From: Bacteroides sp.
GTDB taxonomy: Bacteria > Bacteroidota > Bacteroidia > Bacteroidales > Bacteroidaceae
Direction: 5' to 3'
NCBI GenBank assembly: GCA_019412865.1
Contig: DXOJ01000723.1
Coordinates: 1 to 8,747, forward strand
Length of the DNA stretch: 8,747 nucleotides
Positions 1 to 8,747 of the stretch are shown piece after piece. The notes beneath the pieces were generated by a model, which saw only the letters and a list, made by a program, of their open reading frames with translations, ran no database searches and was not told the DNA's origin. The translations under genes and the position numbers were made by a program. How positions within the stretch are numbered: position 1 is the stretch's first letter; each line of letters opens with the position of its first letter.

Positions 1-1
1 G

Positions 2-1744
2 CCATATAGAATATTAGTGCGCGGAGAAGAGTATTATGAAACAGGGGCTGTTTCTGAATTGGAAGAAGATTCGCCCGGTGAATGGACTGCGACAGTAGAG
101 GGTACGGTGAATTATAACGTAGAGATATCTATGGACGGAAAAGAAATAGAGACTTGGTACTGTGATTGTCCGTATGATGGGGAAATTTGTAAACATGTAG
201 TAGCCACCTTACTGGCAATTCGTGATAATGAGAAAAAGGTGAGTCGCAGTGCCTTTTCCAAGATGAAAGCAAAGGTAGAGGAAGCCGTTGTTTTAGAGGA
301 GACCAAAGAAGCGGTCAAGGCTTGTCAGCCCTATGTGGAAATAGGACAATTATTGTCATTCGTTAAACCACAAGAACTTTCACAATTTATATATGAATAT
401 GCCTCTATGCATCCGGAGTTTAAAACAGCCCTTTTGAATCGTTTTATAGCTAAAGAGTTGTCTGTAACGTCAAGGGAAAAGAATTATAAAGCAGAGATTC
501 AAAAAGTGTTTGATAGCTCCAATTATAGTAAAAAGTCTCGTTATCGCAATCGCTACGATGATTTTGAGTGTGATTGGGAAGCTGTTTTCAATCAGATGGA
601 TCTTTTCTTGGAGAAAGCGGATTTCTTTCTGAAATTGGGAAACATAGAAAGCACTGTCGCTATAGCTCTTCAAACGCTTCGTTCAATCGGTGAAAATTAT
701 GATGATGAACTTTTGTATAATGATGATCTCTGCCCTTCTGATTATTGTGAACAGGCAGGAGATTTGTTGGTAAAAGTAATCGAGCATCCTAAAATTACTC
801 AAAAGCAAAAGACAGAAATTCTTCAGGAACTGGGGCAGATTGCTAAAATATCTATTTATCGTGATTATGACCTTTATGATATAGACGAATTGCTGATGCA
901 AATAAATCTTTCCATTCAACCGGCAGAAAAAGCATTGGAATTGATTGACAAACTCCTGGAAGAAAGAAAAGATACTTACGACTTATATCAAATCGTTCTT
1001 CGGAAAGTCAATCTGTTAACCGAATTGCATGAAGAGCAAAAAGCGGCTGATACGATTCGTCAATACCTTTATTTAACTGAAATTCGAAAAATGGAAGTAG
1101 ATAAATTGATTGCCTGTTGTCAATATGATGAAGCTATCCGTTTGCTGAATGAAGGAATAGAGATTGCGGAAAAAGAAGAACATATCGGAACCATAGATGA
1201 ATGGTTGAAAACTAAATTGATGATTTACGAGATGACTCATCGAACTTCCGATGTCATCGATACATGTCGTTTATTGTTTGTGTCAGGTAGGGATAAGTTA
1301 GAATATTATAGGAAACTTAAAACTCTTGTTCCGAAAGAAGAATGGAAGAGCTTTCTGGATGCAATGATGGAAGATACTCATTTTAGTGAATATTTTTCTT
1401 TTGGCGCGAATGATGAGGCTGAAATTTATGTGAAAGAAAGGGATAATGAGCGTTTGTTCAAATTGCTATCATCAACCAGGTATCATCAACTGGAAGCATT
1501 GATGAAGTATTCTTATTATCTGAAAGACACTCATTCGGAGCAATTGATTGCTATATATACTTCTTTGTTGAATGATTACGCAGAACAGAATATGGGACGG
1601 ACTCATTATGAATATATAGCACAAGCGTTGTTGTGTGCAAAGAAACTTAATGAGGGGCAGGCAGCAGTGAAAAGGTTGGTTGCAGAGTTCCGGATAAAAT
1701 ATAAACGTCGTCCGGCAATGATGGAAGTATTGTCGAGGTTTTAA
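2..1744 (+). CDS. SWIM zinc-finger protein with helical-repeat C-terminus (5' partial)
   Basis: The frame is open to the window edge, so the true start lies upstream; 580 residues are visible and probably only a short N-terminal piece is missing. A GTG at 17 could be read as a start, but the residues before it (RIL ahead of VRGEEYY) fit the usual SWIM-protein N-terminus, so I treat the gene as truncated by the window. The SWIM zinc finger is clear: C54-x-C56-x6-C63-x-H65 counted from the first visible codon, followed by the usual hydrophobic helix. The rest (about 100-580) is rich in Leu, Glu and Lys and looks like TPR/ARM-type helical repeats, ending in the RRPAMMEVL-type tail common in this family. 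SWIM domains bind DNA or protein; the specific role of these bacterial proteins is unknown. The gene ends 88 bases before the next start, and a separate promoter lies between them, so the two are probably not one operon. Confidence 0.85.
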   Translation, partial: PYRILVRGEEYYETGAVSELEEDSPGEWTATVEGTVNYNVEISMDGKEIETWYCDCPYDGEICKHVVATLLAIRDNEKKVSRSAFSKMKAKVEEAVVLEETKEAVKACQPYVEIGQLLSFVKPQELSQFIYEYASMHPEFKTALLNRFIAKELSVTSREKNYKAEIQKVFDSSNYSKKSRYRNRYDDFECDWEAVFNQMDLFLEKADFFLKLGNIESTVAIALQTLRSIGENYDDELLYNDDLCPSDYCEQAGDLLVKVIEHPKITQKQKTEILQELGQIAKISIYRDYDLYDIDELLMQINLSIQPAEKALELIDKLLEERKDTYDLYQIVLRKVNLLTELHEEQKAADTIRQYLYLTEIRKMEVDKLIACCQYDEAIRLLNEGIEIAEKEEHIGTIDEWLKTKLMIYEMTHRTSDVIDTCRLLFVSGRDKLEYYRKLKTLVPKEEWKSFLDAMMEDTHFSEYFSFGANDEAEIYVKERDNERLFKLLSSTRYHQLEALMKYSYYLKDTHSEQLIAIYTSLLNDYAEQNMGRTHYEYIAQALLCAKKLNEGQAAVKRLVAEFRIKYKRRPAMMEVLSRF

Positions 1745-1777
1745 AAATACTTTATTATAAGTTTTTCTGTATCTCTG

Positions 1778-1808
1778 TTGTTTGGAGATAGCAAAGTTCG
1801 TACCTTTG
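1778..1808 (+). promoter_or_regulatory. Bacteroidota-type promoter for the MNT-HEPN gene
   Basis: TTG at 1778-1780, then 20 bases, then TACCTTTG at 1801-1808, which matches the TAnnTTTG -7 box. Transcription would start near 1813-1816, leaving a leader of about 20 bases before the ATG at 1833. No strong Shine-Dalgarno sequence is present, as is usual in this phylum. The spacing and -7 box are seen directly; activity is inferred. Confidence 0.65.
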
Positions 1809-1832
1809 TAAGGTTATCAAATAAGCTTGATT

Positions 1833-2735
1833 ATGAAAAAGTCTATAAAACGTTTACCCAAACGTACACAGGAAGAATTGACAGTCTTGCTGGATTTAGT
1901 GCGTAAAAGCATCGAAAATTGTCAGATGGTTATCCTGTTCGGAAGTTATGCAAGGGGAAACTATGTTTTATGGGACAGTAATATCGAATTTGGTGTTCAT
2001 ACTTCCTATCAGAGTGATTACGATATTCTTGTCGTCGTGACCGGACAGACTAAATATGTGGAAAGAAAATTGCACCGTATTACGAATCAATATCATGATT
2101 TGTTTGCTGGTCGTCGTCATGCTTTTCCACAATTTGTTGTAGAACATATTAATACCGTAAACCGTAATCTGGAAGTCAGCCAGTATTTCTTTACGGATAT
2201 AGTAAAGGAGGGTATTATGCTTTATAATAGCGGCAAACACGAATTGGCTAAACCACGGAAGTTGAGTTTTAGGGAGATTCGGGATATTGCACAAAAAGAA
2301 TTTGATAGATTATATCCTTATGCGTGTAATTTTTTTGACTTAGTGAAAATATGTTTGTCCAAAGAAGATTATAACTTATCCGCTTTTTTGCTTCATCAAA
2401 CTTGTGAAAAATTATACTATACTATTCTGATGGTCTTTACGAACTATCTTCCAAAGACTCATAAGGTTAAAGAACTTGGTGGGATGGTGAAGCGTTTCTC
2501 ACAGGAATTGACAACAGTCTTTCCTCAAAATACAGGTTCAGAAAAAGAATGTTTTGATTTGTTATGCCGTTCTTATATTGAATCCCGCTATAACAAAGAT
2601 TTCGGTATCTCACAAGAACAATTGGAATACCTTATTTCCCGTGTTGATATTCTGCGAGATGTTACTGAACGCTTGTGTAAGGAGAAAATTGCGGAATATG
2701 ATACAATGACGGAATCTGTTGATACTATAGTTTGA
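1833..2735 (+). CDS. Nucleotidyltransferase-HEPN fusion protein (MNT-HEPN, toxin-antitoxin-like)
   Basis: This 300-residue protein has two domains. Residues 1 to about 125 are a DNA polymerase beta-type minimal nucleotidyltransferase: G37-S38-Y-A-R-G42, then the D62-x-D64 metal-binding pair inside SDYDILVVV, with E104 a possible third carboxylate. About 20 residues separate the two motifs, more than in the smallest MNT proteins. Residues about 137-300 form an all-helical HEPN domain (helix with AFLLHQTCEKLYY, then YLPKTHKVKEL, then YIESRYNKDF). MNT and HEPN proteins usually act as antitoxin and toxin; in known pairs MNT AMPylates HEPN. Here both are in one chain. The HEPN half shows no RX4-6H RNase motif, so it may not be an active toxin. 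I chose ATG 1833 over TTG 1827 because it lies two codons inside, is the stronger codon, and gives the expected MKKSIK start. It has its own promoter and converges with the opposite-strand operon. Confidence 0.85.
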   Translation: MKKSIKRLPKRTQEELTVLLDLVRKSIENCQMVILFGSYARGNYVLWDSNIEFGVHTSYQSDYDILVVVTGQTKYVERKLHRITNQYHDLFAGRRHAFPQFVVEHINTVNRNLEVSQYFFTDIVKEGIMLYNSGKHELAKPRKLSFREIRDIAQKEFDRLYPYACNFFDLVKICLSKEDYNLSAFLLHQTCEKLYYTILMVFTNYLPKTHKVKELGGMVKRFSQELTTVFPQNTGSEKECFDLLCRSYIESRYNKDFGISQEQLEYLISRVDILRDVTERLCKEKIAEYDTMTESVDTIV

Positions 2736-2830
2736 AAGCAGGTCATATGTCGATACAAAATGCCAATCATCATCACGATAGATGAAGGCAAAATTCTTTA
2801 TATGATTATCTTTTTTATCTCCATTATGCT
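2736..2830 (-). pseudogene. HipA-like kinase remnant (catalytic-loop fragment)
   Basis: Read on the - strand, codons from about 2825 down to 2736 give a peptide with the pattern K-D-N-H-I-K-N-F-A-F, then Y-R-D-D-D-W-H-F, then Y-D-L-L. HipA-family kinases carry D-x-H-x-K-N-x-S/A-F, the catalytic Asp and metal-binding Asn, and about 15-20 residues later a Y-D-L/V with the second metal-binding Asp. Both signatures occur here at the right spacing (Asp codon 2808-2810, Asn 2793-2795, YD 2742-2747). Nothing before or after resembles the rest of HipA: upstream lies the end of the CoiA-like gene, and downstream the sequence runs straight into the MNT-HEPN stop codon. The frame is open but has no sensible start, so this is gene debris. 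The match is from memory of the family and short; chance similarity is possible. Confidence 0.5.
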
Positions 2831-2868
2831 GGCTTAAGGGCATCGAAGGGACTTGAAAGAGTAATCTA

Positions 2869-3816
2869 TCATCGTTTCCGTTTAAACATAGGACAAGATA
2901 TTGCATAATCAGGAGTAGGCCGTTTAGGGATATTGGGACGTTGTAGGCCGCAATTAGCTAATCCATTTTTATTAGCCCAACTAAGATTATACTCGCAATT
3001 AAAACAAGTTTTTTTCAGGGTATTATCTTCAATCTCAATTTGTTCTGTTTGAATAGATTGACGATGCTCTTTTTGCTCACGAAGTTCCGTTTTACAAAGT
3101 CTATACTTTTGCCCATTATTTTCAATGAGTATGGGAGTTGATGAGGTAGGGGTTTCCTTTACTGCACAACACGAATATCTCAAATTACATTGTTGGCAAT
3201 CTGTTTCAGATGCTACCTTGACAGATTTTCCTCTACTCCGATAAATCGATTCTATTTCGTTAAAATAGACTTCATTGTTAATCCATCTTCTATCCGCATT
3301 TGATGATAGAAGAAATTGCTCTAATGTTTCTAAAGTCTGATTGGAAAGATCAACTTCAAGACAAGTCAGATTATGATAGTCTATATCTTGCTTATGTTGC
3401 ACTTTATAATTAAATACGAACTCTATCAGGTATTGTTTATTATCATGGGTTGTGGCAATCACATCGGGTTGTTTGTCTTCGCGCTCAAAACGACTATCGA
3501 TTTTTACATCAACAAATTCAATATCCTCCTCCTTATATATACCATAATAAGACGGCGCATGAATCCGCTTCTTTGTTTGTATAATTTGCTCTGCCAATTT
3601 ATACAATATAACCATGTAACATATTTCAAGACGGGCTCCTCGGGTATCACTATGATGGGCAAATCCATGTTCTCTTTCATCACCATGTCTGGCAAGTAAT
3701 TTTTCATGGCAATTCGGGCAAGTACATTCACAACGTAAACCTCTTGATACACTATCAACATGTACCATTTTCCCCTCGGTATTTTCAGCCCAAGAAAAGA
3801 CATACTCTTTTTTCAT
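2869..3816 (-). CDS. CoiA-like protein: N-terminal zinc ribbon plus PD-(D/E)XK-type nuclease
   Basis: A 315-residue protein resembling competence protein CoiA and its relatives. It opens with a zinc-ribbon-like region, C33-P-N-C36, followed by RHG and F52-A-H-H55, the usual CoiA order. The nuclease core is visible as P117-D118-V, then about 13 residues later I131-E132-F-V, matching the D...E-x-hydrophobic variant rather than the classical E-x-K. Two more Cys groups follow: C207-x2-C210 with C216/C217, and C271-x2-C274 with C289 and C308 close to the C-terminus, probably one or two extra zinc sites. CoiA proteins act on incoming or recombining DNA; here the close coupling to the primase-helicase gene (12 bases upstream, same strand) suggests a partner nuclease. 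The start ATG 3816 is the first in frame and lies just after the helicase stop. It converges with the MNT-HEPN gene across 133 bases with no obvious strong terminator hairpin. Confidence 0.7.
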   Translation of the reverse strand: MKKEYVFSWAENTEGKMVHVDSVSRGLRCECTCPNCHEKLLARHGDEREHGFAHHSDTRGARLEICYMVILYKLAEQIIQTKKRIHAPSYYGIYKEEDIEFVDVKIDSRFEREDKQPDVIATTHDNKQYLIEFVFNYKVQHKQDIDYHNLTCLEVDLSNQTLETLEQFLLSSNADRRWINNEVYFNEIESIYRSRGKSVKVASETDCQQCNLRYSCCAVKETPTSSTPILIENNGQKYRLCKTELREQKEHRQSIQTEQIEIEDNTLKKTCFNCEYNLSWANKNGLANCGLQRPNIPKRPTPDYAISCPMFKRKR

Positions 3817-3828
3817 ATTTGCTACTTA

Positions 3829-6681
3829 CTATAATTTTTTATTATTATACAACAACTCTAACATTTCCTCCGCAATCACACTCTCTGAAATCCTTATCGC
3901 ATTATCCTCTTCCGTATTATAACCGAGGTAATTCACACTTCCATACCATATTAATGATTTATCAATAACTGTAATATGTAAGGACAAATTCTCTTTGGCA
4001 ATTACTTTAACCCCAATCCTTTTCAATAATTCATCCTTTTCTGAATGGCATTTTACGAATACTATAATTTGAACGCCTCGTAAGGTAAGTTTTTGTAGCA
4101 TATCAAGCGTGGGAGTCCGTATGCTAAACCACAATTTGGAAGAGGATATTACTACCGATTTACGAGTACATGATAGGTCGGAAAGAAATGGCTTTAAGAA
4201 ATTCATTCCATTAAATATGATATCTGGAGAATCGTGGAAAAGATTTGTCGGATTAATTGTACTCAATTTATAGCCAACCGCTGCATATCCTTTCAATCTC
4301 CGTTTATACATGGTGTCACATAAGGACAGATGAATGTCAATGTAATCATAAATAATAACATCTTTCTTGCCTGGATACTCACGGTGCAAACGACCTGCAT
4401 ATTGTGCTACGATGCCTTTCCACGAAACGGGCAAGGCGAGAAATAGCGTATCAAGACGAGGATAGTCGAAGCCTTCTCCCACATACTTGCCTGTAGCAAC
4501 GATTGCAAGAAGTTCTGTTCTTGGAATATTTTGTAAACGTTCCATTTTCAAGCGTTTTTCTTTTACTGATTCTGAGCCGACAAGCGTTATTACATTCTTG
4601 CATTTTGAAGTAAGCATGGTTGCTAATATTTCCACATGAGAGGTCAGATTTATCAAAATAATAGGAGAACGTCCATCTTGTAATGCTTTACATACATCAT
4701 CTATGATGCGTGTGTTCCGACAGATGTCATTACTCATTCCTTGTATGGTTTGAGTATATGTTTTCTTATCATCCGTCAATTCCCGATAATTTGTAAAACG
4801 AGGTATAAGCAACCGTTCGAATGTTTGCGAAGCCATCTGTGTTTTTGCATCAGCAGAATAACGGATAGGACCACATTGCATAAAGATAATAGGTTGATGT
4901 CCGTCTTTGCGAATGGGCGTTGCCGTCAGTCCATATACATAACGGGCGTTTGAGTACTTCAATATCCGTTCGAAATTTACCGCTGAAACATGGTGACACT
5001 CGTCCACTATCACCATGCCGTAATTTCGGATAAAGGGTTTTATATCATTTTCTTCAAAACAGGATTGCATCAGGGCAATATCTACCATACTATGTAAATT
5101 GTTTCCTTTGGAATCCAAGGTCCCAAAAGGAGAAAATACTTTTTTGCGTCCACGTTTGTGTGGTGTATCTTCTTGTTTGTAATCTATCATCAAGTATTCT
5201 TCCAATCGGGTTTTCCATTGCTCGAGCAGGGCTTTGGTATGTACAAGAATAAGTGTGTTTACTTTGCGCTCCACTATCAATCCGATAGCCGCTACGGTTT
5301 TTCCAAATGCTGTAGTTCCATATAATACGCCATTGTTGTGTGGTATCAAATTTTTTATAGCTGCAACCTGTTCTTCACGTAACTCCCCTTTGAATTGAAC
5401 AGAGATTGGGGTGCCAAATTCCGTTTGATCGTTCATGCGATAAGAAACATGGTTTTCATCCAACAAATTAGTAATAGCATCCTCACATCCACGAGGTAAG
5501 GCGATGTATTTACCCGATGGCTCTGCACATGAAATAATGCGAGGTACATTATATGTAGATAACCTCATTCCCAATTTTGCATAGAATTCTGGATTTTTGA
5601 AAGAGGCAATGCGTTTTAAGTGATTAATCGCCTTTGCAGAAAGATCTTCCAAAGGAATATAAAGCATATTGGATTTTATGAGAAGTAGTTCCTTGGGGAA
5701 ATCTTCTTTTGCTATCTTTTGTGCCGATGGTGTTTCCCAAGGTTTGGCTTCGCTTGTAGTTGACAAATCTCCAAGTTCTGATGTTATTCCATGCTTCAAT
5801 AAAATCCTATCAACCAATATTTCTGAAACTTTTTGCACACCCACCAAATACGTCCATTGGTCTTCATATGGCATAAAGTTTTCGTCGACGAATACACTGT
5901 TCCCTTCCTTTCGAGCTTTGCCTTGTAGGGGCAATGCGACCAAATTTCCGAAACCACCTTCTGGTAATCTGTCTTGATTTGGGAAGAACCGGTCGTATGA
6001 CTTGAAGGTCATCCGTCCATTTCTTTCCATAGCTTCTGTTAATATGGTATTGCCTAATTTCCTCGCCTTACTTGCTTCCAAAGATGTTTCAAAGAATATC
6101 CAGACATGTGCACCGTTTCCCGAGCGTGAACGTTCAATGGCATGTGGAATCTTCCATTCCTTACAAACATTTATATAGGATAATACATCATTTTGATAGC
6201 CATGCTCGCATGATTTATCATCAAAGTCGGCACAAAGGAAGTTACATTTGTTGTCCGGGAGGATAGCATATACTCCGATTACATCGCAACCATCAATATC
6301 CTTACCCTCAAGATGTCTATAAACATCTTCATAACTCAACTCCTTAAAATGGCGATTAGGACATTCGGTACATTTATATTTCCTTTTATCACATAATTGT
6401 CTGTTCCATTCATTCAAACATACAGGTTGGTAACCAGATTTTCCACTATTCTTGCTATACCATCTTCTTGCAAAAATATCTTTCCGACCATGGAATAACT
6501 CTCTAAACAATGCGACCTTTTCTTCCAAAGACAAATGAGTGGTTACAATACTTTTTTGTGGCTTATCCTCTATATGTAGTTGCATCTTTAGATGTTTGAT
6601 TTCATCTTTTAAGACTTTGTTTTCCTCTTGGAGCCGTATATTGTCTTCAAAAAGTTCTTCGTATGTTGGGTTCTTCTTCAT
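3829..6681 (-). CDS. AEP primase - SF2 helicase - PLD-like fusion (TOTE-type conflict protein)
   Basis: A 950-residue multidomain protein. Domains in order: a coiled coil (about 7-36); a Cys cluster C88, C97, C104, C107; an archaeo-eukaryotic primase with D152-x-D154 in LCADFDD, S187-G-N-G-A-H192, and the N235-Q-D / GFGNLVALPLQG segment at 235-254; a superfamily 2 helicase with Walker A GTTAFGKT (455-462), DECHH (560-564), the LTATP motif, GEGFDYPRLD and QYAGRLHR (760-767); and a C-terminal phospholipase-D-like domain (about 820-950) with H902 and WYGSVN (912-917). The HKD motif is degenerate: after H902 comes I-T rather than x-K. AEP domains make primers or extend nucleic acid, the helicase remodels duplexes, and PLD domains cut. 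This combination is that of the TOTE conflict systems, proposed antiviral or anti-plasmid modules; function here is inferred. The frame is open to 6753, but that would overlap the ATPase gene; ATG 6681 gives a 37-base gap and starts right before the coiled coil. Confidence 0.85.
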   Translation of the reverse strand: MKKNPTYEELFEDNIRLQEENKVLKDEIKHLKMQLHIEDKPQKSIVTTHLSLEEKVALFRELFHGRKDIFARRWYSKNSGKSGYQPVCLNEWNRQLCDKRKYKCTECPNRHFKELSYEDVYRHLEGKDIDGCDVIGVYAILPDNKCNFLCADFDDKSCEHGYQNDVLSYINVCKEWKIPHAIERSRSGNGAHVWIFFETSLEASKARKLGNTILTEAMERNGRMTFKSYDRFFPNQDRLPEGGFGNLVALPLQGKARKEGNSVFVDENFMPYEDQWTYLVGVQKVSEILVDRILLKHGITSELGDLSTTSEAKPWETPSAQKIAKEDFPKELLLIKSNMLYIPLEDLSAKAINHLKRIASFKNPEFYAKLGMRLSTYNVPRIISCAEPSGKYIALPRGCEDAITNLLDENHVSYRMNDQTEFGTPISVQFKGELREEQVAAIKNLIPHNNGVLYGTTAFGKTVAAIGLIVERKVNTLILVHTKALLEQWKTRLEEYLMIDYKQEDTPHKRGRKKVFSPFGTLDSKGNNLHSMVDIALMQSCFEENDIKPFIRNYGMVIVDECHHVSAVNFERILKYSNARYVYGLTATPIRKDGHQPIIFMQCGPIRYSADAKTQMASQTFERLLIPRFTNYRELTDDKKTYTQTIQGMSNDICRNTRIIDDVCKALQDGRSPIILINLTSHVEILATMLTSKCKNVITLVGSESVKEKRLKMERLQNIPRTELLAIVATGKYVGEGFDYPRLDTLFLALPVSWKGIVAQYAGRLHREYPGKKDVIIYDYIDIHLSLCDTMYKRRLKGYAAVGYKLSTINPTNLFHDSPDIIFNGMNFLKPFLSDLSCTRKSVVISSSKLWFSIRTPTLDMLQKLTLRGVQIIVFVKCHSEKDELLKRIGVKVIAKENLSLHITVIDKSLIWYGSVNYLGYNTEEDNAIRISESVIAEEMLELLYNNKKL

Positions 6682-6718
6682 GGTAGATAAAATCTTGCAA
6701 TCATATTTTCTGCTGAAC

Positions 6719-8008
6719 TTAGAAATAAGTCGATATAGCATAAAGCGGAACATTTGTCATCCAGTCCTGCTCTCGATAATCCGACATGGAGAAACGCAAT
6801 CCGTGCATACCTGGACGAGAAGCCACAAAGGTGGAAAGTGATTTGGCACGGAGATTCTCTTCTGCCTTTGCCTCTATCGGAACGATTTCACCACCATGTT
6901 GAATCAGAAAATCTATCTCTAATTTCGCATCGTTACTATAATAGAAAACAGAAGTATCGCGTGTCGCTACTAATTGGCTCATCACATAATTCTCCGTAAA
7001 GGCTCCCTTTGATTCCTCCATGCCGTTTTCAGCTACTAATAGCTTTTCCGGTGGGGTTTCGCTCATGGCTCCCAACAAGCCACAATCTAAAAGGAAAAGT
7101 TTGAAACCGGAAATATCCACATAGAATTTTAAGGGCATCTTAGCTTCGTTCACCCTTTCTGCCTTATAGACCAAACCGGCATCCATCAGCCATTGGATAG
7201 CTATTTCAAAATCTTTAGCTCTACCTCCCGGTTTTGTCACACCATAGATGAATTTCTTATTTTCTTTCACTAATTGTGAAGGCATGGATTGCCACACCAT
7301 ATTGATACGATTGGATTCCGAAGTAGGCACGTGCTTCGATATATCTTTTTGGTAAGTGTAAAGAATATTGTTTTGGACTTCTCTCACCTTAATGGCATCA
7401 TTGGTTTCAATGAATTTCATGACTGATTCGGGCATACCCCCTACAAAATAGTATTCGCGCAACGCCTTGACGTATTCGTTTTTAAGTAGTTTTATCGTTA
7501 TCCAATCCTTGGAACGAAGAATATCAACCATTTGTTTTTTGCCTTTTGCTAATAGGAATTCATCGAATGTCATGGGGTAGATATGCAGAATATCGACCTT
7601 CCCAACAGGGAACGATTCACCTCTATGCATAGTAATACCCAATAACGACCCTGCAACCGCCACATGATATTGGGGGGCATTTTCGCAGAAATATTTCAAA
7701 ACTGACAATCCGCGTGGCGATTCTTGGATTTCATCAAGGATAATCAATGTTTTACCGGCTTCTATGCTTTGCTCTGTGATGGCACCTATTGCAAGGATGA
7801 TACGTTGTATATTATAATCTTGCATAAACAGATTCTTTGCCAATTCATTATCATCGCAATTGATATAAGCTACATTAGCAAATTCTTGTTCTCCGAATCT
7901 TTTAAGAATATAGGTTTTGCCAACCTGACGTGCACCTGATAAGATAAGGGGCTTTCTACCTTCCTTGTTCTTCCATTCCTTGAGCTGCTCTATAATGTTT
8001 CTATACAT
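6719..8008 (-). CDS. AAA_14 ATPase with C-terminal DUF4143 domain
   Basis: A 429-residue protein of the common AAA_14/DUF4143 family, about full length. Walker A is G25-A-R-Q-V-G-K-T32, Walker B is LIILDE with D92-E93, and GSLLG (120-124) fits the conserved segment after Walker B. The C-terminal half carries the DUF4143 region, ending in a PD-(D/E)XK-like signature: I365-D366 followed by P377-I-E379-A-K381. These ATPases are frequent in Bacteroidota and archaea; their substrates are not established, though a nuclease-linked or DNA-related role fits the E-x-K motif. The ATG at 8008 lies 31 bases after a TATATTTG -7 box. It is the first gene of the - strand run and lies 37 bases before the primase-helicase start, so co-transcription is likely. 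However, members of this family often stand alone, so its part in the conflict module is uncertain. Confidence 0.88.
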   Translation of the reverse strand: MYRNIIEQLKEWKNKEGRKPLILSGARQVGKTYILKRFGEQEFANVAYINCDDNELAKNLFMQDYNIQRIILAIGAITEQSIEAGKTLIILDEIQESPRGLSVLKYFCENAPQYHVAVAGSLLGITMHRGESFPVGKVDILHIYPMTFDEFLLAKGKKQMVDILRSKDWITIKLLKNEYVKALREYYFVGGMPESVMKFIETNDAIKVREVQNNILYTYQKDISKHVPTSESNRINMVWQSMPSQLVKENKKFIYGVTKPGGRAKDFEIAIQWLMDAGLVYKAERVNEAKMPLKFYVDISGFKLFLLDCGLLGAMSETPPEKLLVAENGMEESKGAFTENYVMSQLVATRDTSVFYYSNDAKLEIDFLIQHGGEIVPIEAKAEENLRAKSLSTFVASRPGMHGLRFSMSDYREQDWMTNVPLYAISTYF

Positions 8009-8039
8009 GGTAGTCTATTATTAAATTTGATGTCTAGTA

Positions 8040-8047
8040 CAAATATA
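8040..8047 (-). promoter_or_regulatory. -7 promoter box for the three-gene - strand operon
   Basis: On the - strand, TATATTTG matches the Bacteroidota -7 box TAnnTTTG exactly and lies 31 bases before the ATPase start codon. No TTG/TTTG is found at the expected -33 distance. Instead, the first of the TACCGAA repeats lies in the spacer, which suggests a promoter dependent on, or blocked by, a bound protein. Only the -7 box is seen; promoter activity is inferred. Confidence 0.5.
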
Positions 8048-8050
8048 CAC

Positions 8051-8160
8051 TTTTCCTACCGAACTTTTACTCTTGAATCACATTTTTCTTACCGAATATT
8101 TTGCTGCTAAATACGTAAATCCTACCGAATATCAAAAAGACTATTACTTTTCTACCAAAT
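8051..8160. repeat. Phased TACCGAA repeats (candidate operator array)
   Basis: Four copies of a short motif are evenly placed: TACCGAA at 8057-8063, 8090-8096 and 8123-8129, and TACCAAA at 8153-8159, giving steps of 33, 33 and 30 bases, close to three helical turns. The fuller unit reads roughly TTTTC(C/T)TACCGAAT, and the first two units also share AAT/AC positions in their tails; the rest of each unit has diverged. On the operon strand the core reads TTCGGTA. The array directly precedes the -7 box of the ATPase operon, so binding sites of one regulator on one helix face is the likeliest reading. Confidence 0.55.
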
Positions 8161-8224
8161 TTTCTTTGTTTTTGTAGTCTGAATTCTGGCAAAAGAACGC
8201 AAGAAAACATGGAACGAAAGAATG

Positions 8225-8341
8225 GATTATTTTTCTGATAACTAGCAAGTTGAATTTTTCGTAGTGAATAATGTGTATCAGAGGTTATGCAAGGGGAAAA
8301 TCGCGGAATATGATACGGGGTGGAATAGTTGCCTTCAGTGA
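8225..8341 (+). pseudogene. Decayed 3' end of a second MNT-HEPN gene
   Basis: In one + frame the translation is D-Y-F-S-D-N-stop-Q-V-E-F, then 8 residues, then RLCKGKIAEYDT, ending at TGA 8339-8341. It aligns with the C-terminus of the intact MNT-HEPN protein (DFGISQEQLEY ... RLCKEKIAEYDT). The first block aligns without gaps, with TAG 8243-8245 replacing a Glu codon, and about five residues are missing in the middle. At base level 8285-8316 matches 2673-2704 at 28 of 32 positions, and three of the four differences are silent. That pattern suggests an old paralogue that diverged under selection before decaying. No 5' part of the gene is found nearby. Confidence 0.65.
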
Positions 8342-8412
8342 AATAAAGAGGTGTCGCATTTATGAATTGAATTCAGTTTACGCAACTCTATGAAATAAAA
8401 AACAAAATATAT

Positions 8413-8513
8413 CTGTCATCTGTCACGGATTATAATCTAACTTGCAGAGTATAAGAACTTAATAGCGTGACAGCACAAGGTGACAGCAGTGTGATAGCAA
8501 TAATGCTGTCACC
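8413..8513. repeat. Cluster of TGACAG/CTGTCA sites with a 10-bp inverted repeat
   Basis: Five exact copies of the hexamer TGACAG or its complement lie within 100 bases: CTGTCA at 8413-8418, 8420-8425 and 8506-8511, and TGACAG at 8468-8473 and 8481-8486, plus a one-base variant TGATAG at 8492-8497. GGTGACAGCA (8479-8488) and TGCTGTCACC (8504-8513) form a perfect inverted repeat with a 15-base loop. No T-run follows on either strand, so it is unlikely to be an intrinsic terminator. It may be an operator cluster or debris from the non-coding part of a neighbouring mobile element. Confidence 0.5.
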
Positions 8514-8631
8514 CCCCAAAAAGAGATCAAAGATACTGTTTGGAATTTGATAGTATCAGCTATAGAAAGAGATAAGTCGTTCAATTTATTATCCCCGTAC
8601 TTATGAATTGTGCCCTGCCTTTAAACTAACG

Positions 8632-8692
8632 GTTTCAAGGCGTGAAACTGTTGGTTCTGCGGTTTGAAACTTTAGTTTCATACGCTTGAAAC
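8632..8692. repeat. Nested GTTTC/GAAAC inverted repeat
   Basis: The left arm (8632-8649) begins GTTTCAAG and ends TGAAACT; the right arm (8674-8692) begins AGTTTCA and ends CTTGAAAC. Fifteen bases pair across the arms with a small 3/4-base internal bulge and a 24-base centre, which itself holds GTTTGAAAC (8662-8670). Each arm is also an imperfect palindrome, so both a cruciform and several dyad binding sites are possible. It lies in the gene-free right end, probably upstream of or inside a feature that continues beyond the window. Confidence 0.5.
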
Positions 8693-8747
8693 GTAACTAC
8701 TCAGGTATAAAGTCATATTGATACTTCTCACTGTTCAAGAACAGCAA

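What the first reader, a model, noticed from the sequence alone, without database searches (positions are those of the whole stretch)
2869..6681. Primase-helicase-PLD protein tightly coupled to a CoiA-like nuclease: candidate two-gene conflict system
Seen: a 950-residue AEP/SF2 helicase/PLD-like protein and a CoiA-like zinc-ribbon nuclease lie 12 bases apart on the same strand. Established: AEP-helicase-nuclease fusions of this type are described as TOTE conflict systems, and CoiA-like nucleases act on DNA. Inferred: the pair works together, with the primase-helicase recognising or remodelling foreign nucleic acid and the CoiA-like protein cutting it. A fixed pairing with this nuclease class would be a notable variant.
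Basis: partly seen in the sequence, partly recalled or inferred. Interest (0 to 1): 0.75.

Follow-up and report, generated by a model that had tools for sequence, protein, structure and literature searches.

The report
Primase-helicase operon with swappable partners
A bacterial gene for a primase-helicase lies between an ATPase gene and a gene for a CoiA-like predicted nuclease, and in the relatives sampled the gene in front is its usual but interchangeable partner while the CoiA-like gene is only an occasional add-on; the set is predicted to act against foreign DNA, which would make it a plug-and-play defence system, but no function has been tested.

Summary
In detail: a 950-aa AEP primase/SF2 helicase gene (6681-3829, -) is followed 12 bases later by a 315-aa CoiA-like gene (3816-2869, -). 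(1) The pairing is not fixed: in two GTDB-family samples (786 genomes) the primase-helicase is in 64, CoiA-like in 28, both in 6, side by side in 2, one of them the sample's own centre. In 50 of 56 sampled copies the primase-helicase follows a same-strand gene within 150 bp; in 4 of 54 one follows it. The upstream gene is clade-specific but interchangeable (AAA_14-DUF4143, ATPase_2, AlbA_2, XRE, DUF3307, Fic, Abi_2, CoiA-like). (3) The PLD-like tail lacks the HxK pair in 52 of 52 rows that have it; primase and helicase motifs are kept. (4) CoiA-like also joins other defence operons (BREX, type IIG restriction, DndD-like), so its tie to the primase-helicase is recurrent but facultative. (5) Not a TOTE system as defined: no TPR, OB or TBP gene in the window. 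Best reading: a predicted three-gene anti-foreign-DNA operon in which partners would do the cutting.

The parts
8034..8132 (-). Three direct repeats at exactly 33-nt pitch (TTCGGTAGG/TTCGGTAAG/TTCGGTAGG cores); the last runs into a Bacteroides-type -7 element (TATATTTG; consensus recalled). Likely operator and promoter of the operon
   Evidence: Triple match 13 of 24 at lag 33, 0 of 300 shuffles; same pitch with other letters upstream of the ATPase gene in L119, L015, L094, L096
6719..8008 (-). AAA_14-DUF4143 ATPase, 429 aa; C-terminal EIDF...PIEAK (E364, D366, E379, K381) resembles a PD-(D/E)XK nuclease motif; the upstream partner of this primase-helicase clade
   Evidence: PF13173 5.9e-30, PF13635 9.9e-33; PADLOC candidate PDC-S01 4.2e-178; the four residues invariant in 6 aligned sequences (A4)
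3829..6681 (-). Primase-helicase, 950 aa: N-terminal helix predicted (7-34), AEP primase (DFD, SGNGAH), SF2 helicase (TAFGKT, DECHH), C-terminal PLD-like domain lacking HxK
3829..4200 (-). C-terminal PLD-like domain (approximate limits), predicted catalytically dead
   Evidence: PLDc_2 near cut-off in relatives; H and K never both present in 52 rows with the region, D kept in 52 of 52
2869..3816 (-). CoiA-like predicted nuclease, 315 aa: N-terminal Cys cluster (C29, C31, C33, C36), PD(118)..E(132)..K(138)/K(142), two C-terminal Cys clusters; occasional third gene
   Evidence: weak restriction-endonuclease-like fold matches

Best explanation
The locus is a tightly spaced, same-strand three-gene run, AAA_14-DUF4143 ATPase then AEP primase-SF2 helicase then CoiA-like protein, that is likely one operon and is predicted to act against foreign DNA, with the primase-helicase as the likely DNA-engaging motor and its partner proteins predicted to supply the cutting. 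Shown: gene order, spacing and domains; intact primase and helicase motifs; loss of the PLD HxK pair; a primase-helicase that in the sampled relatives is nearly always the last gene behind a clade-specific but interchangeable partner; a CoiA-like gene that joins it only sometimes and also joins other defence operons. Inferred: the ATPase represses its own operon through the three 33-nt repeats; on invasion the primase-helicase would bind and unwind or prime aberrant replication intermediates of phage or plasmid; because its own PLD looks dead, strand cutting would come from the ATPase's C-terminal ExK-type domain and, where present, from the CoiA-like PD..E..K nuclease.
For: Spacing 37 and 12 nt on one strand; the consensus scan shows no terminator-like site on the minus strand. 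Upstream partner: 30 of 35 and 20 of 21 N-intact copies have a same-strand ORF within 150 bp upstream, against 3 of 34 and 1 of 20 downstream; other ORFs of 250 aa or more in the first set: 100 of 187 upstream, 114 of 189 downstream; in the second set too few to judge (5 of 6; 18 of 24). Partner type follows the primase-helicase tree: 10 changes against a shuffled mean of 19.4, 0 of 2000 shuffles as low. AAA_14-DUF4143 in front in all 8 rows of the window's clade (5 of them close kin); partner swap: L090 primase-helicase 69% identical but ATPase 28%, L015 61% and 56%. In 56 aligned rows DFD, GKT and DECH are kept in 56; PLD HxK pair in 0 of 52. Partners include conflict families: AAA_14 in 14, DUF4143 in 12, AlbA_2 in 4 of 23 chosen neighbours; Fic, Abi_2. 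CoiA-like follows PglX-SIR2_2-PglZ-BrxL in L012, a type IIG enzyme plus specificity fragment in L001, and a DndD-like gene set in L007. A system with a CoiA domain is among those found anti-phage in an E. coli selection (two passages read, PMC9519451).
Confidence: 0.45

Rival explanations
1. Fixed two-gene system as first proposed: the primase-helicase recognises foreign nucleic acid and the CoiA-like protein is its dedicated nuclease.
For: 12-nt spacing in the window; 4-nt overlap in L002; CoiA-like directly upstream (15 nt) in L006 and L116.
Against: Adjacent in 2 of 64 genomes with the primase-helicase and 2 of 28 with CoiA-like; 13 of 16 CoiA-like loci lack the primase-helicase in the DNA held, up to 10 kb each side; order and strand vary.
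Confidence: 0.08
2. The CoiA-like gene is a defence-island passenger with no functional tie to the primase-helicase; the working unit is ATPase plus primase-helicase.
For: CoiA-like occurs without an evident defence neighbour (L003, L005, L009, L011, L016, judged by eye) or beside unrelated systems; L119 has the ATPase-primase-helicase pair without it, though its primase-helicase is cut short.
Against: Very tight spacing on one strand in four loci (window, L002, L006, L116) and three separate joinings on the tree.
Confidence: 0.25
3. The primase-helicase is a replication or repair gene of mobile elements, and its neighbours are cargo.
For: ORFs resembling four ORFs taken by eye for tyrosine integrases in 13 of 40 loci; three annotated integrases and TniB/TniQ beside plasmid relatives; one near full-length relative on an IMG/VR contig; 246 plasmid records with a match, 65 covering 80%.
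Against: Partner type is inherited with primase-helicase clades and partners include conflict families; of 1081 phage records with a match none covers 80% of the protein.
Confidence: 0.2

Closest known systems
TOTE conflict systems (TPR, OB, TBP, Effector; the 2022 review was not read, known here through passages of PMC12458937)
   Same: Shares the AEP domain that Pfam names AEP-TOTE (E 1.6e-97)
   Different: No TPR, OB or TBP family among the five window proteins or the 23 chosen neighbours
CRISPR-associated primase-polymerase (PDB 7nqd/7nqf; that these are the CAPP enzyme is recalled)
   Same: AEP domain homologous (7.3e-15; PADLOC PrimPol 5.2e-83)
   Different: NF040561 95.9 bits against a cut-off of 200; fused to an SF2 helicase and PLD-like tail
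CoiA competence/defence proteins (CoiA-domain system of the E. coli selection, PMC9519451)
   Same: CoiA_N-like Cys region plus PD..E core; tblastn 2e-16 to an annotated 'competence protein CoiA family protein'; relative P0238 so named by a source
   Different: CoiA_N below Pfam cut-off; Bacteroidales subfamily with extra Cys clusters, in varied operons; likeness to the E. coli protein not checked
AAA_14-DUF4143 ATPases (PADLOC candidate PDC-S01)
   Same: Near full-length match 4.2e-178
   Different: Here first gene before a primase-helicase and behind 3 x 33-nt repeats

Membership tests
TOTE conflict system | AEP domain of the TOTE type | tested here: met
   PF22548 E 1.6e-97, residues 78-315 of the 974-aa ORF; AEP is not part of the spelled-out name
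TOTE conflict system | TPR, OB (cold-shock) and TBP components | tested here: not met
   None in the five window proteins at E<=1; only 8.7 kb available
Active PLD/HKD nuclease | HxK(x4)D motif | tested here: not met
   H and K both present in 0 of 52 rows with the region, window included; D in 52 of 52
AEP primase | DxD and SxH-type catalytic motifs | tested here: met
   LCADFDDK and SGNGAHVW in the window; DFD in 56 of 56 rows
SF2 helicase | Walker A, DExH, motif VI | tested here: met
   TAFGKT, DECHH, QYAGRLHR
CoiA family | CoiA Pfam models above cut-off | tested here: inconclusive
   CoiA_N 21.6 of 26.3 bits; no other CoiA model hit at E<=1
CoiA family | PD..E catalytic core | tested here: met
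   P117, D118, E132 invariant in 29 rows, one relative entered twice; D and E in 32 of 33 wider rows
CoiA family | Role in competence | not testable with these tools
   no phenotype data
PD-(D/E)XK fold (CoiA-like) | Restriction-endonuclease-like fold | tested here: inconclusive
Fixed primase-helicase/CoiA pair | Adjacency in most homologues | tested here: not met
   2 of 64 genomes, one of them the sample's centre
Anti-phage defence system | Interference with phage or plasmid | not testable with these tools
   no experiment

The most novel reading that the evidence does not exclude
The primase-helicase is the constant motor of a plug-and-play defence family with a single slot in front of it that is filled, clade by clade, by unrelated sensors or effectors (AAA_14-DUF4143, ATPase_2, Schlafen AlbA_2, Fic, Abi_2, XRE, CoiA-like), and the CoiA-like protein is a roving accessory nuclease that BREX, type IIG restriction, DndD-like and primase-helicase operons each recruit in Bacteroidales.
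Probability: 0.35. Interest if true: 0.72.

Novelty: new variant of a known kind. Interest (0 to 1): 0.52.

Why it matters
If true, one conserved primase-helicase serves as a common chassis for many effectors, and one small nuclease family moves between otherwise unrelated defence systems; both can be tested by deleting or exchanging single genes in laboratory strains, and both give annotators a reason to look at the gene in front of the primase-helicase rather than behind it.

Tried and rejected
Fixed pairing: rejected by counts. TOTE membership: rejected on the wording read in PMC12458937; the original review was not read. Active PLD: rejected. Phage records: no CoiA-like match; 1081 records match the primase-helicase, the 20 listed in its helicase part only, 0 covering 80%. 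Viral contigs: no CoiA-like; 18 primase-helicase loci, 1 near full length (L029, no CoiA-like in the 18.7 kb held); no ATPase, close relatives only. Structure of the primase-helicase: pLDDT 54.9, not searched further. Solved structures with the CoiA-like profile: one match at E 0.3.

Paper searches: 'TOTE conflict system', TOTE+primase+helicase+conflict system as whole words, CoiA+nuclease+defense system+primase, Iyer+Aravind+TOTE+primase and DUF4143+primase found no paper; TOTE+helicase+biological conflict and a TPR/OB/TBP search found only PMC12458937; CoiA+anti-phage+nuclease found four, of which passages of PMC9519451 were read; CoiA+BREX found one, seen as a listing; a primase/helicase/defence search found 78, 20 listed; in one of these, on BREX, the word CoiA does not occur in the main text (PMC12839542). 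Not in print is therefore claimed only for these searches of this library.

Limits and dropped rows. Only the best few candidates per genome were scored (up to 5 for CoiA-like, 2 for the primase-helicase), so second copies can be missed. The samples' centres G015 and G007, and G005, G008, G014 and G016 in them, had come from the CoiA-like scan and are not independent draws. Of the 40 fetched neighbourhoods 31 have at least 1 kb on both sides of the primase-helicase and 20 at least 5 kb; the second family was read with flanks of about 1.5 kb. A weak CoiA-like piece 7 kb away in L115 (E 4.8e-6) was not counted as adjacent. The tree left out L124, L125, L127, L128 and L129 (fragments or distant) and used only the first piece of broken L117 and L123; it is a quick tree. 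The label test used 33 of 40 rows (L098-L102, L110 and L121, without a close partner or with a transposase-like gene in front, unlabelled). The upstream counts leave out L126 (G007) and copies whose start is missing, and exclude the window, L002, L006 and L029, which were found by other routes. The shuffles are first-order Markov samples.
Full report
What is there. The window (8747 bases, no whole genome held) carries on the minus strand an AAA_14-DUF4143 ATPase (8008-6719, 429 aa), a 950-aa primase-helicase (6681-3829) and a 315-aa CoiA-like protein (3816-2869), separated by 37 and 12 bases; convergent to them are a fused nucleotidyltransferase-HEPN protein (1827-2735) and a SWIM zinc-finger protein (2-1744, open at the window's start).

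Is the pairing fixed? No. A scan of GTDB contigs with the CoiA-like profile gave 16 loci; the primase-helicase lies in the DNA held (up to 10 kb each side) in 3 (L002, L006, L015). In 399 genomes of the GTDB family of Phocaeicola vulgatus (centre G015) the primase-helicase (E<=1e-50) is in 39 and CoiA-like (E<=1e-10) in 19; both in 4 (G015, G437, G640, G755), adjacent in 2 (G015, G437). In 387 genomes of the family of G007 they are in 25 and 9, both in 2 (G007, G838), on different contigs. Together: 64 and 28 of 786, both 6, adjacent 2; without the centre G015, which had been found through CoiA-like, adjacent 1. Among the 40 primase-helicase neighbourhoods fetched (up to 7.5 kb each side; 31 with at least 1 kb and 20 with at least 5 kb on both sides) only L116 has an adjacent CoiA-like gene, itself cut by the contig end; L115 has a weak piece 7 kb away; G015 is the separate locus L015. 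Yet adjacency recurs: downstream on the same strand (window 12 nt; L002 4-nt overlap), upstream (L006 and L116, 15 nt) and convergent (L015), in three parts of the tree.

The regular partner is upstream. Of N-intact primase-helicase copies with a readable upstream ORF, 30 of 35 (first family) and 20 of 21 (second) follow a same-strand ORF within 150 bp; 3 of 34 and 1 of 20 C-intact copies are followed by one. Other ORFs of 250 aa or more do so in 100 of 187 and 114 of 189 in the first set, and in 5 of 6 and 18 of 24 in the second, where the flanks are short. So the primase-helicase is normally the last gene of a short same-strand run. The 30 upstream genes of the first family are AAA_14-DUF4143 in 11, XRE-type HTH in 7 (several behind an AlbA_2-type gene), DUF3307 in 3, ATPase_2 in 2, transposase-like in 2 (L110's by eye), and one each of AlbA_2, CoiA-like, Abi_2, Fic and DUF2971 (Pfam for chosen members, likeness for the others). 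In the second family, by likeness to these, ATPase_2 in 7, AlbA_2 in 4 (one weak, one 222 bp away), AAA_14-DUF4143 in 1, XRE in 1, 8 unclassified. Partner type follows the primase-helicase tree (10 changes; shuffled mean 19.4; 0 of 2000 as low) but is exchanged between clades and even within one: L090's primase-helicase is 69% identical to the window's while its ATPase is 28%; L015's are 61% and 56%; L119's 83% (over 562 aa) and 91%. All eight rows of the window's supported clade, five of them close kin, have an AAA_14-DUF4143 gene in front.

CoiA-like elsewhere. The same family sits directly behind PglX-SIR2_2-PglZ-BrxL in L012 (24 nt after BrxL; PADLOC PglX 5.9e-303, PglZ 2.3e-94, BrxL 1e-251), behind a type IIG enzyme and a specificity fragment in L001, behind a DndD-like, PDC-S20 and EEP-nuclease gene set in L007 (similar by eye in L008), behind a C5 methylase with one gene between in L004, about 2.6 kb from Cas9 in L010, and overlapping an AAA_33/Zeta-like gene in L013 (similar by eye in L014); in L167 and L168 it follows an ATPase recognised by eye only, which the AAA_14-DUF4143 profile did not pick up. 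Five of the 16 loci (L003, L005, L009, L011, L016) show no such neighbour by eye. It therefore looks like an add-on that different defence operons take up (inference). A system with a CoiA domain is among the anti-phage systems of an E. coli selection (two passages read, PMC9519451); whether that protein resembles this subfamily was not checked.

Regulation. Upstream of the ATPase lie three repeats at 33-nt pitch (8132-8034), the last running into a Bacteroides-type -7 element (consensus recalled). The same pitch with different letters stands before the ATPase gene in L119, L015, L094 and L096 (0 of 300 shuffles each); L097 has a 23-nt pitch; L090 is not significant (64 of 300), L118 and the ATPase in L167 have none; the tested starts of primase-helicase (3), CoiA-like (2), ATPase_2 (2), AlbA_2 (2) and HEPN (1) genes have none. 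A self-repressing ATPase that has changed its target site is the simplest inference. A control with Bacteroidales ATPases of this family that lack a primase-helicase could not be made from the loci held.

Classification. TOTE means TPR, OB, TBP, Effector (passages read in PMC12458937); these were not found, so the window shares a domain with TOTE but is not a member on present evidence. The AEP domain is also close to CRISPR-associated primases (PADLOC PrimPol 5.2e-83; PDB 7nqd 7.3e-15, identity as CAPP recalled) but misses the NCBIfam cut-off.

Verdict. A real, probably co-transcribed three-gene set. A defence role is likely from the partners and neighbours, but untested; a mobile-element role is the main rival (integrase-like ORFs in 13 of 40 loci; TniB/TniQ in L152).

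Noticed in passing
window 8034-8132: Three direct repeats at exactly 33-nt pitch before the AAA_14-DUF4143 gene; pitch conserved with diverged letters in L119, L015, L094, L096.
   Followed up: partly
window 1827-2735 and 2-1744: Single-chain nucleotidyltransferase-HEPN protein (MNT/HEPN toxin-antitoxin-like fusion) and a SWIM zinc-finger protein (PADLOC candidate PDC-S62, 7.5e-9) convergent to the operon: the window is a cluster of conflict-type genes.
   Followed up: no
L012:36-11077: BREX-like gene set (PglX, SIR2_2, PglZ, BrxL) with a CoiA-like gene 24 nt after BrxL, followed by an AlbA_2-like gene (by eye).
   Followed up: partly
L029, L107, L108, L115: SatD-like (by eye) and DUF3307 genes directly in front of the primase-helicase, 1-4 nt gaps; function of this trio unknown.
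   Followed up: no
L152:2805-8283: Primase-helicase relative overlapping a TniB-TniQ gene set on a Sphingobium plasmid.
   Followed up: no
G016:C3:95009-102685 (L179): CoiA-like gene in two pieces about 7 kb apart with other genes between, as if interrupted by an insertion.
   Followed up: no
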